Positions 1-64,000 of a DNA stretch of 64,000 nucleotides are shown in pieces. This stretch comes from Acidimicrobiales bacterium (GTDB lineage Bacteria; Actinomycetota; Acidimicrobiia; Acidimicrobiales; RAAP-2): positions 1 through 64,000 of the forward strand of contig JANYFR010000028.1 in assembly GCA_025362585.1 (NCBI GenBank), given 5' to 3'. A program made the position numbers and the translations under genes. Under the pieces are notes generated by a model. It had not been told where the DNA came from, did no database searches, and was given only the letters and a program-made list of their open reading frames with translations. Each line of letters opens with the position of its first letter. Position 1 is the stretch's first letter.

Positions 1-745
1 TTGGCACCGGGAACTCGTTGAGCGACTGGTTGGTGGCGTCGGCGCCGACGTGCTCGAGATGCGCCACGGCCGCGTGCCAGTAGTGCAGGGCACCCTCGGC
101 GCCACTAAGCGCCTCGTGTTGGGCGGCGCACTCGGTCGGCCGACGCCGACGCCGCGCGTAGGAGAGGGCCGCGAAGGCGCCGGCCGCGAGCACGAGCACC
201 AGCGCGCCGAGACCCACCAACAGTCCCGCACCACCCGCGGGGTTGGTGGCGAGCACGACCGGCGCGCTGACGGCCCGGCCCGGGGAGCTCGCCAGCTCCA
301 CGGTCTGGCCAAGCGACGTCGCGAAGCTATCGGTCGTCGTGTAGACCCGGAACTTCGCACCAAGCGCGCCGCGACGGCCACTCCGTCCGCTGCCGGTGAG
401 TGTCGCGCCCGGGGACAGCGCGAGCGGGAAGCAGACGACGGCGTTGGCGCTGGTCGTCAGCTTGCAGGCGGTGGCGGGGTAGCCGTGCAGCGCGAAGGCG
501 GCGACCTTGTCGCCAACCGCAGCGATGGTGAGGCCGTTGATGGGCTTCGGGTTCGAGTTCGTGACCGAGATGACGAATGAGGTGCAGGTCGTGCCCGCGG
601 CGCAGGCCGCCGTGATCTGCACGGCCGAGGGCTGTGGGGCGCTCGAGGCGACGGTCGCGAGCCCGAGCGTCGCGAAGCCGAGCGCCAAAGCGCTCAGTGC
701 GGCGCGCCCCGCCAAGCGAGCACCGCCCATACGTCTCGAGATCAC
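1..745 (-). CDS. Putative secreted, membrane-anchored protein (3' end beyond window)
   Basis: The minus strand is open from about 745 to the window edge. The protein begins with a Sec-type signal (basic MISRR start, hydrophobic core, Ala-rich cleavage region). An extracellular domain of about 150 residues with paired cysteines follows, then a hydrophobic segment (LLVGLGALVLVLAAGAF), an RRRRR stop-transfer and a short cytoplasmic part. I prefer GTG at 745 because GAGG lies 6 bases upstream; ATG at 730 is the alternative. I do not recognise the family. The N-out/C-in topology is inferred, and the C-terminus is missing, so no function is assigned. Confidence 0.7.
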   Translation of the reverse strand, partial: MISRRMGGARLAGRAALSALALGFATLGLATVASSAPQPSAVQITAACAAGTTCTSFVISVTNSNPKPINGLTIAAVGDKVAAFALHGYPATACKLTTSANAVVCFPLALSPGATLTGSGRSGRRGALGAKFRVYTTTDSFATSLGQTVELASSPGRAVSAPVVLATNPAGGAGLLVGLGALVLVLAAGAFAALSYARRRRRPTECAAQHEALSGAEGALHYWHAAVAHLEHVGADATNQSLNEFPVP

Positions 746-989
746 CGATTACCTCGGAAGGGAACTGGGTAATCCATTTGACTCCAAACTACTTCGCGAA
801 CCCTCGCACCGCGGGCACGGGGCGCCGTTTTGTCGCTCAGCGGGTGAGGGTGCCGTCGACGCGACGGAGGAGTCCGAGGGATTGGACTCTTGCAGGGCCG
901 ACGGGAGGAGACCTTCGGCACCGCCTGGTAGGTGACGGTGGCCCAGATGACCGAGACGGTGGTCCGGGACCCTCATTGGCGACGCCGGC

Positions 990-1283
990 ATGGCGGTCTA
1001 CACGTCCAAGACGCTGTCCGCGGTCGAGGCGCTGCTCGACGATCTCGAACGTGTTCGTCGCGAGGGATTCGCGACGGACGACGAGGAGGAGGCGGAGGGC
1101 GTCTTCTGTGTGGGGGCGGCCTTCGTTGACCACCAGGGTCGCTGTGCGGGCGCCCTCAGCATCACGGGACTGAAAGTCGACGTGTCGTTGCGAGAGGTCC
1201 AGCGCCTCGGCGACATCGTGTGTCAGCATGCCGATCGAGTGACGGCACTCCTCGGCGGGGTGCGTCCGAGACGGTCCGCGTGA
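990..1283 (+). pseudogene. IclR-family regulator remnant (C-terminal effector domain only)
   Basis: The 97 codons match the end of the IclR effector-binding domain: an LERVRREGFATDDEEEAEGV-like segment, then CVGAAFVDHQGRCAGALSITG, then a final helix. The N-terminal winged-helix DNA-binding domain and most of the effector domain are absent. The frame is closed by a TGA at 948, and no other frame upstream supplies the missing part. The stop overlaps the GTG start of the downstream dehydrogenase by 4 bases (GTGA), as an intact regulator-enzyme operon would. It is most likely a deletion remnant that still leads into the dehydrogenase; a small ligand-binding protein is less likely. Confidence 0.65.
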
Positions 1284-2431
1284 AGGCGTTCGTCGTCGAG
1301 AGGCCGGGACGGGTCGCGGTGCTCAACGTGGACGAGCCGGTCGTTGGTGACAGCGAGGTGCTCGTCGCGTCACTCGTCGCCGGCATGTGCGGCACCGACG
1401 TGGAACTGATTGACGGCAGCATCGATCCCGCCTACGTGCGTTACCCACTCATCCTCGGCCACGAGTGGGTCGGCGAGCTCGTGGACGACATTGACGGGGC
1501 CATCACTGGGGACCGCGTCGTCGTCGAAGGCGTCGTCGCCTGCGGACGCTGCGCCGAGTGTGTCCGTGGTGACACCAACCGCTGTCACACCTACGACGAG
1601 ATCGGTTTCACTCGTCCCGGCGCCCTGGCCGAGCGGATCGCGGTGCCCGCGAACCTCGTGCACCGGCTCGCGCCGATGGTCGATCTCGACGACGCGGCGT
1701 TGATCGAACCGATGGCCGTGGTCTGGCGCGCCCTCACGAGGATTCCGTTGGCGAAGGGCCTGCGCGTCGCCGTCGTCGGCGACGGGACTATTGCGATGCT
1801 CGCGGTACACCTGGTCCGCCTCTTCGAACCGACCTCGATCGTGATGGTCGGACGGCGCCACGCGCAGGCGGCGCTCGCGACCCGGGCCGGGGTGAGCACG
1901 TTCACGACCACGACGCCGTCGGAGTCGTTTGATCTCGTTATCGAGGCGGCCGGCAACGTGGCCGCCGTCTCGAGCACGCTCACGCTCGCGGCTCGTGGGG
2001 CGATGGTGATCCTCCTCGGGCTCCCGGTGCACGGATCGACCATTGCGGTGGCGCCGGACGACCTCGTCAACAACGACCTGATCATCCAGGGCAGCTTCTC
2101 GTACAGTCGAGCGTCGTGGGCGCAGGTGGTCGAACGGGTCAATTCGCGAGAGCTCCGGCCCTCGTTTCTCATCACTCATCGTTTCGCTCTCGACCGCGTC
2201 CTCGACGCGGTCACCACCCTGCGCGGCGGCCACGGCGACGACGAGGCTCGCGGCAAAGTCGTGATCGACGTCGAGGGCGGTCGCGGTTCGGCCGCGACGC
2301 CACCGGGCGAGAACCACGAGGCCCGGGCGCGGGGCCCGGGCCTCGTCGTCCGCAGGGGGACCGGAACGGCTATACGACGACGGCGGGATCGGCCTGTCGA
2401 TAGTGACGCACGCCGAGCAGGGTCAGCGTGA
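1280..2431 (+). CDS. Zinc-dependent medium-chain alcohol/sugar dehydrogenase
   Basis: MDR-superfamily NAD(P)-dependent dehydrogenase, cytoplasmic, oxidising an unidentified alcohol or sugar. Catalytic zinc ligands are visible (Cys37 in GMCGTD, His61-Glu62 in GHEWVG). The structural-zinc lobe has Cys88, Cys91, Cys94 and Cys102, and the cofactor loop reads VVGDGTIAM. The GTG at 1280 is chosen because the MDR fold begins there and it overlaps the IclR remnant by 4 bases; upstream in-frame codons are not MDR-like. The fold ends near residue 332 (GKVVIDVE). The last 50 or so Arg-rich residues overlap a strong hairpin and the convergent gene, so the natural stop may have been lost. Confidence 0.85.
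   Translation: MKAFVVERPGRVAVLNVDEPVVGDSEVLVASLVAGMCGTDVELIDGSIDPAYVRYPLILGHEWVGELVDDIDGAITGDRVVVEGVVACGRCAECVRGDTNRCHTYDEIGFTRPGALAERIAVPANLVHRLAPMVDLDDAALIEPMAVVWRALTRIPLAKGLRVAVVGDGTIAMLAVHLVRLFEPTSIVMVGRRHAQAALATRAGVSTFTTTTPSESFDLVIEAAGNVAAVSSTLTLAARGAMVILLGLPVHGSTIAVAPDDLVNNDLIIQGSFSYSRASWAQVVERVNSRELRPSFLITHRFALDRVLDAVTTLRGGHGDDEARGKVVIDVEGGRGSAATPPGENHEARARGPGLVVRRGTGTAIRRRRDRPVDSDARRAGSA
2316..2346. terminator. Perfect 13-bp hairpin, probable bidirectional terminator
   Basis: Two 13-base arms (2316-2328 and 2334-2346) are exactly complementary around a 5-base loop. The hairpin lies just before the 3' end of the convergent membrane-protein gene and inside the Arg-rich tail of the dehydrogenase frame. 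There is no U-tract, as with the other strong hairpins in this window. Terminator function is inferred from position and stem strength. Confidence 0.5.
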
Positions 2432-2915
2432 GCATGATCAACATGGCGAAGAACATGCCAATCGCGCCGTAGAGCGCGATTACGCCAATGAAGCCAAAGG
2501 CGTAGGCGTTGAGCAAGAGGCCCCGCAGCGTGTCGCCACGAAAGACCAGCTGCACCTGATTGACCAAGCCGGTGTTCGAGGGATTGGCCATGGAGGCGGC
2601 GCTCAGCTCGGCGTAGGTCTTGCCGCCACTGATGGCGGCGGTGTCCACGGCGATGATTTTGTTGGCGAACAATTGGGCCTCGGCACCGGTGACCACCTGC
2701 TTGCCCGCGTACTGGGTGATGTTGGCCTTGACGAGGTCCTGGTAGTCCAACTGGCCCTTGACGGGAAAGAAGACCTTCTGCTCGACCAACTGCGAACGGA
2801 CCTGCGAGCTCGTGAAGTTGTAGCCAATGAGCATGCCAAAACAGGCGACGAGGAAGATGGCGGTGAAGAGTACCCCGACCCAATTGAGCAATAGGTCCAA
2901 CGTCTTTCGGCGCAT
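2370..2915 (-). CDS. Small two-helix membrane protein, unknown function
   Basis: 181 residues. A hydrophobic segment near residues 11-32 (WVGVLFTAIFLVACFGMLIGY) is followed by an extracytoplasmic domain of about 100 residues containing LVEQKVFFPVKGQLDY. A second long hydrophobic stretch near residues 145-170 and a short Arg/His-containing tail end the protein. The domain between two membrane anchors suggests an envelope sensor or assembly factor, but I do not recognise the family. ATG at 2915 is chosen because GGGAG lies 5 bases upstream and the first helix follows directly; longer starts add sequence without coding character. It stands alone, convergent with the dehydrogenase. Confidence 0.75.
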   Translation of the reverse strand: MRRKTLDLLLNWVGVLFTAIFLVACFGMLIGYNFTSSQVRSQLVEQKVFFPVKGQLDYQDLVKANITQYAGKQVVTGAEAQLFANKIIAVDTAAISGGKTYAELSAASMANPSNTGLVNQVQLVFRGDTLRGLLLNAYAFGFIGVIALYGAIGMFFAMLIMLTLTLLGVRHYRQADPAVVV

Positions 2916-3099
2916 GTCGACTCCCACATTTGATCCAACTGAACTCCTCCAGACTGCCACTGCGACCCGTGCTTTCTCTAGAGTAGAAGGACCCATTTCC
3001 GCTTCGTCATGACCAGATCCGCTCGGCGCAACGTCGAACGCGAGTGCCCAGGTCCTCAAAAGGGACTTAGGTCCCGCGGGCCGATCGCCGGCGGCGCCG

Positions 3100-3789
3100 C
3101 TACTCGTTCAGTGAGAGACCGAGCCGCGTGAGGTAGCCGACACCCATGACCGCGGCTTCGCAGCCCACCCGTGCGAGTTCGTCGACGTCGTCGTCGCGCA
3201 CGCCTCCGGCGGCCACGATGGCGATGCCGCTCGAACAGACGCGTTCGTAGAGGGCGAGGTCGGGACCACGCATGGTGCCGTCGCGATCGATCGCGGTGAC
3301 GTGCAGCCGCGCGACGCCCACTCGCACGCAACGCTCGAGCGCCTCGTCAACACCGAGACCGCTCGACGCCGTCCAGCCACGCACGGCGAGCTGACCGTCT
3401 CGAACGTCGAAGGCGACCACCAGTCGCTCACCGAGTTCGTCGACGAAGTGACCGAGGGAGGCCTCGCCGTCCCAGACCGCGGTGCCGACGATGACCCGCG
3501 CCGCGCCGGCACTTAGCGCGTCGAGGGCGGCATCGACCGATCGGATCCCACCCGAGACCTGGAGGGCCGTGTCCCGGGCGACGTTCGCGCAACGCCGGAT
3601 CACGTCGGTGCGCAGGTCGCCGTCGCGCGCGCCCTGGAGGTCGACGACGTGAATCAGCGGGGGAGCGGTGGCGACGATGCGCCCCATGAACTCCTCGATG
3701 GGCTGGCGAAAGAGGACCCGCTCGAAGTCACCGTTCTCGAGGCGTACGGCGTCGTCGCCGAGCAGGTCGAGGGCGGGGATGATTTGCAT
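3100..3789 (-). CDS. hisA: Phosphoribosyl-formimino-AICAR ribotide isomerase (HisA)
   Basis: TIM-barrel isomerase of 229 residues, converting ProFAR to PRFAR in histidine biosynthesis. Asp8 (IIPALDLLG), Asp128 (AFDVRDG), Thr165 and Asp170 (TAIDRDGTMRGP) occupy the HisA catalytic positions, and phosphate-loop glycines are present (VSGGIRS, AAGGVRD). It is transcribed away from the rest of the his genes, separated from the regulator-like gene by only 30 bases. ATG at 3789 has no Shine-Dalgarno; a weak TAACAC hexamer ends 6 bases upstream. Whether it also has the PriA activity in tryptophan synthesis known from some actinobacteria cannot be told from sequence alone. Confidence 0.95.
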   Translation of the reverse strand: MQIIPALDLLGDDAVRLENGDFERVLFRQPIEEFMGRIVATAPPLIHVVDLQGARDGDLRTDVIRRCANVARDTALQVSGGIRSVDAALDALSAGAARVIVGTAVWDGEASLGHFVDELGERLVVAFDVRDGQLAVRGWTASSGLGVDEALERCVRVGVARLHVTAIDRDGTMRGPDLALYERVCSSGIAIVAAGGVRDDDVDELARVGCEAAVMGVGYLTRLGLSLNE

Positions 3790-3819
3790 AGCAGCGTGTT
3801 AGCATGTTAGCATAGTGCA
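3790..3819. promoter_or_regulatory. 30-bp divergent leaderless promoter with tandem repeat (hisA / yerC-like)
   Basis: The whole intergenic region is 30 bases. It holds a tandem direct repeat GTTAGCAT at 3798-3805 and 3806-3813. TAGCAT (3808-3813) ends 6 bases before the plus-strand ATG at 3820. On the minus strand TAACAC (3801-3796) ends 6 bases before the hisA ATG. Neither gene has a Shine-Dalgarno. The repeat is placed to be an operator for the adjacent TrpR-like protein; that link is inference. Confidence 0.6.
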
Positions 3820-4134
3820 ATGACCAGTGGCAAAGTAGTCTCCGCCGGAGCGAACCCGGGCACCGCGACGCGATTCGACGAACTCGTCGGCGCCTTCGTG
3901 CGACTTCGTAATCCCGCACTCACCGCCGCGTTCCTGCGCGACCTCTGCACGTCGACCGAACTCGACGCCATGGGCCAGCGACTGCAGGTCGCGCGACTCG
4001 TCGACGAGGGTCTCGCCTACCAGGAGATCTCTCGGCGCACCGGCGCGTCGACCGCGACCGTCACCCGCGTGGCCCAGTGGTTGCACCACGGTGAGGGCGG
4101 TTACCGCGCCGTGTTGGCACGGGGTAACCGATGA
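3820..4134 (+). CDS. TrpR/YerC-YecD-like regulator at head of his operon
   Basis: 104 residues with the TrpR-like helix-turn-helix typical of the YerC/YecD family. The middle reads LTAAFLRDLCTSTELDAMGQRLQVA, followed by a recognition-helix region YQEISRRTGASTATVTRV and WLHHGEGGY. Such proteins are often encoded beside histidine genes and are thought to act as repressors, though the effector is not well known. The stop overlaps the hisG start by 4 bases (ATGA), so it is the first gene of the his operon and would autoregulate it. No Shine-Dalgarno; the TAGCAT hexamer suggests a leaderless mRNA. Confidence 0.85.
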   Translation: MTSGKVVSAGANPGTATRFDELVGAFVRLRNPALTAAFLRDLCTSTELDAMGQRLQVARLVDEGLAYQEISRRTGASTATVTRVAQWLHHGEGGYRAVLARGNR

Positions 4135-4988
4135 CGCGGCGCCTCACCCTCGCGCTGCCGTCCAAGGGACGACTGCGGGAGCCTTCGTGGTCGTTGCTCG
4201 AAGCGAGCGGGGTCTCGCCCCAGGAGCCGGGTGAGCGTGTCCTGCAGGCCCACTGTCGCAACGCCGACATCGACCTGCTCTTCGTGCGGGCCGATGACGT
4301 GCCCGAGTACGTGCAGGACGGCGTCGTGGACTGTGGCATCACTGGGCTGGACCTCATCTACGAACGCGAGTGCGACGTCGAGGTGCTCCTGCGACTGGGC
4401 TTCGGTTCCTGTTCGCTGCAGGCCGCCGTGTCGATGGAGGACCCGGCCGCCACTATTGAAGACCTGGAGGGCCGCCGCGTCGCGACGTCGCACCCGAACG
4501 TCGCCGCCCAGATGCTCGCCAATCGCGGGGTCAAGGCCGACATCGTTCGCGTGGCCGGATCGGTCGAGATCTCACCCCGCCTCGGTCTGGCCGACGCCAT
4601 CATCGACCTCGTCTCGACTGGCAGCACGCTGCGCACGAACGGCCTGCGCTCCATTGGCGTCCTCTTCGAATCGGAGGCGGTGCTCGTCGGGCGCGTCGGT
4701 TCGACCGACCACGACGCCCGCCGCACGCTCACGATGGTCCTCGGTTCGGTCGTGAACGCCCGGCTGAACCGGTACCTGTTGTGCAACGTCGCGAAGGACC
4801 GATTGGCCGACGTCACGGCCCTGTTGCCGACGACGGGTTCGCCCACGGTGATGGACCTCGCGACACCCGGCGTCGTCGCGGTGCACGCGTTGGTGCCGGC
4901 GAAGGACATCTGGTCACTACTGCCGAAGTTGGAAGCCTGTGGCGCGAGCTCGATTCTCACACTGCCCGTTGAACGGATGGTGCCGTGA
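4131..4988 (+). CDS. hisG: ATP phosphoribosyltransferase, long form (HisG)
   Basis: First enzyme of histidine synthesis: it joins ATP and PRPP to give phosphoribosyl-ATP. At 285 residues it is the long (HisG_L) type with a C-terminal ACT-like regulatory domain (about residues 210-285, containing DIWSLLPKLEACGASSILTLPVE), so histidine feedback inhibition is expected and no HisZ is needed. The N-terminal catalytic bi-lobed domain begins LALPSKGRL; the PRPP loop is IIDLVSTGSTLRTNGL. It overlaps the regulator by 4 bases and the hisD GTG by 4 bases, so translation is probably coupled along the operon. Confidence 0.95.
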   Translation: MTRRLTLALPSKGRLREPSWSLLEASGVSPQEPGERVLQAHCRNADIDLLFVRADDVPEYVQDGVVDCGITGLDLIYERECDVEVLLRLGFGSCSLQAAVSMEDPAATIEDLEGRRVATSHPNVAAQMLANRGVKADIVRVAGSVEISPRLGLADAIIDLVSTGSTLRTNGLRSIGVLFESEAVLVGRVGSTDHDARRTLTMVLGSVVNARLNRYLLCNVAKDRLADVTALLPTTGSPTVMDLATPGVVAVHALVPAKDIWSLLPKLEACGASSILTLPVERMVP

Positions 4989-6043
4989 GCAAGCCCGTGG
5001 CGACCGATCGCCCCTTCGACATCGAGGACATCGTCAACGACGTGCGCCAGCGGGGCGATGCCGCACTCGTCGAATGGGCGCGGCGCCTCGACGGCGCGAC
5101 AGCGACCGTGCCCGAACGGGCGGTGCCCTACGGCGACATCCCGACCGCGGCGGTCCTCGCCGCGGCGGCGTCGGTGCGCACGTGGCACGCCGCGCAGCGC
5201 CCGGCCGACCTCCTCCTGGAAGTCTCGCCCGGCGTCACCCTCGAGCGTCGATGGACGCCGCTCCGGTCGGTGGGCATCTACGTCCCCAAGGGCCTCGTCT
5301 CGTCGCTCATCATGTCGGCGGTGCCCGCACAGGTCGCGGGTGTCGAGCGCATCGTCGTGTGCACCCCGCCCAGTGGGTCGCCCGCGGTCGCCGCGGCCGC
5401 CGCGTTGCTCGGCATCGACGAGGTGTGGGCCATCGGCGGTGCCCAGGCGATCGCGGCGATGGCCTACGGCACCGAGTCGATCGTCGCCGTCGACAAGATT
5501 TTCGGACCGGGTGGCGGCGCCGTCAACACTGCGAAACTGCTCGTGAGTCGCGACGTCGCGATCGACCTGCCCGCGGGACCCAGTGAGGTCGTCGTCGTCG
5601 CCGACGAGGGATTCGACGACACGATCATTCAACAGGAGTTGGCCGCCCAGATGGAGCACGGTCCCGATTCGCGCGCCTACGTGGTGCGCGTCGGCGACGA
5701 CCTCGAGGCCGCTCTCGCCGAGGTGGAGGGCTACGCCGCTGAGCACGTGGCGCTGTTGGGCGAACGGGCCGAGTCGCTCGCGGGGCGCATCCGCAACGCC
5801 GGCGCCGTGTTCGTCGGCCCCTACGCTCCCGTCCCCGCGGGGGACTACGCCACCGGTGGCAATCACGTGCTGCCGACGGGGGGCTGGGCGAAGTCCACTG
5901 GCGGACTCGGCCTCGAGGCGTTCATGAAGACCGTCACCGTGCAGCGCGTGACCAAAGAAGGTCTCGAACGCCTGGCCCCGACGATTGAGGCCCTCGCCGA
6001 GCTCGAGGGCATGACCGCGCACAAGGCCACGGCCCGTCGATGA
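4985..6043 (+). CDS. hisD: Histidinol dehydrogenase, compact form (HisD)
   Basis: NAD-dependent zinc enzyme carrying out the last two oxidations of histidinol to histidine. All key residues are in place: zinc ligands Gln222, His225, Asp288 and His346, and the acid/base pair Glu253-His254 (AAEHVAL). Signatures GGAQAIAAMAYGTES and FGPGGGAVNTAK are present. At 352 residues it is about 75 shorter than usual HisD. The N-terminal arm before NDVRQRGDAAL is nearly absent and loops are trimmed. No in-frame upstream start exists, because GTG at 4985 already overlaps hisG, so the short form appears genuine rather than misannotated. Confidence 0.93.
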   Translation: MSKPVATDRPFDIEDIVNDVRQRGDAALVEWARRLDGATATVPERAVPYGDIPTAAVLAAAASVRTWHAAQRPADLLLEVSPGVTLERRWTPLRSVGIYVPKGLVSSLIMSAVPAQVAGVERIVVCTPPSGSPAVAAAAALLGIDEVWAIGGAQAIAAMAYGTESIVAVDKIFGPGGGAVNTAKLLVSRDVAIDLPAGPSEVVVVADEGFDDTIIQQELAAQMEHGPDSRAYVVRVGDDLEAALAEVEGYAAEHVALLGERAESLAGRIRNAGAVFVGPYAPVPAGDYATGGNHVLPTGGWAKSTGGLGLEAFMKTVTVQRVTKEGLERLAPTIEALAELEGMTAHKATARR

Positions 6044-7557
6044 AGCCCGTCGCCCTCGAGGCCTACCAGTGGCCCCCCTCCAGCGAGGTGATTGCGCAAC
6101 GGGTCGGACTCGATCCCCGTTCGATCCTGCGCTTTGACGGCAACGTCGCCGCGATGCCGCCGGCCAGCGCTCGTCCGGCCGCTCTCGCGAAGGCTCTCGC
6201 CGACGTCAACGAATACGATCGCGGACGGTACTTGCCCCTGCGCGAGGCGATCGCCCTTCGTCACGGCGTCGGGGTTGATCAGGTCGCCCTCGGGGCGGGC
6301 AGCGACGAATTCATCGTGCTGCTCGCGAGGATCTTCGCCGAAGGCGGCACCGTCGCCACGGTGCCGGCCTACTCGTACTCGATGTACGGCTTCGCCGCGT
6401 CGATGGCGGGCGCGAGCATCATCGAGGACCCGATGCTCGCTGACGTGGTGTTCGTCTGTCGCCCGAACAATCCCACGGGCGAGTTGCCCGACATCCCCGA
6501 CGTGCCCGGGCAACTCATCATTGACGAGGCCTACGCCGACTACGCCGGCGTCGACGCCCTCGATCGGGTGGCCGACGGGGCAATCGTCCTGCGCACGTTC
6601 TCTAAGGCCTACGGCCTCGCGGGCGCTCGCGTGGGCTACGCGCTCGCCACGCCCGCGTTGACCGAGGTCATCACGTCGCGCCAGGCCCCACTCTCGGTCT
6701 CGTCGCTCTCGGCGTCGCTGGCCCTGGCGGCGCTGTCGCTGCCGCTCGACGTCACGGGCCAGGTCGCCGAACGCGAGCGGTTGGCCGGCGAATTGACCGC
6801 TCTCGGTCTGGCGCCGCTGCCCTCGTACACGAACTTCCTGTTCATTCCCATGGACGAGCCGCAGGAGCTCGTCGACCAGTTGATGGACTTCGGTGTCGTG
6901 GTGCGCGCCTACGAGGGGGGACTACGCATCAGCGTGAAGGACGAACTCGACGACGACGTGTTGCTCGACGCACTCCGTGCGCTCACCCGCGGCGACGACC
7001 TACCCAGCCGGCCCCTGCGACACCGTCGCGCGACCGCCGAGACGTTGTTGACCGTGCGACTTCGCATCCCCGGCGAGGGCCGAGTCTTTGTCAACACCGG
7101 CGCGGGCTTTTACGACCACATGCTGCAGCAACTGGCGTTCCACGGAGGCATGGACCTGCGCCTCGAGGGCGTTGGCGACCTCGAGACCGGGGAGCACCAC
7201 GTCGTCGAGGACATGATGCGCACGTTCGGTGAGGCCTTGGACGAAGCGCTCGGCGACCGACGGGGCCTCACCCGCTACGGCGAAGCCCGCGTACCAATGG
7301 ACGAGGCACTGGCCCACGCCGTGGTCGACCTCTCGGGGCGTGCGACCGCGAACATCTCGATCGTCCCCGATCCCGGAATGGCGGCGCACGCGTTCGAATC
7401 ATTGGCCCAGACCGCGCGCATCACCCTGCACGTCACGGCCGCGGGAGAGAACGCCCACCACGTCGCCGAGGCGGCCTTCAAGGCCGTTGGTCGAGCGATC
7501 GCCCAGGCGCTGGTGCGCGACGGTAACCAGGTGCGATCGACCAAGGGTTCGTTGTGA
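6040..7557 (+). CDS. hisC-hisB: Fused histidinol-phosphate aminotransferase / imidazoleglycerol-phosphate dehydratase
   Basis: One uninterrupted 505-residue frame encodes two enzymes. Residues 1-318 are a class I/II PLP aminotransferase (HisC): RPNNPTG at 141, Asp163 in DEAYADY, PLP lysine Lys189 in TFSKAYGLAGARVGY, substrate Arg296 in LRISVK. Residues 326-505 are imidazoleglycerol-phosphate dehydratase (HisB), with metal-binding motifs EHHVVED and AHHVAEAAFKA and the TGAGFYDHML segment. A short Arg-rich linker joins them with no stop, start or frame change. The enzymes catalyse steps 7 and 6, so the fusion holds consecutive reactions. The well-known HisB fusion in enterobacteria is with histidinol-phosphatase, not HisC. 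The ATG start overlaps hisD by 4 bases. Confidence 0.93.
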   Translation: MKPVALEAYQWPPSSEVIAQRVGLDPRSILRFDGNVAAMPPASARPAALAKALADVNEYDRGRYLPLREAIALRHGVGVDQVALGAGSDEFIVLLARIFAEGGTVATVPAYSYSMYGFAASMAGASIIEDPMLADVVFVCRPNNPTGELPDIPDVPGQLIIDEAYADYAGVDALDRVADGAIVLRTFSKAYGLAGARVGYALATPALTEVITSRQAPLSVSSLSASLALAALSLPLDVTGQVAERERLAGELTALGLAPLPSYTNFLFIPMDEPQELVDQLMDFGVVVRAYEGGLRISVKDELDDDVLLDALRALTRGDDLPSRPLRHRRATAETLLTVRLRIPGEGRVFVNTGAGFYDHMLQQLAFHGGMDLRLEGVGDLETGEHHVVEDMMRTFGEALDEALGDRRGLTRYGEARVPMDEALAHAVVDLSGRATANISIVPDPGMAAHAFESLAQTARITLHVTAAGENAHHVAEAAFKAVGRAIAQALVRDGNQVRSTKGSL

Positions 7558-8108
7558 GCGAGGTCGTCGTCGTCGACTACGGCGCCGGCAATACCCGATC
7601 GGTGCGGGCCGCCCTGGGCCACGTTGGTCGCTCCAGCGTCGTGAGCAGCGACCCCGCCACCATTGAAGAGGCCGACTTCGTCGTGTTGCCCGGCGTCGGC
7701 TCGGCGCGCAGTGCCATGGAGCACCTCAACCGCACCGGCGCCGCCCAGGCGCTTCGCGCCCGCTTCGCCGGTGGCGGGGCCACGCTCGGCATCTGTCTCG
7801 GCCTGCAGATTGCCACCGAAACGACCGATGAAGACAACGGCGTCCTCGGCCTCGGCCTCATCCCGGGTTACGCGCACCGCATCAACGGGGGACGCGTCCC
7901 GCGCCTCGGTTGGGCCGTCGTCGAGCCGTGGGGCGAGGCCTACTACTTCGCCCACTCCTACGCCGTCGAGTCCGTCGACGTCGTCGCCACCGCGGACGGC
8001 ATCATCGCCGCCGTGCAACGTGGCTCGTTCCTCGGCGTACAGTTCCACCCCGAAAAATCCGGCGACGCCGGATTGACCTTCCTCGAACAATGCCTCTCGC
8101 CCGTCTGA
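7554..8108 (+). CDS. hisH: Imidazole glycerol phosphate synthase, glutaminase subunit (HisH)
   Basis: Class I glutamine amidotransferase of 184 residues that releases ammonia for HisF. The triad is visible: Cys81 in GICLGLQ, His164 and Glu166 in QFHPEKSG. The oxyanion-loop region PGVGS is present at 46-50. It is slightly shorter than the usual 200 residues. The GTG start overlaps the hisC-hisB stop by 4 bases, and its 3' end overlaps hisF by 19 bases, which fits tight co-translation of the two subunits. Confidence 0.95.
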   Translation: MSEVVVVDYGAGNTRSVRAALGHVGRSSVVSSDPATIEEADFVVLPGVGSARSAMEHLNRTGAAQALRARFAGGGATLGICLGLQIATETTDEDNGVLGLGLIPGYAHRINGGRVPRLGWAVVEPWGEAYYFAHSYAVESVDVVATADGIIAAVQRGSFLGVQFHPEKSGDAGLTFLEQCLSPV

Positions 8109-8842
8109 TCCCCTGCCTCGACGTGGCCCACGGGCGCGTCGTGAAGGGGGTCAGCTTCGTGGGCCTGCGCGACGTGGGCGATCCCGTCGAACTGGCGAAG
8201 TACTACAGCGACGGCGGGGCCGACGAGCTGATCTTTCTCGACATCGCGGCGACGCCCGAGCAAGGAGCGACGATGACGTCGGTCGTCGCGCGCGTGGCCG
8301 ACGTGCTGGAGATCCCCTTCACCGTGGGAGGTGGCGTGCGCAGTGTCGACGACGCGTCGCGCATCATCGAGGCGGGGGCCGACCGGGTTTCGATCAACTC
8401 GGCGGCGCTGCGTGACCCCGCCCTCATCACCGCCATCGCGCACCGGTACGGCAGCCAGGCCGTCGTGGTCGCGATCGACGCCGGCGAGGGCGTGGTGCAC
8501 ACCCACGGTGGACGGGTCGCGACCACCACCTCGACCGTGCCCTGGGCCGTCGAGGCCGCCGAGCGTGGTGCGGGCGAAATCATGTTGACGTCGATTCGAT
8601 GTGACGGTCAGCGCCAGGGCTACGACCTGGTCTTGACGGCCGCGGTGCGTAGTGCCGTCTCGGTGCCGGTCATTGCGTCGGGCGGTGCCGGCTGCGCCGC
8701 CCACGTCGCCGAAGCGCTGCGCGTCGCCGACGCCGCGCTCGTCGCCTCGATCGTGCACGAGAACCCGGCCGGTCTGCCGGGCCTGCGTCGAGAGATCGAA
8801 GCGCTGGGTATCCACCTACGACCATGGAGGGCGGAACAGTGA
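8090..8842 (+). CDS. hisF: Imidazole glycerol phosphate synthase, cyclase subunit (HisF)
   Basis: TIM-barrel cyclase of 250 residues that turns PRFAR plus ammonia into imidazole glycerol phosphate and AICAR. Asp11 (IPCLDVAHG) and Asp130 (VVAIDAGEG) sit at the exact positions of the two catalytic aspartates. Phosphate-binding glycines are in FTVGGGVRS and IASGGAG. The start is the ATG at 8090 inside the hisH 3' end; a longer frame from 7910 only reads antisense-free hisH sequence and lacks homology. It forms the heterodimeric synthase with HisH. Confidence 0.95.
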   Translation: MPLARLIPCLDVAHGRVVKGVSFVGLRDVGDPVELAKYYSDGGADELIFLDIAATPEQGATMTSVVARVADVLEIPFTVGGGVRSVDDASRIIEAGADRVSINSAALRDPALITAIAHRYGSQAVVVAIDAGEGVVHTHGGRVATTTSTVPWAVEAAERGAGEIMLTSIRCDGQRQGYDLVLTAAVRSAVSVPVIASGGAGCAAHVAEALRVADAALVASIVHENPAGLPGLRREIEALGIHLRPWRAEQ

Positions 8843-9384
8843 GCGACCAGTTGCGTGCGGCGATAGTGCAAGATGACGCCTCGGGCCGTGTCTTGATGCT
8901 CGGGTGGATGGACGACGAAGCGCTCGGGCTGACGAAGTCCACGGGGCTCGTCCACTTCTTCTCGCGATCGCGCCAGCGCCTCTGGATGAAGGGCGAGACG
9001 TCGGGCCACACGCTGCACGTGGTCCAAGTGACGCCCGACTGCGACGACGACGCGATTCTCGTGCGGGCGACGCCCGACGGGCCAACCTGTCACGACGGTT
9101 GCACTTCGTGCTTTACGCCGTGGCTCTGGCGGAAAATTCTCCAACGTGAGCGCGACGCCCCCGTCGACTCCTACGTTGTGTCGTTGCTCAACGAGGGGAC
9201 GGCGAAGGTCGCGCGCAAGGTGGGCGAGGAGGCGACCGAGCTGGTGGTCGCGGCGTTGAGCGAAGACGACGAGCGGGTGGTGAGTGAGGCGGCGGACCTT
9301 TGGTTTCACGTGCTGGTGCTCTTGCGCAGTCGCGGACTCGACCCCGCCGCACTCGAGGACGAGCTTCGACGCCGCGATCGCTGA
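8839..9384 (+). CDS. hisI: Bifunctional phosphoribosyl-AMP cyclohydrolase / phosphoribosyl-ATP pyrophosphatase (HisIE)
   Basis: Two domains in 181 residues. The HisI part has LMLGWMDDEAL, TSGHTLHV and the zinc-cysteine motif GPTCHDGCTSCF. The HisE part has ARKVGEEATELVVAAL and EAADLWFHVLVLL. They catalyse steps 3 and 2 of histidine synthesis. I choose GTG at 8839, which overlaps hisF by 4 bases like other genes of the operon and has GGAGG 8 bases upstream; ATG at 8824 has no ribosome site. It is the last gene of the operon. No histidinol-phosphatase gene lies in the cluster. Confidence 0.94.
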   Translation: MSDQLRAAIVQDDASGRVLMLGWMDDEALGLTKSTGLVHFFSRSRQRLWMKGETSGHTLHVVQVTPDCDDDAILVRATPDGPTCHDGCTSCFTPWLWRKILQRERDAPVDSYVVSLLNEGTAKVARKVGEEATELVVAALSEDDERVVSEAADLWFHVLVLLRSRGLDPAALEDELRRRDR

Positions 9385-9671
9385 CGACGACGACCCCGTC
9401 GGTGCGATGCTCGGCGACGCGGACGACCTCGGTCGCTCCGATCGGCAGCGGTCGGCCGCTCTTCGAAAGGCGGCTCGGTTGCGCTGCACCAGTAACGTCG
9501 GGGTTCACCGGCCAACGGACGCGAGACGAGTCGGCATCCGCTTGAGGTTGGCGAGGGTGTCGTCGCGGGCACGGTCGTTTGGCCCTCGCGCGTCGATTGG
9601 GACAGCCACGTTAAAGTCTGATTCGACCCGTCACGGGGTTTCGTGATGGACTGAGCAGGAGGTCAGGGAAC
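9385..9671. other. Intergenic region after the his operon
   Basis: 287 bases with no convincing gene, hairpin terminator or RNA. The only recognisable element is AGGAGG near 9656-9660, which serves the next gene. A promoter for that gene should lie here, but I cannot place its hexamers with confidence. Confidence 0.4.
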
Positions 9672-10439
9672 GTGCTAGTCGCCACCACCGTGTCATCGGG
9701 CGTCGTCGTGCTCGTGGGAGCGGTGTTCATCGCCTGCGCCGTCGAAATGGTCGAGGCGCTCACTATCGTGCTCGCCGTTGGCCACACTCGAGGTTGGCGA
9801 TCGGCCTTCGAGGGCGTCGGCGCGGGGCTGGTCGTCCTCGCCGCACTCGTCGGAGCTTTCGGTCCGGCCCTGGTGCACGTTCCCCTGAGCACCCTTCGAC
9901 TGATCGTCGGCGGCGTCCTCTTGATCTTCGGTATGCAGTGGCTGCGTAAGGCGATCCTGCGGGCGAGCGGGTTGAAGGCGAAGCACGACGAGGACGCGAT
10001 CTACGCCGAAAAGGTCGCGGAGCTGCGCGCGGCCGGTACGAGCCCCGGTCGCGACCGGATTGCCTTCGTGATGGCCTTCAAGGGTGTGTTCCTCGAGGGT
10101 CTCGAGGTCGTCATCACCGTCTTGACCCTCGGGACGTCCGCGCACCGCTTGGGTCTCGCCGCGGTCGTCGCCACTGTCGCGGTGGTGCTGGTGGGCATCG
10201 TCGGCGTGGTCGTTGCCAAACAGCTCTCGAACGTTCCCGAGAACGCCATGAAGATGGTCGTGGGAATTCTTCTCGTGAGCTACGGGACCTTCTGGACCGG
10301 AGAGGGACTGAAGGTCCGCTGGCCCGGCAACGACACGATGCTGGTCGGCCTCATCGCCATCTACGTGGTGGTGACGTGGTTGCTCGTCTGGATGCTCCGA
10401 CGCGAAGCGCCCCTCGTCCAGCGAGAGGTGGTCGCGTGA
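9672..10439 (+). CDS. COG4280-like polytopic membrane protein, possible metal/ion transporter
   Basis: 255 residues with six or seven hydrophobic segments. Two similar motifs stand out: Glu25 and Glu28 in EMVEALTIVLAVG, and Glu142 and Glu145 in EGLEVVITVLTLG. This internal repeat with paired acidic residues in membrane helices resembles transporters of the LysE/GDT1/CadD type, built from two related halves. A charged cytoplasmic loop (about 93-125, KAKHDEDAIYAEKVAEL) separates the halves. The GTG start is preceded by AGGAGG. The stop overlaps the next small gene by 4 bases. The ion carried is unknown; the transporter assignment is inference from the repeat. Confidence 0.7.
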   Translation: MLVATTVSSGVVVLVGAVFIACAVEMVEALTIVLAVGHTRGWRSAFEGVGAGLVVLAALVGAFGPALVHVPLSTLRLIVGGVLLIFGMQWLRKAILRASGLKAKHDEDAIYAEKVAELRAAGTSPGRDRIAFVMAFKGVFLEGLEVVITVLTLGTSAHRLGLAAVVATVAVVLVGIVGVVVAKQLSNVPENAMKMVVGILLVSYGTFWTGEGLKVRWPGNDTMLVGLIAIYVVVTWLLVWMLRREAPLVQREVVA

Positions 10440-10678
10440 AGAGCGAAGCATCACTGCCCGTACGACTGGTCAAGGGATTCGGCATGTTCTGGTGGGACTT
10501 CCTGGTCGGCGATACGCCCGAACTGTTCATCGCGGCGCTCGTGATAATCGGCGCCATCGCCCTACTGAGCGAACGCGGACACTACAACGCGGCCGCGGTC
10601 GTAACGCTGCCCCTGCTCGCAGTCCTGGCGCTCGCGTTCTCAGTGATGCGCGCGCGGCGCGCGTCGCGGTCTAAGTAG
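10436..10678 (+). CDS. Small two-helix membrane protein coupled to the COG4280-like gene
   Basis: 80 residues from GTG at 10436, which overlaps the upstream stop as GTGA. A basic N-terminus (KSEASLPVRLVKGFGMFWWDFLVGD) leads into two hydrophobic helices (LFIAALVIIGAIALLSE and AVVTLPLLAVLALAFSVM) and a basic tail (RARRASRSK). Translational coupling indicates it works with the upstream membrane protein, perhaps as an accessory subunit. No family recognised. Longer starts read the upstream gene's other frame and are rejected. Confidence 0.75.
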   Translation: MKSEASLPVRLVKGFGMFWWDFLVGDTPELFIAALVIIGAIALLSERGHYNAAAVVTLPLLAVLALAFSVMRARRASRSK

Positions 10679-10681
10679 GGA

Positions 10682-11464
10682 CTAGGCCGCCGGCAGCTCG
10701 TAGGACGTCATGGAGAGCGAGCCCATTTCGTAACCGTCGATGATGGTGCGCGCCGGGGTGGACGCCGCCGACGCGAGCCCGGCGAGGTAGGCGAGCGGCA
10801 GGAAGTGGTCCGGCGTCGGGACCGCCAGGTCGTAGTCGCGGTGGTCACTCGTCCGTCCGAGTTGCGCGGCGTCGGTAGTCATGGTCGCGCGCACGTCCTC
10901 GTCGAAGCGGTGGGCCCAGGTGGTGCCCTGGCCCGGCGAGTTCCAGTCGGCGAGACGGAGGTTGTGCACGACGTTGCCGCTGCCGAGGATGAGCACGCCC
11001 TCGGCGCGCAGCGCGTGGAGCTGGGCGCCCAGGTTGAAGTGGTAGTCGTAGGGCAGGCTCGCGTTGATGGAGAGCTGCAGCACCGGGACGTCGGCCTCGG
11101 GGAACATGTGCACGAGTACCGACCAGGTGCCGTGGTCGATACCCCAGCTGTCCTCGTCCAGCCCGACGTAGGTCGGTTCGACGACGTCGACGATGCGCCG
11201 GGCGAGTTCGGGATCGCCGGGAGCGGCGTACTTCACGTCGAAGAGCGACTGGGGGAAGCCGTAGAAGTCGTGGATGGTGCGCGGCAGGCGCATCGCGGTG
11301 ACGGCCGTAATGTTGACGAACCAGTGGGCCGAGATGACGAGTACCGCCCGGGGCTTGGGAATCGATGCGGCGAAGCCGGTCCAGGCGTCGGTGTAGCGAT
11401 TCTGTTCGAGGGCGTTCATTGGATTGCCGTGGCCAATGAACGCGGCGGCCGTTAGTGCTGGCAT
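10682..11464 (-). CDS. LigB-type extradiol dioxygenase (YgiD/DODA-like)
   Basis: 260 residues of the class III extradiol ring-cleavage family, close in pattern to 4,5-DOPA dioxygenase-like proteins. Metal ligands are visible: His12 ([11 protein letters not shown]), the ISAHWF histidine and the SGNVVHNL histidine. Downstream signatures include TPDHFLPL and SMTSYEL. Such enzymes cleave catechol-type rings using Fe(II) or zinc; the natural substrate is unknown. ATG at 11464 has GAGGA about 4 bases upstream. It diverges from the GH3 gene. Confidence 0.88.
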
Positions 11465-11521
11465 GGGTCCTCGATTCCGATGGAGACATCGTAGCGTTCG
11501 GTACTCGCGCGACTCTCGCCG

Positions 11522-11527
11522 TAACAT
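11522..11527 (+). promoter_or_regulatory. Leaderless-type -10 hexamer of GH3 gene
   Basis: TAACAT ends 6 bases before the ATG at 11534, and there is no Shine-Dalgarno. This is the same geometry as at many other genes in the window. Confidence 0.5.
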
Positions 11528-11533
11528 CGAGCC

Positions 11534-12679
11534 ATGCGCAGGTGTCGATGGCTCGGTGGGCTCGTGCTCGTCACGTCGCTCGTCGTCAATGGTCTCGGGG
11601 CCGGCGCGAGTCCGGTCGCCGCGACCAACCTGGCCTGCGCGCTCCAAATCGTCTCGACCTGGCCACTCACCCAGATCGCCAACGAGACAATCGTGGTGCC
11701 GGTCTACGCGACGAAGCTCGGCGCCATGGCGCCGGCCGCGCGTGCCGGCTACGGGGGTCTGCTGCTCTTTGGCAACGTCGCGCCACCGACCTTGACGGCG
11801 ACACTCGCGACGTTGCAGCGCGAACGGCCCGGGCACTACGCAATGATGGTGATGACCGACGAGGAGGGCGGCGGCGTGCTGCGCCTGAACAACCTCGTTG
11901 GTCCCTTCCCGTGGGCCCAGACCATGGGCACGAACGCCACGCCGGCCCAGATCACCGCGATCGCCCGTCGGGTGGGGACCCAGTTGGCCGGCGCCGGCGT
12001 CAACACCGATCTGGCCCCAGTGCTCGACGTCGACGGGCGTGCGGACTACCCGGGGGCAAAGAACCCCGACGGGCTTCGCTCCTTCAGTGGCGTCGCGTCG
12101 GTCGCGGCGGCCGACGGCGCGGCCTTCGTGAAGGGTCTGGGACTGGCCCACGTGACCGCCGTCGTCAAGCACTTCCCGGGCCTCGGTTACGCGACGCGCA
12201 ACACCGACTACGGGCCCGCGGCGACGTTGCCCTGGGCCGGGCTGCAGTCGAGCGGGCTCGTGCCGTTCAAGCAAGCAATCGCCAGCGGCGTGCCGGCCAT
12301 CATGCTCTCGAACGCCCACACCCCGGGCCTCTCCCCGCTGCCGGCCAGTCTGTCGCCCGCGGTGATCACCGTGCTACGTCAGACCCTCGGCTTTACGGGA
12401 CTGATCGTGACCGATTCCCTCTCCTCGGGCGCCATCGGCGCCCTGCACCTCGCCGAGCCCGCGGCCGCGGTGCAGGCGCTCGGCGCCGGCGCCGACCTCA
12501 TCCTCTTCGGGTCCCCCTCGTCACCGAGCGCGTCGCTGGCTCTAGCCGGACGAATCTCGAACGCGGTCGTGGCGGCGGTGAACGGCGGCACGCTCGCCCA
12601 GTCGACGGTGGTGGCGGCGGCGGCCCAGGTCCTCGCGACGCGCAACACTCTCACCTGCCCCGTCGCGCCCGCGGGCTAG
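11534..12679 (+). CDS. Secreted GH3-family protein (NagZ-like) with altered catalytic dyad
   Basis: 381 residues: Sec signal peptide (basic MRRCRW, hydrophobic core, cleavage near GAGASP), then a glycoside hydrolase family 3 N-terminal TIM barrel. Family marks include [21 protein letters not shown] and KHFPG at 212-216, and the nucleophile is Asp294 in VTDSL. NagZ enzymes use an Asp-His dyad in a KHFPGHG...DSH loop. Here that loop reads [17 protein letters not shown], so the dyad positions are Asn223 and Asp225 and the GHG histidine is Leu217. It may cleave or merely bind an exported glycan such as peptidoglycan GlcNAc. Activity is uncertain. Confidence 0.85.
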
Positions 12680-12683
12680 ACCG

Positions 12684-12818
12684 TCAGAGGTAGTGCGGCG
12701 GCACTTCGTGACGTTCGCGATGAATCCGTCGGATCTCCTCCTTCAGCCGAGCCACCTCGTCGCGTAGCGCGGCGAGGGCCTCCTCCAGCTCTTCGCGGGT
12801 GGGCTCAGCGGACGGCAC
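12684..12818 (-). CDS. Small coiled-coil protein
   Basis: A 44-residue protein from GTG at 12818. Heptad-like EELEEALAALRDEVARLKEE predicts a coiled coil, and it ends in ERHEVPPHYL. The hexamer GAACAT and the 6-base spacer GGGTCC precede the start. The same GGGTCC spacer precedes the small membrane protein at 48552, so a leaderless start is plausible. Upstream in-frame sequence lacks coding character. Function unknown. Confidence 0.5.
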   Translation of the reverse strand: MPSAEPTREELEEALAALRDEVARLKEEIRRIHRERHEVPPHYL

Positions 12819-12946
12819 GGACCCATGTTCGCACAGGGCGCAGCCCCGATCGCACGGTCGGCCCGTGGGTAGACCGTGTCGGGAGCGACACGGCGCGGTC
12901 GGCGTATTCCAGATATCCCGGTGCAGATTCGTTAACCTGAAATTGA

Positions 12947-12968
12947 GTTGGCCCAATGAGGGGCCAAC
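12947..12968. promoter_or_regulatory. 8-bp inverted repeat upstream of APC permease
   Basis: GTTGGCCC and GGGCCAAC form a perfect inverted repeat around a 6-base spacer, 15 bases before the permease ATG and just upstream of its GAGGGGG ribosome site. It could be an operator or an RNA hairpin in the leader; the sequence alone does not decide. Confidence 0.45.
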
Positions 12969-12983
12969 GCGAGGGGGCGAGCA

Positions 12984-14540
12984 ATGTCTGGTACTGACAC
13001 TGAGACGCAGGATGGGGAACGCCTCGCGGCGCTCGGCTACAAACAGGAGCTGTCGAGGGTGCTCTCGCTGTTCGACAACTTCTCGGTCGCCTTCGCCTAC
13101 CTGAGCCCGGTCGTCGGCATCTATTCGCTCTACACCCTCGGCCTGGGCATGGGGGGACCGGCCTACATCTGGACGATGCCCGTCGTGGTGGGACTGATGA
13201 TGCTGGTGGCCCTGGTCTTTGGCGAACTCGCGAGTGAATACCCGCTGTCGGGGGCGCTCTACCAGTACGGCAAGTACAACGTGAGCGCGCGCTATGGCTG
13301 GTTCGTCGGATGGATCTACGGCTTCGCGCTGCTCGCGACCGTGGCGTCGGTCGACTCGGGCATCGTGAGCTACGTGACGAGCCTGTCGAACATCTGGTTC
13401 AAGACGCACCTCGACTTCACGAACCACATCACGATTTTTGTCGTGGTGGGAGCAATGATCGTCGTCTCGGCGATCCTCAATTCGGTCGGCGCCAAGATCA
13501 TGGGTCGCGTCGCGGGCCTCGGCGTCTACGTGGAGACCATCGGCACCTTCGGGGTCGCGATCGCGCTCGCCATACACGGCTTCCACCACGGCTTTGGCTA
13601 CACCTTCACCTCGCAGGGTGCCCAGAACGCCGCCACGAACCACCTCGGCATCAACTTCGGTGGTCACTGGTTGACCGGCGCCGCCCTCGTCGCGGTGTTG
13701 GCCAACGTCTACATCTTCTTTGGATTCGAGTCGGCTGGCGACATTGCCGAAGAGACCAAGGAGGCTCACCGCCAGGTGCCGCGCGCGATGCGCAACGCCC
13801 TGCTCTACGGGGGCATCTCCTCGTTCGTGCTGGTGCTCGGACTACTGCTCGCCACGCCCAAGGCCGGCATCGCCGGCGTCGTCACCGGCGGCATTCCCTC
13901 GCTGCTGGCCGTGCTGCCGAGCTGGCTCCAGGACTTCTTTCTGGTGATGGTGATCATCGCGTTCTTCAGTTGCGGTACCGCCGTCCAGGGAGCTGGCGCG
14001 CGGGTGGCCTTCGGTCTGGCCCGGGACGGCGCAATTCCCTTCTCGAAGCAGATCCGGGCGGTCCACCCCCGGTTCAAGACGCCGGTGAACGCCATCATGG
14101 TGGGCACGATCGTCCCCTTCGGGTTCCTGTTGCTCGTGCTCATTAACCCTTCGCACAACCTGCACATCCTGTGGTTCGACTATCCCGCGAAGGTCAACGC
14201 CCTCTACGCGCTCGTGTCGTTCGCCACCTCGGGCATCTACCTATCGTTCTTCTTGACGGTGCTCGGGGCCCTGATTGCACGCGGCCGCGGTTGGGTGCCG
14301 AACGGATCGTTCACGCTCGGTAAGTGGGGCTACCCGGTGACCGTGGCCGGCGCCGTCTACCTGTTCGTCATGATGCTCAACATTGTCTGGCCCTCGGCGC
14401 TCAGTAGCGGGCGCGCCGCCTACTTCAACTACGGATGGGTGACGCTGCTCGTGATGTTGATCATCGTGATCGTGGGGGCGCTCTACGAGGGACTGGCCCG
14501 GCCCGACAAGAACGTCGATCAACACCGCATCGAAAGCTAG
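12984..14540 (+). CDS. APC-superfamily amino acid permease
   Basis: 518 residues with about 12 predicted membrane helices. The N-terminus (LGYKQELSRVLSLFDNFSVAFAYLSP) and helix 1 motif are those of amino acid/polyamine/GABA-type permeases; FGFESAGDIAEETKEAHRQVPRA is the conserved loop after helix 6. The region GAGARVAFGLARDGAIPFSK also fits the family. Substrate unknown; amino acid or amine import at the cytoplasmic membrane is expected. GAGGGGG precedes ATG at 12984. It is convergent with the TetR/glutamate dehydrogenase genes, which could link it to amino acid catabolism. Confidence 0.88.
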   Translation: MSGTDTETQDGERLAALGYKQELSRVLSLFDNFSVAFAYLSPVVGIYSLYTLGLGMGGPAYIWTMPVVVGLMMLVALVFGELASEYPLSGALYQYGKYNVSARYGWFVGWIYGFALLATVASVDSGIVSYVTSLSNIWFKTHLDFTNHITIFVVVGAMIVVSAILNSVGAKIMGRVAGLGVYVETIGTFGVAIALAIHGFHHGFGYTFTSQGAQNAATNHLGINFGGHWLTGAALVAVLANVYIFFGFESAGDIAEETKEAHRQVPRAMRNALLYGGISSFVLVLGLLLATPKAGIAGVVTGGIPSLLAVLPSWLQDFFLVMVIIAFFSCGTAVQGAGARVAFGLARDGAIPFSKQIRAVHPRFKTPVNAIMVGTIVPFGFLLLVLINPSHNLHILWFDYPAKVNALYALVSFATSGIYLSFFLTVLGALIARGRGWVPNGSFTLGKWGYPVTVAGAVYLFVMMLNIVWPSALSSGRAAYFNYGWVTLLVMLIIVIVGALYEGLARPDKNVDQHRIES

Positions 14541-14578
14541 GGGACGCGCGACGGGCGCCGACCAAGCGCCGGACGTTG

Positions 14579-15205
14579 TTACCGTTCGATGTCCTCGAGG
14601 TAGATCGTGATCAGATGGAGCGCCTCGTCGAAGAAGGCGCTCGCCTCGGGACCGTCGGCCAGTTCGCTGTCCATGATCGTCATCGTCGTCTCGACGAGCA
14701 ACCGTGAGGCGAAGTGGGCCCGCTCGTCGTCGAGCGCGTCATAGCGCTCCCGTAACAGTCGCGCGAATAATGTCGTGGTCGCGGACGTGTCGACGCTGTC
14801 GAGGGCGACCAGTTCGGGCACCGAACGAAAAGCCCGACGAAGTGGTGTCGTCGTCGGGTGTTCGTTGCGCAGCTGACGTACGAGGTCGAACAACGCTCTC
14901 ACCCACTCGGTGAGGTCGGGCGCCGTCGGTAGTTCCAGGAGCGTGGCCAGCAGATAGTTCGAACGCTGGCGCTGGTCGAGGCGAAAGAGCTCGACCAGAA
15001 TTGCCGTCTTGTCGGGAAAGTAGTGGTACAGGGTTCCGATATTGACGCCCGCGCGCTCGGCGACGACGTTGGTGTTCAGACCCTGGATGCCCCGTTCGAC
15101 GACGATCGCGGTCGCCGCGTCCAAGATGGCGGCGAAGGTGGCCTTGGACCGGTCCTGGGAGGGCCTCTTGTAGGTGGTCCTCGGTTGGGTGGGCGTCTCG
15201 ATCAT
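14579..15205 (-). CDS. TetR-family transcriptional regulator
   Basis: 208 residues. The N-terminal helix-turn-helix is clear: RSKATFAAILDAATAIVVERG, then NTNVVAERAGVNIGTLYHYFPDKTAIL. The C-terminal ligand domain is family-typical but not diagnostic. ATG at 15205 has AGGA about 9 bases upstream; a longer start adds non-TetR residues. It lies 44 bases downstream of the glutamate dehydrogenase gene on the same strand, so it probably shares its transcript and may control it or the convergent permease. Confidence 0.9.
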   Translation of the reverse strand: MIETPTQPRTTYKRPSQDRSKATFAAILDAATAIVVERGIQGLNTNVVAERAGVNIGTLYHYFPDKTAILVELFRLDQRQRSNYLLATLLELPTAPDLTEWVRALFDLVRQLRNEHPTTTPLRRAFRSVPELVALDSVDTSATTTLFARLLRERYDALDDERAHFASRLLVETTMTIMDSELADGPEASAFFDEALHLITIYLEDIER

Positions 15206-15249
15206 GGGGTTCCTGATTTCTACTGAGCGAGCAATCACGATGTTGATCA

Positions 15250-16524
15250 TTACGGGAAGAGGCCGCGCAGTTCCGTCGCCTCGGCAATACGTTCGACGCC
15301 GACCACGATGGCGGTCTCGCGGATCGTCAACTCGAGCTGCTGATGACGGGTCCAGACGTAGTTGAAGGCCTCGTGCATGGTCTTTTCCAGGCGCTGTTGA
15401 AACAGTTCGGTCTCCCAGAGGTAACCCTGCAGGTCCTGGGCCCACTCGAAGTAGGACGCCACCACGCCGCCGGCGTTGGCGAGCACGTCGGGCACGACCG
15501 GAATGCCCCGCTCGGCCAGCGCCTGGGCGCCTTCGCCGGTCGTCGGACCGTTGGCCGCTTCGACCATGATCGAGGCCGCCATGCTCTCGGCGACGAATTC
15601 GTCGATGACCCCCCCGAGGGCCGCGGGGACCGCGATGTCGCTCGGGATCGTGAACAAGAGGTCGGCCGACACCTCGTCACTGCCCGGGTAGCCCATCACC
15701 GTGCCCGCCTCCTTGTAATGTTCGGTCATGGTCAGGTGGTTGATACCGCCGGGCACGTGAATCGCGCCGCGGATGTCGGCAATCCCGACCACTTTCATTC
15801 CGCGTTCGCTCAAGAGCTTCACGAGGGGCGCACCGACCTTGCCGTAGCCCTGGATGACGACGCGCTGCTGGTTGGCGAGGCGCCCGAGACGCTGGAGGAT
15901 GGCGCTCGTGCAGATGGTGACCCCGAGGGAGGTGGCCCCGGCGTGGCCGAGGGTGCCGCCGATGGCGATTGGCTTGCCGGTGACGACCCCGGGCATGTTG
16001 TGACCGGCCAGCATCGAGACGGTGTCCATGATCCAGCTCATGACCTGGGGGTCGGTGTTGATGTCGGGGGCCGGGATGTCGCGGTCGGGACCGATCATCG
16101 GCGCGATGGAGAAGGCGTAGCGACGGGTGAGTCGCTCGAGCTCGGCGCGCGACAGCACCGAGGGGTCGACCTTGATGCCGCCCTTGGCCCCGCCGTAGGG
16201 GATGTTCACGACGGCGCACTTGATGGACATGTCGGCACTCAGCGCGGCGATCTCGTCGACGTTGACGCTCGGGTGAAAGCGAATGCCGCCCTTGCCGGGG
16301 CCCCGCGAGGTGTCGTGCTGGATCCGCCACCCGTGGTACATCTCGACTTCGCCCGAATCCATCCGCACCGGAACGGCGACTTCGAGAATCCGTTCCGGCG
16401 TCACGATTCGCTTGATCAGTCCCTCATTGAGCCCGAGGACACGGCCGGCCTTCTCGATCAGTGACGTCACGTGCAGCCACGGATTGAACTCGTGAGGGGT
16501 CGCCTCGTGCGGACGCGTGACCAC
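15250..16524 (-). CDS. gdhA: Glutamate (Glu/Leu/Phe/Val) dehydrogenase
   Basis: 424 residues, the hexameric NAD(P)-dependent glutamate dehydrogenase type. It reversibly deaminates glutamate to 2-oxoglutarate and ammonia. Substrate and catalytic segments are intact: GPGKGGIRFHP, Lys114 in PYGGAKGGIKVDP, and the APDINTDPQVMSW region. The Rossmann domain has VVIQGYGKVGAPLVKLL. The C-terminus PVVPDVLANAGGVVASYFEW is conserved. GTG at 16524 lacks a strong ribosome site. The cofactor preference cannot be read with certainty. The TetR gene follows. Confidence 0.95.
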   Translation of the reverse strand: MVTRPHEATPHEFNPWLHVTSLIEKAGRVLGLNEGLIKRIVTPERILEVAVPVRMDSGEVEMYHGWRIQHDTSRGPGKGGIRFHPSVNVDEIAALSADMSIKCAVVNIPYGGAKGGIKVDPSVLSRAELERLTRRYAFSIAPMIGPDRDIPAPDINTDPQVMSWIMDTVSMLAGHNMPGVVTGKPIAIGGTLGHAGATSLGVTICTSAILQRLGRLANQQRVVIQGYGKVGAPLVKLLSERGMKVVGIADIRGAIHVPGGINHLTMTEHYKEAGTVMGYPGSDEVSADLLFTIPSDIAVPAALGGVIDEFVAESMAASIMVEAANGPTTGEGAQALAERGIPVVPDVLANAGGVVASYFEWAQDLQGYLWETELFQQRLEKTMHEAFNYVWTRHQQLELTIRETAIVVGVERIAEATELRGLFP

Positions 16525-16657
16525 GTTGTCACCAGCCTTTGATGTAAATGGCAGCGACGTTGCTGACGTTCCCAGCGTAGGTCAGGTCGGTAGGGCCCCC
16601 ACATCAATAGGACGGTGCCAGTACTCTGAGCGAAGTGCGAGGGGCGAAGGACCACCA

Positions 16658-17704
16658 ATGAAGATCACGACCATGCTCAGTTACGCCGGGGGCTTCAAAG
16701 AGGCGGCCCGCCACGTCGCCGAACTGGAGAGGGCGGGCCTCGACCTCGTCTGGGTCGCCGAGGTCTACGGCTACGACAGCCCCTCCATGATGGGCTACCT
16801 CGCGGCATTGACCGACACCGTCGAGATTGGATCGGCGATCATGCCGATCTACACGCGCACCCCGTCGCTGCTCGCCATGACCGCGGCCGGGGTGGACGCG
16901 CTCTCCGACGGTCGGTTCCACCTGGGCCTCGGAGCGTCGGGCCCGCAGGTCATCGAGGGGTTTCACGGGGTTCCCTACACCAACCCCCTCGGGCGCACCC
17001 GCGAGATCGTCGAGATCTGTCGCGACGTCTGGAAGCGCGAGGCGCCCCTCGTCCATCAGGGCCGGAACTTCACGTTGCCCCTCCCCGCCGACCAGGGGAC
17101 CGGACTCGGCAAGGCTCTGAAGATCCTCACGCACCCGGTGCGCAGCGACATCCCAATCTGGATCGCGTCGCTCGGAGAGAAGAACGTCGAAATGACCGCC
17201 GAGATCGCGAACGGGTGGATCCCCGTCTTCTTCATCCCCGAGCGCTCGAAGAGCGTGTGGGGCGACTCGCTCGCGGCCGGAAGGGCCAAGCGCGATCCCG
17301 GGCTTGGCGAGTTGATGATCAGCGCCGGCGGACTGCTCGCGATCGGCGAAGGTGAGGACGTGGTGCAGTTGCGTGAACTGCAACGTCCGATGACGGCGCT
17401 CTACGTCGGCGGCATGGGCGCCAAGGGCAAGAACTTCTACAACGAGTTGGCCGTGCGCTACGGCTACGAGAAGGAGGCCGCACTGATCCAGGACCTCTAC
17501 CTGCGCGGCAAGAAGCGTGAGGCCGAGGCGGCGATTCCCGAGGAGTTCCTCGAGCTGACGACGCTCTGCGGGCCGGCCTCGTACGTGAAGGAGCGCGTCG
17601 CGGCCTTCGTGGAGGCCGGCGTCACCCACCTGCAGGTCCATCCGGTGGCGACGGGCGACCAAACGGAAGCGGATCTCATCGAAGCGGTGAAGGCCATGGC
17701 CTAG
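16658..17704 (+). CDS. F420-type luciferase-like (LLM class) oxidoreductase
   Basis: 348 residues with the bacterial luciferase-like TIM barrel. Visible marks are LDLVWVAEVYGYDSPSMMGYLA, GSAIMPIYTRTP, GRFHLGLGASGPQV and VKERVAAFVEAGVTHLQV. In actinobacteria this group usually uses coenzyme F420 to move hydride to or from an alcohol or cofactor-linked substrate. The substrate here is unknown. ATG at 16658 has AAGGA 7 bases upstream. A possible -10 TACTCT lies at 16622-16627, giving a short leader. It diverges from gdhA. Confidence 0.88.
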   Translation: MKITTMLSYAGGFKEAARHVAELERAGLDLVWVAEVYGYDSPSMMGYLAALTDTVEIGSAIMPIYTRTPSLLAMTAAGVDALSDGRFHLGLGASGPQVIEGFHGVPYTNPLGRTREIVEICRDVWKREAPLVHQGRNFTLPLPADQGTGLGKALKILTHPVRSDIPIWIASLGEKNVEMTAEIANGWIPVFFIPERSKSVWGDSLAAGRAKRDPGLGELMISAGGLLAIGEGEDVVQLRELQRPMTALYVGGMGAKGKNFYNELAVRYGYEKEAALIQDLYLRGKKREAEAAIPEEFLELTTLCGPASYVKERVAAFVEAGVTHLQVHPVATGDQTEADLIEAVKAMA

Positions 17705-17752
17705 CCGTCGTCGTCGTCGTCGCCGCTCGCGTCACGACTCGTAGGATCTCCC

Positions 17753-18085
17753 ATGTTGGTGGACATCGTGGCCTACGACGGCGTTGACGAACTCGACGTG
17801 GTCGGTCCGCTTGCGGTCCTTCGACGGGCGCGGGCAACGGACCGCCGCCTCGAGGTCCGCCTCGTCTCGACCCATCACGGGGCGCTGGTCGAGTTGGCCG
17901 ATCTCGGGGTCGACGTCGTTCGTGAGCGCGTTGTCGATGAAGGTGACCCCGTCACCAGTGGCGGCGTGACGAGCGGCCCCGACCTCGCGCTCGGGCTCGT
18001 CGCGCGCAATCTCGGCGACGATCTCGCCGCGAGCGTCGCGCTCGCTATTGAGTATCAGTGGTTTCGACCGAAGCGTGGGGCCTGA
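17753..18085 (+). pseudogene. Internally deleted DJ-1/PfpI-family gene
   Basis: The 110 codons join the beginning of a DJ-1/PfpI protein (VDIVAYDGVDELDVVGPLAVL, then a VRLVS strand) directly to its end (VVDEGDPVTSGGVTSGPDLAL, LVARNLG). The central 90-110 residues are missing, including the nucleophile-elbow cysteine and surrounding sheet. The reading frame stays open, which suggests an in-frame deletion. The product cannot have the normal active site, so I call it a pseudogene; a minimal scaffold protein is possible but unlikely. TAGGAT ends 5 bases before the ATG. Confidence 0.7.
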
Positions 18086-18121
18086 CGCATCACCGCTGCT
18101 GGACCGGGAGAACGACGACGT

Positions 18122-20071
18122 CTAGACCGCGCGGCGGGTCGAATCGCGCCCGCCCGAGGCCAACCAGGCATCGAACATCGCGGTGTAGGAGCCCCCAGCG
18201 GCGAGGAGTTCGCCGGGGGAGCCCACCTCGACGATGCCACCGTGGTCAATCACGACAATGCGGTCGGCGCGCTGGGCGGTCGTGAGGCGGTGCGCAATCA
18301 GAATGGCCGTACGACCCTCGAGGAGCCGGTCCAGGGCGTGCTCGATCACCGTCTCGCTTTGCAGGTCGAGCGAAGACGTGGCCTCGTCGAGGATCAGGAC
18401 CCGCGGTCGCGCGAGGAAGGCCCGCGCCAGCGCGAGGAGCTGACGCTCCCCGGCCGACAGGGTCTGGCCGCGTTCGTGCACCGCCGTGCCGATCCCTTGG
18501 GGGAGACGGTCGACGAGTTCGCGCAGACCTACGACGTCGATCGCCTCCTCGATTTGCTCGTTCGTCACGTCGCTGGCGCCGAAACTCAGATTGGTGCGGA
18601 TCGAGCCGGCGAAGAGGAAGGCCTCCTGGGGCACGACGCCCAGTTGGGATCGCAGTGATCGAAGAGTGACCGTCTTGATGTCGACGCCGTCGAGCAGGAT
18701 GCGTCCCGACGTCGGGTCGTAGAAACGGTTGGCCAGTTTGGCCATGGTCGATTTCCCCGCGCCGGTCGGGCCGACGAACGCCACTGACTCCCCGGGCGCG
18801 ATCTCGAGGTTGACGTCGCGCAAGATCAGGTGGTCGGGATCATAACCGAAGCTCACGTTCTCGAACGTGATGCGTCCCTCGATCGTCGCCAGGTCGGGCG
18901 CACCTTCGAGTTCCTCGACGGAAGGCGCCGTCTCGAGCAACTCGCGAAGGCGGGTGATCGATGAGCGGCCCTGTTGGAGCGCGTTGTACTGCTGTACGAG
19001 CAGTTGGATCGGTCCGAAGAAGCGATTCAAGTAGAGGAAGAACGTGATCAGCGCCCCGAAGCTCAGGCGGTGGTGCAGCACCAAGTCGCCGCCGATACCG
19101 AGCAGGAGTCCCTGGGCGAGGATGCCAATGGTGATGGTGACCGGACCGTAGATGGCGTTGACCCGTCCGGTGTAGAGGTTGGCGTCGCGGTAGGCGCCCA
19201 CGACGTGGCGATGGTTGGCGATGTTGCGTCGCTGGCGATTGTTCGCCGTGACGACGCGCGTGCCGTAGAGCGACTCCGAGAGGTCGGCCAGGACGTTCGC
19301 GATGCGGTCACGACTGAGCAGGTAGCCCCGCTCCGAGGCCAGGTGGAACCAGATCGAGAAGGCGAACAGGAGGGGTACGACCAGCAGGACCGTCCACGTG
19401 GCGAGCGTGACGTTCATTGCGAACAGGACCACGATGATCACGATCATCGTGAGACCCTGCATGGCGAACTGGCTGATGCCGTCTTGAATCAACTGCTGGA
19501 GGTTCTCGATGTCGCTCGTCATGCGACTCATGAGGACGCCCGCCTTCTCCTCGGTGAAGAAGTCGAGGCTGAGGCGCTGCAGGTGGGTGAAGACGCGAAT
19601 ACGCAAGTCGTGCATTACTCGTGACGCCAGCGTGCCGGTGACGCCGACCTGGGCTCGCTGCAAAAGGGCGCTGGCGACCGCGATGAGCAGGTAGGCCAGT
19701 GCGCAGGCGCCGACGACGGTGAGGGAGTGGTGGCCGCGAACCATGCCGTGGTTGATCGCGTACCCGGTGAGGAGGGGACCGGCCTGCATCAAGAGGCTGA
19801 TCGCGATCACGTACGTCGACCCGGCGACGACCCAACGGGGATAGGCGCCGATCAGTCGCGGTAGGGTCAGGCGCTGGCGCGCACGCGCCGGGGGCCGCTG
19901 GGTGAAGGTGATTCGAGATCGCTCCCGCTGCGGTTCGGTGGCGAGCAACTTCGTCGCCTCGTCCATGAGCTCGCTCGGGATGCCGCCGAAGGGGAGCCCG
20001 GCGACCTGACTGTTGCCGAACATCGTGCTCGCGCCACCCGCGTGGCCACCCCAACCGCCGCCCCAGGCCAC
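18122..20071 (-). CDS. ABC exporter, fused TMD-NBD, catalytically competent half
   Basis: 649 residues: a Gly-rich N-terminal stretch, six membrane helices (about 75-370) and a nucleotide-binding domain. Walker A is GPTGAGKST, Walker B ends LILDEATSSLD with the normal catalytic glutamate, and the H-loop reads AHRLTT. The signature is degenerate: LSAGERQ instead of LSGGQ. Paired with the upstream subunit, it completes one canonical and one degenerate ATP site, the pattern of heterodimeric multidrug/lipid exporters. The GTG start overlaps the upstream stop by one base (TAGTG). The exported substrate is unknown. Confidence 0.93.
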   Translation of the reverse strand: MAWGGGWGGHAGGASTMFGNSQVAGLPFGGIPSELMDEATKLLATEPQRERSRITFTQRPPARARQRLTLPRLIGAYPRWVVAGSTYVIAISLLMQAGPLLTGYAINHGMVRGHHSLTVVGACALAYLLIAVASALLQRAQVGVTGTLASRVMHDLRIRVFTHLQRLSLDFFTEEKAGVLMSRMTSDIENLQQLIQDGISQFAMQGLTMIVIIVVLFAMNVTLATWTVLLVVPLLFAFSIWFHLASERGYLLSRDRIANVLADLSESLYGTRVVTANNRQRRNIANHRHVVGAYRDANLYTGRVNAIYGPVTITIGILAQGLLLGIGGDLVLHHRLSFGALITFFLYLNRFFGPIQLLVQQYNALQQGRSSITRLRELLETAPSVEELEGAPDLATIEGRITFENVSFGYDPDHLILRDVNLEIAPGESVAFVGPTGAGKSTMAKLANRFYDPTSGRILLDGVDIKTVTLRSLRSQLGVVPQEAFLFAGSIRTNLSFGASDVTNEQIEEAIDVVGLRELVDRLPQGIGTAVHERGQTLSAGERQLLALARAFLARPRVLILDEATSSLDLQSETVIEHALDRLLEGRTAILIAHRLTTAQRADRIVVIDHGGIVEVGSPGELLAAGGSYTAMFDAWLASGGRDSTRRAV

Positions 20072-21912
20072 TACGCCTCCCCGGTGGCGCTCTGGGCCAG
20101 GACCTGCGCGTAGAGCGGGGTCGTCGCGAGCAGCTCCTCGTGGGTGCCGCTCGCCACGACTCGTCCCTCATCGAGCAACAGCACGCGACTCGCGAGCGCG
20201 ATGGTCGAAATGCGGTGCGCGATCACGATGGTGGTGCGTCGCTGCAGCAACCGACCGAGAGCTTCGTGGATGCCGGCCTCCACGTGGACGTCGATGGAAC
20301 TGGTGGCGTCGTCGAGGATGAGGATGGGCGGATTCACGAGCAGGGTGCGCGCGATGGCGATGCGCTGACGTTGGCCGCCCGACAGGGTGTAGCCCCGTTC
20401 GCCCACGACCGTCTCGTAACCGTTGGGCAGCTCCTCGATGAACTCGTGGGCGTTAGCCGCCCGGGCCGCCGCTTCGACGTCGTACGCCGTGGCGTCGGGG
20501 CGGCCGTAGGCGATGTTGTCGCGGATGGAGACCGAGAAGAGGAACGGTTCATCGAGCACCACACCGACGCTCTCGCGCAGCGACGTGAGCGTGACGTCGC
20601 GCACGTCGTGGCCGTCAATCGACAACGTGCCCCCGTCGATGTCGTAGAAGCGCGTCACGAGGCGCGCGACCGTGGACTTGCCCGATCCGGTGCGCCCGAC
20701 GATGGCGATCGATTCGCCGGGCGCGATGTGGGCGTCGAAGTCGTGCAGAATCTCGGCGCTGGCGTTGTACGAGAAGCGCACGTGGTCGAAGTCGATCGCG
20801 CCCCGGACAACTTCGAGGTCGAAGGCCCCGGGCCGATCCACGATGTCCGGATTCTCGTCAAGGATTTCGAAGATCCGTTCGGCGCTGGCCTTGGCCCGTT
20901 GACCCATCATCACGAGCTGGCCGAGCATCATGAAGGGCGCCTGGAGCATCAAGAGGTAGGCGTTGAACGCCAGGATCGCGCCAATGCCGAGGTGGCCGTC
21001 GATTACCATCCATCCGCCAAAGAACAGCACGAGCGCGAGGCCCAATTGGGGCAGGTTCTGGACCCACGGGGACCATTGACCCCGAATCTGAGCGTCCTTG
21101 ATGTACGCCCACGCGACCCGCTCCGCGGCGTCGGCGAGGCGATTGACCTCGGCCTCTTCTTGGGCGAATGACTTGACCACTCGCACGCCGTTGACGTTCT
21201 CGTCGACGATGGTGGCGACGTCGGCGAGGCGGGCCTGCGTGATCCACGAGATCGGAAACATCACTCGTCGCATTCGGATGCCAACGAAGTAGAGGATGGG
21301 CATCACCGTCATGGCGATCACGGCCAACAGCGGATTGATTCGTACCATAAAGCCGAACGCCAAAATCCCGATGCAGCACTGCACCAGGATCAGCGGCGCG
21401 AAGGTCGAGTACATCTGCACACTGCGGATGTCGCTGTTGGCGCGGCTGATGAGCTGGCCGGATTGCACCCGATCGTAGAAACTGAATGAGAGCCACGTCA
21501 GGTGCTCGTAGATCAGCGAACGCAGGTCGGCCTCGACGTTGTAGGCCGTACGGAACAGGAACTGACGCGAGACGAGGCCGGTCACACCGGCGAGCACGCC
21601 GACCACGAGAATCTGAATGACGTCGGTGTGCAGCGCACTCGATCGATGCACGAGGGCGTGGTTGATGGCGCCGTTCAACATGTTGGGCACCAACGTCTGG
21701 AAGATCAGACTCAGGAAGGACATACCAATGGCCAGCAGGAAGGTCACTCGGTGCGACGCCATCACCGGCAGAATTCGCCGCCACCAGGCGAGGTTTCGGT
21801 CGCGCGAGATTCGCACCCGAGGACCACCGTACGTGGAGGTCACGCCGCCCAGGGGATTCGTCCCACCCCCCTCGCGGTCGTGCGCGACTCGCGAGGAAAG
21901 AGAGGAAGTCAC
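20071..21912 (-). CDS. ABC exporter, fused TMD-NBD, degenerate half
   Basis: 613 residues with an N-terminal six-helix exporter domain and a C-terminal ATPase. Walker A is GRTGSGKST and the signature is a normal LSGGQRQRIAIART. Walker B reads LILDDATSSID, with Asp replacing the catalytic Glu. Its degenerate Walker B and the partner's altered signature would meet at the same dimer site, as in heterodimeric exporters of the TM287/288 type. It is the first gene of the two-gene operon. GTG at 21912 has no Shine-Dalgarno, but TACGAT ends 6 bases upstream. Confidence 0.93.
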   Translation of the reverse strand: MTSSLSSRVAHDREGGGTNPLGGVTSTYGGPRVRISRDRNLAWWRRILPVMASHRVTFLLAIGMSFLSLIFQTLVPNMLNGAINHALVHRSSALHTDVIQILVVGVLAGVTGLVSRQFLFRTAYNVEADLRSLIYEHLTWLSFSFYDRVQSGQLISRANSDIRSVQMYSTFAPLILVQCCIGILAFGFMVRINPLLAVIAMTVMPILYFVGIRMRRVMFPISWITQARLADVATIVDENVNGVRVVKSFAQEEAEVNRLADAAERVAWAYIKDAQIRGQWSPWVQNLPQLGLALVLFFGGWMVIDGHLGIGAILAFNAYLLMLQAPFMMLGQLVMMGQRAKASAERIFEILDENPDIVDRPGAFDLEVVRGAIDFDHVRFSYNASAEILHDFDAHIAPGESIAIVGRTGSGKSTVARLVTRFYDIDGGTLSIDGHDVRDVTLTSLRESVGVVLDEPFLFSVSIRDNIAYGRPDATAYDVEAAARAANAHEFIEELPNGYETVVGERGYTLSGGQRQRIAIARTLLVNPPILILDDATSSIDVHVEAGIHEALGRLLQRRTTIVIAHRISTIALASRVLLLDEGRVVASGTHEELLATTPLYAQVLAQSATGEA

Positions 21913-21918
21913 CGGTCA

Positions 21919-21924
21919 ATCGTA
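21919..21924 (-). promoter_or_regulatory. Leaderless-type -10 hexamer of ABC exporter operon
   Basis: On the minus strand TACGAT is followed by TGACCG and then the GTG start at 21912. There is no ribosome site. Confidence 0.5.
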
Positions 21925-21990
21925 CTAGTCGGCGTCAGAAGTGACTCGCCTCGGGCCGATCGTTGCCAGTCGTTGCCGACCGTGACGACG

Positions 21991-21996
21991 TAGTGT
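21991..21996 (+). promoter_or_regulatory. Leaderless-type -10 hexamer of upp
   Basis: TAGTGT is followed by GACCTC and the GTG start at 22003; no Shine-Dalgarno is present. Confidence 0.5.
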
Positions 21997-22002
21997 GACC
22001 TC

Positions 22003-22638
22003 GTGTCCTCGCTCCACGTCATCAATCATCCCGTCGTGTCCGACAAGGTTCGACAGTTGCGCGACGTCGCGACGACTAACGCCGACTTCCTTCGCCTCGC
22101 CGGTGAGATCTCCCGATTCGTTGCCTACGAGGCGTTCCGCGACACGCCGGTGACCGCGACCACCGTCGATACCCCGGTCACCAAGGGTGCGCCCGCGGTG
22201 CGCATCGACACCGAATATCTGATTGTGCCCATCCTGCGCGCGGGACTGGGCATGAGCCCCGCGGTGCAGGAGGTCCTCCCGCATCACCGCGTCTGTCTCG
22301 TGGGACTGCGGCGCAACGAGACCACGCTCCAACCCGACGTCTACCTCGATGGTCTCCCCGAGTCGCTGACCGGCGTGCACGTCGTACTCTGCGACCCGAT
22401 GCTGGCGACTGGTGGTTCGCTCGTGTGCGTGCTCGACATGCTGGTTGCCCGTGGCGCCGGCGACGTCACGGTGCTGTGCCTGATCGCCGCCCAACCCGGT
22501 GTGGACTTCGTCTTTTCGCGCCACCCCCACGTCGCCATTGTCGCGGCCGCGCTCGACCAGGTGCTGAATGACGTGGGCTACATCACGCCCGGCCTCGGTG
22601 ACGCCGGGGATCGCCTCTTCGGACCGCCGGCACGCTGA
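22003..22638 (+). CDS. upp: Uracil phosphoribosyltransferase
   Basis: 211 residues, converting uracil and PRPP to UMP. The PRPP-binding loop is VVLCDPMLATGGS. IVPILRAGLGM and the C-terminal DVGYITPGLGDAGDRLFG uracil-recognition segment are conserved. It faces a yeast-type cytosine deaminase whose product is uracil, and the nearby NCS1 permease could bring in cytosine or uracil. Together they form a pyrimidine salvage neighbourhood. GTG at 22003 appears leaderless. The gene ends 5 bases from the convergent deaminase gene. Confidence 0.95.
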   Translation: MSSLHVINHPVVSDKVRQLRDVATTNADFLRLAGEISRFVAYEAFRDTPVTATTVDTPVTKGAPAVRIDTEYLIVPILRAGLGMSPAVQEVLPHHRVCLVGLRRNETTLQPDVYLDGLPESLTGVHVVLCDPMLATGGSLVCVLDMLVARGAGDVTVLCLIAAQPGVDFVFSRHPHVAIVAAALDQVLNDVGYITPGLGDAGDRLFGPPAR

Positions 22639-22643
22639 ACGCG

Positions 22644-23114
22644 CTAGAGGCCGATGTCCTCGTTCCAGAGTTCGGCGTGGTCGTTAATAAATGTGCCCAA
22701 TAGTTCCGTGCACGCGGGGTCGTCGAGAAGAACGATCTCGACGCCGAGCTCCGCCAGCCAGTCGTGACCGCCGTGGAAATTAGTCGACTCCCCGATGACG
22801 ACGGCCCCGATATTGAACTGGCGCACGAGTCCCGCGCAGTACCAGCACGGTGACAACGTCGTCACCATCACGCAGTTCGGGTAGTCGCGACGACGTCCGC
22901 CGCGGCGAAAGGCATCGGTCTCGGCGTGGATCGACGTGTCGTTCTCCTGCACTCGTCGATTGTGGCCGGCACTGATCAACGTCCCGTCACGCAAGAAGAG
23001 CGCCGCGCCAATGGGGATGCCCCCCTCGTGCAGGCCGGCGACGGCTTCGTCGTAGGCGGTCACGAGCATCGAAACGGCCCGCGCGTGGTCGAGAGGCGTC
23101 CTCGAAGAACTCAT
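22644..23114 (-). CDS. Cytosine deaminase, yeast FCY1-like (CDA fold)
   Basis: 156 residues of the small zinc deaminase fold. Zinc ligands and the catalytic glutamate are in HAETDAF and LSPCWYCAG. The C-terminal ESTNFHGGHDWL and ELWNEDIGL segments are those of yeast-type cytosine deaminases rather than the large amidohydrolase CodA. It should convert cytosine to uracil for the adjacent upp product; guanine deaminase is a less likely alternative. The ATG at 23114 has no Shine-Dalgarno, and CATACT ends 6 bases upstream within a 22-base divergent region. Confidence 0.88.
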   Translation of the reverse strand: MSSSRTPLDHARAVSMLVTAYDEAVAGLHEGGIPIGAALFLRDGTLISAGHNRRVQENDTSIHAETDAFRRGGRRRDYPNCVMVTTLSPCWYCAGLVRQFNIGAVVIGESTNFHGGHDWLAELGVEIVLLDDPACTELLGTFINDHAELWNEDIGL

Positions 23115-23136
23115 CGACTAAGTATGCTCCAGCACC
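23115..23136. promoter_or_regulatory. 22-bp divergent promoter with shared -10 sequence
   Basis: The near-palindromic AGTATGCT (23121-23128) supplies TATGCT on the plus strand, 8 bases before GTG 23137. It also supplies CATACT on the minus strand, ending 6 bases before ATG 23114. The two promoters would overlap, so transcription in the two directions should be mutually exclusive at any moment; this is inference. Confidence 0.5.
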
Positions 23137-23745
23137 GTGGGCGAACGCACGTATTCGGTCGATATTGGCACGCAACGACTGGACCTGCCCGTCGTGTCCC
23201 TCAACGACCACCTCGCACTCGCCCTACTGATCACCGTCGACGCGGGCGTGGAGTTCATGTCGAGGGCCGGTGGCGAACTCGCCGAGATTCTGAGGCCCTA
23301 CGACGTGGACATCGTGGCGACCGTCGCGACCATGGGTATTCCGCTCGTGGTCGAAGTCACGCGTCACCTGGGCCTCGACCAGTACGTCGTCCTGCACAAG
23401 ACGCCGAAGATCCATTTGGCTGACGCCGTATCCGAGCCCGTGCGATCGATCACCACCGACGCCGAGCAACGGCTCCTCTTCGATCGGGCGAGGATTAAGG
23501 ACGTGGCCGCCAAGCGAGTGGCGATTGTCGACGACGTCATTTCGACGGGGGCCTCCACCGGAGCGGCCCTGCGCTTACTGCGCGGCGTCGGGGCCGACAT
23601 CGTGATCATCGGGACTCTCGTGACTGAAGCGTCCCTGTGGCGGAGTGCGCTCGGCGATGACGCCAGGAAGGTTCGAGCGCTCGGTTCCATTCCCGTCTTT
23701 CGTCCCGACGGGGCCGGAGGGTACGTCGAAGACTGGGTGGGGTAG
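23137..23745 (+). CDS. Purine/pyrimidine phosphoribosyltransferase-family protein (APRT-like)
   Basis: 202 residues with the type I phosphoribosyltransferase fold. The PRPP loop is VAIVDDVISTGAS, preceded by ATVATMGIPLV and HKTPKIHL. The pattern is closest to adenine/xanthine phosphoribosyltransferase-like proteins, but the exact base cannot be decided. Location beside cytosine deaminase, upp and an NCS1 base permease supports nucleobase salvage. The GTG at 23137 lies 22 bases from the divergent deaminase start. A 12-bp hairpin terminator follows. Confidence 0.82.
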   Translation: MGERTYSVDIGTQRLDLPVVSLNDHLALALLITVDAGVEFMSRAGGELAEILRPYDVDIVATVATMGIPLVVEVTRHLGLDQYVVLHKTPKIHLADAVSEPVRSITTDAEQRLLFDRARIKDVAAKRVAIVDDVISTGASTGAALRLLRGVGADIVIIGTLVTEASLWRSALGDDARKVRALGSIPVFRPDGAGGYVEDWVG

Positions 23746-23821
23746 TTTCTCGAGTGCCCTGCTCGCGGCGTGCCCGACGCCGCACAATCGCTGTCGACCC
23801 ACGATTCCTCGTCGAATGCAA

Positions 23822-23856
23822 CGAGCCCCGTTGACGCGATGCGACAACGGGGCTCG
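23822..23856. terminator. 12-bp hairpin between convergent genes
   Basis: CGAGCCCCGTTG (23822-23833) pairs perfectly with CAACGGGGCTCG (23845-23856) around an 11-base loop. It separates the convergent phosphoribosyltransferase and NCS1 permease genes and probably terminates both. No U-tract follows. Confidence 0.65.
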
Positions 23857-23872
23857 GTGCGAAGCTTGGCCG

Positions 23873-25429
23873 TTACAGCGACGGCTCGAGTTCACGCTGG
23901 CGCTTCACCTGTCGCGCGACCGTACCGGTCGACTTCTCGAGGATGAAGTAGACGAGTCCCGCGACGATGATGCCGGTGGGCACCGAGAAGTCGGCCCCTC
24001 CGAACCAGCCAGCAGTGCAGGATCCGTGGACGAGGTTGCCCGCGCACGCCCCGCCGTAGTGATTGGAAATCGGGGTCATCCAGTGGAAGGGGAAGTTAAT
24101 CGGCGGCGGCGCCTTGGAGAAGGCGATAGTCGCGGTCACTAGTCCAGCCACGAAGGCAATGATGGCGTTCCAGTGGACGCCGCTCGAACCGGTGAAGTAC
24201 AGACCGTCGCCGTCAGTGCGCTGCAGTTCGGCCGCGTTGTAGCGGTACCGGCGCAGGAACCAATCGACGAGATAGATGCCCAGCCACGGCGCAATCCACA
24301 CGATGATGACCCCGACGAACTCCTTCATGTAGAGCGAGAACGTCGACTGGAACTCCGCCCAGATCGTGAGGCCGCAGGCGAGCACACTGTCGAGCACCAC
24401 CGCCTGATAGCGCTTCAGATGGAATCCCATGGCCTGGAGCGAGACGCCCGAGGAGTACAGGTCGAGAGAGTTGATGCCGAAGAGCTGGATAATGGCGAAG
24501 ACCAAGAAGATGGCCACGACCCAACTCGGGATGACGTGCTGACCGTGCAGCGCTTCGAACGGGTTCGCGCCATTCCACGCGGCGACCTGGGCACTCGATG
24601 AGATGAACGTGAACGTCGCGGCACCGAGGATCATCATGAAAATTTCGGGTACGGCAGTACCGAGAAAAATCCAACCGACAATCGAGCCCTTGCTCGCGTC
24701 GCGCGCCACGTAACGCGTGTAGTCGTTGCCGCACTCGGTCCATCCGAGCCCCGACAGGGCGAACGTGAACGCCAGTCCGGCGCTGTACAGCTCCCAGTTG
24801 GCGAACGGCGAGCCCTTGAAGTGGGCTGAGCCGTGCTTGAGATCGTAAAACGCGAGCAGGACGAAGATCGCAATGAAGGGGACAATCAGCGAGCGAAGAA
24901 CCTTCACCATCGTGGCGTGTCCGAGGTAGGGCACCACCGCCTGGATGGCGGCGGCGACCACAACGAAGACGACCTTCAGGGCGCTCGAGACGTGGATACC
25001 CGCCATTTCGCTGAGCACGATGGCCGCGCCGACGATGAGGATGAGTCCCTCGGTCTCGAAGCCCAACTGGGTGATCCAGTTGAAGAAGGCGACGAGGCGC
25101 GAGCCCCGGGTACCGAACGAGGCTCGACTGATCGTAAAGGCCGTCGTCCCGGTCTCGGGACCCTGCAACGACGCCAGTCCGAGGAGGAAATAGGAGAGAT
25201 TACCGATGACGATGATGCTGAGCGCGGTGTAAAAGCTGAAACCGAACCCCATCAACAGTGCTCCGTAAATGAAGTACTCGACGTTGATCGCCGATCCGCC
25301 CCAGAGCGCACCTATGTTTCGAGGAGTCGCCCAGCGTTCACTCTCGGGTACGTAGTCGATGCCCCGTCTCTCGACGCGAAATGCGACGTCACCCGAAGAT
25401 CCGTCTTGATTTTCAATGCCAATTGCCAC
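23873..25429 (-). CDS. NCS1-family nucleobase (cytosine/purine/uracil) permease
   Basis: 518 residues with 12 or so membrane helices in the NCS1 arrangement. Early segments RRGIDYVPESERWATPRNIGALW and TTAFTISRASFGTRGS are typical of cytosine/purine/allantoin permeases. WTECGNDYTRYV and the INSLDLYSSGVSLQAMG helix also fit. Uptake of cytosine coupled to H+ or Na+ is the likely role given the neighbouring deaminase and upp. GTG at 25429 is preceded by GGGGAGG at 9 bases; the longer frame upstream has no permease similarity. It has a long upstream region shared with a candidate small RNA. Confidence 0.88.
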   Translation of the reverse strand: MAIGIENQDGSSGDVAFRVERRGIDYVPESERWATPRNIGALWGGSAINVEYFIYGALLMGFGFSFYTALSIIVIGNLSYFLLGLASLQGPETGTTAFTISRASFGTRGSRLVAFFNWITQLGFETEGLILIVGAAIVLSEMAGIHVSSALKVVFVVVAAAIQAVVPYLGHATMVKVLRSLIVPFIAIFVLLAFYDLKHGSAHFKGSPFANWELYSAGLAFTFALSGLGWTECGNDYTRYVARDASKGSIVGWIFLGTAVPEIFMMILGAATFTFISSSAQVAAWNGANPFEALHGQHVIPSWVVAIFLVFAIIQLFGINSLDLYSSGVSLQAMGFHLKRYQAVVLDSVLACGLTIWAEFQSTFSLYMKEFVGVIIVWIAPWLGIYLVDWFLRRYRYNAAELQRTDGDGLYFTGSSGVHWNAIIAFVAGLVTATIAFSKAPPPINFPFHWMTPISNHYGGACAGNLVHGSCTAGWFGGADFSVPTGIIVAGLVYFILEKSTGTVARQVKRQRELEPSL

Positions 25430-25711
25430 TGTGGTGGTCCTCCCCTTTTTGGTCGAACGCACGGGCGACGACCCCGTGAGGTCCTCGTCGTACGCGCCCA
25501 GTATGGCCGACGCAGCCCGTCTGATGGGCGAATCGTGACCGCGCGGTGAACGGAGGATGAACCCTGTTTTCCACGGACGTTGCGCCGACTGGCAACGACC
25601 CACCACGACATCCATCACCACAACGCCGACAGGGAGTTTTATGGCGTTCTTAGTCCGTCCATCACTCCCCCACACAGTTGCCGTCCAAAATGAGTAGGTC
25701 TGGATTTCACC
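25430..25711. other. Upstream region of the NCS1 permease
   Basis: About 280 bases with no supported gene. It holds the GGGGAGG ribosome site of the permease (minus strand) and a small 6-bp hairpin (25578-25583 with 25592-25597). An open minus-strand reading frame continues upstream of the permease start but has no recognisable protein character. I could not identify a riboswitch. Confidence 0.35.
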
Positions 25712-25850
25712 GGGCGCCGTAGTGGAGCCCCAAATCGGGCGCCGAATCCTCAGAACCCAGGCGGTCCCTCCCTACCGCCTGGGTTCTGATGCATACAGAT
25801 GTTTCATCCGCAGGGCCCGGGCGCTTCCTCCATTGCGCTCGGGCCCTGTT
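25712..25850 (+). ncRNA. Candidate 6C-like small RNA with two C-rich loop hairpins
   Basis: Two strong hairpins lie in the 535-base divergent intergenic region. The first has a perfect 16-bp stem (25750-25765 with 25774-25789) and loop CCCTCCCT. The second has 14 pairs with one G-U (25811-25824 with 25835-25848) and loop TTCCTCCATT. A GGGCGCC repeat (25712-25718, 25737-25743) may form a third stem. Two consecutive stem-loops with cytosine-rich, CCTCC-bearing loops are the hallmark of actinobacterial 6C RNA, whose loops pair with Shine-Dalgarno sequences of targets. The second loop has only four C, and promoter and ends are not identified, so this is a candidate. Confidence 0.5.
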
Positions 25851-25964
25851 GCTATGCGGTTGAAGAGATTGGTTCGCTGCACTGACTTACTGGTGAGTTC
25901 TTGATAAGTTGCCCCAAAGGAGTACCAGCACCAGGCGGGTCCTCCGGGGGAAAGCAGGATCAAG

Positions 25965-27863
25965 ATGTCATCAACGTTCGATCGTCGATCGTTCCTAACT
26001 CACTCGGCTGCGACAATTGGTGGAGTTGCCATGGCCGGTACAGTTGTGGACGGTCTCGTCGCCGGCGTTGCCGGCGCGGCAACCGGGGTAAATACCGGCA
26101 AGCCGAGGCGCGGCGGAACCCTGACCGTGGCACTCATTTCTGACGTTCCCAATTACCACATCTTCAATGGATCGCAGGGACGACTGGATGCGTCCGGTTT
26201 CTGCGTCGCCAACGCCCTCTACGACCCCCTCTTCGTGATGTCGGCCAACGGCAAGGTCGCTTTGCCGATGCTGGCCCTCTCGGCGACGCCGAACGCGAAC
26301 TACACCGTATGGACGGTCAAGCTTCGCCGGGGCGTCTCTTTTACCAATGGTGACCCGTTCGACGCCGATATCGTGCTCGCGAACTATGCGGCAGCGGCTG
26401 CCGACCCGACGGTCGGACTGGCCATTAGGCCAATCATCAAGACGGTCTCGAAAGTCGACAGTTCGACCGTCCAGTACAGCATGGTGATCCCCTACTCGAC
26501 ATTCCCGGTACTTCTTGCCGAGCAGCAGATCTCCTACATGGCCAACCCGTCGTCGTTCTCCGCGACGTTCGCCGGCACGCCCGTGGGCACCGGACCATTC
26601 AAGGTCAAGTCGTGGCAGGTGGGTGTCGAGTCCCAGTTGATTCGCAACAGCGGCTACTGGAAATCCGACGCACACAACCGTCAGTTGCCCTACTTGAACG
26701 GCATTAACTTCAAGACCATTGCCGACGACAACGCCCGCAATCAGGCGCTGCAGACCGGCTCGGTCGACATGATCCTCACTCAGGATGGAGCGGCGATTGC
26801 CAACTTGAAGAAGATCAAGAACATCACGTACGTGACCGACGTCAATGCGCCGCGTGACCCTTCGGTCAACTGTTTGATCGTCAACACGACCGGCACCTTG
26901 AACCAGTACTTCGCGTGGGCCGGACAGTTCACCGCGGCCCTGGGCCTCCCCGGTTCCCTGCAGTACCTCTTGAAGGGTCAGGTGCCTCCGGCGGCGGTGC
27001 AGATGGCCGACTGGTTGGGCACGCTCGGCGCCGTCGATCCCTCCACCCTCACCTGGAACACCAAGTTAAAGCCCGTGATGAACGACGTCACCATCCGCCG
27101 GGCTTGCGCCATGGCGGTCAACCGCACGACCTACTGGAAGGTCGTCGATGGTCAGACCGGCGTGGTGTCGGACGGCATCTACAAGAAGACGTCACGGTTC
27201 TACGCGAATCCGGGCTACCCCGCCTACAATCCGAGCAAGGCCAGGTCCCTGGTCGCAGCCTATAAGTCGGCCAACAACTTGACGTCCGTCGGCTTCGTGC
27301 TCGACTTCGTCTCGGGTAACTCGGCCGCCCAGAAGGCCTTTGGCTTTCTCCAGCAACAGTTCGCCACGATTGGCATCACGGTGACACCGCGTCCGCTCAT
27401 CCAGAGCACGTTGATCAACAACGTGATCTACGGCACCTACGACTGCGCGACGTGGAACCAGTTCGGCGGCGTCGACCCGGGACTCAACTACGTGTGGTTC
27501 AACTCGTTCTCCGCCACCGCGTCGCTCGCTGCGGGCGGGCTCGGGATGCCCGCACTGCCGGCGGGCACGATGTTCGCCGGTGCGGTCAACTTCGCCCACC
27601 AGGCGGACCTGGCGGTCGAGACGGCCATGCTGAACGCCCTCGCGTCGCGACCGAACTCGGCGGCGCAGAAGGCCGAGTGGCAGAAGGTCAATGCCCAGTT
27701 CGCGAAGGACATCCCGTACCTGTGGCTCGACACCACGGTCACCGCCTTCGCCGCGCGCAAGAACGTCCAGAACTGGGTCTCGGGAACGGCCGGCGACGGC
27801 ACGACTCGCTGCCTCAGCCCCGATGGCGGTTCGGCCCGTTGGGACCAGATCTGGAAGCACTAG
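25965..27863 (+). CDS. Tat-exported ABC solute-binding protein, family 5 (peptide/oligopeptide type)
   Basis: 632 residues. The N-terminus has a twin-arginine signal (DRRSFLTHSAATIGG) and an Ala-rich cleavage region. The mature protein has the SBP_bac_5 pattern: RRGGTLTVALISDVPN, VWTVKLRRGVSFTNGDPFDADIV, GTGPFKVKSW, and RRACAMAVNRTTYW. Such proteins bind peptides, nickel or sugars for an ABC importer. No permease or ATPase genes lie beside it, so it is an orphan here. GGGGG/AGGA sequences precede ATG at 25965. A 16-bp hairpin follows the stop. Confidence 0.9.
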   Translation: MSSTFDRRSFLTHSAATIGGVAMAGTVVDGLVAGVAGAATGVNTGKPRRGGTLTVALISDVPNYHIFNGSQGRLDASGFCVANALYDPLFVMSANGKVALPMLALSATPNANYTVWTVKLRRGVSFTNGDPFDADIVLANYAAAAADPTVGLAIRPIIKTVSKVDSSTVQYSMVIPYSTFPVLLAEQQISYMANPSSFSATFAGTPVGTGPFKVKSWQVGVESQLIRNSGYWKSDAHNRQLPYLNGINFKTIADDNARNQALQTGSVDMILTQDGAAIANLKKIKNITYVTDVNAPRDPSVNCLIVNTTGTLNQYFAWAGQFTAALGLPGSLQYLLKGQVPPAAVQMADWLGTLGAVDPSTLTWNTKLKPVMNDVTIRRACAMAVNRTTYWKVVDGQTGVVSDGIYKKTSRFYANPGYPAYNPSKARSLVAAYKSANNLTSVGFVLDFVSGNSAAQKAFGFLQQQFATIGITVTPRPLIQSTLINNVIYGTYDCATWNQFGGVDPGLNYVWFNSFSATASLAAGGLGMPALPAGTMFAGAVNFAHQADLAVETAMLNALASRPNSAAQKAEWQKVNAQFAKDIPYLWLDTTVTAFAARKNVQNWVSGTAGDGTTRCLSPDGGSARWDQIWKH

Positions 27864-27880
27864 TCAGCTTCGTTGCGTAA

Positions 27881-27916
27881 GCAGAGAGGGCGGCGCGCGA
27901 GCGCCGCCCTCTCTGC
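27881..27916. terminator. 16-bp perfect hairpin terminator
   Basis: Arms 27881-27896 and 27901-27916 are exactly complementary around the 4-base loop GCGA. It sits between the convergent solute-binding-protein and MFS genes and probably terminates both; no U-tract follows. Confidence 0.7.
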
Positions 27917-27918
27917 CG

Positions 27919-29082
27919 TCACGGCCGTACTTTGAGGCTGATGTTCCCCTCAACGTGGCGCCACCACCAGAGGGTCGTGGCCGCCAACGACGCTGAGACA
28001 ATGGCCATGACGGTGAATGGCAGTGCGGCGTCGACGGTGAACATCGCTCCCGATACACCCGCGGCGATTGCCAACGCTGCGGTATTGGACGTTGCGAACA
28101 GTCCCTGGCGACGACTGAGTTCGCGGTGCTCGGCCCCCTGGCTCATGAGCGAGGAGATTGACGGCACCGAGAGGGCGGCGCCCACCGACTCCAGCGATCC
28201 GAGAAACAACATCAGGTTGTTGTTGTGGATATGCGGGTAGATCGACAGGAACAGCGCGTTATTCAATAGACCGGCGAGGGCGATGAGTCGGCGATTCGCG
28301 TGGTCGGCGAGCCAGCCACCGACTCGACTGAGTACGACCCACGGCACGGAGAACAGCGTCCAGCTGAGTCGAATTTGCAGGGTCGAGGCGTGGTGCGCGT
28401 GCATGAGCAAGGTCCAACAGACTTCGTACACGCCAATCGCGAGACCACTCGCACTGGCCGCGACGAGGGCGCCCACCAACTGTGAGTTCACCCGCAGTTT
28501 GGGTAGCGGCGTTGGGTCGTAGGCCCGGTCGCCGAGGTTGGTACGGAGGGTGACGACCGCGGCGGTGATGCTGATCAGCCCCGCGACGAAGAACGCCCAG
28601 CCGAGCGAATTGACCGACACCGCCACGCCGACGACCGGGCCAATGGCGAATCCGAAGAGCTGCGCGGCAAGGATTTGCGAGACCGCGCGGCCGCGCTTTT
28701 CCTCGGAGAAGAGGCTGGCGACGGCCGACATCGACGCCACCTCAATGGCGCCGGCCGAGGCCCCCTGGACCGCTCGAGCGAGAGCGAACCACGGCGCCGA
28801 CACCGGCAGTAGGTAAACCATTGAAGCGATTGCGTACACAATGAGACTGGCCACCAGCACCGGTCGACGTCCGAATTTGTCCGCGAGGCGACCAAAGCCG
28901 AACTGGGTGGCGACGCCGGCGAAGAAGAACGCCGACATGATGAAACCGATGACGGTGGGCGTGCCACCACGGTGCTCGAGGAACAGTGGTAGGAGGGGCA
29001 GCCCGAGGGTCGCGCCCATCCACTGGATCGCCACAATGATTGTGAGACGACGCAGCGTCTGTTGGGGAGTGCTGTTCGCCAC
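27919..29082 (-). CDS. Major facilitator superfamily transporter
   Basis: 387 residues with 12 predicted helices. The MFS motif between helices 2 and 3 is GFGRLADKFGRRPVL, and ARAVQGASAGAIEVASMS marks helix 4. It resembles drug:H+ antiporter DHA1-type efflux carriers; substrate unknown. GTG at 29082 is chosen because TAGCGT ends 7 bases upstream, the same arrangement as the MFS gene at 48728, and the protein then begins at a normal MFS length. GTG at 29124 would add 14 residues without support. Confidence 0.85.
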   Translation of the reverse strand: MANSTPQQTLRRLTIIVAIQWMGATLGLPLLPLFLEHRGGTPTVIGFIMSAFFFAGVATQFGFGRLADKFGRRPVLVASLIVYAIASMVYLLPVSAPWFALARAVQGASAGAIEVASMSAVASLFSEEKRGRAVSQILAAQLFGFAIGPVVGVAVSVNSLGWAFFVAGLISITAAVVTLRTNLGDRAYDPTPLPKLRVNSQLVGALVAASASGLAIGVYEVCWTLLMHAHHASTLQIRLSWTLFSVPWVVLSRVGGWLADHANRRLIALAGLLNNALFLSIYPHIHNNNLMLFLGSLESVGAALSVPSISSLMSQGAEHRELSRRQGLFATSNTAALAIAAGVSGAMFTVDAALPFTVMAIVSASLAATTLWWWRHVEGNISLKVRP

Positions 29083-29089
29083 GGCGTCA

Positions 29090-29095
29090 ACGCTA
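29090..29095 (-). promoter_or_regulatory. Leaderless-type -10 hexamer of MFS gene
   Basis: On the minus strand TAGCGT is followed by TGACGCC and GTG (29082). The sequence is nearly identical to TAGCGT-TGACGTC-ATG at 48715-48730, upstream of another MFS gene. Confidence 0.5.
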
Positions 29096-29272
29096 CTGCG
29101 CGGGTCTCGGCTTGCTCGGGCCACTAGCCGTACCCGCCGGCCGTTGCACGTCTCTCGCAGGGATTGCGAGAGCGCAGTCCGCCATTGGACGACCAGTGAG
29201 TGACCTAGGAATGGGGTCGCTTGACTTCGTGGCGCCGCACGTTAACCACCATGGCGCACGAGCAACGCTCTG

Positions 29273-29839
29273 CTACAGAGTCCCGCACTCGAAGAGGATA
29301 AGGACACCGAGACCGGCGTAGACCCACGGGATGAGTGTCGGCGCGCGCTTGGCCCCCCACGCGACAACGCGGGGGCGACTCGTCAACGCTTCGGCACTCA
29401 GTACGAAAATGAGCTCCCAGATCGCAAAGGTCGCCACCGCGATCAACGCGTGGAGTGCACCGTTGGCGCGAAGGAGGGGGATCCAGACGGCGAGGTTGTC
29501 ACCTCCGAGGGCGAGCGTGACGGTGAAGGTCGTGATCGCCCCGCGACGGAACTGCTCGCCCGAGGGCTTGTGACGGTTGCGCCACGCGTGGAGGCCGAGG
29601 GCGAACGGCGCCACGCTGAGGATCCCAATCCACGGCAACGGGATGGGGGCGAGCAGAGAACCGACTGCACCCGCCAGCAACACGAGTGTCGCGACCCCGA
29701 TGGCCTGGGCCCATCCAACGCGGCGGTACCGACTGCGGTCGGTGACGACGAGTTGCGCCGCGAACGCGAAGAAGTTATCGAACATCGTGCCGAGAAAGGC
29801 GAGGGAGGCGACAACAACGACACCAAATATCGTGTGCAC
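29273..29839 (-). CDS. CadD-like cation transporter (cadmium resistance family)
   Basis: 188 residues, six predicted helices. Two related motifs with acidic residues, GTMFDNFFAFAAQL near residue 17 and LALGGDNLAVWIPLL near residue 111, match the duplicated DN motifs of the cadmium resistance transporter family (LysE superfamily). Export of a divalent cation is the likely role; the metal is not determined. GTG at 29839 has TAAGGT ending exactly 6 bases upstream and no Shine-Dalgarno. It diverges from the dehydratase gene. Confidence 0.82.
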   Translation of the reverse strand: MHTIFGVVVVASLAFLGTMFDNFFAFAAQLVVTDRSRYRRVGWAQAIGVATLVLLAGAVGSLLAPIPLPWIGILSVAPFALGLHAWRNRHKPSGEQFRRGAITTFTVTLALGGDNLAVWIPLLRANGALHALIAVATFAIWELIFVLSAEALTSRPRVVAWGAKRAPTLIPWVYAGLGVLILFECGTL

Positions 29840-29845
29840 ACGTCG

Positions 29846-29851
29846 ACCTTA
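29846..29851 (-). promoter_or_regulatory. Leaderless-type -10 hexamer of CadD-like gene
   Basis: On the minus strand TAAGGT is followed by CGACGT and GTG at 29839. Confidence 0.5.
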
Positions 29852-29885
29852 CTTGAGAGTAGAAGTGAGCATTCAACGGGCCAGA

Positions 29886-29891
29886 TAGGCT
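29886..29891 (+). promoter_or_regulatory. Leaderless-type -10 hexamer of dehydratase gene
   Basis: TAGGCT is followed by GACCACG and ATG at 29899. The same 7-base spacer occurs before the ATG at 31720. Confidence 0.5.
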
Positions 29892-29898
29892 GACCACG

Positions 29899-30870
29899 AT
29901 GCGCACGGTGTTGGAGCCAACCGACGATGAGCTCGAAGCGGCCCGCCGCGTGGTGGCCGATCACCTAGAGCCCACGCCGACGGTCACAATCGCCCTTCGA
30001 GGACGCGCGACGCTCGCCAAGCTCGAAAACCTGCAACCGACCGGTTCCTTCAAGGTCCGCGGAGCGTTCGCCGCGATCGACGCAGCCCGGCGGGCCGATC
30101 CCGGTGGGGCCGTAATCACCGCGTCGGCGGGCAATCACGGGCTCGGCATCGCTCACGCGTCGAACGTCCTCGGCGTGCGTGCGACCGTCGTCGTCCCCGT
30201 CAACGCGTCGGCGGCCAAAGTGCAGAAATTGCGGGAGTTCGACATCGAGCTCATCCAATTTGGCAGATCCTTCGATGACGCGCAGGCCCACGGCATGGAA
30301 CTGGCCGAGCAGCGCTCCATCCGATTCATCTCGCCGTTCAACGACAGCAACGTCATCGCCGGCCAGGCGACCGCGTTTGACGAGTTGCTCGTCCAAGCAC
30401 CCGACATCGAGCACCTCGTCATCTCGGTCGGCGGTGGGGGCCTCCTGAGTGGGGCCCTCATGTCGCGCGACGTGCACCGTCGCGGGGACGTGCGGATCAC
30501 CGGCGTGCAGCCCGAGGAGAGCGCGGCCCTCTACCACGTCCTGCGGGGCGCGACGATGTCCGAGGTCACGCATCATCCGACGATTGCCGACGGCCTGGCC
30601 GGCGGTGGTGACGACGGCGCCATCACCAACGAACTGATCGAGCGACACAAGATCGCGCTGGTGCTCGTCCCCGAAGGCGCGATCCGGCGCGCGGTTCGCG
30701 AGACGATCGAGGCGAACGGCATCGTCATGGAAGGTTCGGCCGCGGCGTCGTACGCGGCCATCACGGAGAACTTCGTCGACGACACGAGGTCGCGAATTGG
30801 CTTCGTGGTCAGTGGTCGCAACATTTCTCACGAGCTTCTGATTGAGCTTGTCCAAGAGCCACGCTCCTAA
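29899..30870 (+). CDS. Threonine/serine dehydratase (PLP fold type II, no ACT domain)
   Basis: 323 residues. The PLP lysine is Lys52 in LQPTGSFKVRGAF, the phosphate-binding loop is SVGGGGLLSG, and TASAGNHGLGIAHA is the conserved substrate segment. It deaminates threonine to 2-oxobutyrate or serine to pyruvate. The absence of a C-terminal ACT domain points to a catabolic, not feedback-regulated, enzyme. A serine racemase or hydroxyaspartate dehydratase of the same fold cannot be excluded. It appears leaderless and lies 60 bases from the divergent CadD-like gene. Confidence 0.88.
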   Translation: MRTVLEPTDDELEAARRVVADHLEPTPTVTIALRGRATLAKLENLQPTGSFKVRGAFAAIDAARRADPGGAVITASAGNHGLGIAHASNVLGVRATVVVPVNASAAKVQKLREFDIELIQFGRSFDDAQAHGMELAEQRSIRFISPFNDSNVIAGQATAFDELLVQAPDIEHLVISVGGGGLLSGALMSRDVHRRGDVRITGVQPEESAALYHVLRGATMSEVTHHPTIADGLAGGGDDGAITNELIERHKIALVLVPEGAIRRAVRETIEANGIVMEGSAAASYAAITENFVDDTRSRIGFVVSGRNISHELLIELVQEPRS

Positions 30871-30899
30871 ACGGGGCGGGTTCGTCGAGAGACGAACGG

Positions 30900-30905
30900 T
30901 AGGGT
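30900..30905 (+). promoter_or_regulatory. Leaderless-type -10 hexamer of secreted-protein gene
   Basis: TAGGGT is followed by GCGCGC and ATG at 30912; no ribosome site. Confidence 0.5.
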
Positions 30906-30911
30906 GCGCGC

Positions 30912-31709
30912 ATGGCGGTGCCGAAACGAACCGGGGCGATGCTGCTCGCCGCCGCTGCGTTGGGGCTCTCCACCACGGGTGTCGTTGTGGCCGCCACTGA
31001 TGCCAATCCGCAGGGCGTCGTCAGGGACACCCTCCTACTGCACGGCTATCCACCCACCTCCGCCAACCTGCTGGTCACTCTCTCGGCGGGCCAGACGTAC
31101 GGACTGACGGCCAACGTCAACGTCGACTTCACGAACAACGCGGTGGGGGCCACCGTCAACTTCCCACTCGTCGTCTCGGTGTCGTCGATTCAACTGCGCC
31201 TCACTGGCGGCCACCTCTACGTCGGCTCGGCGGTGGCGACGTCGGCCAAGTGGATGGCGATCGCCATGAAGTCCCCGTCGCTCCTTGGGCTCGCCCTCGA
31301 GCTCACCAAACCCCACATCGCCCTCATCAGGGGCTTCGCGAGGGCGTCGAGCACGACCAACGGGTTCATCACCACGTACACCTTCCGGCGCGATCACGTC
31401 GCGGTGTCCAATATCTTGGCTTTCGCGAACCGCACGGGCGAGCTCGGCACGCTGGTTTGGACGGTCAACACTGGTGCCGAGGGCGAAGTCATCGCCAGCA
31501 CCGTGATCGTCACGTCGCGTCGTTCGACGACGACGCTGTCCGCCCAGGTCCTCTCCTACAATCACTCTGGCCACGTCACGGCGCCACCGCCGAGCGACGT
31601 GGTTCCGGCGTCGGGCTCGATCCTTCGGGAGATTCTCCATTCGGCGCTGCTGAACAACGTCATGCTGCCACAGAACTTCGCCACCCTGGGCCAAATGAAC
31701 CTCAACTAG
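30912..31709 (+). CDS. Secreted protein, possibly LprG/LppX-like (LolA fold)
   Basis: 265 residues. A Sec signal peptide (VPKRTGAMLLAAAALGLSTTGVVVAA) is followed by a domain with repeated beta-strand patterns. SGGHLY-type and LSYNHSGHVTAPPPSDVV segments recall the LprG/LppX lipid-carrier family of actinobacteria, whose C-terminal region contains a similar Tyr...APP...V motif. No lipobox cysteine is present, so it would be released rather than anchored. The family link is tentative. It is followed 10 bases later by a membrane protein gene. Confidence 0.6.
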   Translation: MAVPKRTGAMLLAAAALGLSTTGVVVAATDANPQGVVRDTLLLHGYPPTSANLLVTLSAGQTYGLTANVNVDFTNNAVGATVNFPLVVSVSSIQLRLTGGHLYVGSAVATSAKWMAIAMKSPSLLGLALELTKPHIALIRGFARASSTTNGFITTYTFRRDHVAVSNILAFANRTGELGTLVWTVNTGAEGEVIASTVIVTSRRSTTTLSAQVLSYNHSGHVTAPPPSDVVPASGSILREILHSALLNNVMLPQNFATLGQMNLN

Positions 31710-31712
31710 ATT
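31707..31712 (+). promoter_or_regulatory. Leaderless-type -10 hexamer of DUF1345-like gene
   Basis: TAGATT, overlapping the upstream stop codon, is followed by GACCACG and ATG at 31720. Confidence 0.45.
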
Positions 31713-31719
31713 GACCACG

Positions 31720-32358
31720 ATGGCGACTACCAAGACTGAGCCCAACTGGCCGGCGTCGTTGGCGGTGATCTTCTGTGTGGCGCTGTACGTCGTGCTGCCC
31801 AGTCGAGTAGTCGTGGGGCCGCGCTGGCTCTTGCCGATCCTCATCTCCCTGCTCTTATTTCCACTGATGGCGAGGAGGCATCGTCATCCGGACGAGTCAC
31901 CGTGGGTCCGCCGGCTGACGATATCGCTGATCGTCATCATCACCGTCGCGAACGTGCTCTCGATGTCCCTGCTGGTGCGCCACCTGCTGGTCGCCCACGT
32001 GACGCAGGGCCGCAACCTCATCTTTGCGGCGGTCTCGGTCTGGCTGACCAACGTCATTGTCTACGGTCTGTGGTTTTGGGAGGTCGATCGTGGCGGTCCT
32101 CACCGGCGGGCCGGCGAAAAGGCCGATCACCCCGATATTCAGTTTCCCCAACTGGAGAATCCGAACCTGGCGCCGTCCGATTGGCGCCCGCGCTTCTTCG
32201 ACTACCTCTACACGTCCTTCGCGAACGGCACGAGCTTCGCGCCGGCCGACTCCATGCCCCTGACCTTTCGAGCCAAGGCCCTCTTTATGGGTGAGTCGAT
32301 CGTCTCGTTCGTGACGATCGCGGTCGTCGCGGCCCGCGCTGTCAACATCCTCGGGTAG
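31720..32358 (+). CDS. DUF1345-like membrane protein
   Basis: 212 residues with four or five hydrophobic segments. The C-terminal part (FFDYLYTSFANGTSFAPADSM, then PLTFRAKALFMGES, then ARAVNIL) is the DUF1345 signature; the TSFxNGTSFxPxD region looks like a pore loop and the family is sometimes compared with ion channels, but its function is unknown. ATG at 31720 is preferred over TTG at 31711 because the TAGATT hexamer ends 7 bases before it. The stop is 2 bases from the end of the convergent oxidase gene. Confidence 0.78.
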   Translation: MATTKTEPNWPASLAVIFCVALYVVLPSRVVVGPRWLLPILISLLLFPLMARRHRHPDESPWVRRLTISLIVIITVANVLSMSLLVRHLLVAHVTQGRNLIFAAVSVWLTNVIVYGLWFWEVDRGGPHRRAGEKADHPDIQFPQLENPNLAPSDWRPRFFDYLYTSFANGTSFAPADSMPLTFRAKALFMGESIVSFVTIAVVAARAVNILG

Positions 32359-32359
32359 A

Positions 32360-33748
32360 TCAGCGCAGCATCCGTTCGAGGAGGGCGCTCGCGCGACTCA
32401 ACCGTCCGCGGCGCCGTTCAACCCGGTCGGCCCACGTCGCGAGACCGAGTCCCACGTTGATGCCGAGCCAGCGCAGGGGCTCCACTTCCCAGCGTCGGCT
32501 GTGGTGCTGTACGAAGGGGAGTCGAGTGAACTCGGTGTCGACGTCGGGCTCGGTGATGAGGTCCGCCAGCGCCGTGGCGGCGACGTGGCTCAAGACGACC
32601 CCGTCACCGGTGTAACCCCCGGCCGACGCCAGACCCGTCTGGTAGTTCACGCGCACTGACGGCCAGTGGTCGCGCGGCATGGCGAGGGGCCCGCCCCACC
32701 GATGCGAGATCGATCCGTCCATCGTCGGAAAGAGCTCGTGCAGAGTCGATTCGAGCATCGAAAAGACTTTCGCGTTGGCGTCGAAGCGCTCCTCGATGGT
32801 CGAACCGAAGTGGTAGGGCGAGCCCCGTCCGCCAAAGGCAATGCGGTCGTCACTCGTGCGTTGCCCGTAGATGACGAGGTGGCGATCATCGGTGAAGGTC
32901 GCGTGGCGAGAGAATCCCACGTCATCCCAGAACCTCGCCGACAGCGGTTCGGTGGCGACCATGAGCGAGTAAACCGGCACGACGCTTCTTCGTTCGTGTG
33001 GCATGGTCGGCGTGAAGGCCTCGGTCGCTCGAACGACGAAGTCGGCGTGCACGCTCGCGCCGAGCGTGACCACCTCGGGCTGGCGTCCGGGGCGCCCCGG
33101 AAGGATCCGCAGCACCTTCGTCGCTTCGTAGACCGAGACGCCGAGTCGCTCGACGACGTCGCTGAGTCCGCGCACGAGCCGGGCCGGATTGAGACGGGCA
33201 CAGTGCGGCGAGTACTTCGCGCCGAGGGCGCCGTCGACGGAGCCGTGTTCGGCCAGGGCGTCGCCCTCGAGCCAGGCGAGGTCCTCGGGACCGACGCCCA
33301 GCGCCCTCGAGCTCTCGATGGTCGCGAGAATCCGGTCCCGCTGGACCGCGGAGCGGGCAAAGTCGATCGTGCCGCCCTGGGTGAAGTGCGCCTCAATGCC
33401 GTCTTCTCGTTCACATCGGCCGAGGTTCGTGACGGCCCGTTCGAGGAGGCGTCGTTGCTCGGTGAAGGTCTCGAGTCCGCAGTAGGCGACGACGCTCTCG
33501 TCACTGATGGGGAAGAGGGCCGAGGCCCACCCGCCGTTGCGTCCCGACGCACCGAATCCGCAGACCGACTGCTCGAGCACCGCGACGCGCAGCGTGGGGT
33601 CGCGCCGCTTCAGTTCGCGCGCCGTCCAGAGGCCCGTGAAGCCGCCTCCGACAATGGCCACGTCGACATCGAGGTGGCGGTCCAGCGCGGGGCGCGCCGT
33701 GACGGGCCGCTCGAGCGTGGACCACCACAACGAAGGTGGTGGCTGCAT
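32360..33748 (-). CDS. FAD-dependent amine/amino-acid oxidoreductase (DAO family, PuuB-like)
   Basis: 462 residues. The N-terminal dinucleotide fold VDVAIVGGGFTGLWTAREL binds FAD; CGFGASGRNGGWASALFP and GGYTGDGVVLSHVAA near the C-terminus are typical of gamma-glutamylputrescine oxidase and related DAO enzymes. It should oxidise an amine or N-methyl group, passing electrons to oxygen or another acceptor. The start overlaps the aminotransferase stop by one base (TAATG), so it is translated with it. The regulator, aminotransferase, oxidase order suggests polyamine or related amine catabolism; substrate is inferred. Confidence 0.85.
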   Translation of the reverse strand: MQPPPSLWWSTLERPVTARPALDRHLDVDVAIVGGGFTGLWTARELKRRDPTLRVAVLEQSVCGFGASGRNGGWASALFPISDESVVAYCGLETFTEQRRLLERAVTNLGRCEREDGIEAHFTQGGTIDFARSAVQRDRILATIESSRALGVGPEDLAWLEGDALAEHGSVDGALGAKYSPHCARLNPARLVRGLSDVVERLGVSVYEATKVLRILPGRPGRQPEVVTLGASVHADFVVRATEAFTPTMPHERRSVVPVYSLMVATEPLSARFWDDVGFSRHATFTDDRHLVIYGQRTSDDRIAFGGRGSPYHFGSTIEERFDANAKVFSMLESTLHELFPTMDGSISHRWGGPLAMPRDHWPSVRVNYQTGLASAGGYTGDGVVLSHVAATALADLITEPDVDTEFTRLPFVQHHSRRWEVEPLRWLGINVGLGLATWADRVERRRGRLSRASALLERMLR

Positions 33749-35169
33749 TAGGCGAAGAGCTTGGCCGCTCCGGTGAAGACCTCGCGCATCGTGCCGACCA
33801 TGAAGTCAATGTCGGCCCGCGTCGAGATGAGTGGGGGCGCCAACTGGACCACCGGGTCGCCTCGGTCGTCCGAGCGGCAGATGAGGCCGCGTCGGAACAT
33901 CTCGGGCGAGACGTAACCGCGGAGCAGCCGTTCGGCGTCTTCGCCGGCCCACGTCTCTTTCGTCGTCTGGTTCTTCACCAGTTCGACGCCCCAGAAGTAG
34001 CCGCTGCCGCGCACGTCACCGACAATGGGAATCTCCTTCAGGTCATTGAGGCTCTGGCGAAAGTAGTCCTCATTGGCGAGCACGTTCTCGAGGACCTTCT
34101 CGGTCTCCATAATCTCGATGTTCTTCAACGCCACCGCGCAGGCCATGGGGTGTCCCGACCACGTGAAGCCGTGTTGGAACGAGGCGTCGTCGTGCTGGAA
34201 GGGCTCGGCCAGGCGGTCCGAGACGATCATCGCACCGAGGGGTGCGTAGCCCGAGGTGATGCCCTTGGCGCAGGTGATGATGTCGGGGACGTAGTCGAAC
34301 TTTTGGCCGCCGAACCAGGTACCGAGTCGCCCGAAGGCGCAGATCACGTCGTCCGAGACCAGAATGACGCCGTAGCGGTCGCAGATCTCACGCACGGCCT
34401 GCCAGTAGCCGCGCGGAGGGACGAAGCACCCTCCGGCGTTCTGGACCGGCTCGAGGAAGACCGCGGCGACCGTCTCGGGTCCCTCTCGTAGTATGGCCTC
34501 TTCGATCTGGTGGGCCTGCCACAGACCGAAGGCCTCGAAGTCGTCGCCGAAGCGCTCGGCGCGATAGAAGTTGACGGTCGGTACCTTCACGGCTCCGGGC
34601 ACGAGTGGCTCGAACGGTTTGCGGTAGCCCTCGAGCGACGTGATCGTGAGTGCGCCCAGCGTCGTGCCGTGGTACGCGACGTCGCGGCTGATCACCTTGT
34701 AGCGATCGGTGTCACCGCGCATCTTGTGATACTGGCGAGCGAGCTTCCAGGCACTCTCGACGGCCTCGGCGCCACCGGAAGTGAAGAAGACGCGGTTGAG
34801 GTCACCGGGGGCGAGGCTCGCGATCTTCTCGGCCAGTTCAATGGCTTTCGGGTGTGCGTAGGTCCACAACGGGAAGAAGGCCATCGTGGTCATCTGTTCC
34901 GCGGCGGCGGCCGCAATGTCGGCGCGCCCGTGGCCGAGCATGTTGGTGAAGAGACCCGACAGGCCGTCAAAGTACTCGACGCCGTTGGCGTCGTAGACCC
35001 GAGTGCCCTCGCCGCGCACCATTATGGGGATCTCCTTGTTCTCGCTGTAGGCACCCATCCGCGACATCTGGAGCCACAGGTGGCGCCGAGCCCTCTCCGA
35101 ATAGTCGCGGCTGGCGTGTTTCTCGTCAGAGAAATTGACTCCGTCACTGATGATGTCGTGAATCGTCAC
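33748..35169 (-). CDS. Class III omega-aminotransferase (amine or beta-alanine:pyruvate type)
   Basis: 473 residues, PLP enzyme. Lys302 (TCAKGITSGYAPLGA) is the Schiff-base lysine, VSDDVICAFGRLGTWFG carries the PLP aspartate, and SGGAEAVESAWKLARQYH is the phosphate region. The pattern fits putrescine-, taurine- or beta-alanine-type pyruvate aminotransferases. The alanine they make could be recycled by the alanine dehydrogenase encoded at 37626. GTG at 35169 overlaps the Lrp stop by 4 bases; the oxidase follows with a one-base overlap. Confidence 0.9.
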   Translation of the reverse strand: MTIHDIISDGVNFSDEKHASRDYSERARRHLWLQMSRMGAYSENKEIPIMVRGEGTRVYDANGVEYFDGLSGLFTNMLGHGRADIAAAAAEQMTTMAFFPLWTYAHPKAIELAEKIASLAPGDLNRVFFTSGGAEAVESAWKLARQYHKMRGDTDRYKVISRDVAYHGTTLGALTITSLEGYRKPFEPLVPGAVKVPTVNFYRAERFGDDFEAFGLWQAHQIEEAILREGPETVAAVFLEPVQNAGGCFVPPRGYWQAVREICDRYGVILVSDDVICAFGRLGTWFGGQKFDYVPDIITCAKGITSGYAPLGAMIVSDRLAEPFQHDDASFQHGFTWSGHPMACAVALKNIEIMETEKVLENVLANEDYFRQSLNDLKEIPIVGDVRGSGYFWGVELVKNQTTKETWAGEDAERLLRGYVSPEMFRRGLICRSDDRGDPVVQLAPPLISTRADIDFMVGTMREVFTGAAKLFA

Positions 35170-35690
35170 TTTGCCCCCCAGGCGTAGGTCTGCTTCGATA
35201 ACTTCAAATACAGAAATGTCTCGACTTCGGTCACCCCGGGAATGCTCCGGATGGCGTCGTTCAAGAGGTGGACCAGCGCGTCGTCGTCGACGGCGATCAG
35301 TTCGGCGATGATGTCGAAACTGCCCGCCGTCATGACGACGTAGTTCGCCTCTTCGATTGACGCGACCTTGTCAGCGACGAGTCGGACGTCACCGTGGACG
35401 CGAATGCCCACGAGCGCCTCTCGTCCGTAGCCGAGTTGTAGCGGATCGGTAATCGCCACGATCTGCATGACGCCAGAGTCCCGAAGACGTTGCACGCGAC
35501 GACGCACCGCCGCCTCGGAGAGACCAACCTCCTCGGCAATCGCACCGTAGGCGCGACGACCGTCGCGTTGCAGTTGGCTGATGATCTGGCGGTCAATCGC
35601 GTCGAGGGCGTTCGGCGCGGAAGAGATGAGTTCGAGGTTCGATCGCTCGACGCTCTTCGGACTCTTCGGTTGAGATTTGTGGGCTGGCAT
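35166..35690 (-). CDS. Lrp/AsnC-family transcriptional regulator
   Basis: 174 residues. A basic N-terminal tail precedes the AsnC helix-turn-helix (LDAIDRQIISQLQRDGRRAYGAIAEEVGLSEAAVRRRVQRL). The RAM effector-binding domain follows (VMTAGSFDIIAELIAVDDDALVHLLNDAIRSIPGV). ATG at 35690 has GGAG 6 bases upstream; longer starts lack coding signal. It is first in the operon with the aminotransferase and oxidase and probably senses an amino acid or amine to control them and perhaps the divergent permease. A minus-strand TATACT at 35747-35742 could be its -10. Confidence 0.88.
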   Translation of the reverse strand: MPAHKSQPKSPKSVERSNLELISSAPNALDAIDRQIISQLQRDGRRAYGAIAEEVGLSEAAVRRRVQRLRDSGVMQIVAITDPLQLGYGREALVGIRVHGDVRLVADKVASIEEANYVVMTAGSFDIIAELIAVDDDALVHLLNDAIRSIPGVTEVETFLYLKLSKQTYAWGAK

Positions 35691-36090
35691 TGTGTGCTCC
35701 AGGCTCGGTGGCCCGAAGGCTCCGTGGCTGCGGATAGAGACAGTATAGGACCATATTGCGACGGATTGAGTCGCTTTTTTCCCGTGAGGAGACATATTCG
35801 TACATTTCTGTTGCGGAAACCTAGGAAACTCTGGCAGAGTGACTGCGGGAACGGCCGCCAGGCCGCCGCGACGTTGGAGGGGACTATCGCTCGTTTCGCC
35901 CATCACATCGGGGCCAGGACGTCGCGCCGAGGAGGCCATGGCCGTCGACGCGCAGCACCGTGGAACTGAAACCCTGGGCGACGGCGTCGAGGAGTGCACT
36001 GGAAGCAGTCACGTTGGGCACCACGTTCAGGCGTAGGGTCATCAACATCATCGGTTGAAGTTCAAGTTGCTACGAGGAGGAATAGTCACA
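35691..36090. promoter_or_regulatory. 400-bp divergent region between lrp and APC permease genes
   Basis: TATACT on the minus strand (35747-35742) is a good -10 for lrp, although no -35 is clear. A 5-bp hairpin followed by six T (35758-35780) reads as a weak plus-strand terminator. GAGGAGG near 36075-36080 serves the permease. A minus-strand reading frame of about 55 codons near 35890-36050 has no recognisable family and I leave it out. The operator for the Lrp protein should lie here but I cannot define it. Confidence 0.45.
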
Positions 36091-37623
36091 ATGTCCATAG
36101 ATGACATCAAGGGTCCTTTTGGTGCTCCGGTTCCGAAGTCCCAGGAAAAAACGCAACTGCTGCATGATGAGTTGAACCTCTTCGACGCCACCGCGGTGGC
36201 GGTGTCGTCGGTGGCACCGGCCTACTCGGCCGCGTCCACGCTCTCGTTGGTTCTGGTGATCGTGGGCGTTGGCGCGTACGGCCCGTCCGTCATCTTGGTC
36301 TCGTTCGTGCCGGTGATGTTCGTCGCCCTTTCGTACTTCCATCTCAATCGCCGCAATCCGAACTGTGGTGCGAGCTACTCGTGGCTGAGCCAAGTCGTCC
36401 ACCCGGCGGTGGGGTGGTACAACGGCTGGGTCCAGATTGCGAGCTCGGTGATCTTCTGCACCTCCGCCCCTCTGCTCGCAGGCATCTACACCCTGCAGTT
36501 TCTGCACCTGGCCTTCAACGCCGTGGGCCCGAACGCGTATGGCAATCCCCACGACATCGCGGTGGTGGCGGCGATCTATCTCGCCGTCGTGACCTTCATC
36601 TGCATCTACGGCATCCGCTGGACGACGAACGCGCAGTGGGTGATGGTCTGCATTGAGTACTTCGCGGTCATTGGCTTCTCCATTGGCGGCATCATCAAGG
36701 TGTGGGTGAGCCACCCCGTGCACTCCGTGAGCTTTCACCTGTCGTGGTTCAACCCGCTGCACATTGCCAGTTTTGGCGCCTTGGCCTCGGGACTGGCGCT
36801 CGGCGTGTTCTTCTTCTGGGGATGGGATACCGCACTCAATCTGACCGAGGAGTCGAAGAACTCGAGCAAGATCCCCGGCCAGGCCGGTCTCATCTCGATG
36901 TGGCTCTTGCTCGCGGTCTTCGTGCTTAACTTCGTGGCCATCGAGATGCTCCTCGGTCCGACCGCGGCCGCCGCACAGGGGGCCAACGTGCTCTTCTACT
37001 TTGGCCAGCAGTTCGCCGGAACGTGGGCCAGTTACGTCATGATCTTCGCCGTCATTTCGTCCACGGTCGCCACGACCCAGACGACGCTGTTGCCGGCGGC
37101 GCGCATCACCTACGCCATGGCCCGCGACGGCGTCTTCCCCAAGATTTTCGGCTCCGTGCACGAGAAGTTCAAGACGCCGGCGGTCGGTACGTTGATTCTG
37201 GCCTTCCTTTCACTGTTTGGCATCATGCTCACGACGCTCTCGTCGTCGTCGAATCACGTGTTTCAGAATCTGGTGAACAACATCGGCGTGTTGGTGGCCT
37301 TCTATTACGGGATCACCGGCGTGGCCTGCGCCTGGGCCTTTCGAAAGACCCTGGGACAGGGACTGCGGGCGAACCTCGCCATGATCGTGGCCCCTTTCCT
37401 CGGTGGCATAGTTCTGCTCTTCACCTGCTTTGAAGTCATCAAACTGAATGGCCGGGCAGCGATTCCCGACATCATCGCGCTGGGCTTGGGCGTGCCGTTG
37501 GTGATTCTGGCGTGGGCCTCGACCCACAAGAAGAGGAGTTTCTTCACCCAGCCCCTGGTGGCCTACACGTCAATTGAGGACGACGTCGTGGTGCCGCTCC
37601 CCGCAGGACGAAAGTTTGATTGA
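36091..37623 (+). CDS. APC-superfamily amino acid/amine permease
   Basis: 510 residues with about 12 helices. Helix 1 region ELNLFDATAVAVSSVAPAYSAASTLSL, the RNPNCGASYSWLSQ loop and WGWDTALNLTEESKNSSKIPGQA are typical of the APC amino acid/polyamine group. It lies between the amine-catabolic operon and alanine dehydrogenase, so import of an amine or amino acid that feeds those enzymes is likely. ATG at 36091 has a strong GAGGAGG upstream. The stop is 2 bases before the alanine dehydrogenase ATG, so the two are co-transcribed. Confidence 0.9.
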   Translation: MSIDDIKGPFGAPVPKSQEKTQLLHDELNLFDATAVAVSSVAPAYSAASTLSLVLVIVGVGAYGPSVILVSFVPVMFVALSYFHLNRRNPNCGASYSWLSQVVHPAVGWYNGWVQIASSVIFCTSAPLLAGIYTLQFLHLAFNAVGPNAYGNPHDIAVVAAIYLAVVTFICIYGIRWTTNAQWVMVCIEYFAVIGFSIGGIIKVWVSHPVHSVSFHLSWFNPLHIASFGALASGLALGVFFFWGWDTALNLTEESKNSSKIPGQAGLISMWLLLAVFVLNFVAIEMLLGPTAAAAQGANVLFYFGQQFAGTWASYVMIFAVISSTVATTQTTLLPAARITYAMARDGVFPKIFGSVHEKFKTPAVGTLILAFLSLFGIMLTTLSSSSNHVFQNLVNNIGVLVAFYYGITGVACAWAFRKTLGQGLRANLAMIVAPFLGGIVLLFTCFEVIKLNGRAAIPDIIALGLGVPLVILAWASTHKKRSFFTQPLVAYTSIEDDVVVPLPAGRKFD

Positions 37624-37625
37624 CG

Positions 37626-38744
37626 ATGATTATTGGAGTACCGAAGGAAATTAAGACCGACGAATACCGGGTCGCGCTGACGCCCGCGGGAGTGCGCGAG
37701 TTGACCGGCGCGGGACACCAGGTCCTCATTGAGAAGGGGGCGGGAGTCGGCTCGTCCATTGCCGACGCCGACTACGTCGCCAACGGGGCCACCATCGTCG
37801 ACGACGTGGACGACGTCTGGAGCCGGAGCGACCTCATCACCAAGGTGAAGGAGCCGATTGCCACCGAATTTGCGCGGCTCGGCGCCCGCAAGAACCAGGT
37901 CCTCTTCACCTACCTCCACCTCGCCGCCTCCCAGGAGTGCACCGACGCGTTGGTGAAGGCCAACAACGTCGCGATCGCGTACGAGACCGTGCGACTGCGC
38001 GACAACTCGCTGCCGCTGCTAACCCCCATGAGCGAGGTCGCCGGCCGCATGGCCACGCTGATGGGCGCGCACCACTTGATGCGTCCCGGCGGGGGCCACG
38101 GATCATTGATCAGTGGCGTGCCCGGGGTAGCGCCGTGCAACGTCGTGGTTATCGGCGCCGGCGTTTCGGGACTCGCGGCCGCCACGATGGCGGTCGGACT
38201 GCACGCGAACGTGAAGATCCTCGACCGCAACCTCGAACGCCTACGCCAGGTGGACATCCATCTCGACGGTCGCGTGCAGACGATTGCGTCCTCGACTCTG
38301 GCAATCGAAGAGGCCTGTCTCGACGCGGACATCGTCATCGGTGCCGTCTTGGTGGTCGGGGCGCGGGCCCCGAAACTCGTCAGCAACGATCTGGTGTCGC
38401 GAATGCGTCCCGGATCGGTCCTCGTCGATATCGCGGTCGACCAGGGAGGCTGCTTTGAGGCCACGAGGCCCACGACGCACTCGGACCCGGTCTTTGAGGT
38501 GAATGGTTCGATCTTCTACTGCGTGGCGAACATGCCCGGCGCCGTGCCGTACACGTCCACGTACGCGCTGGCGAACGCGACGCTGCCCTACACCTTGGAG
38601 CTCGCGCGTCACGGCTGGCGCGAGGCGGTGCTCGCCGACGACGCGCTCGCCGAGGGCGTGAACGTGGTCGGCGGCGCCGTCACCTACGGGCCCGTCGCCG
38701 ACGCTCTCGGCCTCCCTTACAGTCCACTGCGTTCACTGCTGTAG
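37626..38744 (+). CDS. ald: Alanine dehydrogenase
   Basis: 372 residues, NAD-dependent, oxidising alanine to pyruvate and ammonia. The family start IIGVPKEIKTDEYRVALTP, Arg15, Lys75 (TKVKEP) and His98 (YLHLAAS) are in place, and the Rossmann motif is VVVIGAGVSGLAAATMA. ATG at 37626 is chosen as the natural family N-terminus; it lacks a ribosome site but follows the permease stop by 2 bases, so coupled translation is likely. It would regenerate pyruvate for the nearby aminotransferase. Confidence 0.95.
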   Translation: MIIGVPKEIKTDEYRVALTPAGVRELTGAGHQVLIEKGAGVGSSIADADYVANGATIVDDVDDVWSRSDLITKVKEPIATEFARLGARKNQVLFTYLHLAASQECTDALVKANNVAIAYETVRLRDNSLPLLTPMSEVAGRMATLMGAHHLMRPGGGHGSLISGVPGVAPCNVVVIGAGVSGLAAATMAVGLHANVKILDRNLERLRQVDIHLDGRVQTIASSTLAIEEACLDADIVIGAVLVVGARAPKLVSNDLVSRMRPGSVLVDIAVDQGGCFEATRPTTHSDPVFEVNGSIFYCVANMPGAVPYTSTYALANATLPYTLELARHGWREAVLADDALAEGVNVVGGAVTYGPVADALGLPYSPLRSLL

Positions 38745-38820
38745 ATTGCGGTACTCGAAGGATTCAGGGGATCGCACTCGTTGAGTCCTTGTCGCTTCTC
38801 AAACGAATCACGGGGGTTCC

Positions 38821-40338
38821 ATGTCTGATGCTGTAGAGAGCAACGTCGTGCACGCCGACGTGCCCGACCCGCGACGTTGGTTCGCCCTGTTCGTCATCGC
38901 AATCGCCGCGTTGATGGTGGTGCTCGACGCGTCGATCGTCAACATCGCCCTGCCGCACGCGGCGCTGCCCAAGGCCATGGGTGGTCTCGGTATCGCGTTG
39001 AAGAACTACCAATGGGCGGTGACGGCCTACACCCTGACGTTCGGTGGTTTCTTGTTACTCGGTGGTCGTATCGGGGACTACGTCGGACGCAAGAGGGCGT
39101 TTCTCATTGGGCTCGTCGGCTTCGCCGCCGCGTCGCTGCTCGGTGGTTTCGCCCAGAACCAGGGGATGTTGTTCGGGGCGCGAGCGCTCCAGGGCATCTT
39201 TGGCGCGCTGCTCGCCCCCGCGTCGCTGTCGCTGATCTCGGTGACTTTCACGGACTCCAAGGAACGGGCGAAGGCCTTTGGCGTTTTTGGCGCGCTGTCG
39301 GGGGTCGGCGCCGCGATCGGGCTTATCGCGGGCGGGCTGCTCACGCAGTACCTTTCGTGGCGCTGGTGCCTCTTCGTCAACACGCCCATGGCCCTGATCG
39401 CCCTCTTCCTCGCCATCCCCAACATCAAGGAGTCGAAGGTCGACGGCCACCCGCACTACGACGTGCCCGGCGCTCTGACGGCGACGGTGGGCATGGTCGG
39501 TATTGTCTACGGCGTCTCGCAGGCGTCAACTCACGGGTGGGGATCAACGAGCGCCTGGCCCTACATTGCGCTGGGGGCGGTGCTCCTCGCCATCTTCTTC
39601 GTGCTCGAGAGTCGAATCAAGTCGCCGCTGCTGCCCCTTCGCCTCATCACCGACCGGGTGCGCGCCGGTTCGTACCTCTCCCAGATCTTCGTCGGACTCG
39701 GGCTCTTCGGGATGTTCCTCTTCATGACGTTCTACTTCCAGAACGTCCACCAGTACTCGGCGATCAAATCCGGTCTGCTCTTCCTGCCGTTCTCGGTGGG
39801 GGTCATTGTCTCGGCGGCCACGGCCAGTCAACTTCTTCCCAAGTTCGGCCCGCGACCGCTCGCGACGATCGGCTGCACGATGGGCGCGATTGGTCTCTCG
39901 CTGCTGTCGTTCTTGAAGCCCGACAGCTCCTACCTCGGCCACGTGATGCCCGCGATGGTCATCACCAGCCTCGGTCTCGGCCTCGCCTTCGTGACGATCG
40001 CGTCGACCGCACTCTTTAACGTGCGACCGAACGACACCGGTGCCGCGTCGGCGGTCCTGCAGACGGCCCAGCAGATCGGCGGTTCGTTCGGCACGGCGAT
40101 CCAGAACACCATCGTGGTCTCGAGCGCGACGGCGTTCGTGGCCGGCTCGCTGCACCACTCGAACACGCCGGCGGCCGTTCTCGCGTTGCGCAACGCCGCG
40201 GCCGTGCACGGTTACGACCAGGCGTTTCGATTCGGTTCGCTGATGCTCCTGCTCGGGGCGGTCAGCTTCTTCTTCTTGGTAAACATCGATCGCCATCACC
40301 TCGGTCAGCACGACGAGGCGACGTCGGTGGTCGTCTAG
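38821..40338 (+). CDS. DHA2-type MFS multidrug efflux transporter (EmrB/QacA family)
   Basis: 505 residues with 14 predicted helices. Motif C-like and family signatures include VVLDASIVNIALPHA, GGRIGDYVGRKRAF, ARALQGIFGALLAPASLSLIS and GPRPLATIGCTMGA. These proton-driven pumps export cationic or hydrophobic compounds. GGGGG lies 5 bases before ATG 38821. The stop overlaps the convergent DUF5522 gene by 4 bases. Substrate unknown. Confidence 0.92.
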   Translation: MSDAVESNVVHADVPDPRRWFALFVIAIAALMVVLDASIVNIALPHAALPKAMGGLGIALKNYQWAVTAYTLTFGGFLLLGGRIGDYVGRKRAFLIGLVGFAAASLLGGFAQNQGMLFGARALQGIFGALLAPASLSLISVTFTDSKERAKAFGVFGALSGVGAAIGLIAGGLLTQYLSWRWCLFVNTPMALIALFLAIPNIKESKVDGHPHYDVPGALTATVGMVGIVYGVSQASTHGWGSTSAWPYIALGAVLLAIFFVLESRIKSPLLPLRLITDRVRAGSYLSQIFVGLGLFGMFLFMTFYFQNVHQYSAIKSGLLFLPFSVGVIVSAATASQLLPKFGPRPLATIGCTMGAIGLSLLSFLKPDSSYLGHVMPAMVITSLGLGLAFVTIASTALFNVRPNDTGAASAVLQTAQQIGGSFGTAIQNTIVVSSATAFVAGSLHHSNTPAAVLALRNAAAVHGYDQAFRFGSLMLLLGAVSFFFLVNIDRHHLGQHDEATSVVV

Positions 40339-40553
40339 AGCGCGACGTAGGGACAGTGGCGACATCCACTGTCACAACAGCTGCCCCTCGCCAGATGGGT
40401 GGCCACGGTCTGGACGATGAGACCGCTCGAGGGATCGCGGTAGGTGGGCTCGTCGCGCGCGACCGCCCGCTCGTGGAGGGCGACAATCACCGCGTAGTCG
40501 CTGCGTGATGGGTCACAGCGGCTGGGATGCGGACGCGGCACCGACGGGCTCAT
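40335..40553 (-). CDS. DUF5522-type small Cys-rich protein
   Basis: 72 residues. HERAVARDEPTYRDPSSGL and the terminal GSCCDSGCRHCPYV match the DUF5522 pattern, with four closely spaced cysteines likely to bind a metal. Function is unknown. It begins 4 bases after the quinone oxidoreductase stop on the same strand, so it is the second gene of that operon. It overlaps the convergent MFS gene by 4 bases. The gene is short but the Cys motif makes it convincing. Confidence 0.8.
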   Translation of the reverse strand: MSPSVPRPHPSRCDPSRSDYAVIVALHERAVARDEPTYRDPSSGLIVQTVATHLARGSCCDSGCRHCPYVAL

Positions 40554-40557
40554 CGAC

Positions 40558-41520
40558 TCAAACTAACGGCGTCGGTTCGTCGACGCGCAGCACGACCTTG
40601 CCGAACTTGCCCCGACGACTGAAGTAGTCGTAGGCCACCGCGGCGTCGGCGAGGGGAAACGTCGCGGCGACGGGCACGCGCCACGCCCCGGCCGTCCACC
40701 TCGACACGAGGGACTGATTGACCAGGGCGACGATCTCGGCCTTCTCCTCGCGCGATCGCGACCGCAAGGTCGAACCGGTGATCGACGAGCGTGCGCGCAT
40801 GAGGGCGAGCAGGTCGAGGTCGACCCGGGCGCCGGCGCCCACGCCGATCACGACGACGCGGGCGAACGGAGCCAGGACGTGGAGGGCGAGGCTGAGGTGG
40901 GCCGCTCCCACCAGTTCGAGGACGACGTCGACGGGCTCGATCGCGTCGACCTGTTCGACGGTGATCGCCTCGTTGGCGCCGAGTGCTCGAAGAGCGTCGT
41001 GGTGCTCGGGGGTGCGAGTGACGGCGATCACGTGGGCGCCGAGCGTGTGCGCGACCTGCACGGCCGCCACGCCAACTCCTCCCGAGGCGCCCGACACCAG
41101 CACCCGGTCGTGCGGGGCGAGCAGACCCTGGCTCACGAGCGCGTCGTAGGCCGTCACGAACGCCTCGGCGAAACCGCCCGCTTCGTTCCAACTGACGTGA
41201 TCGGGGAGAAAGAGTAGGTGTTCGCTGGGCACGACGCAGTGCGTGGCCTGCGCCCCGCCGCCCACGATCGCGCAGACCCGTCGTCCGAGGAGTGGCTCGA
41301 CGACGTGGGCGCCGACCGCAGTGACGACCCCGGCGAGCTCGAGGCCGGGGACGTCGACCGGCCACCCGGCGGGGGCCGGGTAGTAACCCTGGCGTTGCAA
41401 GAGGTCGGCCGCATTCACGCCGGCACTTCGAACCGTGACGAGAACGTCGTGGGGACCGGGATCGGGCGTCGGGCGCTCTTCGACCACGAGCGCGCCTTCG
41501 TGGATAACGACCGCGTGCAC
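40558..41520 (-). CDS. Quinone oxidoreductase-like NADPH dehydrogenase (MDR, zinc-less)
   Basis: 320 residues of the QOR branch of the MDR superfamily. GVNAADLLQRQGYYPAP and PGLELAGVVTAVG mark the substrate domain; VLVSGASGGVGVAAVQVAHTLGAHV is the NADPH-binding fold. No structural-zinc cysteines are present. It probably reduces quinones or alkenals with NADPH. GTG at 41520 has TAGGCT ending 6 bases upstream and no Shine-Dalgarno. It diverges from glutathione peroxidase, so the pair may be a small oxidative-stress locus. Confidence 0.9.
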   Translation of the reverse strand: MHAVVIHEGALVVEERPTPDPGPHDVLVTVRSAGVNAADLLQRQGYYPAPAGWPVDVPGLELAGVVTAVGAHVVEPLLGRRVCAIVGGGAQATHCVVPSEHLLFLPDHVSWNEAGGFAEAFVTAYDALVSQGLLAPHDRVLVSGASGGVGVAAVQVAHTLGAHVIAVTRTPEHHDALRALGANEAITVEQVDAIEPVDVVLELVGAAHLSLALHVLAPFARVVVIGVGAGARVDLDLLALMRARSSITGSTLRSRSREEKAEIVALVNQSLVSRWTAGAWRVPVAATFPLADAAVAYDYFSRRGKFGKVVLRVDEPTPLV

Positions 41521-41526
41521 GAGCCC

Positions 41527-41532
41527 AGCCTA
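41527..41532 (-). promoter_or_regulatory. Leaderless-type -10 hexamer of quinone oxidoreductase gene
   Basis: On the minus strand TAGGCT is followed by GGGCTC and GTG at 41520. Confidence 0.5.
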
Positions 41533-41559
41533 CGGCGGACCATCGTCGAGGCGAACCGA

Positions 41560-41565
41560 TAATGT
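41560..41565 (+). promoter_or_regulatory. Leaderless-type -10 hexamer of glutathione peroxidase gene
   Basis: TAATGT is followed by GCTCGG and ATG at 41572; no Shine-Dalgarno. Confidence 0.55.
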
Positions 41566-41571
41566 GCTCGG

Positions 41572-42054
41572 ATGACTATTTACGACATCCCCATTCACAC
41601 CCTGAAGGGTGACGAGAGTTCGCTCGCCCCCTTCGCCGGCAAGACAATCCTGATTGTCAACGTCGCCTCCCAGTGCGGCCTCACACCGCAGTACGAGGGC
41701 CTCGAGCGACTGCAGAAGAAGTACCAGGACCGCAACTTCTCAGTCGTGGCTTTCCCCTCCAACCAGTTCGGTGCGCAAGAGCCCGGCACGGCCGAGGAGA
41801 TCGAGACGTTCTGTTCGACGACCTACGGCGTCACGTTCCCGATGATGGAGAAGATTGACGTCAACGGGAGCGAGCGCCACCCGATCTACATCGAACTGAC
41901 CAAGAGCCCGGACGCCGAAGGTCACGAGGGCGACATTCGCTGGAACTTCGAGAAGTTCCTCGTCGGACCGGACGGCTCGGTGCAACGCTTCGCCCCGCTC
42001 GTCGAACCCGAGGACCCCGCCCTCGTCGCGGCCATCGAGGCCACGCTTCCCTAG
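41572..42054 (+). CDS. Glutathione peroxidase family (Cys-type thiol peroxidase)
   Basis: 160 residues. The peroxidatic residue is Cys35 in NVASQCGLTPQY, where some homologues carry selenocysteine. The conserved Gln (FPSNQFG) and Trp (RWNFEKFLV) complete the active site. A second cysteine (ETFCSTTYG) could serve as the resolving thiol, so the enzyme probably uses thioredoxin rather than glutathione, which actinobacteria lack. It reduces peroxides in the cytoplasm. It appears leaderless and its 3' end overlaps the GNAT gene by 4 bases. Confidence 0.95.
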   Translation: MTIYDIPIHTLKGDESSLAPFAGKTILIVNVASQCGLTPQYEGLERLQKKYQDRNFSVVAFPSNQFGAQEPGTAEEIETFCSTTYGVTFPMMEKIDVNGSERHPIYIELTKSPDAEGHEGDIRWNFEKFLVGPDGSVQRFAPLVEPEDPALVAAIEATLP

Positions 42055-42977
42055 CGGCTGCCGATGGTGCGATGGAGTCGCACGTACGTCGCTCGAAAGC
42101 CGTAGCCGAGCCAGTAGCGCTGCGCGGCGCGGTTGGTGACCCGCCAGTTCGTCTCCACGTACGCGAAGCCGGCCGCACTGGCGTCGGCCATCGCGTGGTC
42201 GACTAACGCGGTGGCGACGCCACGCCCGCGATGTTCGGGCAGCACCGACACGGCACTTAGGTGCAACGTCCGTTCGAAGGATCCTCGACGCGTTGGCAAC
42301 GCGAAGGTGATGCACTGTGCGACCGGTCCATCGAGATGTTCCACGAGGTAGTGGTGCACCTCGGGATCGACGAGCGCCTCGTGGAGGTCCTCGCGCTTGG
42401 ACACGTCCACGAAAAGTGAAAAACTGGGTCCGAGCCGTTGGGCGTCGTCGATGACGCGATCGAGCATGACCGCGGCGTCGAGGTCTTCGACGCCGCCTCG
42501 GCGCAGCGCGTAGCCCGCGGGCGGGGCGTGACGCTGGACGAGGGGAAGCGACCGCACGCCGCGGGTGTGCATCCGCGCGAAACCGAGTTCGTACCACGGC
42601 GACGTTGAGGCCGCGTCGTCCAGTGTCCAGACGTAGTGCTCGACGGCGCCCGCGTCGATCCACGTCGTTCCGGCGGCGGCGTAGAGGTCACTCAACACCT
42701 CGACGTCATCAAATGACGCGCCGTCGGGACCGGTCCACGCGGCGTTGCCGTACGTGGCGTCGTCGAGGAGAGCCCCGTAGAGATGACCCACGACCCGACG
42801 GCCCTCGAGCGCGACCCAGGTGGCGTTCGTCGACTGACGAAGCGATTCGACGAAGAGATCGCGATCGATCACGGGATTGATGAGCGGCTGGAGCGACGCG
42901 TCGAGGGCGAGGCGCCGCTGGACGCGGGTGACGACGTCGTCGATGTCGTCGGGGTGCAGGGGGCGTACCGTCGTCAC
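42051..42977 (-). CDS. GNAT-family acetyltransferase, two-domain
   Basis: 308 residues. A complete GNAT domain occupies the C-terminal half, with the acetyl-CoA loop VSVLPEHRGRGVATALVDHAM and the final strand ETNWRVTNRAAQRYWLGYGF. The N-terminal half (TTVRPLHPDDIDDVV, WVALEGRRVVGHLYG) resembles a second, more divergent GNAT fold. The acyl acceptor is unknown. GTG at 42977 has TACGGT ending 6 bases upstream and no ribosome site. It overlaps the convergent peroxidase gene by 4 bases. Confidence 0.82.
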   Translation of the reverse strand: MTTVRPLHPDDIDDVVTRVQRRLALDASLQPLINPVIDRDLFVESLRQSTNATWVALEGRRVVGHLYGALLDDATYGNAAWTGPDGASFDDVEVLSDLYAAAGTTWIDAGAVEHYVWTLDDAASTSPWYELGFARMHTRGVRSLPLVQRHAPPAGYALRRGGVEDLDAAVMLDRVIDDAQRLGPSFSLFVDVSKREDLHEALVDPEVHHYLVEHLDGPVAQCITFALPTRRGSFERTLHLSAVSVLPEHRGRGVATALVDHAMADASAAGFAYVETNWRVTNRAAQRYWLGYGFRATYVRLHRTIGSR

Positions 42978-42983
42978 GGGGCC

Positions 42984-42989
42984 ACCGTA
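42984..42989 (-). promoter_or_regulatory. Leaderless-type -10 hexamer of GNAT gene
   Basis: On the minus strand TACGGT is followed by GGCCCC and GTG at 42977. Confidence 0.5.
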
Positions 42990-43016
42990 GTCGCGGGGTT
43001 GTGCCAGAGTTGCGGG

Positions 43017-43676
43017 GTGACTTTGCGGGCGACGCTCTTCGACATGGACGGACTGCTCTTCGATTCCGAGGTCCTCTGGCTAAAGGCCGAACACGAGATC
43101 TTCTCGGGACTCGGGGTGGTCCTCGACGAGAGCGAGGAGCGCTCCACCAAGGGAATGTACGTCAACGAAGTAGTGGAGTACTGGCGTGCTCGCTTCCCGT
43201 GGGACGGGCCGTCGGTCGCCGACGTCGTCGCTCAGTTGCTGGCGCGCGTGGGCGAACTCGTTGAAACCGAAGGCCGACTGTTGCCCGGGGCCCTACGCGC
43301 GCTCGATCTGGCGAGCGAGCGCGGTCCGGTCGCGCTCGCCAGTTCGACACCGCTCGCACTGATCCACCAGTGTCTCGACCACTTCGAACTGGGCACGCGC
43401 TTCACGTCAATCCACTCCGCGCAGTTCGAACCATTCGGCAAGCCCCATCCCGGGGTCTTTCTCACCGCGGCCGCCTCGCTCAACGTCACCCCGGGCCAGT
43501 GCCTGGTGTTTGAGGACTCCGCCGCCGGCGTCATCGCCGCCAAGGCGGCGTCCATGACCGTGGTCGCCGTGCCGACGACCGAGGACCGGGTCCGTGCGGC
43601 GTTCGCGATTGCCGACCTCGTGCTCGACTCACTCGAAGATCTAACTGAAGCGTGGCTCGACAGCGAATTCGCCTAG
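43017..43676 (+). CDS. HAD-superfamily phosphatase (beta-phosphoglucomutase/YniC-like)
   Basis: 219 residues. HAD motif I is ATLFDMDGLLFDSE with the nucleophile and acid/base aspartates; motif II is ALASSTP; motifs III and IV appear in GKPHPGVFL and CLVFEDSAAGVIAAKAA. A helical cap follows motif I. Likely a sugar-phosphate phosphatase or phosphoglucomutase; substrate not determined. GTG at 43017 begins the fold; the longer upstream frame is antisense to the GNAT gene. CAGAGT ends 6 bases upstream, a weak leaderless -10. Confidence 0.88.
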   Translation: MTLRATLFDMDGLLFDSEVLWLKAEHEIFSGLGVVLDESEERSTKGMYVNEVVEYWRARFPWDGPSVADVVAQLLARVGELVETEGRLLPGALRALDLASERGPVALASSTPLALIHQCLDHFELGTRFTSIHSAQFEPFGKPHPGVFLTAAASLNVTPGQCLVFEDSAAGVIAAKAASMTVVAVPTTEDRVRAAFAIADLVLDSLEDLTEAWLDSEFA

Positions 43677-44135
43677 AGGACGTTCGTAAAACGACTGGCC
43701 ACCGGGTGGGTGAACGCGTCGGGTGGGCACTGTTCGACCGGCGTCCAACCGTTGTTTGTGTAGAAGGCCAGCGCCTCGGGTTGGGCCAGTCCCGTCTCGA
43801 GGTAGAGCTGGACGAAGCCGAGTGAGCAGCTGCTCCTCCACGCACGTGATCAACGCCGCGGCCACTCCGGCGCGGCGTCGGTCGGGTCGGACCCTGAGGC
43901 GCTTCACTTCGCCGAGGTTCGAGTGTGGATCGCTGATCGATCGCACGCCGACGCTGCCCGCGAGGTCGCCGTCGACCCGCGCGACGAGAAAGCGACCCCG
44001 CGGCGGTTGTCGTTCATCCAGTGACAACTGGGACTTCTCCGAAGTCGTCGTAGCGCCGGGCCCGTTCGTCGAGTGCGGCGTGAAAGACGTTGCGCGCCCC
44101 ACTCGACTCGATTGATTCGTCGCGAATCGTCAGTG
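43673..44135 (-). pseudogene. Frameshifted GNAT acetyltransferase
   Basis: Pieces of one GNAT protein are spread over three minus-strand frames. The beginning (TIRDESIESSGARNVFHAAL, then DERARRYDDF) is in one frame and ends at a stop. The middle (RGRFLVARVDGDLAGSVGV, EVKRLRVRPDRRRAGVAAAL, ITCVEEQLL) is in a second. The end (LGFVQLYLETGLAQPEALAF, YTNNGWTPVEQCPPDAF, ending VASRFTNVL) is in a third, with its stop at 43673-43675. At least two frameshifts, near 44050 and near 43822, are needed to rebuild it, and no clear start codon remains. Sequencing errors could in principle cause this. Confidence 0.75.
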
Positions 44136-44215
44136 GGGGTACCTTCCAACAGTACGAGCCGGCGCGTTGTCGACGAATCGTTAACTACGATTGGAGGACT
44201 CATCGAAGGAGCACC

Positions 44216-47200
44216 GTGTTTCGCCCCGTCAGCGCCGAATTGGATTTCGTGGCCATTGAAGAGGCGGAGCTCGCCCGTTGGCGGACGAATGACGTTTTCG
44301 CGCGCTCGATGCGCCAGCGCGAAGGTGCCGAACCGTGGGTCTTCTACGAGGGTCCGCCGACCGCCAACGGCAAACCGGGGCTTCACCACGTGTGGGCGCG
44401 GGTCTACAAGGATCTCTTCTGTCGCTACCAGACCATGCAGGGTCGACAGGTCGCGCGCCGCGCCGGGTGGGACACGCACGGCCTGCCCGTCGAGGTCCAG
44501 GTCGAGAAGCAATTGGGTATCTCGGGCAAGCAGGCGATCGTCGATCAGATCGGGATCACCGAGTTCACGCGTCTCTGTCGCGAGTCGGTGCTGACCTACG
44601 TCGGCGAGTTTGAACGGCTGACCGAGCGCGTGGGCTACTGGACCGACATGGAGCACGCGTACTACACGTTTCACCCCGAGTACATCGAGTCGGTGTGGTG
44701 GCACCTTCAGCAGCTCTTCGATCGTGGACTGCTCTACGAGGATTTGAAGGTCGTGCCCTACTGTCCGCGCTGCGGCACGGCGCTGTCCAGCCACGAGCTC
44801 GGCCAGCCCGAGGTCTACACCGACGAGCTCGACGAGAGTGCCTACGTGAAACTGCGGATCACGGACGCAGAGGCGCACGGGGGCCTCTTCGGCGCGACGC
44901 ACCTCGCGGTCTGGACGACGACACCCTGGACGCTGCTCTCCAACGTCGCCGTGGCGGTCAACCCCTTGGTGAGCTACGTGGTGGTTGACGGGATCATCGT
45001 CGCCCAGGACCTCGTCGAGTCGGTCTTCGGCGACGGCACTACTTTCAGTGCCGCGATGCCCGGTGCCGCACTCGAAGGAGTCCACTACGAGCGGCCCTTT
45101 CACGACGTCGAACTGCCCGAGGACGTCGACGCCGCCTACGTGGTCCTGGCCGACTACGTGACGACCGACGAGGGCACGGGTCTCGTCCACCAGTCGCCGG
45201 CCTTTGGTGAGATCGACCGCATCATCGCGCGCCAGCACCTCCTGCCGACGGTCAATCCTGTGGGACCCGATGGCTGTTTCACCTCGGCCGTGGCGTGGCT
45301 CGAGGGTTGCGCCGTGCGCGAGGCGAATCACCGAATCAACGACGAATTGGAGCGACGCGGGCTCTTGCTGCGTCGCCACGACTACGTCCACGCGATGCCG
45401 CACTGCTGGCGCTGTGGGACCGTCCTCATCTACTGGGGCAAGCCCAGCTGGTACGTCGCGACGAGCCGGTTCAAGGAGACGATGCTGGCCGAAAACCAGA
45501 CGATTGACTGGCACCCCGGCCACATTCGCGACGGTCGCTTCGGCGAATGGCTGGAGAATAACGTCGACTGGGCGCTGTCGCGCGACCGCTTTTGGGGTAC
45601 GCCCCTGCCGATCTGGCGCTGCGACGACAATCACTACACCTGCGTGGGGTCGCTGCGCGAGTTGGGTGAGCTCGCGGGGCGCGACCTGCGTGACCTCGAT
45701 CCGCACCGCCCGACGATCGATGAGGTGGTGGTGCCGTGTCGCACCTGCGCGCGAGAGGCCCGACGGGTCGAGCCGGTGATCGACGCGTGGTTCGACTCCG
45801 GCTCGATGCCGGCGGCCCAGGTTGGTTACCCCCACGTCCCCGGATCGTCGGACGCCCTCCAGTTCCCCGCCCAGTTTGTCGCGGAAGCGATCGACCAGAC
45901 TCGCGGGTGGTTCTACTCGCTCCTCGCCGTCAACACTCTCGTCTTTGGCGCGAAGCCCTACGAGCACGTCCTCTGCCTCGGCCACATCGTCGACGAGACC
46001 GGCAAGAAGATGAGCAAGTCGGTCGGCAACGTGATCGACCCGTGGGAGGTGCTCAACACGCGCGGTGCCGACCCGTTGCGCTGGTGGATGTTCTCCCAGG
46101 GCTCACCGTGGACCTCGACGCGCGCGAGCCTGGGTGCCATCGACTCCTCGATGCGTGAGACCCTCGCCACCCTCTGGAACACGTTCAGCTTCTTCACGAC
46201 CTACGCGTCACTCAACGACTTCGACCCCACCGACGCGGACATCCCGGCGCGAACGGCCCGCCCCGCCATGGACCGATGGATCCTCTCGCGCCTCGAGCAG
46301 GTGACGGGCGCCATGACGAGCGCACTCGACGGTTACGAGCCCCTGGGGGGCACCGACGCCATGAACGCGTTCATCGACGACCTCTCGAACTGGTACGTAC
46401 GTCGTGGTCGGCGCCGCTTTTGGCGTACCGATCCCACTGCGCCGCGCTCGGACTCACTCGGCGCCCAGGCGACCCTGCTCGAAGTCCTGCAGCGCGTCAC
46501 GCTGCTGCTGGCGCCGTTCTGCCCGTTCCTCGCCGAGCGCCTCTTCACCGAGCTCTTCGACGTCGCACCGAGCGACTCGGTCCACCTCGCCGACTGGCCG
46601 TCGCTCTCTCCCGGTGACCGCGACGTGGACCTCGAGGAGTCGATGGCCGTGGCGCGACGCCTCACCTCACTCGGTCGCGCCGCGCGCGCCGAAGCCGGCG
46701 TCAAAGTGCGCCAGCCCCTCGCGCGCGCCCTCGTCTTTCTGCCCGCCGGTTCGCCGATGCCGCCCGCGGGGGTCGTCGAAGACGAACTCAACGTCGACCT
46801 TCTGGAGTACGGCCAAGAGCTCGCCGACGTTTTGAAATTCGAACTCGTGCCGAACTTTCGCACGGTCGGACCACGCTTGGGGGAGACCGCGAAAGAGCTC
46901 CGACCGGCACTCGCGGCGCTCGATTCAGTCCAGGCCGCCCAAGCCCTCGAGGGCGGCGCCACGGTGTCGGTGACATTGTCGACGGGGACCTTTGAACTCA
47001 GCAGTGGGGACATTGAACTGCGCGTGAAGAGTCAAGGGGGCTACGCGGTGTCGCGCGACGGCGGCGAGGTCATCGCACTGGACCTCACGCTCGACGACGA
47101 TCTTCGGCGACGGGGCTACCTGCGCGACGTCGTTCGCCAGGTTCAGGATCTGCGAAAGAACTCGGGCCTCGACGTGTCGGACCGCGTGCACCTGTTCGTG

Positions 47201-47350
47201 ACGGGCATCGACGACTTGAGCGACGGCTTCACGCTCCTCGCACACGAGGTGCTCGCGACCCAGGTGACCGCGGGGGAGGGTCCCGGTGAGGGGGCGGTCC
47301 TCGAACTCGACGACGGACGCGTGGCCCGAGCCTGGATTACGCGCGCCTAG
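44216..47350 (+). CDS. ileS: Isoleucyl-tRNA synthetase
   Basis: 1044 residues, class Ia synthetase charging tRNA-Ile. The HIGH-type motif reads PTANGKPGLHHV (His57, His58) and the KMSKS loop is DETGKKMSKSVGN. AGWDTHGLPVEVQVEKQLG and the editing-domain segment WTTTPWTLLSNVAVAVNP are intact, and the C-terminal domain is present. The sequence belongs to the actinobacterial/eukaryote-like group. GTG at 44216 is chosen because AGGAG lies just upstream and MFRPVSAELDFV is the natural start; the longer frame covers the broken GNAT gene. The end overlaps the MarR gene by 4 bases. Confidence 0.96.
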   Translation: MFRPVSAELDFVAIEEAELARWRTNDVFARSMRQREGAEPWVFYEGPPTANGKPGLHHVWARVYKDLFCRYQTMQGRQVARRAGWDTHGLPVEVQVEKQLGISGKQAIVDQIGITEFTRLCRESVLTYVGEFERLTERVGYWTDMEHAYYTFHPEYIESVWWHLQQLFDRGLLYEDLKVVPYCPRCGTALSSHELGQPEVYTDELDESAYVKLRITDAEAHGGLFGATHLAVWTTTPWTLLSNVAVAVNPLVSYVVVDGIIVAQDLVESVFGDGTTFSAAMPGAALEGVHYERPFHDVELPEDVDAAYVVLADYVTTDEGTGLVHQSPAFGEIDRIIARQHLLPTVNPVGPDGCFTSAVAWLEGCAVREANHRINDELERRGLLLRRHDYVHAMPHCWRCGTVLIYWGKPSWYVATSRFKETMLAENQTIDWHPGHIRDGRFGEWLENNVDWALSRDRFWGTPLPIWRCDDNHYTCVGSLRELGELAGRDLRDLDPHRPTIDEVVVPCRTCAREARRVEPVIDAWFDSGSMPAAQVGYPHVPGSSDALQFPAQFVAEAIDQTRGWFYSLLAVNTLVFGAKPYEHVLCLGHIVDETGKKMSKSVGNVIDPWEVLNTRGADPLRWWMFSQGSPWTSTRASLGAIDSSMRETLATLWNTFSFFTTYASLNDFDPTDADIPARTARPAMDRWILSRLEQVTGAMTSALDGYEPLGGTDAMNAFIDDLSNWYVRRGRRRFWRTDPTAPRSDSLGAQATLLEVLQRVTLLLAPFCPFLAERLFTELFDVAPSDSVHLADWPSLSPGDRDVDLEESMAVARRLTSLGRAARAEAGVKVRQPLARALVFLPAGSPMPPAGVVEDELNVDLLEYGQELADVLKFELVPNFRTVGPRLGETAKELRPALAALDSVQAAQALEGGATVSVTLSTGTFELSSGDIELRVKSQGGYAVSRDGGEVIALDLTLDDDLRRRGYLRDVVRQVQDLRKNSGLDVSDRVHLFVTGIDDLSDGFTLLAHEVLATQVTAGEGPGEGAVLELDDGRVARAWITRA

Positions 47351-47823
47351 AGCGGACTGTTGAGCTTCTCGAGCAGACCGGCGAGGGTCGAGCGCTCCAC
47401 GTCGTCCAGGCGACTCGTGAGGTGGACCCCGAGATACTCGAGGTGCACGTTGAGGGCGTCGTCGAGTTTCGCGTTCCCGAGGTCAGTGATGGCCACGTGA
47501 ATAGCGCGACGGTCACTGGGACAGTTCTGACGAATCACGAATCCGGCCCCTTCGAGACGGTCGATCAACCTGGTCGTGCCGCCGGTCGAATGGACAATGG
47601 CGTCGGCGATCTGGTTCATCTTGAGCCGGCCCTCGGGCGAACGGCGAAGTTGCAGCAACACGTCGAACCACGCGAGGGGCAAGTCGCAACTCGTTTCGAG
47701 CTCCAGTCCGAGGCTGCGGGCCAGTCGGGCGTTCGTGTCCATCAAGAGCCCGAACAGTTGGACCCTCTCGTCGCCTGATGGGCAGGTATTTGGGAGGGTG
47801 GTCACTTCTAAATTGTAGCGCAT
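47347..47823 (-). CDS. MarR-family transcriptional regulator
   Basis: 158 residues. The winged helix is clear: LAWFDVLLQLRRSPEGRLKMNQIADAI, then STGGTTRLIDRLEGAGFV and the wing NCPSDRRAIHVAITDLG. N- and C-terminal helices form the dimer interface. It diverges from yceI across a 93-base region holding a near-consensus promoter whose -35 overlaps a CTTGACAAG imperfect palindrome. It is therefore likely to repress yceI and itself; the ligand is unknown. Confidence 0.92.
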   Translation of the reverse strand: MRYNLEVTTLPNTCPSGDERVQLFGLLMDTNARLARSLGLELETSCDLPLAWFDVLLQLRRSPEGRLKMNQIADAIVHSTGGTTRLIDRLEGAGFVIRQNCPSDRRAIHVAITDLGNAKLDDALNVHLEYLGVHLTSRLDDVERSTLAGLLEKLNSPL

Positions 47824-47843
47824 TGTTTACCTAGAATTTATTG

Positions 47844-47874
47844 CTTGACAAGTAGTTGCACATACGAGTATACT
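47844..47874 (+). promoter_or_regulatory. Near-consensus sigma-70-type promoter of yceI with overlapping operator-like palindrome
   Basis: TTGACA (47845-47850) and TATACT (47869-47874) are separated by 18 bases. CTTGACAAG (47844-47852), a 4-bp half-site palindrome around a central A, covers the -35 and could be the MarR binding site. This is the clearest -35/-10 pair in the window. Confidence 0.75.
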
Positions 47875-47916
47875 GGTCATCAGTAAGGAAAACCCCCCCA
47901 AAATAGGAGAACCGCA

Positions 47917-48486
47917 ATGACCGATACCGCAATCCAGACCAGTGCCCGCAACCTTCCCGAGGCCGGTGTCTACACCGTTGACGCCGTCCACTCGACCGTG
48001 AGCTTCGTCGCGCGCCACCTGGTCGCCGCGAAGGTCCGTGGCCGCTTCACCGATTTCTCGGGCGTGATCTCTATTGGCGCCACCCCCGAGACATCGTCGG
48101 TCGAGGCCGTGGTCCAGGCCGCCAGTATCACCACCGACAACGACATGCGCGATGGCCACCTCAAGAGCGCCGACTTCCTCGACCTCGAGAACAACCCAAC
48201 GTTGACCCTCAAGTCGACCAAGATCTCGCCCAAGGGGGAGAACTACGAGCTCGTCGCGGACCTGACGCTGCGAGGCGTGACCAAGTCGGTGACCTTCACG
48301 CTCGAATTCCTCGGCGCGGGCCCGTCGATGGTCCCCGGCGCTAACGTCGCCGGTTTTGAAGCCCGTGGAGAGATTGACCGCCGCGATTTCGGCGTCAACT
48401 TCGAGGGTTCGTTGGAGAACGGCAGTCTCGTCGTGGGCAACAAGATCGCCCTCGAGTTCGCGATCGAAGCCGCTGAGCAGCGCTAA
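47917..48486 (+). CDS. YceI-family lipid-binding-fold protein
   Basis: 189 residues of the YceI lipocalin-like beta barrel. VYTVDAVHSTVSFVARHL, VRGRFTDFSGVI, DMRDGHLKSADFLD and TLRGVTKSVTF are family marks, ending in VVGNKIALEFAIEA. YceI proteins bind polyisoprenoids or other amphiphiles. No signal peptide is present, so this one is cytoplasmic. AGGAG lies 8 bases before ATG 47917. It has a strong promoter under probable MarR control and a 15-bp hairpin after the stop. Confidence 0.93.
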   Translation: MTDTAIQTSARNLPEAGVYTVDAVHSTVSFVARHLVAAKVRGRFTDFSGVISIGATPETSSVEAVVQAASITTDNDMRDGHLKSADFLDLENNPTLTLKSTKISPKGENYELVADLTLRGVTKSVTFTLEFLGAGPSMVPGANVAGFEARGEIDRRDFGVNFEGSLENGSLVVGNKIALEFAIEAAEQR

Positions 48487-48500
48487 CCGCTCGCACCAGT

Positions 48501-48535
48501 CCAGCACGCCGGGGGTATCGCCCCCGGCGTGCTGG
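48501..48535. terminator. 15-bp perfect hairpin terminator after yceI
   Basis: Arms 48501-48515 and 48521-48535 are fully complementary around the loop TATCG. It follows yceI by 14 bases. No U-tract follows, and the next promoter hexamer TACGAT starts 5 bases later. Confidence 0.7.
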
Positions 48536-48539
48536 ACGT

Positions 48540-48545
48540 TACGAT
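48540..48545 (+). promoter_or_regulatory. Leaderless-type -10 hexamer of small membrane protein
   Basis: TACGAT is followed by GGGTCC and ATG at 48552; no ribosome site. Confidence 0.5.
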
Positions 48546-48551
48546 GGGTCC

Positions 48552-48674
48552 ATGGCGAAAAACTCCAAAGGCAAAGCGGTCAAGGGCGGCCTCGGCGTCC
48601 TCGGTGCGCTCGCGACAATCGTCTCGGTGTGGTGGTTCGCACTGCGTCCGAGGTTCAACAAGCACGAAGAGTAG
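48552..48674 (+). CDS. Small (40-residue) single-helix membrane protein
   Basis: The protein begins MAKNSKGKAVKGG, a basic N-terminus, followed by one hydrophobic helix (LGVLGALATIVSVWWFAL) and a basic tail RPRFNKHEE. This is the layout of a small bitopic membrane protein with positive charges on both sides. TACGAT ends 6 bases before the ATG, a spacing repeated at many genes here, which supports expression. It lies between the yceI terminator and an MFS gene. Function unknown. Confidence 0.6.
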   Translation: MAKNSKGKAVKGGLGVLGALATIVSVWWFALRPRFNKHEE

Positions 48675-48714
48675 TCATCGCGTCACGGGGTCGTTGATAA
48701 CGACGTCGCAGCGT

Positions 48715-48720
48715 TAGCGT
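48715..48720 (+). promoter_or_regulatory. Leaderless-type -10 hexamer of MFS gene
   Basis: TAGCGT is followed by TGACGTC and ATG at 48728. Confidence 0.5.
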
Positions 48721-48727
48721 TGACGTC

Positions 48728-49978
48728 ATGGCCTCCGCCTCATTCGCCCCGTTGCGCCATCGCAGTTTCAGCCTCACCCTGCTCTCGTCCTTCGTCTCGT
48801 CGACCGGAACCTGGATGCAGACCGTGGCGCTCGGGGTCTACCTCACCGAGACGACGCACAACCCACTGTGGCTCGGTCTGCTCACGGTCGCGGCGTGGAG
48901 TCCGGCCCTCATCGGTTCGCCGCTCGGTGGGGTCGTCGCCGATCGCTGGAGTCGACAACGGTGGATCCAGCTCAACAACTCAGTCCTGGCACTGACCGCG
49001 ACCGTCCTCGCGGTGGCGGCGCTGACCCACCACCTCTCGCCCCTGTTGGCCGTGTACCTCGCCCTCTTCGAGGGCCTCTGCGGCTCGGCGTCGTGGTCGG
49101 CGTGGCAGTCGTTGCTGCCCGACCTCGTCGAACGTGACGAGGTGCTCGCGGCGGTCTCACTCTCTTCGGCGCAGTTCAATCTCGGACGCATCATCGGCCC
49201 GATGCTCGCGGGCGTCACCCTGGCGTTCTCGTCCCCCGGGGTCTGCTTCGCGTTCAACGCGGCGTCCTTCGTCTTCGTGGTCGTCATCTTCTCCTTCGTG
49301 CGCAGCCCTGCGCGGCCCAAGCAGACCTCCAAGGTGCGCCTCTGGGCCGAGACCGTCGTCGGGGCGAAACGGGCCTGGGCGGTCAAGGGATGTCGCTACC
49401 CGATTCTCGGGATCGGCACCGTCGCACTGATCGCGAGCCCGTTCATTGCCCTCGTGCCGGCGATGGCGATTCAGACGTTGCACACCGGGCGCGTCGGCGT
49501 CTCGTGGCTGGTCACGGCCCAGGGAGTGGGCGCGGTGGTGGGAGCTGTGACGCTGCCCGCGATCGCGAAGCGCACCTCGCGCCTCGCGGTACTGCGTGGC
49601 TCGCTCGCCACGGTCGCCGTGACCCTCGCCCTGTACGGGGCGGCCCCGAACCTGGCGTTCGCGGTCGCGGCGCTCGTGGTGCTCGGCGGCGCCTACGTCG
49701 GCACGCTGACGGGCTTTAACACGGCCGTGCAGTTGCACGCGCCGCTCAGCGAGCGCTCGCGCATCCTCTCGCTCTACACCCTCTCGCTCTCTTTCTTCTA
49801 TCCCCTGGGGGCCCTCGCGCAGGCGGCGCTCGCCAAATCGTGGGGCGTGCGGCCCGTCACGCTCGGCGCCGCCTTCGTCTTCGCGTTCGTGCTGCTGCTC
49901 GTGACGGTGCTACGACCGGCGTTCTGGGTCGAAATCGGTGCCGGCTCGAATCAGGCGCCGGTTTTGCTGGCAGACTAG
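48728..49978 (+). CDS. MFS transporter (EntS/MFS_3-like)
   Basis: 416 residues, 12 predicted helices. FAPLRHRSFSLTLLSSFVSSTGTWMQTVALGVYL is split by the usual MFS_3 start, and GSPLGGVVADRWSRQRWIQL is the helix 2-3 loop. ARSxL-like ASWSAWQSLLPDLVERDEVLAAVSLSSAQ follows. The family contains siderophore and drug exporters; substrate here unknown. The ATG start appears leaderless. The stop is 4 bases before the aldehyde dehydrogenase ATG, so the two may be co-transcribed. Confidence 0.88.
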   Translation: MASASFAPLRHRSFSLTLLSSFVSSTGTWMQTVALGVYLTETTHNPLWLGLLTVAAWSPALIGSPLGGVVADRWSRQRWIQLNNSVLALTATVLAVAALTHHLSPLLAVYLALFEGLCGSASWSAWQSLLPDLVERDEVLAAVSLSSAQFNLGRIIGPMLAGVTLAFSSPGVCFAFNAASFVFVVVIFSFVRSPARPKQTSKVRLWAETVVGAKRAWAVKGCRYPILGIGTVALIASPFIALVPAMAIQTLHTGRVGVSWLVTAQGVGAVVGAVTLPAIAKRTSRLAVLRGSLATVAVTLALYGAAPNLAFAVAALVVLGGAYVGTLTGFNTAVQLHAPLSERSRILSLYTLSLSFFYPLGALAQAALAKSWGVRPVTLGAAFVFAFVLLLVTVLRPAFWVEIGAGSNQAPVLLAD

Positions 49979-49982
49979 GGCC

Positions 49983-51347
49983 ATGTCATTCATCGCCATT
50001 AACCCCGCCACCGAAGAGATTGTCGCCGAGTTCGACGGCCACAGCCCCGACCAGGTCGACCACGCCCTCGGCGTGGCGTCGAGCGCCTTCCACCAGTGGA
50101 AGCTGACGCCGGTCAAGGACCGCGCGCAACTCATGGTGCGCGCCGCCGAGCTGCTCGAGGGTGAGATTCCCACGGTCGCCGAACTGATGACCAGCGAGAT
50201 GGGCAAGACCTTCAACGCCGCCAAGGGCGAGGCCGCGAAGTGCGCCGCGACCATGCGCTACTACGCCGAGCACGCCGAGGCGATGCTCGCCGACGAGGTC
50301 GTCGAGACCAAGGGCGCGCGCAGCGGCTACCGCTTCGACCCGATTGGGGCGGTCCTCGCGGTGATGCCGTGGAACTTCCCCCTCTGGCAGTTCATCCGCG
50401 TCGCCGCGCCGACGGTGATGGCCGGCAACGTGATGGTCCTGAAGCACGCGTCGAACGTGCCCGGCTGCGCGAAGTATCTGGAGGACCTGTTCAATCGCGC
50501 CGGGTTCCCCCAGGGCGTGGTCACGACCCTCTTCGTGAGCCACCACCAGATCGAGACCATCATTGCCGACCCGCGCATCGCGGCCGTGACGCTCACGGGC
50601 TCGGACAAGGCCGGTCGCTCGGTCGCCCAACTCGCCGGTCAGAACTTGAAGAAGGCCGTGCTCGAGTTGGGGGGATCGGATCCGTTTATCGTCGCGAGTT
50701 CGGCCGACATGGACGTGACGATCCCCCTCGCGGTGACCGCGCGGGTGCAGAACAACGGCCAGGCCTGCATTGCGTCCAAGCGCTACATCGTCGTGGCCGA
50801 GCGGGCCGACGAATTCCTCGAGAAGTTCGTGACCGCCATGGCGGCAGTGCCGACGGGGGACCCGATGGACCCCGCGACAATCCTCGGTCCGGTCGTCAGT
50901 CGAGGCCAACTCGAAGAGCTCTCCCTCCAGGTGAATGACGCCATTGCCAAAGGGGCCGTGGCCCGTACGGGCGGTCTCCCGCTCGACCGCAAGGGCTACT
51001 ACTTCCCCGCGACGGTACTGACCAACGTGCCGACCGACTCGCGCGCCGGTTGCGAGGAGCTCTTTGGCCCCGTCGCCGTTGTCCAGGTGGTCGACGACCT
51101 GAAGGCGGCGATCGAGTTCGCCAACGCGACGCCGTGGGGACTCGGCGGCGCGATCTACGCGACCGATCAGGCCGAGATCGACGAGGCCATTGCTGGGCTC
51201 GACGTCGGCATGGTCTTTGCCAACGCCATCGTCGCGTCGATGCCCGAGCTGCCCTTTGGCGGCACGAAGGAGTCCGGCTTCGGTCGCGAGTTGGGTGAGT
51301 TCGGCGTGCGGGAGTTCACCAACGTCAAATCCTTCTACGTGGCGTGA
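49983..51347 (+). CDS. gabD1: Succinate-semialdehyde dehydrogenase (GabD1-like aldehyde dehydrogenase)
   Basis: 454 residues. It oxidises succinate semialdehyde (or a similar aldehyde) with NADP+. The N-terminus FIAINPATEEIVAEF, MTSEMGKTFNAAKGEAAKCA, AVMPWNFPLWQFIRVAAP, LELGGSDPFIV with the general-base Glu, and NNGQACIASKR with the catalytic Cys are all intact. The pattern is close to mycobacterial GabD1. CAGACT ends 6 bases before the ATG. Its stop overlaps the cysteine desulfurase GTG by 4 bases, so an aldehyde dehydrogenase heads the tRNA-thiolation/DNA-ligase operon, which is unexpected. Confidence 0.92.
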   Translation: MSFIAINPATEEIVAEFDGHSPDQVDHALGVASSAFHQWKLTPVKDRAQLMVRAAELLEGEIPTVAELMTSEMGKTFNAAKGEAAKCAATMRYYAEHAEAMLADEVVETKGARSGYRFDPIGAVLAVMPWNFPLWQFIRVAAPTVMAGNVMVLKHASNVPGCAKYLEDLFNRAGFPQGVVTTLFVSHHQIETIIADPRIAAVTLTGSDKAGRSVAQLAGQNLKKAVLELGGSDPFIVASSADMDVTIPLAVTARVQNNGQACIASKRYIVVAERADEFLEKFVTAMAAVPTGDPMDPATILGPVVSRGQLEELSLQVNDAIAKGAVARTGGLPLDRKGYYFPATVLTNVPTDSRAGCEELFGPVAVVQVVDDLKAAIEFANATPWGLGGAIYATDQAEIDEAIAGLDVGMVFANAIVASMPELPFGGTKESGFGRELGEFGVREFTNVKSFYVA

Positions 51348-52507
51348 GCCTCTACTACTTCGATCACGCCGCGTCGGCGCCGCGCCGTGACGAGGTCGCC
51401 GACGTCATGGCGCGCTGGCAGCACGGCGTCGTTGGCAACCCGTCGGGCAGTCACCGCGCGGCGCGCGAAGCCCGCCGGGCCGTCGAGGAGGCCCGTGACG
51501 AGGTGGCGGCCTTCGTGGGCGCCAAGCCCGGCGGCGTCATCTTCACTGGTGGCGGCACCGAATCGTGCGACCTGGCGATCGCCGGCGTGGCCAACCACCA
51601 CCGACGGAGCCACGAACGCACCGAGATCATCATCTCTCGCGTCGAGCACCACGCGGTCGTCGACGCCGCCGAGATGATGGCCCGCGACTTTGCGAGCGTG
51701 ATCGTGCGCTACGTCGAGGTCGACCACGACGGCGTGGTCGACCTGGAGTCGCTCGAGTCGGCCCTGAGCGTCGACACCGCGCTCGTGAGCGTGATGGCGG
51801 TGAACAACGAGACCGGGGTGCGCCAACCGCTCGACGCCGTGAACGCCATGGCGAAGAGCCTGATACCGGGCGGCGTGCCCACCCACACCGACGCGGTCGC
51901 GGCGGCGCCCTGGCTGCACCTGCCCCTCGTCACCTCGACCGTCGACATGATCTCGATCTGCGCGCACAAGATCGGCGGGCCGGTCAGTAGCGGCGCACTG
52001 ATTCTGCGCAACGACGTCGCCCTCGACGCCGTCGTACCCGGGGGCGGCCAAGAGCGCGGACGTCGGGGCGGCACCGTTGACGTCGCCGCCGCGGTCGGAT
52101 TGGCCGAAGCGACGCGCATCGTACGCCAAGAGATCGAGGAGGTCACCGATCGAGTGCTCGACCTGCAGAGCACCCTCGTCGCGGCCCTGGCCTTTCTCCC
52201 CGGGGCGCGCGTGACCGCCCTCGGCGCCCTGCGGGTGCCGGGAACGGTGCACGTGACCTTCGACGGACTGGCGAGCGACGAACTGCTCTTTCTGCTCGAC
52301 CAAGAGGGCGTCTGCGCCTCGGCGGCCGCGAGCTGTTCGAGCGGGGCCGCCGAGGCGAGCCACGTGCTCGCCGCGATGGGCGTGGCGCCGGAGCGAGCCC
52401 GGGGATCGCTGCGACTCTCCATGGGCGCCGAGACGACCACGGACGACGTCGACGCCCTCATCCGAATTCTGTCGTCGGTCGTCTACCGCCTGCGCGGCGA
52501 GGCGTAG
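51344..52507 (+). CDS. Cysteine desulfurase (NifS/IscS type)
   Basis: 387 residues, PLP-dependent sulfur donor. The N-terminus YYFDHAASAPRRDEV, TESCDLAIAG, the PLP lysine in ISICAHKIGGPVSSGAL and the reactive cysteine in ASCSSGAAEASHVL are clear. It removes sulfur from cysteine for iron-sulfur clusters or tRNA thiolation. Placement 28 bases before mnmA suggests it feeds sulfur directly to 2-thiouridine synthesis. The GTG start overlaps the upstream aldehyde dehydrogenase stop. Confidence 0.93.
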   Translation: MSLYYFDHAASAPRRDEVADVMARWQHGVVGNPSGSHRAAREARRAVEEARDEVAAFVGAKPGGVIFTGGGTESCDLAIAGVANHHRRSHERTEIIISRVEHHAVVDAAEMMARDFASVIVRYVEVDHDGVVDLESLESALSVDTALVSVMAVNNETGVRQPLDAVNAMAKSLIPGGVPTHTDAVAAAPWLHLPLVTSTVDMISICAHKIGGPVSSGALILRNDVALDAVVPGGGQERGRRGGTVDVAAAVGLAEATRIVRQEIEEVTDRVLDLQSTLVAALAFLPGARVTALGALRVPGTVHVTFDGLASDELLFLLDQEGVCASAAASCSSGAAEASHVLAAMGVAPERARGSLRLSMGAETTTDDVDALIRILSSVVYRLRGEA

Positions 52508-52535
52508 CGGTCGGCGCGGCTGAGAGACGACGACG

Positions 52536-55618
<3,083 letters not shown>

Positions 55619-55645
55619 TCCGTCCTTAGTAGGTTTGGGTTGCAC

Positions 55646-57586
55646 ATGGCACCTTCGACCTTCGCCCCCGGCCACCACCTCGTGAGTCGCTACCGCATCG
55701 AGGAACTCTTGGGCGTCGGACAGACCGCCGAGGTTTACCTCGCCCAGGACCTCTCGCTCCAGCGCACGGTCGTCGTCAAGGTCCTGTTGCCCCAGTTGGC
55801 CGAACACGAGGACGTGCGCCGCGCCTTTCGCGACCGGATCGTGCGCGCGGCCACGCTCAGCCATGCGCACCTCGCGCGCGTCTACGACGGCGGCCAAGAG
55901 CACGGCGCGATCTTCATGATCACCGAGTACCTCGGCGGCGGCTCGCTCGAGGACGTCCTCGCGTCGGGCCGAACCCTCGACGTCGACGACGGCGCACGTT
56001 TGGGACGCGACGTCGCCAACGCGCTCAGCTACGTCCACGACAACGGCTTCGTGCACGGTGCACTGTCGCCGTCCAAGCTGCTCTTTGACGACGAGGGCCG
56101 CGTGCGCGTGAGTGACATCGCGCTCGCCGGCCTCGGGGCCGCCTACCGCCTGCGCTTCACTCTCGACGACGTGCGCTACCTGAGCCCCGAACAGGCGATT
56201 GGTGACCCCGCCGGGGCCGAGAGCGACGTCTACGCACTCGCGCTGATTATCTTTGAAGCGGTGACTGGTCTCACCGCCTTTGACGGCCTGACGCCCGAGG
56301 CGGTGCTGCGCGCACGGATCAACGCGCCCTTGCCGGTGCGTCCGGAGCTCGGCACCCTCGACATGCTTCTCGCCCAGGCCGCCGTGCCCGACGCGCGCCT
56401 GCGTCTCGACGCCGAGCAGTTCGCCAGTCGACTCAGTGGCGTCATCAGCAACGCCGCGCCACTGGTCGTTGCCCCGGTGCGACGCGAGCTCCCACTGCTG
56501 GCCTCCTTCACGGCTCCCGAGCCGCGTAACTCGATTGGTTTTCGCCCGCCCTCGCCCGATCAGGTCGTCGGTGCGCCCGGTCCGGCGCCGACGCTCGCCG
56601 CGCGCAGCCCCAACCTGGCGCGCCCGCGCTCGACGGGCGACTGGACGCCCTCGGGTCGTGACGCGGGCACGCCGCTGCGTCGTACCGCGCCGCGCGGGCT
56701 CGAGCAGCTCGAGTACGAGAGCGCCGGACGACGGCGTCAGTTGGCCTTCGCCGTGGCCGCGCTGCTGTTGCTCGTCATCGCCGTCGGCGCCGGGGCCGCG
56801 TGGAAGTTCGGCCTCTTCAGTTCGAACAACACGGTGCCATCCCTGATCGGGGTCAGCTTCAACGCGTTGCAGCGTCCCTCGAATCCGCTCACGACCCAGC
56901 TGAAGGCCGACGGGTTTACGGTGACGGCGAACCTGCACCGGTATTCGACGTCGGTCGCGAAGAATGAGATCATCAGCCAGTCACCGGTCGCCGGCACCAG
57001 CGCCAAGAGCGGCCAGGTGATCACCGTGACGATCTCGGACGGTGCGGTGCTGGTGAAGGTGCCGATCGGCCTCGTTGGCGAGGACTGCGCGACGGCGACG
57101 TCGCAATTGGCGACGCTCAAGATTAACGCCCAGTGTCCCACCTCGGCCTCGGTCGCCAGTACGGTGACCCCCGTCGGACGGGTAGCGCGGGTGCTACTTC
57201 TGAATGGCAAGACGGTGCCCAGCGCGGTGCCGGCCCACACCACCCTCGTGCTGGCGCTCAGTTCGGGCCCGGGCACGTCCACGTCAACCACCACCACGAC
57301 CGTCGCCACGGCCACCACGACGACTACGGTCGCCCCCACTACGTCGACCTCAACGACAACGTCAACGACCACCACGACGGTCGCTCAACCACTCGTCACC
57401 ACGCCCAACCTCGTTGGCAAGAGTCGGGCGCAGGTCCGCGCCGCGATGCACGGCATTGGCCTCTACTACACGACGAGCGGTCCCGGGTCGGGAGCGACGC
57501 CGACGTGGAAGAGGGTCGTGTCGCAGATCCCGCGGGCGGGAACCAAGGTCAAGCGGTTCTCGACCGTCTCGCTCAATGTCCGATGA
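55646..57586 (+). CDS. PASTA-domain receptor with degenerate (pseudo)kinase domain
   Basis: 646 residues. Residues 15-265 have a Ser/Thr kinase fold: Gly-loop GVGQTAEVY, Lys45 in VVVKVL, Asp157 in SDIA, and YLSPEQA...ESDVYALALIIFE. The catalytic HRDxxxxN reads HGALSPSK, so the HRD Asp is Ala139 and the Asn is Lys144; DFG reads DIA; the alpha-C Glu position seems to be Arg64. A juxtamembrane linker, one membrane helix (about 367-387), two PASTA-like repeats, a Thr-rich linker (about 541-580) and a third PASTA repeat follow. It probably senses peptidoglycan or lipid II without phosphorylating. ATG at 55646 is chosen; TTG at 55640 is possible. Confidence 0.9.
   Translation: MAPSTFAPGHHLVSRYRIEELLGVGQTAEVYLAQDLSLQRTVVVKVLLPQLAEHEDVRRAFRDRIVRAATLSHAHLARVYDGGQEHGAIFMITEYLGGGSLEDVLASGRTLDVDDGARLGRDVANALSYVHDNGFVHGALSPSKLLFDDEGRVRVSDIALAGLGAAYRLRFTLDDVRYLSPEQAIGDPAGAESDVYALALIIFEAVTGLTAFDGLTPEAVLRARINAPLPVRPELGTLDMLLAQAAVPDARLRLDAEQFASRLSGVISNAAPLVVAPVRRELPLLASFTAPEPRNSIGFRPPSPDQVVGAPGPAPTLAARSPNLARPRSTGDWTPSGRDAGTPLRRTAPRGLEQLEYESAGRRRQLAFAVAALLLLVIAVGAGAAWKFGLFSSNNTVPSLIGVSFNALQRPSNPLTTQLKADGFTVTANLHRYSTSVAKNEIISQSPVAGTSAKSGQVITVTISDGAVLVKVPIGLVGEDCATATSQLATLKINAQCPTSASVASTVTPVGRVARVLLLNGKTVPSAVPAHTTLVLALSSGPGTSTSTTTTTVATATTTTTVAPTTSTSTTTSTTTTTVAQPLVTTPNLVGKSRAQVRAAMHGIGLYYTTSGPGSGATPTWKRVVSQIPRAGTKVKRFSTVSLNVR
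57266..57390 (+). repeat. Low-complexity Thr-rich coding repeat in the PASTA receptor
   Basis: An imperfect run of ACC/ACG/ACA threonine codons with Val, Ala and Ser, about 40 residues, separates PASTA 2 from PASTA 3. It is a likely extended, possibly O-glycosylated, extracellular linker. Repeat slippage could change its length between strains; this is inference. Confidence 0.6.
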
Positions 57587-57878
57587 TCGCGGATGCGACC
57601 TCTGTGAGGGCGCCGTCATCACTACTCGTTACTTCGCCGACGACGACTGCTGGATCGCGGACTGCGAGATCTGTCTCGTGCCAATGGTCGTCTGGCGGGT
57701 CCACGACGCCGCGCCACCTCCCGACGTGCTGACCCGACTCCACCACGCCCTCTCGCATGTCGCCGACGAGGCCCTCGGTGAGGGGAACTGGACGATCGAC
57801 GACCACATGCGCAACATCCCCGACCACTACCACGCGCACGCCCGTCCGCCGTACTTTTGGCGGCGTGCGTCAACGTAG
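57576..57878 (+). CDS. Conserved Cys/His-rich small protein, unknown function
   Basis: 100 residues. Five cysteines are arranged CDLC (7, 10), Cys25, and CEIC (30, 33), and the C-terminal IPDHYHAHARPPYFW has three closely spaced histidines. WIADCEICLVPMVVW and DHMRNIPDHYHAHAR recall a conserved actinobacterial family without known function. Metal binding, probably zinc, is likely. The ATG lies inside the 3' end of the PASTA receptor gene (11-base overlap), so the two are translated together and may act together. Longer upstream starts read the receptor in another frame. Confidence 0.85.
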   Translation: MSDDRGCDLCEGAVITTRYFADDDCWIADCEICLVPMVVWRVHDAAPPPDVLTRLHHALSHVADEALGEGNWTIDDHMRNIPDHYHAHARPPYFWRRAST

Positions 57879-57933
57879 GCGGTCGCCGGTTCGTCGTTAC
57901 AATCGTGAGACCACATAATTTGAAGGGGTCCCC

Positions 57934-58812
57934 ATGGGCGCACTCGACGGTCGCGTAGCAATCATTACCGGAGCGGGGCGCGGCATCGGGCGCGAGCACG
58001 CGATGCTGTTCGCCGCCGAGGGGGCCCGGGTCATCGTCAACGACCTCGGCGGCGGACTGGACGGTTCGTCGCATGGTGTCTCACCGGCCGAGGAGGTCGT
58101 CGCCGAGATCCGGGCCATGGGCGGCGAGGCCGTGGCGAATCACGACAACGTGGCCGACTGGGAGGGTGGCGCCCGGCTCATCCAGAGCGCCCTCGACGCC
58201 TTTGGGGCACTGCACGTGCTGGTGAACAACGCCGGCATCCTGCGCGACCGCGTGCTGGTCAACCTCAGTGAAGAGGACTGGGACTCGGTGATCAACGTGC
58301 ACCTGAAGGGTCACTTCGTCCCGACCCGCCACGCCGCGGCCCACTGGCGCGAACTGGCCAAGGCCGGCCAGCCCGTGAAGGCCTCGATCATCAATACGTC
58401 GTCGACCTCGGGACTGCTCGGCAACGTCGGTCAGTCCAACTACGGCGCCGCGAAGGCCGGCATCGCGGCCTTCACCGTGATTATCGCTGAGGAGCTCAGT
58501 CGCTACGGCGTGCGCGCCAACGCCATCGCGCCGGCCGCGCGCACTCGAATGACCGAATCGACGCCCGGACTCTCGGACTACGTCGTCAAGCCGTCCGACG
58601 CCGCGGTCTTTGACGTCTGGGACCCCGCGAACATCTCGCCGCTCGTCGCCACGCTCGCCATGGAGGACTGCGCGGTGACCGGTCAGACGTTCTTCGTCCA
58701 GGGCGGCACCGTGCGCAAGTTCCAGAACTGGACGATGACCGAGACGCTCGAGAAGAACGACCGGTGGTCGGTCGCCGAGCTCGCGGCGCAACTGCCCACT
58801 CTGTTGAAGTGA
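57934..58812 (+). CDS. Short-chain dehydrogenase/reductase (3-hydroxyacyl-CoA/17-beta-HSD-like)
   Basis: 292 residues. The Rossmann motif is AIITGAGRGIGREHAMLF, the acidic NVNDLGG-type loop (VIVNDLGGGLDGSSHG) suggests NAD, NNAGILRDR and the catalytic Ser...Tyr-x3-Lys in NTSSTSGLLGNVGQ, SNYGAAKAG are intact. A long C-terminal part resembles the dehydrogenase unit of peroxisomal multifunctional enzyme 2-like SDRs, so it may oxidise 3-hydroxyacyl-CoA or a steroid. GAAGGGG precedes ATG 57934. The stop overlaps the next MFS gene by 4 bases. Confidence 0.9.
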   Translation: MGALDGRVAIITGAGRGIGREHAMLFAAEGARVIVNDLGGGLDGSSHGVSPAEEVVAEIRAMGGEAVANHDNVADWEGGARLIQSALDAFGALHVLVNNAGILRDRVLVNLSEEDWDSVINVHLKGHFVPTRHAAAHWRELAKAGQPVKASIINTSSTSGLLGNVGQSNYGAAKAGIAAFTVIIAEELSRYGVRANAIAPAARTRMTESTPGLSDYVVKPSDAAVFDVWDPANISPLVATLAMEDCAVTGQTFFVQGGTVRKFQNWTMTETLEKNDRWSVAELAAQLPTLLK

Positions 58813-60431
58813 GCCAAGAGCGCCCGTCGGCGCGCCTGGACCGTGAGGATCCCGACGGACTGCTGAATGCCCGGACCGACCCCGGTTCCGAACTCTTCGG
58901 CACGCTCGGCAACGAGGCCGGGAGCGACCTCAACTGGCTGCGAATGCTGCGCCACCGCGTGCAGGTCCGCGCCGAGGGCTCGTCGCACTACCAGTGGTGG
59001 GTCCTGTGGTCGCTGCTCGCGGGCCTGTTCGCGCTCAACTTCACGTTTACCGTCTTCATCGTGGCCCTGCCCACGGTCGCGGGTCAGTTCCATACGAGCA
59101 TCACCGTGTTGACCTGGACCATGGTGGGCCCCCTGCTGGCCTACGGCCTCGCGGCGCCGATCCTCGGCAAGACCGGCGACATCTACGGTCACCGGCGGCT
59201 CTATCTCTTCGGCCTGCTCGGCGCGATGGTCTCGGCGGTGCTGACGGCAACCGCGCGCAACGTCGACATGCTCCTCTTCGCCCGAGCGCTCGACGGGATC
59301 CAGGGTGCGGCGACCGGCACGGCGTCGGGGGCGCTCATCAATATGGTGTTCGGTCGCGAGGAGCGGGTGAAGGCCATGGGGTGGTGGAGCCTCATCGGGG
59401 CCGGGGGACCGGTCATCGGGGTCTCGCTCGGCGCGCCGGTCATCGCGGCGTACGGCTGGCGGGCGCTGTTCTGGTTTCAACTGGGGCTGCTCGTCGTTGC
59501 CTTCGCCGTCGTGTCGAGCGTGCTGCCGCGCCGGCGAGGCAGCGACGAGGACGAACGGGAGAAGAAGACCCGGGCCCGCCTCGAGTTCAAGCAGATGGAC
59601 TGGCTGGGCAGCTGGGCGCTCTCCCTCGCCGTCACGACCCTGATGCTCGGGCTGTCGATCGGACCGACGCTCGGGTGGTCGAGCGTCTGGTCTGCCGGGG
59701 CGTTCGGGCTGTCGGTCGTCATGACCACCCTCTTCGTGCACCGTATCCGTCACGCCCAGAACCCCCTCATACCGGCGCACTACTTTCGGCGACGCAACTT
59801 CGTCATGCCAATGGTGCTGCGCGCCAGCGCGAACTTCGCGTATTTCGGCGCGTTCTTCCTCTTTCCACTCTTGATGGAGCAGGGTTACGGCTACTCGATT
59901 CCGCACGTCGGCGCGCTGGCGATCGCCCGTCCGATCACGTTCTCCCTCTGCTCGCCACTTGCCGGCTACGTGGCGGTGCGCATTGGGGAACGGGTCAGCG
60001 CGATCGCGGGAGCGACCTTTCTCACCGGGTCACTGGTGCTCTTCGCCTTGCTCCATCCGAGCTCGAGCGCCTGGGTCATCGCGATCGCGCTCGCCCTCTC
60101 GGGACTGGGCATGGGGGTGGCGATGCCGTCGTCGAGTTCGGTGATGGCCAATGAGGTGAAGACGACTGAGTTTGGCGTGATGTCGGCCGCCCAGATGCTC
60201 GCCATGCAGGTCGGGGAGGTGGCGGGCATCCAAGTGCTCGAGACAATCCACCAGGCCCTCGTACACCGCCACCACCTCAGCCACGCGAGACCCGGTCCGG
60301 CCCTGCTCGCGACTTTCCAGTTACCGTTCGAGATCGGGGCCGCCGTCGGGGCTATCGGACTCGGTTCAGCGTTCTTCATTCGCTCAATCCCGCGCGAGCG
60401 GCCCAGTCGTCGCACGAAGGCGATTCGGTAG
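58809..60431 (+). CDS. DHA2-type MFS efflux transporter
   Basis: 540 residues from GTG at 58809, which overlaps the SDR stop as GTGA. A hydrophilic N-terminal segment of about 55 residues precedes 14 predicted helices. LGKTGDIYGHRRLYLFGLLG, ARALDGIQGAATGTASGALI and GAGGPVIGVSLGAPVIAAYGWRALF are the expected DHA2 motifs. It probably exports a drug or metabolite; co-translation with the SDR hints at a shared substrate. The long cytosolic N-terminus is unusual. Confidence 0.88.
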   Translation: MSQERPSARLDREDPDGLLNARTDPGSELFGTLGNEAGSDLNWLRMLRHRVQVRAEGSSHYQWWVLWSLLAGLFALNFTFTVFIVALPTVAGQFHTSITVLTWTMVGPLLAYGLAAPILGKTGDIYGHRRLYLFGLLGAMVSAVLTATARNVDMLLFARALDGIQGAATGTASGALINMVFGREERVKAMGWWSLIGAGGPVIGVSLGAPVIAAYGWRALFWFQLGLLVVAFAVVSSVLPRRRGSDEDEREKKTRARLEFKQMDWLGSWALSLAVTTLMLGLSIGPTLGWSSVWSAGAFGLSVVMTTLFVHRIRHAQNPLIPAHYFRRRNFVMPMVLRASANFAYFGAFFLFPLLMEQGYGYSIPHVGALAIARPITFSLCSPLAGYVAVRIGERVSAIAGATFLTGSLVLFALLHPSSSAWVIAIALALSGLGMGVAMPSSSSVMANEVKTTEFGVMSAAQMLAMQVGEVAGIQVLETIHQALVHRHHLSHARPGPALLATFQLPFEIGAAVGAIGLGSAFFIRSIPRERPSRRTKAIR

Positions 60432-60442
60432 GCTCTAGGCCT

Positions 60443-61198
60443 ATGACGACCAACATCATGCCCGGCTGCGAGCCGCTCTCCGTACTCGGGGGCCCCACGG
60501 GGGTCCTGGTCATCCACGGATTCACCGGTAATCCCTGCTCCATGCGCCCGCTCGCCGAGCGGATCGCCGACGCCGGGTACAGCGTCGAGATGATCCGTCT
60601 GCCCGGGCACGGCACCAGCCTCGAGGACTTGGTGACGCGCCGCTGGAGCGACTTCACCGAGACCGCCCTGGGCGCCTACGACGAGCTCGCGGGGCGTTGC
60701 GAGCGCGTCGCAGTCGTTGGACTGTCGGTCGGGGGCGGCCTCACGGCGCTGATCGCCGAGCAGCGCCAGAGCGTGGCCGGCTGTGTCTTCATCAACCCGA
60801 TGGTGAAGGGACCGGGCGCCGAGATCGAACAGGGGCTGCGCGACCTCATCGACTCGGGCCTCGAAGTCCTCGCGACCGACGGCGGCTCGGACATCAAGAA
60901 GCAGGGCGTGTCGGAGGCGAAGTACGACGGTTGGCCCCTGCGGTCGCTCCAGAGCGTCATCGAGGGCCTCGGACCCGTGCTCGACAACCTGGCTTCGATT
61001 ACCGCCCCGAGTCTGCTGCTCACGAGCCGCGAGGACCACACGGTGGCGCCCGAGATCGGCGACCTCGTCGCCGAACACGTGTCGGGACCGCTCGAGCGGG
61101 TCTGGCTCGAGGAGTCGTACCACGTCGCCACCCTCGACCACGACCAGGAGCTCGTCGAGACCTCGACGTTGGCCTTCCTCCAAAAAGTTCTGGCGTAA
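60443..61198 (+). CDS. Alpha/beta hydrolase, carboxylesterase/monoacylglycerol lipase type
   Basis: 251 residues. Oxyanion segment VLVIHGFTGNPCSMRPLAE, nucleophile Ser95 in VVGLSVGGGL, the acid in TSREDHTV and the histidine in ESYHVATLDHD form the triad. RLPGHGTSLEDL fits Est30/EstD-like carboxylesterases and monoacylglycerol lipases. It hydrolyses an ester, natural substrate unknown. TAGGCT lies 8 bases before the ATG. The stop overlaps the gatC ATG by one base (TAATG), so it heads the gat operon here. Confidence 0.9.
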   Translation: MTTNIMPGCEPLSVLGGPTGVLVIHGFTGNPCSMRPLAERIADAGYSVEMIRLPGHGTSLEDLVTRRWSDFTETALGAYDELAGRCERVAVVGLSVGGGLTALIAEQRQSVAGCVFINPMVKGPGAEIEQGLRDLIDSGLEVLATDGGSDIKKQGVSEAKYDGWPLRSLQSVIEGLGPVLDNLASITAPSLLLTSREDHTVAPEIGDLVAEHVSGPLERVWLEESYHVATLDHDQELVETSTLAFLQKVLA

Positions 61199-61500
61199 TG
61201 GCGCCACCCCTTCGTCGTGAGGATGTTGCTCACGTCGCGCGGCTCGCCCGGCTGACCCTGAGTGAAGCCGAACTCGACATGTTCACTGAACAGCTCGGCC
61301 AGGTGCTCGAGCACGCCAACGACATGAGCGCCCTCGCGCTCGACGACGTCGTGGCGACCGCGCACCCCTTCGGCCTCACCAACGTCGTTCGCGAGGACGT
61401 CGTCACGGCGAGCCTCGAGCGCGCCCGAGTCCTGGAGATGGCGCCCGACGCCCAGGACGGACGCTTCGCGGTGCCCCAGATCATGGGCGACGCGCCGTGA
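61198..61500 (+). CDS. gatC: Asp-tRNA(Asn)/Glu-tRNA(Gln) amidotransferase subunit C
   Basis: 100 residues, the small stabilising subunit of GatCAB. REDVAHVARLARLTLSEAELDMFTEQL and the Pro-rich tail region (TAHPFGLTNVVREDVV) are typical. It wraps around GatA at the GatA-GatB interface. The ATG at 61198 overlaps the esterase TAA by one base and the stop overlaps gatA by 4 bases; the larger frame beginning at 60697 is the esterase gene in another frame. Confidence 0.95.
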   Translation: MAPPLRREDVAHVARLARLTLSEAELDMFTEQLGQVLEHANDMSALALDDVVATAHPFGLTNVVREDVVTASLERARVLEMAPDAQDGRFAVPQIMGDAP

Positions 61501-62921
61501 AGAGTGCCGCGCGGATCGCGCGCGAGGTGCAAAGTGGCGAGACGACCGCGACGGCTGAACTCGAGGCGTCCTTCGCCGCGATCAGCCGTCGCAACGGGGA
61601 ACTGAACGTCTTTCTCCACGTTGACCAAGAGGGCGCCCGAGACCAAGCCGCCCACATTGACGCGCGCGTGGCGCGCGGTGAGCCGGTGGGCGCTCTCGCG
61701 GGCGTGCCGATTGCCATCAAGGACAACCTCTGTCAGATCGGCGTCCCGACGACCTGTTCGTCCAAGATCCTCGAGGGCTGGCGCCCGCCCTACAACGCCA
61801 CGGTCATCGATCGACTGGCGCTGGCGGGGGCGGTCTGTGTCGGCAAGACCAACCTCGACGAGTTCGCCATGGGTTCGTCGACCGAGAACTCGGCCTTCGG
61901 TCCCACGCGCAACCCGCTCGATCCCTCGAGGGTTCCCGGCGGGTCCTCGGGCGGCTCGGCGGCCGCCGTCGCCGCCGACATGACGCCGATCGCCCTCGGG
62001 AGCGACACCGGCGGCTCCATCCGTCAGCCGGCCGCGCTCTGCGGCATCGTCGGGGTGAAGCCGACCTACGGTCTCGTGTCGCGTTACGGGTTGATCGCCT
62101 TCGCCAGTTCGCTCGACCAGGTTGGGCCGCTCGCCAAGACGGTGCTCGACTCGGCCCTGCTGCTCGAGGCGATCGCCGGGCACGACCCTCGGGACTCGAC
62201 GTCGTTGCCGGAGCCGTCGCCGTCGCTCGTCGCGCACGTCGAGGACGGCGTGGCGGGCCTGCGCGTCGCGCTGGTCCACGAGCTGGTCGAGGGGGCCGAC
62301 CCCGAGGTGCTCGAGGCGGTCGAGCGCGCGACGGCGGCACTCGCTGACGCCGGGGCCACCGTTGTCCAGTTATCGATTCCCGAGATCCGCCTCGCGCTCA
62401 GCGCCTACTACTTGATCGCGCCGGCGGAGGCGTCGAGCAACCTCGCGCGCTTCGACGGCGTGCGCTACGGACTGCGCGTCGACGCGAAGAACGTCACCGC
62501 CATGATGGAGGCGACGCGCACCGCCGGATTCGGGGCCGAGGTGAAGCGGCGCATCATGCTCGGCACCTACGCGCTGTCGGCCGGCTACTACGACGCCTAC
62601 TACGGCCAGGCGCTGAAGGTCCGCACGCACATGATCGACGCGTTCGCGCGCGCGTACCGCGAGGCCGACCTGCTGATCGGCGCCACCACCCCGTCGGTCG
62701 CCTTCGCGTTCGGCGAGAAGACCACCAACCCCATGGCCATGTACCTCTCGGACGTCTTCACCATCCCGACCAACCTGGCTGGCGAGGCGGCGGTGTCGGT
62801 CCCCTTTGGCACGGGCGAGGGTGGCCTACCCATCGGCGTGCAACTGCTCGGCCCCGGGCGCAGTGAGGCGCGCCTGCTCGCGGCGGCGCGGGTCCTCGAG
62901 ATCGCGGACGGTCGGCCATGA
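61497..62921 (+). CDS. gatA: Asp-tRNA(Asn)/Glu-tRNA(Gln) amidotransferase subunit A
   Basis: 474 residues of the amidase-signature family. The Ser-cis-Ser-Lys triad is complete: Lys75 ([11 protein letters not shown]), Ser150 ([12 protein letters not shown]) and Ser174 ([11 protein letters not shown]). It releases ammonia from glutamine and passes it to GatB to correct mischarged Glu-tRNA(Gln) or Asp-tRNA(Asn). The GTG start overlaps gatC by 4 bases, and the stop overlaps gatB ATG by 4 bases, an intact gatCAB order. Confidence 0.97.
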
Positions 62922-64000
62922 GTTTGCCCCACGGCTGGGAGATGGTCGTCGGACTCGAGGTCCACACCGAGCTGCAAACCGCGACGAAGATGTTCTGCGG
63001 CTGCGCCAACGCCTTCGGGGCGGTGCCCAACACCAGTGTCTGTCCGGTCTGTCTCGGACTACCCGGAGCGCTACCGGTACTGAACGAGCGCGCCATCGAC
63101 TTGGCCATGGCCATCGGGATGGCGCTGCACAGTACGATCTCGCCCTCCACCTTTCACCGCAAGAACTATTTCTATCCCGACATGCCGAAGGATTTCCAGA
63201 TCAGCCAGTACGACCTGCCGATTAACGCCGGTGGCTACCTCGACCTGCCCGACAGCACGCGGGTGACGATCGAGCGCGCGCACTTAGAAGAGGACACCGG
63301 CAAGTCGACCCACCTCGGCGGGAGCGGGCGCATCCACGGCGCCGACCGGTCCCTCGTTGACTACAACCGTTCGGGCGTCCCCCTCGTCGAGATCGTGTCG
63401 GGGCCCGACATCCGCAGTTCGACCCAGGCCCGCCTCTACGCCAGCGAACTGCGCGCGATTCTTGTGGCGACCGGGGCGTCGGACGGGCGAATGGAAGAGG
63501 GTTCGATGCGCATCGACGCCAACGTCTCGGTGCGCCACGCCGACGAGCCCTTCGGCACGCGATGTGAGATCAAGAACCTCAACTCGTTGCGCAGTCTGCA
63601 ACGGGCCATCGATTATGAAGCGCTGCGCCAGGTCGAGCTGCTCGAAGGCGGTGGGCGGGTTCGTCAAGAGACGCGCCACTGGGACGAGAATCTGGGGGCG
63701 ACCTCGACCATGCGCACGAAGGAGGAGGCCGAGGACTACCGCTACTTTCGCGAGCCCGATCTCGTCGACCTCGCTCCCGACATTGCCTGGCAGGACCGGG
63801 TGCGGGCCGGACTGCCGCCGATGCCCGCCGAACGGCGCGCGACCCTCTCGGCCCGCCTGGTCGGGGCCAACGACGCGCAGCTCGACGCGCTCGAGGTCGT
63901 CATCGACCTCGGCCTCGACCCCTTCGTGCACCACGCCATTGACGCCGGCGTCGACCCCGGCCTCGCGCTGGCTCGTGGCGCGAACGAACTCGCGGCCGGC
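62918..64000 (+). CDS. gatB: Asp-tRNA(Asn)/Glu-tRNA(Gln) amidotransferase subunit B (3' end beyond window)
   Basis: 361 residues are visible of a usual 470-500. [37 protein letters not shown] with the zinc cysteines, [18 protein letters not shown] and [17 protein letters not shown] are the kinase-like GatB core; the helical/YqeY tail is starting at the edge. It activates the mischarged tRNA carboxylate with ATP and transfers the ammonia from GatA. ATG at 62918 overlaps the gatA stop (ATGA). Confidence 0.97.

Follow-up and report, generated by a model that had tools for sequence, protein, structure and literature searches.

A predicted PASTA pseudokinase encoded downstream of ligA is retained across a genus of Acidimicrobiales

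Results

The gene downstream of ligA encodes a PASTA receptor whose kinase domain has lost catalytic residues

The gene that follows ligA in the window (the whole stretch of 64,000 nucleotides analysed here, which lies in contig 53, one of the 64 contigs of a 2.09 Mb genome) encodes a PASTA receptor with a kinase fold and without the HRD Asp, that is, a pseudokinase as judged from its sequence. The catalytic losses recur throughout the genus, the gene is retained under selection, intact relatives occupy the same locus in other genera, and kinases with intact motifs are encoded elsewhere in this genome. The protein is very probably catalytically dead but functional. Our preferred reading, to which we give a probability of roughly 0.4, is that it acts as a ligand-sensing receptor that would regulate a live kinase through its N-lobe.

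Counted from an in-frame TTG upstream of the ATG at 55646, the ORF (55640-57586) comprises 648 aa. Residues are numbered here from that TTG, whereas the sequence-only reading counted from the ATG and its values are lower by 2. Only 27 bases separate ligA from the ATG. Pfam Pkinase matched residues 18-219 (91.7 bits) and Pfam PASTA matched two stretches, while one more PASTA-type domain was seen only in the AlphaFold2 model (mean pLDDT 84.4, pTM 0.50) and was not matched by Pfam even at E 1. The cysteines of this domain, Cys 483 and Cys 499 (window 57086-57136), are invariant in 19 aligned orthologues and possibly form a disulfide. The closest solved folds to the pseudokinase domain were M. tuberculosis PknA and PknB (Z 30-33, rmsd ~2), and the juxtamembrane segment between this domain and the helix was modelled with low confidence. 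Altogether, the Pfam matches and the model point to the predicted layout of a PASTA receptor, with a kinase fold, one membrane helix and PASTA repeats, in agreement with the PknB layout that had been proposed for the gene after ligA. The features are collected in Table 1.

Table 1. Features of the ligA-pseudokinase locus in the window (residues numbered from the TTG at 55640)
Feature	Position	Strand	Basis or conservation
ligA, upstream neighbour	53591..55618	+	ORF list; named by sequence
PASTA-receptor pseudokinase gene (predicted)	55646..57586	+	ORF list, Pfam Pkinase and PASTA, AlphaFold2 model
Pseudokinase domain, residues 12-282	55673..56485	+	pLDDT mostly >90; fold search
R17, equivalent to PknB Arg10	55688..55690	+	77/77 main clade, 57/57 intact
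L40, equivalent to PknB Leu33	55757..55759	+	74/77 main clade, 57/57 intact
Retained beta3 Lys (K47)	55778..55780	+	Lys in 73/77 main-clade rows
Alpha-C Glu replaced by Arg (R66)	55835..55837	+	R/H/Q/N/K 77/77 main clade; E 57/57 intact relatives
D83, equivalent to PknB Asp76	55886..55888	+	77/77 main clade, 57/57 intact
Catalytic loop HGALSPSK, Lys146 at metal Asn	56054..56077	+	Lys146 in 65/77 main-clade rows
DIA for DFG, Asp159 retained	56114..56122	+	D 76/77, F 0/77, G 0/77 main clade
Juxtamembrane motif EPRxSIGFRPPSPDQxVG, residues 294-311	56519..56572	+	R296, G300, F301 77/77 main clade
Single membrane helix (predicted), residues 364-389	56729..56806	+	Helix in model, hydrophobic sequence
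PASTA 1	56825..57037	+	Pfam match 56897-57040, model
PASTA-like domain 2 with two Cys (483, 499)	57050..57262	+	Model strands
PASTA 3, beyond Thr-rich linker	57392..57583	+	Pfam match 57395-57580, model

The register of the catalytic motifs was taken from a HMMER alignment to M. tuberculosis PknB. In this alignment the beta3 Lys corresponds to K47, the catalytic loop replaces the canonical HRDxKPxN (HRD Arg to Gly, HRD Asp to Ala, HRDxK Lys to Ser, metal Asn to Lys), the P+1 Thr is an Asp, and the DFG motif keeps its Asp with both Phe and Gly replaced. The alpha-C Glu has become R66. The Gly-loop, the beta3 Lys and the DFG Asp are still present; the Ala at the third Gly-loop glycine is ancestral and not a loss, because it is also found in 56/57 intact relatives. 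No other HRD or DFG stands in register anywhere in the PknB alignment of the protein. The sequence-only reading had described a PASTA pseudokinase with Ala139, Lys144, DIA and an apparent Arg for the alpha-C Glu, in which Lys45 and the Gly-loop remained; the PknB alignment bears out each of these assignments, and the HRD and DFG losses stand.

The catalytic losses are shared by the genus

A family search over 172 genomes matched 160 of them at E 1e-40, including 92 of the 99 genus members. Among the seven unmatched genus genomes, five had no ligA match at all, in a sixth the contig ended 318 bases from ligA, and in the seventh ligA itself was cut by the contig end; since the site downstream of ligA is unassembled in all seven, no assembled gene-free site was seen. 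Rows were drawn from the family matches listed, weaker ones being absent from them, as are three of the matched genus genomes (G143, G163 and G180). The genus set comprised 88 readable orthologue rows from Acidimicrobiales-type bins, divided by hand into 77 main-clade and 11 early-branching or incomplete rows; the close relatives include isolates from palsa, bog and fen. The 57 relatives of the intact set came from 17 further genera within the family (50 rows) and from seven other families of the order (7 rows); L065, L066 and the three rows of genus g22 were excluded from it and are described apart. L036, whose kinase half is missing, was left out of all residue counts, and L164, which belongs to the 88 rows despite a missing beta3 region, was scored as not Lys.

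Results showed that all 88 genus rows keep between 0 and 5 of the 10 canonical catalytic residues (2 in 65 rows), so that chance or sequencing error does not explain the losses; most of the genomes are probably metagenome bins, and single-row oddities such as L066, L116 and L158 may be errors, but not the 88-row pattern. Among the 57 intact relatives, 54 have all 10 residues and 3 have 9. The HRD Asp is missing in 78/88 genus rows and the metal Asn in 88/88. At the HRD Asp position the 77 main-clade rows hold A (18), S (17), E (17), D (10), G (9), T (2), Q (2) and two more; the HRDxK Lys is left in 1 of these rows, the P+1 Thr in 7 and the metal Asn and alpha-C Glu in none. The F-helix Asp (77) and the APE Glu (75) persist together with the beta3 Lys and DFG Asp, and E31 of the Gly-loop is fixed (77/77). 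When the 86 positions with at least 95% conservation in the intact relatives were considered, the main clade was found to hold 33, to hold 27 partly and to fall below 50% in 26; most of the catalytic set is among the lost positions, and K47 and D159 are not. The activation-loop threonines of the intact relatives (T168 in 56/57, T177 in 55/57) are mostly gone from the main clade, T177 being left in 7/77.

Across the genus, K47 is kept in 75 of the 87 rows with a letter there and the DFG Asp in 85/88. The DFG Asp is present in all 75 rows that have the beta3 Lys, and the 3 rows without D159, two of them sisters, also lack K47. As for the pair formed by beta3 Lys and alpha-C Glu, 74 of the 88 rows have Lys without Glu, 7 have Glu without Lys, 1 has both and 6 have neither, one of the six being a missing stretch. 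K47 is lost in 8 of the 10 early-branching or incomplete rows with a letter there, and therefore ATP binding cannot be a genus-wide need. In addition, the adenine-facing Ala of the VAIK motif is Val or Ile in 62/77 main-clade rows, a change that could hinder ATP.

Intact relatives at the same locus and the history of the losses

All 88 genus loci with upstream DNA have ligA upstream, and so do 37 of the 57 intact relatives (32/50 in the family, 5/7 in the order). In the available upstream DNA of the other 20 (18/50 and 2/7; 71 bases in one case) no ligA was found, and the orthology of these relatives therefore rests on sequence, supported for L037 and L041 also by a downstream SDR gene. The presence of intact relatives at the same place suggests that the ancestor was a live kinase.

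A tree built without the motif columns and without this genome's intact kinases gathered the 87 genus rows to one side with an SH-aLRT of 93.7 (not starred) and implied four state changes in all: in the genus, in g22, in L066 of g24 and in L116 of g20. Of the four residues scored, the beta3 Lys is the only one that L116 lacks, and it was counted within the 57 intact rows. A possible clade of the genus (g1) with g21 and g22 was neither established nor rejected (p-AU 0.43; SH-aLRT 84 in the tree with the intact kinases). These two kinases were also tried as root and rejected, their long branches falling inside the intact rows. The three g22 rows (L112, L114 and L119) have lost the HRD Asp (HGA), carry Arg at beta3, DFR, DFS or DFH for DFG and no P+1 Thr, and keep 4-5 of 10 residues; by these motifs g22 is a second small group of predicted pseudokinases. 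The single g21 row (L065, genome G061), whose gene also follows ligA, shows HGD at the HRD motif and no P+1 Thr, keeps the HRD Asp, Lys, Asn and DFG (8 of 10), and is likely an intermediate between live and dead forms. L066, from genome G071 of an otherwise intact genus, represents a separate loss, with HSA, TPTN, DFG kept and 7 of 10 residues.

No confirmed relative was found in viral contigs. A 100-aa ORF without Pfam match overlaps the stop codon (57576-57878) and was considered as a partner. It was rejected: the ORF lies downstream in 69/77 genus loci with enough DNA, in 6/6 family loci outside the genus and in 0/5 order loci, and since it also follows intact family relatives it is not tied to the catalytic loss.

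Selection acts on the probably dead domain and on the juxtamembrane segment

The kinase-domain dN/dS ranged from 0.03 to 0.17 in 14 close genus pairs, which are not all independent (L018 and L029 are each in two pairs), and from 0.04 to 0.125 in seven intact pairs; dS is near saturation in some pairs. The constraint on the dead kinase domain is about the same as that on live kinase domains. The one g22 pair gave 0.012, a rough value because dS exceeds 1. For the juxtamembrane segment, 13 of the 14 genus pairs gave a dN/dS value, which lay between 0.05 and 0.20, compared to 0.14-1.12 in the seven intact pairs.

The pattern R.S[IVL]GF, within the juxtamembrane motif, occurs in 73/88 genus rows and in 0/62 rows outside the genus, where L117 and L119 have SIGF without the Arg. 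The looser GFxxP is found in 16/62 rows outside the genus, all from near genera, which indicates that the motif was sharpened and not invented. In the C-lobe, E236 (76/77), D241 (75/77) and A245 (75/77) became near-fixed in the main clade. Short Thr motifs (DLTELG, DELTQ) recur in the juxtamembrane segments of many intact relatives, and none was present in the genus segments examined.

The N-lobe face is retained and its surroundings are rewritten

An intact PASTA kinase, of the kind that the sequence-only reading had imagined as a true kinase elsewhere, was found on contig 60. This PknB has four PASTA stretches, scores 574 bits against NF033483 and belongs to a run that also encodes FhaA, a second FHA protein, a PP2C phosphatase and a penicillin-binding protein. 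A second kinase with intact motifs is encoded on contig 31, and both FhaA (FhaA_N and FHA) and FhaB are present in the genome. PASTA was also matched in two frames without kinase match, one of 108 aa on contig 48 (18108-18302, L007) and one of 382 aa on contig 63 (18991-19377), and these frames may represent additional PASTA sensors.

The N-lobe dimer face of PknB, which we take to consist of R10, L33 and D76, has its equivalents in R17, L40 and D83 of the window protein, and the titles of PDB entries among the PknB fold matches name the mutants D76A and L33D. A structure alignment covered 37/80 loci (19 genus rows and 18 others). The conservation of these dimer residues is also at least 90% across 38 aligned rows, 18 of which are other bacterial kinases, and for this reason their retention is weak evidence for pairing. 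Near D83 and in alpha-C, the main clade has changed W to G at position 84, E to Q at 86 and L to R at 60 (77/77 each), A to I at 67 (75/77) and P to I at 91 (68/77). Such rewriting would fit a change of partner. PknB itself is activated allosterically by N-lobe dimerisation (PMC3601408).

Discussion

The loss of most catalytic residues in a gene that stays intact across the genus, when the counterparts in sister genera look live, suggests a non-catalytic partner or scaffold. In the reading that we prefer, the kinase domain would no longer carry out phosphotransfer and would still be folded, perhaps still holding a nucleotide. The PASTA domains would bind a peptidoglycan-derived ligand, the receptor would gather at sites of wall growth, and its N-lobe would pair back-to-back with a live Hanks kinase, either the contig 60 PknB or the contig 31 kinase, switching it on or off. 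With the alpha-C Glu gone, Lys47 might pair with the DFG Asp159, and by analogy with known pseudokinases Lys146 at the metal Asn position might stand in for the cation, locking a single conformation.

The analogy comes from eukaryotic proteins that are not close relatives, and the regulatory role here is only inferred. In HER3 and JAK JH2 a bond between Lys and the DFG Asp replaces the Lys-Glu bond, and in STRADalpha the cation is replaced by a His at the Asn position together with an Arg at DFG (PMC4718504). Like HER3 and JAK JH2, the window protein has lost the alpha-C Glu and kept the beta3 Lys and the DFG Asp, and Lys146 could act like the His of STRADalpha. A bolder version of the preferred reading, which we regard as unlikely, makes the protein the bacterial equivalent of HER3. 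A receptor for wall ligands would have turned into a dead partner for live PASTA kinases, apparently a single time and at the base of the genus, and the Lys at the metal Asn would act as its built-in cation. The steps of this change would be preserved in the intact relatives found at the same locus and in one near row in which only the HRD Arg and the P+1 Thr have changed.

Among the alternatives, we gave most weight to a pure wall-tethered scaffold, doubtful as it seems, in which the dead domain and the juxtamembrane motif would anchor proteins of the divisome or of wall synthesis where PASTA ligands occur, with no contact to a kinase. The juxtamembrane segment evolves under lower dN/dS in the genus than in the intact pairs, three of its residues are fixed in the main clade and the C-lobe has gained near-fixed positions, all of which such a scaffold would account for. 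However, the presence of GFxxP in near genera means that the motif did not arise with the catalytic loss, and a scaffold working through the C-lobe would not need the rewriting of alpha-C and of the stretch beside D83.

Forkhead domains read phospho-Thr, and in another, MviN-like scenario a live kinase would phosphorylate the pseudokinase so that FhaA or FhaB could dock on its phospho-Thr. The sequence-only reading had compared the protein in principle with the pseudokinase domain of mycobacterial MviN and had considered a scaffold for forkhead-domain partners. The likeness is that of a pseudokinase tied to cell-wall control in a genome that also encodes PknB; FhaA and FhaB are present here as well. 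MviN (ActPs3) is fused to the lipid II flippase, its phosphorylation by PknB recruits FhaA, and it lacks the beta3 Lys and DFG and is deficient in ATP and magnesium binding, according to PMC12599244. The window protein differs from it in keeping Lys47 and Asp159 and in not being fused to MurJ. The MurJ of this genome (549 aa) is encoded separately, on contig 58; its sole Pfam match is MurJ, and it has no kinase-like extension. No MviN chain was among the 50 matches listed per fold search, which excludes nothing. Moreover, at an 80% cut-off in the 77 main-clade rows there is no conserved Thr in the juxtamembrane segment, where only S298 and S305 are conserved, nor anywhere in the cytoplasmic part outside the kinase domain; the conserved T29, T72 and T209 all lie inside that domain, and the activation-loop Thr of the intact relatives has mostly disappeared. 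Consequently, the earlier interpretation stands in part: the pseudokinase, its pocket residues and the intact kinase elsewhere hold, while the MviN comparison and the forkhead scaffold are weakened to the point of looking improbable. The idea of an allosteric partner would fit better.

An unusual catalysis, in which Lys47 and Asp159 would allow phosphotransfer, AMPylation or some different reaction to proceed non-canonically, could appeal to the retention of both residues and to the Asp at the HRD position in 10/88 rows. We find it very improbable: all ten of these rows lack the metal Asn, other main-clade rows have A, S, E, G, T or Q for the HRD Asp, and the HRDxK Lys and the P+1 Thr are nearly gone. 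That the gene is simply decaying, as free drift at many catalytic positions might indicate, is hardly credible given the lack of internal stops among the matches listed, the low dN/dS and the fact that the seven genus genomes without a match are those with an unassembled site.

Compared to known systems, the protein shares with PknB, StkP and PrkC (NCBIfam NF033483) the order of kinase, membrane helix and PASTA, a fold matching PknB at Z 30-31 and the N-lobe dimer residues, but lacks their catalytic HRDxKPxN and DFG and scores 245.3 bits against NF033483, under the curated cut-off of 450. The intact PASTA kinases of the family and order have the same layout, many of them after ligA, and unlike the window protein retain 9-10 of 10 catalytic residues. 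Seven families of bacterial pseudokinases are covered by a 2025 review (PMC12599244), in whose text PASTA occurs only in the title of a reference. According to the same text, ActPs2 pseudokinases have a beta3 Arg, HRN and, in most members, a long activation-loop insert, and DYD pseudokinases combine a beta3 Arg with a DYD motif; the window protein has instead Lys47, HGA, DIA and, in the PknB alignment, no long insert. A PASTA pseudokinase was not described in the titles and abstract openings of the literature matches listed, subscription papers aside, and a search for pseudokinases of Acidimicrob- found no paper.

A PASTA receptor that is dead and yet kept genus-wide would show that the non-catalytic half of such receptors, that is, ligand binding, placing and pairing, is worth keeping alone. 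Sister genera, which carry intact relatives at this locus, would then offer a ready comparison for the roles that these receptors play without phosphorylation.
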